A stretch of DNA of 6,142 nt from an uncultured bacterium (lineage in GTDB: Bacteria; Patescibacteriota; Dojkabacteria; CALFHW01): the NCBI GenBank assembly GCA_937876695.1, contig CALFHW010000153.1, positions 1-6,142 on the forward strand. The letters run 5' to 3'. This document shows, piece after piece, positions 1 to 6,142 of this stretch. The notes beneath the pieces are model-generated. The model searched no databases. It was given only the letters and a program-made list of their open reading frames with translations, and was not told the DNA's origin. A program made the position numbers and the translations under genes. Numbering within the stretch: position 1 is the stretch's first letter; each line of letters opens with the position of its first letter.

Positions 1-132
1 AGTTACTTGAGCGTTTATTTGACTATTATCAAGACCAGAAAACGAAGCAGAAACAACAAATAACCACACCAATAGCAGCCTGAAAAACCAGCCATAAACA
101 TTGAGAATACCAGTTAAAGCTCTTCTGCTCAT
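1..132 (-). CDS. N-terminal fragment of a secreted or membrane-anchored protein (truncated by window edge)
   Basis: Reading the minus strand from an ATG whose complement lies at 130-132, the frame stays open for exactly 44 codons to the window edge. Residues 1-18 carry four charged or polar positions (R3, R4, N11, R18). Residues 19-31 form a hydrophobic core (LLLVWLFVVSASF), followed by a polar stretch (residues 35-44). This is the pattern of a signal peptide or N-terminal anchor; a small-residue cleavage site near S28-A29-S30 is possible. No lipobox cysteine is visible. The start lies 18 nt after the phosphatase stop codon on the same strand, so the two are probably co-transcribed. There is no Shine-Dalgarno sequence, as for most genes here. 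The mature domain is outside the window, so the function is unknown; a partner of the phosphatase is possible but unproven. Confidence 0.6.
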   Translation of the reverse strand, partial: MSRRALTGILNVYGWFFRLLLVWLFVVSASFSGLDNSQINAQVT

Positions 133-150
133 CAACTACAATCTAGCACA

Positions 151-1236
151 CTACAGAGCCCTCAAGCGAAATATCATAAAGCCTATATTATCTGGGTGCC
201 ATTCCGGTTCTGGTAATCTTTTTCCTTGGCTCCTCCCCAGGTTGTATGCCTGCATTTCTAAGAAGTTAGTCTTCAAGATGCTATCTATTCTTGCTGCCAG
301 TGCACTATTAGTTGGACATTCCACCAGCAAACCAGCCATATATGCTTGTAAACTCTTATTTTCTCTACTCGCCAATAACTTCATTAGCTCCCAAAAACCA
401 TCGGTAGCCATAAACAGAGCTTCTCCATGTTCTAATGTAGTTTCAGCTTTGTAGAAATCTGAGAATCTTTTCTCCGCTTGCAACTTTTCGACAGTAGCAC
501 TAGCTGGAATAACAACACATTTGGAAAGCATGTTCGGTATTTGTAGGCCATCGATATCTGTCTGCCTATGAACTTCAGTCAGTAAGCAAGTTTGACCATC
601 CCTAATAGTTGCAGGAATTTTGTAACCTACTACATCACCTAGGTTCACAAGGGTAACATTTGCTAAACCATCGGGAGTAATTGTAACACCAGCAATCGCC
701 ATAGCCGCAGCGGCAGCGCCGCTCTCATACTGCTCTTTGGCCAGCAGTTTGGCTCTGCGTATTGCCAAATCAACTTCATTTTCATCTGTTAGAGTGACCT
801 CATCTAACTGGCTAGCTGTCAATTGCATCAGTTCTTGCGCCAGACATTGAGCTAATATTCTACTATTATCTCCGTATCCCCCTGCACCATCGCCAACAAA
901 AATAGTAAACTCCGCACCGCCATCCGCTCCCGCAATGACTTTCAAACTAATAGCGTCCTGGTTGGATTTGGCATGCTCAAGAATTGGCCATCTATCGTTG
1001 CCGTACCCCTCATTTCTACCATATGCCGAAGTACAGGTTAGAATCTCTACCCTGACCGCTTTAGTAGTTCCCTCATAGGTGAAATAGATACCGTTCTCGA
1101 TTATATTAGGATTAGTTTCTAGATCAACTTGCTGCGATCTAAATTGGCTAGGATTCTCAACTACGCGCTCCCCAATAGCTTCGATGTGACTAGTTTCCTC
1201 ACCAGCTGTAAAATCTTCAGGGACATAAGCACTCAT
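151..1236 (-). CDS. PP2C-family serine/threonine protein phosphatase
   Basis: The 361-residue product carries the ordered motifs of the metal-dependent PP2C phosphatase fold: N92-Q93-D94, then V-G-D116-G-A-G-G120 (the metal-binding DGxGG motif), L-G-D201 in the middle strand, M-A-T-D279-G (TDG motif), and P-D349-N350-I near the C terminus. The aspartates at 94, 116, 279 and 349 are the expected Mn/Mg ligands or their neighbours. The family removes phosphate from Ser/Thr on proteins and usually opposes a Hanks-type kinase; no kinase is visible here. No membrane segment is present, so the protein should be cytoplasmic. About 55-90 residues precede the first catalytic motif, longer than in minimal bacterial PP2Cs, and their role is not clear. 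The chosen ATG sits 7 nt after an extended -10, with no nearer in-frame start upstream. The next gene downstream begins 18 nt after the stop. Confidence 0.88.
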   Translation of the reverse strand: MSAYVPEDFTAGEETSHIEAIGERVVENPSQFRSQQVDLETNPNIIENGIYFTYEGTTKAVRVEILTCTSAYGRNEGYGNDRWPILEHAKSNQDAISLKVIAGADGGAEFTIFVGDGAGGYGDNSRILAQCLAQELMQLTASQLDEVTLTDENEVDLAIRRAKLLAKEQYESGAAAAAMAIAGVTITPDGLANVTLVNLGDVVGYKIPATIRDGQTCLLTEVHRQTDIDGLQIPNMLSKCVVIPASATVEKLQAEKRFSDFYKAETTLEHGEALFMATDGFWELMKLLASRENKSLQAYMAGLLVECPTNSALAARIDSILKTNFLEMQAYNLGRSQGKRLPEPEWHPDNIGFMIFRLRAL

Positions 1237-1243
1237 AAGACCG

Positions 1244-1252
1244 ATTATATCA
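1244..1252 (-). promoter_or_regulatory. Extended -10 promoter of the phosphatase gene, predicted leaderless transcript
   Basis: On the minus strand this reads TGATATAAT, a perfect extended -10 (TGn plus TATAAT). Only seven bases (CGGTCTT) separate it from the ATG at 1236. Transcription would therefore start at or within one base of the start codon, giving a leaderless mRNA. No good -35 hexamer is present at the usual distance, which fits an extended -10 promoter. Confidence 0.7.
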
Positions 1253-1299
1253 GAATGCTATCAATATATTTGCAGGTTTATTATCTCTGAAAACTTTTC

Positions 1300-1328
1300 T
1301 TGACATCGTACGACCTTAAGAGCAGAAT
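1300..1328 (+). promoter_or_regulatory. Sigma-70-type promoter of the Ig-like membrane protein gene
   Basis: A consensus -35 TTGACA (1300-1305) is followed after 17 bp by CAGAAT (1323-1328) as the -10. The start site would fall near 1335, giving a leader of about 23 nt before the ATG at 1358. The promoter diverges from that of the phosphatase, so 1237-1357 serves both genes. Confidence 0.65.
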
Positions 1329-1337
1329 TAGCTAATT
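1326..1337. repeat. 12-bp perfect palindrome at the -10/start-site region (candidate operator)
   Basis: AATTAGCTAATT is a perfect palindrome that begins in the last bases of the predicted -10 and covers the expected transcription start. That is a typical position for a repressor site. It is AT-rich, so chance is possible, and no regulator gene is adjacent. Confidence 0.3.
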
Positions 1338-1357
1338 AATTTTTTATTCTTCTAACT

Positions 1358-1930
1358 ATGAGCGGAAAAGCTAAGTTAGCGTTTGTGTTTGGGTTTATTT
1401 CATTGAGCATGCTAACTATAGCTAGTTTGGCGATATCGTTATATACGCTGAGCCGGGTCCCGCAAAATGTTGTTACGCAAGAATATTTTGATCAGAAACT
1501 CGCGCAGGTCGGACAAAACGGGGGCAAACCAAGTGATTCGCCAGCTCCGCTGCCAACACAGGCTCCACAGACTCCAACCCAGGTGCCCGTAAATACACCT
1601 ACGCAGACACCTGTCAAAGCAGCTCAGATCAAACTAACAGCAGTAAACGATGCTGGAGGCAATTTAGTTAAGAAATGCGGCAACTTCTTCATCAGTTGGA
1701 CTGCTAGCGATGTAAATGCGTCGAGTTGCAAAGTAGCACATAAAAACCTACAGAATCCTGGTGGAACTGACTTGACCGACAACTTCAATGAAATTTATGG
1801 ATCCAGCCGCAAGCAAGGATTCTCAGTCTGTGACCTATCTGGCAAGCAGAGTTTCACCTTGAGCTGCAATGGAACCGACGGCAAAGCCTATACTGACGAA
1901 AAGACTTTAGAGTTCTCTTCAGAGTTTTAG
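1358..1930 (+). CDS. Membrane-anchored protein with Pro/Thr linker and cysteine-containing Ig-like domain
   Basis: The 190-residue product has three visible parts. Residues 7-32 form one hydrophobic segment after a short basic N terminus (K4, K6), consistent with an uncleaved signal anchor exposing the rest outside the cell; there is no lipobox. Residues 36-88 start with a short polar stretch and then become a Pro/Thr/Gln-rich linker suited to spanning the cell envelope. Residues 90-190 look like a beta-rich Ig-like domain with an F-I-S-W114 strand and four cysteines (C107, C124, C158, C170) that could make two disulfides; a T-L-S-C170-N-G-T-D-G segment resembles the last strands of such folds. 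The role is unknown; surface binding or scaffolding is the generic expectation. The start lacks a Shine-Dalgarno sequence. No terminator lies between its stop and the rplJ promoter nine bases later, so read-through into rplJL is likely. Confidence 0.75.
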   Translation: MSGKAKLAFVFGFISLSMLTIASLAISLYTLSRVPQNVVTQEYFDQKLAQVGQNGGKPSDSPAPLPTQAPQTPTQVPVNTPTQTPVKAAQIKLTAVNDAGGNLVKKCGNFFISWTASDVNASSCKVAHKNLQNPGGTDLTDNFNEIYGSSRKQGFSVCDLSGKQSFTLSCNGTDGKAYTDEKTLEFSSEF

Positions 1931-1939
1931 GCAGTCGAT

Positions 1940-1969
1940 TTGCATTTTCGGGCAGTTTTCTGCTAGAAT
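1940..1969 (+). promoter_or_regulatory. Promoter of the rplJL operon
   Basis: TTGCAT (1940-1945) serves as -35 and TAGAAT (1964-1969) as -10, with an 18-bp spacer. The -10 is extended by TGC at 1961-1963. Start of transcription is expected near 1976, just where the folded leader begins. This is one of the strongest promoter matches in the window, as suits a ribosomal protein operon. Confidence 0.75.
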
Positions 1970-2021
1970 CTGCAAGTCTGAGAAGTTGGTAGGTGCAAGT
2001 GAGGGTAATCCCGAAAATGCA
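1941..2021. repeat. 12-bp perfect inverted repeat spanning the rplJL promoter and leader
   Basis: TGCATTTTCGGG at 1941-1952 is the exact reverse complement of CCCGAAAATGCA at 2010-2021. The left arm overlaps the -35 and spacer, so it lies outside the expected rplJL transcript. The right arm lies inside the leader hairpin at 1992-2023. It can pair as RNA only in transcripts reading through from the upstream gene, or act at DNA level. Confidence 0.6.
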
Positions 2022-2159
2022 CCGTAAACCCCGCGGAGGCAAGGAAAGTACCGATTAGCGCGGCATTGAGATCACTCATTGTAGCAATTATCACCACTCA
2101 CCTACCCCACGTTCAAACTTCTTCAGGCAAAGTTATTGCTAATTTAAGAAGGAGATAAA
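1976..2159 (+). promoter_or_regulatory. Structured 5' leader of rplJ-rplL (candidate L10-type autoregulatory leader)
   Basis: About 180 nt separate the promoter from rplJ with no gene, and the stretch is rich in complementary segments. AGAAGTT (1981-1987) pairs with AACTTCT (2116-2122), and GGTAGGTG (1988-1995) with CACCTACC (2099-2106), closing a multi-branched fold. Inside are a hairpin GGTGCA/TGCACC (1992-1997/2018-2023) topped by GGG-TAAT-CCC, a hairpin CCGCG/CGCGG (2031-2035/2059-2063), and a hairpin with arms 2064-2070 and 2075-2081 around an ATCA loop. The first inner hairpin competes with the GGTG part of the closing stem. In many bacteria L10, bound to L12, represses its own operon by binding such a leader, often through a kink-turn. 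The internal loop here (AGTGA opposite GAAAA) has GA on both strands but does not fit a canonical kink-turn cleanly. Assignment to the known L10-leader family rests on position and foldability, not on a sequence match. Confidence 0.65.
2149..2155 (+). promoter_or_regulatory. Shine-Dalgarno site of rplJ
   Basis: AAGGAGA ends four bases before the ATG at 2160 (the AAGGAG core ends five before). It fixes the rplJ start and is the only convincing Shine-Dalgarno sequence in the window. Part of it can pair with CTTCTT at 2118-2123, which also forms the closing helix of the leader, so its exposure may be switched. Confidence 0.85.
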
Positions 2160-2681
2160 ATGCCAAAAACAAAGTCACAAAAGGCAGATGCTATTGCAGC
2201 ATTGCATGATAAATTACAGAAAGCACAAGGCGTGTTTGTAGTTGCACCTAAGTCAATCAACCCAAACGAAGCTGCAGAGTTGAAAATCAAGCTGGCTGAA
2301 GTTGGAGGAGAATACAATCTGATCAAGAATACCCTGTTCAAGAAGGCCCTAGAGCAGCTTGGATTCGAGACTGACGCTAACTTTGAAGTTGGCCAAAACG
2401 CGATTGTTTTCGTTGGTGATAAGGCGCCAGAAGCAGCCAAGATCTTAGCTACTTTTGCTAAAGAGAGCGAAAAAGCTGAGTTTAAGGGCGGTTACTTAGA
2501 GTCAAAGAAAATCAGCGCTGCTGACATACAAGCACTAGCAGAACTGCCATCAAGAGAACAGCTACTTGCCAATGTACTTGCTACTATGAATGCGCCAATT
2601 TCAGGATTCGTAAACGTTCTAGCAGCAAATATCCGTGGTATTGTTACAGTTATCGACGCTTACAAGAACACAAAATCTTAG
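2160..2681 (+). CDS. rplJ: Large-subunit ribosomal protein L10 (uL10)
   Basis: L10 forms the base of the ribosomal stalk. It binds 23S rRNA beside L11 and carries dimers of L7/L12, which recruit and activate translational GTPases. The 173-residue product is close to the usual bacterial length. Its N-terminal domain has the expected G-V-F-V-V strand (24-28), the N-L-I-K-N-T rRNA-contact motif (53-58), and a G-G-Y-L-E strand (110-114). L-P-S-R-E-Q-L-L (129-136) then opens the C-terminal region, which contains A-P-I-S-G-F-V-N-V-L-A (145-155) and ends in the long helix that binds L7/L12. The strong Shine-Dalgarno sequence supports the start. The gene is followed 34 nt later by rplL in the classical rplJL order. 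L10, or the L10-L12 complex, is the likely regulator of the upstream leader. Confidence 0.97.
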   Translation: MPKTKSQKADAIAALHDKLQKAQGVFVVAPKSINPNEAAELKIKLAEVGGEYNLIKNTLFKKALEQLGFETDANFEVGQNAIVFVGDKAPEAAKILATFAKESEKAEFKGGYLESKKISAADIQALAELPSREQLLANVLATMNAPISGFVNVLAANIRGIVTVIDAYKNTKS

Positions 2682-2715
2682 TTGTCAGTATTTAATATTA
2701 GTTAATTAACCAAAA

Positions 2716-3120
2716 ATGTCAGACGACAAAAAAACAGTAGAGCTATCCGGAGAAGGTCTTAAGATCGCCGAAATGCTTGAGAAAATGACTGTCTTAGAGC
2801 TTTCACAGCTCGTAAAGGGTCTAGAGGAGAAGTTCGGAGTTTCCGCTTCAGCTCCTGCAATGGCAATGATGGCTGCTCCTGCAGCTCCTGCTGAAGCAGT
2901 TGAAGAGAAGACCATTTTCGACGTTGTGCTTGCAGAAGCAGGTGCCAACAAGATCGCTGTGATCAAAATTGTCAAAGCTGCTACTGGTCTAGGCTTGAAA
3001 GAAGCTAAGGATCTCGTAGAAGCTGCACCAAAGCCAATCAAGGAAGGTGTCGCTAAGGACGAGGCTGAAGCTCTTAAGAAAGAGCTAGAAGAGGCTGGTG
3101 CCAAGGCAGAGCTTAAGTAA
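2716..3120 (+). CDS. rplL: Large-subunit ribosomal protein L7/L12 (bL12)
   Basis: L7/L12 is the multicopy stalk protein that attracts elongation and initiation factors and stimulates their GTP hydrolysis. The 134-residue product has the standard three parts. An N-terminal dimerisation domain at about 15-43 includes [10 protein letters not shown]. An Ala/Pro/Met-rich flexible hinge covers about 44-63. A C-terminal factor-binding domain from E64 includes F-D-V (68-70), K-I-A-V-I-K-I-V (79-86), the highly conserved [13 protein letters not shown] (90-102), and an E-E-A-G-A-K ending. The length is slightly above the common 120-130 residues because of the N-terminal tail and hinge. Oddly for one of the most abundant proteins in the cell, no Shine-Dalgarno sequence is seen. 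Instead an AT-rich palindrome GTTAATTAAC (2701-2710) precedes the start. A terminator follows 19 nt after the stop. Confidence 0.97.
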
Positions 3121-3139
3121 TAGCTTTAAACAGTTATTT

Positions 3140-3170
3140 AAAAAACCCGCGCTTCATGCGCGGGTTTTTT
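3140..3170 (+). terminator. Intrinsic terminator of the rplJL operon
   Basis: A GC stem CCCGCGC/GCGCGGG (3146-3152/3158-3164) with loop TTCAT is flanked by A6 (3140-3145) and T6 (3165-3170), which can extend the stem to 13 bp. This is a textbook rho-independent terminator. The A-tract would let it work on the other strand as well. Confidence 0.95.
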
Positions 3171-3199
3171 GTAGTTCATTTACAGATTTGGCGCTGGGG

Positions 3200-3228
3200 T
3201 TGCACGAATGCAGTATTATTGTTAATAT
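3200..3228 (+). promoter_or_regulatory. Promoter of the toxin-antitoxin module
   Basis: TTGCAC (3200-3205) and TAATAT (3223-3228) are separated by 17 bp. Transcription would start near 3235, about 26 nt before the antitoxin ATG. The -10 overlaps the first palindromic operator, so repressor binding should block polymerase. TATAAA at 3237-3242 is a weaker alternative -10 with no good -35. Confidence 0.6.
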
Positions 3229-3255
3229 GTACATACTATAAACTTATATGTACAT
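3226..3255. promoter_or_regulatory. Paired TGTACA-core palindromic operators of the toxin-antitoxin module
   Basis: TATGTACATA (3226-3235) is a perfect 10-bp palindrome, and ATGTACAT recurs at 3248-3255 within a shared ATATGTACAT. Their centres are 21 bp apart, two helical turns, so two dimers could bind the same DNA face. The first site overlaps the predicted -10 and the second lies in the leader just before the antitoxin start. YefM-family antitoxins are known to bind palindromes with TGTACA cores, which fits the adjacent gene and suggests autoregulation. Confidence 0.7.
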
Positions 3256-3260
3256 TTGCA

Positions 3261-3524
3261 ATGAGCGTGGTAAGAATTTCAGCTTCAAGCTTCAGACAGA
3301 ATATTTTTAAGCTGCTTAATCGCGTAGTGGCTGAGGATAGCAAGATTATTATTCAAAGACCTGGTGGTGACGTGGTAATTCAGAAAGATATGCCTAAAAG
3401 CAGCAAGGATGTATTTTCAGAGGTCCCCTATTTGGACGCCGTCCCCGAAGGGGTTACTGACAAAGATTTGATCTATCATAATCTTGCCGAATGGGGCGAA
3501 GATCCGAATATCTCTATAACATAA
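3261..3524 (+). CDS. Phd/YefM-family antitoxin
   Basis: The 87-residue product begins V-V-R-I-S-A-S-S-F-R-Q-N (3-14), the usual start of Phd/YefM antitoxins, in which a short strand and helix form the DNA-binding dimer. It continues through a helix (15-25) and the strand segment K-I-I-I-Q-R-P-G-G-D-V-V-I (28-40), matching the family core. The acidic C-terminal part (47-87), with Y-L-D, D-K-D-L-I-Y and A-E-W-G-E-D, would be the flexible toxin-neutralising tail. The antitoxin should mask the PIN toxin encoded next and repress the shared promoter through the TGTACA palindromes. The frame is open further upstream to 3156, but that start lies inside the rplL terminator and before the promoter, and the extra residues do not look like the family. 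The toxin starts nine nt after the stop. Confidence 0.85.
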   Translation: MSVVRISASSFRQNIFKLLNRVVAEDSKIIIQRPGGDVVIQKDMPKSSKDVFSEVPYLDAVPEGVTDKDLIYHNLAEWGEDPNISIT

Positions 3525-3533
3525 TAGAAATCA

Positions 3534-3944
3534 ATGAGGATAACCAAAAGTGAAAGCCAAACTGTCTTGTTGGATACACATGTAATTGTACATCTGAACC
3601 AGAACGATCAAAAAAAATTCGGCCCACTGGCGTCTGAAATAGTGAATCATTCATATTTATTGATTCCGCAGATTTCTATATTGGAACTAGATTATCTTCA
3701 CGAAATCGGTCGTATTACAAAGAGGGGGAAGGAATTCGCATCAAATCTAATGTTTTCAATTAATGCCACTTTAGAGATGAGTCCACTGATCGGGCTGGTA
3801 GACTTTTCGCAAAAAATTCAGTGGACCAGAGATCCTTTTGATCGTTTAATTGTGGCTGCCAGTATGTATATGAAAGTGCCACTTTTGACCTCAGACGAAA
3901 ATATTCTGCGTAATTACAAAGACGCGATTGACGAGAGGTTGTAA
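3534..3944 (+). CDS. vapC: PIN-domain ribonuclease toxin, VapC-like
   Basis: PIN-domain toxins are Mg-dependent endoribonucleases that cleave tRNA or rRNA and halt growth when free of their antitoxin. The 136-residue product has the expected acidic residues in order: L-L-D14-T-H at the N terminus, I-S-I-L-E51 in the middle, R-D100-P-F-D103-R-L-I-V-A (the DPxDRLIVA signature) and L-T-S-D121-E-N-I near the end. The length is typical of VapC proteins, and no key residue is missing, so the toxin should be active. It is paired with a Phd/YefM-type antitoxin, a combination often seen with PIN toxins. The intergenic gap is nine nt with no Shine-Dalgarno sequence, so translation is probably coupled to, or weaker than, that of the antitoxin. 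The name is at family level; the RNA target cannot be read from the sequence. Confidence 0.88.
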   Translation: MRITKSESQTVLLDTHVIVHLNQNDQKKFGPLASEIVNHSYLLIPQISILELDYLHEIGRITKRGKEFASNLMFSINATLEMSPLIGLVDFSQKIQWTRDPFDRLIVAASMYMKVPLLTSDENILRNYKDAIDERL

Positions 3945-3965
3945 CAACAACGACGGTACCAGTTA

Positions 3966-4008
3966 TATTGGCCCTGGGAAGGCAACAGAGCTTTGTATTG
4001 GGCCGATA
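3966..4008. repeat. Imperfect inverted repeat between the toxin and 7TM genes
   Basis: TATTGGCCC (3966-3974) can pair with GGGCCGATA (4000-4008), giving nine pairs including one G-T wobble, around a 25-nt loop. GGAAGG (3977-3982) and CCTTCC (4026-4031) form a second, overlapping pairing. There is no T-run, so it is not an intrinsic terminator. It may be a remnant or a weak RNA fold. Nothing else is recognised in 3945-4027. Confidence 0.3.
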
Positions 4009-4027
4009 GACAGGCTTATTGGTCTCC

Positions 4028-4056
4028 TTCCACTTCGAAGACTCTGCTGTTATAAT
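4028..4056 (+). promoter_or_regulatory. Extended -10 promoter of the 7TM/ATP-grasp operon, predicted leaderless transcript
   Basis: TGTTATAAT (4048-4056) is a perfect extended -10, and TTCCAC at 4028-4033 is a weak -35 at 17-bp spacing. Only five bases lie between the -10 and the ATG at 4062, so transcription should start at or just beside the A of the start codon. The mRNA would then have no room for a ribosome-binding site. Confidence 0.7.
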
Positions 4057-4061
4057 GCAGC

Positions 4062-4763
4062 ATGGATTTAGGCCTTTTACAAAACATAGATATTGAAAGA
4101 CAGGCTTTGTTGTTGCTGTTTATGATCCCAGTGGTAGTTACAATTGTAGGTATCACTAGGCATATCGTGGGTATCAAATCGCTGGGTATCTACGCCACAG
4201 TTATACTCACCTTTGCCTTTTATGGACTGGGGCTCAATGGCGACTATGCCGCCAATACCAATATCTTCAACGGCATCCGCTATGGACTCTCTTTCCTGGT
4301 AGTGTTAATTGCAGCCACAGTATTGGGCAGCTCTATTCTCAAGAGCTCCCGCATGCACTACTTCCCAAAAGTTGCTATGGTTATGTCATTTGCTGCAGTG
4401 GCGCTGATCTTGGCGCTGATCTTTGGAGACCTAATCCTCGGCGATCTGCTAGGTAGAAAGGCATTTAGCTCTATAAATGCGCTCGCTCTCGTCATGATCG
4501 CATCAGTTGCAGAGCAATTCACTGCTACCCTATTCAAACTCAAGTGGCGCAAAGCTGTGCTGCTTACTGCGGAGACTACATTTACTGCGCTTATTTGCTA
4601 TGTACTGGTTGCCTGGCCAGCGTTCCAAGATTTAGTTATCAATTACCCATATGTCTTGTTGCTGACCTTTTTGATCAATTATCTAGTGGGTAAATACCGT
4701 GGCCTGAGAATCCTAGAGTTCGTCCGCTTTAGGGAGGTACTTAAAAACGCCGACCCGGATTAA
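4062..4763 (+). CDS. 7TM membrane protein of the transglutaminase/ATP-grasp-associated family, stand-alone form
   Basis: The 233-residue product has about seven hydrophobic segments, near 14-31, 42-58, 74-93, 103-126, 138-152, 164-185 and 194-209, and few charges between them. The C-terminal pattern resembles the 7TM domain usually fused to an inactive transglutaminase and encoded beside RimK-like ATP-grasp genes: V-M-I-A-S-V-A-E-Q-F (144-153), a K-W-R-K turn (160-164), and G-K-Y-R-G-L-R-I-L-E-F-V-R-F-R (210-224). Here the extracytoplasmic transglutaminase part is absent and only the membrane domain remains. The next gene, an ATP-grasp/protease fusion, starts nine nt after the stop, which supports the assignment and a shared job at the membrane. 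The basic tail after 210 would be cytoplasmic and could contact that enzyme. Family membership is judged from pattern and context; the molecular function of the 7TM domain is not established. Confidence 0.75.
   Translation: MDLGLLQNIDIERQALLLLFMIPVVVTIVGITRHIVGIKSLGIYATVILTFAFYGLGLNGDYAANTNIFNGIRYGLSFLVVLIAATVLGSSILKSSRMHYFPKVAMVMSFAAVALILALIFGDLILGDLLGRKAFSSINALALVMIASVAEQFTATLFKLKWRKAVLLTAETTFTALICYVLVAWPAFQDLVINYPYVLLLTFLINYLVGKYRGLRILEFVRFREVLKNADPD
4399..4422 (+). repeat. Perfect 12-bp tandem duplication inside the 7TM gene
   Basis: TGGCGCTGATCT occurs twice in direct succession (4399-4410 and 4411-4422). It encodes the repeated A-L-I-x within the fourth hydrophobic segment (A113-F121). 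Being in frame and hydrophobic, it lengthens or re-registers a membrane helix without breaking the gene. Confidence 0.7.
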
Positions 4764-4772
4764 GTTTTTGTC

Positions 4773-6142
4773 ATGGAACTACTAAAACTCTGGAAAAATC
4801 GCAAGTTAGTCCTAGGCGTCAATGAGCGTAATCTCATGTATATGAGGCGCTACAACAGCGGTAAAGCCAAGAGAATTGCAGACAACAAGCTCCTCACCAA
4901 GAAAGTACTCAGCAAGGCTGGCATACCAACCCCTAGACTTATCGGCAGCATCGCCAGCGTCAAAGATCTTTATGAATTTGATTGGGATAGCCTACCTAGT
5001 AGCTTCGTAATTAAGCCTGTATCCGGCCTAGAAGGCGGAGGTATTGAGATCTTTTATAATCGTGACCAAGCGGGTAATTGGATCAAAGCTGACGGCAGCC
5101 GCTACTCCCTGGAGCAGATTAAAAACCTAGCTGCTGATATTATTGATGGGCGCTATTCGCTGCATAACCAGCCCGATATGGTGTTTTTTGAGGAAAGGAT
5201 ACGCATGCATAAATCGTTTTTGTATTATGCTTACAAGGGGGTACCTGACATCAGGATTGTGGTTTTCAATTCTATCCCGGTAATGGCCATGCTGCGCCTG
5301 CCAACTAAGCAATCCGATGGCAAGGGTAACTTGCAAATGGGCGCTGTAGGCTGCGGTATAGACATATCTACTGGAGTGACCACTACTGCAGTACTCGGCA
5401 AGGACCAACAGATCGAAACGATCCCTACTACTGGGTTAAATGTATCTGGTTTGAAAATCCCTTATTGGAATAAAATCCTAGAGTACGCAATCATGGCCCA
5501 GCGGGCAACAGATCTAAACTTCGCGGGCATCGATTTTTTGGTAGACCGAGATAAAGGGCCGATGATTATCGAGCTAAACGCCCGTCCAGGGCTTTCTATT
5601 CAAATCGCTAACCAAGATGGCCTGCGTTGGAGATTGCGCAAAGCTAGGGGCATTAAGGTGCAATCCATTGAAAAAGGCGTCCGTTTGGGTAAGGATTTAT
5701 TTGGCGGCTCTGTGGAGGAGGACATAGAGAGGATTTCCGGTAAGTATTTAGTAGGGATTTACGAGAATGTCACTTTATTCCCTATCATCAGTTCTGATGA
5801 GATTGTATCGACGCTAGAAGCCGGTAAAGCTATCGATACAAACAACGGGTCCCAAAATAGGACCGAACAGGACCCTAGTGAACATTCTAGCAAAGGCAAG
5901 CACAAAGCGGTCAAACCTCAGTACAAAGAGTTAACCACTAAAGCGAAGATCGATACAGGTGCTGACTCTACCTCAATCGATTTAGGACTTGCGCGTAAAT
6001 TAGGTTACAGCAAGGCGATTGATACTTTCGAGCAGATTGTGGCAGACTTTGAGAGGGCAAATACTGCTGCTAGGCAAGAAGACGCGCCCGAGGTGGAAAC
6101 TCAATCGGCAAAGGCCGATACCTCTGCGTCACAAATAAACGA
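4773..6142 (+). CDS. RimK-like ATP-grasp ligase fused to a retropepsin-like (RimB-type) protease domain, truncated by window edge
   Basis: The frame stays open for 456 codons to the window end. Residues 1-290 form an ATP-grasp domain related to alpha-L-glutamate ligase-like proteins. They show V-I-K81-P and the glycine loop S84-G-L-E-G-G-G90 for ATP, D159-I-R161-I-V-V-F, G-I-D254-F-L, and the Mg-binding I-E267-L-N269-A-R271-P-G. Such enzymes form amide bonds by activating a carboxylate with ATP. After a linker, Y-L-V-G-I-Y-E-N-V-T-L (325-335) resembles the first strand of RimB-like retropepsin folds. K-A-K-I-D394-T-G-A-D398-S-T-S then gives the catalytic D-T-G-A motif of aspartic proteases. 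A roughly 50-residue polar, low-complexity insert (340-386) separates these two parts, and another polar stretch (425-456) runs to the edge. The gene follows the 7TM gene by nine nt without a Shine-Dalgarno sequence. The ligase domain looks complete; the protease domain is cut off. Substrates are unknown. Confidence 0.85.
   Translation, partial: MELLKLWKNRKLVLGVNERNLMYMRRYNSGKAKRIADNKLLTKKVLSKAGIPTPRLIGSIASVKDLYEFDWDSLPSSFVIKPVSGLEGGGIEIFYNRDQAGNWIKADGSRYSLEQIKNLAADIIDGRYSLHNQPDMVFFEERIRMHKSFLYYAYKGVPDIRIVVFNSIPVMAMLRLPTKQSDGKGNLQMGAVGCGIDISTGVTTTAVLGKDQQIETIPTTGLNVSGLKIPYWNKILEYAIMAQRATDLNFAGIDFLVDRDKGPMIIELNARPGLSIQIANQDGLRWRLRKARGIKVQSIEKGVRLGKDLFGGSVEEDIERISGKYLVGIYENVTLFPIISSDEIVSTLEAGKAIDTNNGSQNRTEQDPSEHSSKGKHKAVKPQYKELTTKAKIDTGADSTSIDLGLARKLGYSKAIDTFEQIVADFERANTAARQEDAPEVETQSAKADTSASQIN

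What the first reader, a model, noticed from the sequence alone, without database searches (positions are those of the whole stretch)
4773..6142. Ligase and protease fused in one chain: ATP-grasp amidoligase plus retropepsin-like domain
An apparently intact RimK-like ATP-grasp domain (K81, glycine loop 84-90, E267, N269) is continuous with a domain carrying the D394-T-G-A motif of RimB-type retropepsins. In known gene neighbourhoods the ligase and the protease are usually separate proteins. Fusing the bond-making and bond-breaking activities, next to a membrane protein, suggests a self-contained cycle of adding and removing an amino-acid or peptide tag at the cell envelope.
Basis: partly seen in the sequence, partly recalled or inferred. 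Interest (0 to 1): 0.75.

Follow-up and report, generated by a model that had tools for sequence, protein, structure and literature searches.

The report
Ligase fused to its own eraser
A protein common in tiny Patescibacteria joins an ATP-driven ligase to a retrovirus-like protease and is likely to add and remove an amino-acid tag, probably glutamate, beside a membrane protein; in sampled relatives where the protease site is lost, a peptidase of the tubulin-trimming family is encoded in the same chain or the next gene.

Summary
The window holds residues 1-456 of a 529-residue protein (P0001): an RloC/RimK-type ATP-grasp ligase continuous with an RloA-type retropepsin, 9 bases after a seven-helix membrane gene. 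The missing strands and second motif lie past the window. No assembly error: 39 fusion ORFs in public genome records; 77 of 85 genomes of the Dojkabacteria class match. Ligase-protease fusion as such is published (RimBK, protease first, PMC11957791), as is the rlo operon with separate genes (PMC12239564). Here the order is reversed, the branch is Rlo, and the protease, secreted in Pseudomonas, must share a compartment with the ATP-using ligase.

The stronger finding came from a phylum sample. Of 109 complete relatives, 41 have lost the retropepsin site; all 41 carry a MATCAP/TMCP-family metallopeptidase, 36 fused, 5 in the neighbouring gene. Twelve more have altered substrate contacts; all 12 genomes encode MATCAP, against 12 of 55 genomes with an unaltered site. 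Human TMCPs shorten polyglutamate (PMC10499314), as RimB and RloA do. I conclude: a writer-eraser chain for a likely (poly)glutamate tag, with an exchangeable eraser. Activity and substrate are untested.

The parts
4062..4763 (+). 7-helix membrane protein, RloB-like without the transglutaminase domain (233 aa)
   Evidence: PF14402 49.7 bits over cut-off 25; NF052267 RloB 45.4 bits, cut-off 900; positively charged loops put N terminus outside, C terminus inside
4773..6142 (+). ligase-retropepsin fusion gene, cut by the end of the window (residues 1-456 of 529)
   Evidence: open frame; P0001 full length
4773..5672 (+). ATP-grasp ligase domain, residues 1-300
5013..5042 (+). K81 and glycine loop G85-G90 of the ligase
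   Evidence: K81, G85, G88, G90 invariant in 75; in the wider sample K81, G88, G90 95 of 95 aligned rows, G85 88 of 95
5571..5579 (+). E267 and N269, metal/ATP ligands of the ATP-grasp site (role recalled)
   Evidence: E267 invariant, N269 at least 90% over 75; both 95 of 95 aligned rows of the wider sample; L159, not aligned there, has Thr for N269
5784..5927 (+). low-confidence linker, residues about 338-385, with an insert found in close relatives
   Evidence: pLDDT under 50 at 343-367 and 369-379; insert short or absent in most rows shown
5736..6142 (+). first part of the retropepsin domain (residues 322-456; domain ends at 529 outside the window)
   Evidence: PF05618 22.4 bits on P0001, cut-off 27; relatives over the cut-off, e.g. 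P0104 43.7; fold match to RloA for relative L005
5946..5963 (+). K392-I-D394-T-G-A: catalytic motif and the lysine equivalent to RloA K46
   Evidence: K392, D394, G396, A397 invariant in 75; RloA residues from PMC12239564

Best explanation
This is one chain that carries an RloC-type ATP-grasp ligase and an RloA-type retropepsin, and it is likely to add an amino-acid tag, probably a short (poly)glutamate chain, to a target at the inner face of the membrane and to cut that tag off again. Shown by sequence: both active sites are kept; a 7-helix RloB-like gene lies directly upstream in most relatives; 37 of 39 relatives have no membrane helix in the fused chain by hydropathy. Inferred: because the ligase needs ATP, the protease works in the cytosol, not in the periplasm as RloA is predicted to do in Pseudomonas. 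Inferred: the tag is glutamate, since the lysine and two arginines that contact polyglutamate in RloA are kept here and in most relatives with an intact site. Inferred: the 7-helix protein docks the enzyme or is its target, through its cytosolic GLRLxEYxRFR tail. Inferred: the eraser is exchangeable; where the retropepsin died a MATCAP-type carboxypeptidase took over, while the dead retropepsin fold stayed, perhaps to stimulate the ligase as RimB stimulates RimK.
For: Conserved ligase site (in the wider sample K81, E267 and N269 are kept in 59 of 59 intact-site and 36 of 36 lost-site rows that aligned, 14 of 109 rows not aligned). K392, D394, R481, R504 and G514 invariant over 75; R481 and R504 are 23 apart, as are RloA R114 and R137, whose alanine mutants have reduced activity and fail to complement (PMC12239564, which also lists K46, R114 and R137 as polyglutamate contacts). 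In the wider sample 56 of 68 intact-triplet rows keep a basic residue at all three places. Best fold match RloA. 7-helix gene directly upstream: 37 of 39 by rule (in L013 it overlaps the fusion gene, in L033 the neighbour is too divergent), 91 of 109 in the phylum sample, median gap 2 bases in those 91. No transmembrane segment by hydropathy in 37 of 39 fusion ORFs (one weak hit each in L018 and L047). Charge pattern places the 7-helix C terminus in the cytosol. Eraser swap: 41 of 41 lost sites have MATCAP in the chain or next gene; the 12 rows with an intact D[TS]G but altered contact residues lie in genomes that all encode MATCAP (12 of 12, 11 on the same contig within about 8 kb), against 12 of 55 genomes with an unaltered site (2 of 12; 10 of 43). 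HExxxH plus EGLA in 34 of 36 fused MATCAP domains. In Pseudomonas, deleting rloB or rloC fully rescues low-salt growth, and partly the other defects, of the triple rloA mutant (PMC12239564, passage of section 11), as expected if the ligase makes what the protease removes.
Against: No activity, substrate or localisation is measured for any fusion. Twelve of 68 rows that I count as intact (one clade) lack the basic residue at one to three of the three contact places, so the polyglutamate reading does not hold for every member. Three Paceibacteria/Parcubacteria-type chains hold an intact DTGA and a MATCAP-like domain together (L015 and L018: 44-45 bits, cut-off 27; L043 cut at its start, seen only in sequence), and 12 of 55 genomes with an unaltered site also encode MATCAP, so the two erasers are not exclusive and MATCAP may be an old member of the locus rather than a late replacement. 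Independent switches are only 4 on supported branches, too few for a significant sign test (p 0.125; 3 pairs by the first rule). In Chloroflexota the retropepsin is fused to the membrane protein behind a hydrophobic start and should lie outside (L042, L045, L046), so the side of the membrane is not fixed across the wider family. The published RimBK fusion cut polyglutamylated RpsF but showed no ligase activity on RpsF (PMC11957791).
Confidence: 0.58

Rival explanations
1. The protease domain is mainly an allosteric stimulator, and the enzyme makes free poly-alpha-glutamate (an osmolyte or storage polymer) that the 7-helix protein handles; proteolysis only trims or recycles the polymer.
For: RimB raises RimK ATPase about fourfold, and polyglutamate was detected only with both present (PMC11957791 section 8); a retropepsin fold without its site is kept in 41 of 109 relatives, which suggests a non-catalytic role; the triple rloA mutant is sensitive to low salt (PMC12239564).
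Against: The catalytic triplet and flap stay intact in 68 of 109, and another peptidase is present in all 41 where they are lost, so peptide cleavage seems to matter; no polymer exporter was looked for.
Confidence: 0.22
2. It is a RimBK-like ribosome modifier acting on ribosomal protein S6.
For: Same two enzyme classes; the locus lies behind rplJ-rplL in the window and in L002 (Pfam) and, judged by eye, in other Dojkabacteria loci; one of nine S6 proteins read ends in Glu (L184).
Against: S6 of 8 of 9 Dojkabacteria genomes read ends in another residue, and none of the 9 has a long acidic tail (9 of 10 genomes had a hit); the protease is RloA-like; a 7-helix partner lies upstream in most relatives, which is not part of rim as published.
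Confidence: 0.05
3. The fusion is a processing enzyme: the retropepsin matures another protein (or the chain itself), and its link to the ligase is only for co-expression.
For: Substrates are unknown; a long flexible linker could be a self-cleavage site in the window's close relatives.
Against: The linker insert is short or absent in most rows shown; replacement of the retropepsin by an unrelated carboxypeptidase family fits removal of a C-terminal tag better than site-specific maturation.
Confidence: 0.1

Closest known systems
rlo operon of Pseudomonas aeruginosa (RloA secreted retropepsin, RloB inactive transglutaminase + 7TM, RloC ATP-grasp), PMC12239564
   Same: Same three modules in one locus; retropepsin with DTGA and the polyglutamate-contact residues; RloC-like ligase; 7-helix RloB part
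   Different: Here ligase and protease are one chain and so on the same side of the membrane; the window's 7-helix protein lacks the extracellular domain, and in some relatives a PKD domain stands there instead (L023)
RimBK hybrid (Desulfotalea psychrophila DP2392; mostly Flavobacteriales, Rhodobacterales), PMC11957791
   Same: RimK-like ligase and retropepsin in one chain; protease shown to cut polyglutamylated RpsF
   Different: Opposite order (protease first), Rim branch; no 7-helix partner in the parts of the paper that I saw
MATCAP/TMCP metallocarboxypeptidases (PF08014; KIAA0895L, KIAA0895), PMC10499314
   Same: The family fused to, or next to, the ligase in relatives with a dead retropepsin; human members shorten polyglutamate chains written by TTLL ligases
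   Different: Not in the window protein; the bacterial members here are untested; here in one chain with the ligase

Membership tests
ATPgrasp_ST / RloC-like ligase (PF14397, TIGR02291) | Pfam gathering score | tested here: met
   221.1 bits, cut-off 31.4
ATPgrasp_ST / RloC-like ligase (PF14397, TIGR02291) | TIGR02291 cut-off | tested here: not met
   261.6 bits, cut-off 314.2: related, not a strict member
Bacterial retropepsin (PF05618, RloA/RimB) | D-T-G-A motif, flap and second hydrophobic-hydrophobic-Gly motif | tested here: met
   P0001 residues 394-397, 474-481, 511-514
Bacterial retropepsin (PF05618, RloA/RimB) | Pfam gathering score | tested here: not met
   P0001 22.4 bits, cut-off 27; relatives P0016, P0039, P0104 pass
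RloA secreted peptidase | fold of solved RloA | tested here: met
RloA secreted peptidase | signal peptide, secretion | tested here: not met
   domain lies behind the ligase in one chain; no hydrophobic segment in 37 of 39 relatives
RloA secreted peptidase | cleaves polyglutamate as a dimer | not testable with these tools
   only the contact residues are conserved
RimBK hybrid | protease domain N-terminal to RimK | tested here: not met
   ligase first, protease second
RloB | 7TM domain | tested here: met
   PF14402 49.7 bits, cut-off 25
RloB | extracellular inactive transglutaminase domain | tested here: not met
   233-aa protein, no transglutaminase family matched
MATCAP/TMCP (relatives, not the window protein) | PF08014 score and HExxxH + EGLA | tested here: met
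   L073 195.2, L087 141.8, L091 151.6, L071 116.9 bits, cut-off 27; motif in 34 of 36

The most novel reading that the evidence does not exclude
Patescibacteria carry a modular writer-eraser enzyme in which a polyglutamate ligase is welded to its own eraser, and evolution has swapped an aspartic protease for a MATCAP-type metallocarboxypeptidase in the same slot; this would be the bacterial counterpart, and a possible source, of the eukaryotic TTL/TTLL-MATCAP tubulin-tail cycle.
Probability: 0.35. Interest if true: 0.86.

Novelty: new variant of a known kind. Interest (0 to 1): 0.72.

Why it matters
[quoted passage not shown] Here writer and eraser travel in one chain across much of a phylum of tiny bacteria, which gives an expression target to find the substrate of the rlo pathway, a pathway tied to osmotic tolerance, biofilm and cell shape in Pseudomonas. 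The swap of a retropepsin for a MATCAP-family peptidase is a natural experiment: it says that peptide removal is the part that must be kept, and it gives a functional hint for the bacterial PF08014 (QEGLA) proteins.

Tried and rejected
Assembly artefact or chance motif: rejected (of the 120 homologs listed out of 4792, 112 have DTGA and 4 DSGA, with two arginines 23 apart and the Gly motif; 2 more, P0086 and P0101, have KTDTGA; 2 without motif, P0108 and P0117, are MATCAP forms). Ribosomal S6 as target: C termini read in 9 genomes give little support; one, L184, ends in Glu. A shared acceptor at the C terminus of the 7-helix protein: its tails vary in length and last residue. The window contig could not be extended: no genome is held and I had no way to the 116-kb contig of P0001; so whether a MATCAP gene follows in the window's own genome is unknown. 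The 50 rows shown for the whole model are ATP-grasp chains, so the protease domain was folded alone, from a relative. No dimer could be modelled. No Rfam match at gathering score and no tRNA in the window.

Limits of the swap count. It depends on my rule (D[TS]G plus at least 8 flap residues). They had no MATCAP in the fetched pieces, which would have broken the pattern; a whole-genome search then found PF08014 in 12 of 12 and in 12 of 55 genomes with an unaltered site. Genomes are incomplete, so absences are uncertain. One of the 41 rows holds a masked stretch and is classed by the letters that can be read. 'Adjacent' was sought only inside the fetched pieces (about 4.5 kb). The Fisher p of 8.6e-24 ignores kinship and is not used as evidence. 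The Iyer 2009 amidoligase paper, which I recall as predicting this gene neighbourhood, is not held. Searches behind 'not in print here'; the library lacks most subscription journals.

Full report
What is in the window. The + strand frame 4773-6142 codes for 456 residues and runs off the end. Its first 300 residues are an ATP-grasp ligase of the 'alpha-L-glutamate ligase-like' group (PF14397 221.1 bits; TIGR02291 261.6 bits against a cut-off of 314.2). From residue 322 a retropepsin begins; the window stops before its flap. A protein search found the same protein in full, P0001, 529 aa (sequence), whose last part holds the flap (SSHGRSFR), DRS and the motif VIIG. The upstream gene (4062-4763, gap 9 bases) is the 7-helix part of RloB (PF14402).

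Not chance, not an artefact. Among the 120 listed homologs (of 4792), 112 have DTGA and 4 DSGA with two arginines 23 apart and the Gly motif, 2 more have KTDTGA, and 2 lack the motif (both MATCAP forms). A scan of genome records gave 69 loci, of which 39 ORFs carry both domains; L011 is a MATCAP form and L043 and L044 are cut at their start. All 39 hold K[IVM]D[TS]GA. Titles name, among others, Dojkabacteria (WS6), Parcubacteria, Paceibacterota, Moraniibacteriota, Kerfeldbacteria, Roizmanbacteria, Shapirobacteria and Microgenomates. In the class of G001 (the genome of L002, titled Dojkabacteria) 77 of 85 genomes match, and by my reading of the table 72 of the 77 have an open frame of 421 aa or more.

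Topology. Hydropathy finds no membrane segment in 37 of 39 fusion ORFs; L018 and L047 have one weak hit each. The 7-helix proteins (40 aligned, the window's included; L036 and L039-L042 left out) have basic loops on alternate sides that put the N terminus outside and the C terminus inside; most end in a GLRLxEYxRFR-like stretch. Some partners have a signal-like start and a PKD domain outside (L023, PF18911 70.3 bits). The ligase needs ATP, so the fused protease should be cytosolic. In Pseudomonas RloA has a signal peptide and RloC is predicted cytosolic (PMC12239564, passages). In three Chloroflexota loci the retropepsin is fused instead in front of the 7-helix protein, behind a hydrophobic start (L042, L045, L046; sequences; PF14402 and aspartyl-protease families in all three, PF05618 over its cut-off in two), which should place it outside. 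The eraser has thus been attached to either partner.

The eraser swap. I took the strong ligase rows as 111 loci (five held before: L002, L004, L023, L070, L072; and L073-L178). Of 109 complete ORFs (L099 split and L142 truncated were dropped), 68 keep D[TS]G and the flap; 41 do not: 32 lost both, 4 kept the triplet but lost the flap, 5 kept the flap but have Asn for Asp. RloA D48N is a catalytically inactive control in PMC12239564. MATCAP was scored with a profile built here and checked with Pfam on four fused examples (L071, L073, L087, L091; 117-195 bits). Result: 36 of the 41 have MATCAP fused, 5 have it in a neighbouring gene, none lacks it; of the 68 intact, none has it fused, 7 have it next door and 61 do not within the fetched piece.

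A test that could have broken it. The 12 rows with an intact triplet but altered contact residues had no MATCAP in the fetched piece. Searching their whole genomes found PF08014 in 12 of 12, in 11 on the contig of the fusion gene and within about 8 kb of it. Of the 55 genomes that hold the 56 rows with an unaltered site, 12 have PF08014 anywhere (2 of 12; 10 of 43). So 53 of 53 rows with a lost or altered site have MATCAP in the chain, beside it or in the genome. Outside this sample L071 and P0117 agree, while L015, L018 and L043 have an intact retropepsin and a MATCAP-like domain together. On a ligase tree the fused-and-dead state needs 3 changes (at least 2 on starred branches), the dead-with-adjacent state is one clade (99) and the 12 altered rows are one clade (95). 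Under the strict rule 4 independent pairs on starred branches all go the expected way or tie, sign test p 0.125: suggestive, not significant. 34 of 36 fused MATCAP domains keep HExxxH and EGLA. In the class of G164, 50 of 60 genomes have PF08014, and none of the 14 control genomes.

Why this points to glutamate. RimB and RloA cut polyglutamate (PMC11957791: abstract, passages, sections 5, 8, 13, 14 read; PMC12239564: abstract, passages, sections 8 and 12 read). TMCP1 (MATCAP) and TMCP2 shorten polyglutamate chains on tubulin and counter TTLL ligases to different degrees, and use an HExxxH site (PMC10499314: abstract and passages). Two unrelated peptidase families whose known members remove the same kind of tag replace each other behind the same ligase. 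That is inference, not a measurement.

Mechanism, marked by step. Shown: one chain, two conserved sites, membrane partner, swap. Predicted: cytosolic side, glutamate as tag, membrane-bound or membrane-adjacent target. Speculative: the dead retropepsin stays because it stimulates the ligase, as RimB does for RimK (about fourfold in ATPase, PMC11957791 section 8; whether a dead RimB also stimulates was not in the sections that I read).

Known and new. Known: RimBK, protease first (12% of 2226 rim-bearing accessions, PMC11957791 section 13); the rlo operon with separate genes. New as far as searches show: the reversed RloC-RloA fusion of Patescibacteria and its MATCAP alternative. The rlo paper reports 96% of its RloB hits as proteobacterial; here the 7-helix part is found directly upstream in 91 of 109 Patescibacteria rows.

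Neighbourhood. Of 56 downstream genes scanned (69 listed and for L015; 13 that looked unrelated left out), 30 match RimK-like ATP-grasp, 5 MATCAP, 2 GNAT acetyltransferase, so the fusion is often followed by further modification enzymes.

Noticed in passing
3156-3944: A Phd/YefM antitoxin (weak, 23.2 bits, cut-off 29.8) and PIN-domain toxin (31.1 bits) pair sits between rplL and the 7-helix gene; in L002 rplJ-rplL are followed directly by the 7-helix gene, and by eye in most of the other Dojkabacteria-like loci listed (not L031, L033).
   Followed up: partly
151-1236 (- strand): PP2C-like phosphatase, below the Pfam cut-off (20.3 of 24 bits).
   Followed up: no
1358-1930: 190-aa protein with a hydrophobic start and a Pro/Thr-rich stretch, no Pfam or NCBIfam match.
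   Followed up: no
L042:2545-3717, L045:127-1227, L046:2749-3843: Chloroflexota: hydrophobic start, retropepsin and 7-helix RloB part in one chain, ligase in the next gene (L045, L046).
   Followed up: partly
L051:2-1579, L054:5917-7398: Woesearchaeota chains with retropepsin first and a RimK-like ligase second, an archaeal RimBK-like order.
   Followed up: partly
L055:5818-7665: Vibrio sinus chain of 615 aa with two retropepsin-like stretches (36-195 and 490-601) and a hydrophobic start.
   Followed up: no
   Followed up: partly
C termini of 40 7-helix proteins: GLRLxEYxRFR-like stretch just after the last helix in most, on the predicted cytosolic side.
   Followed up: partly
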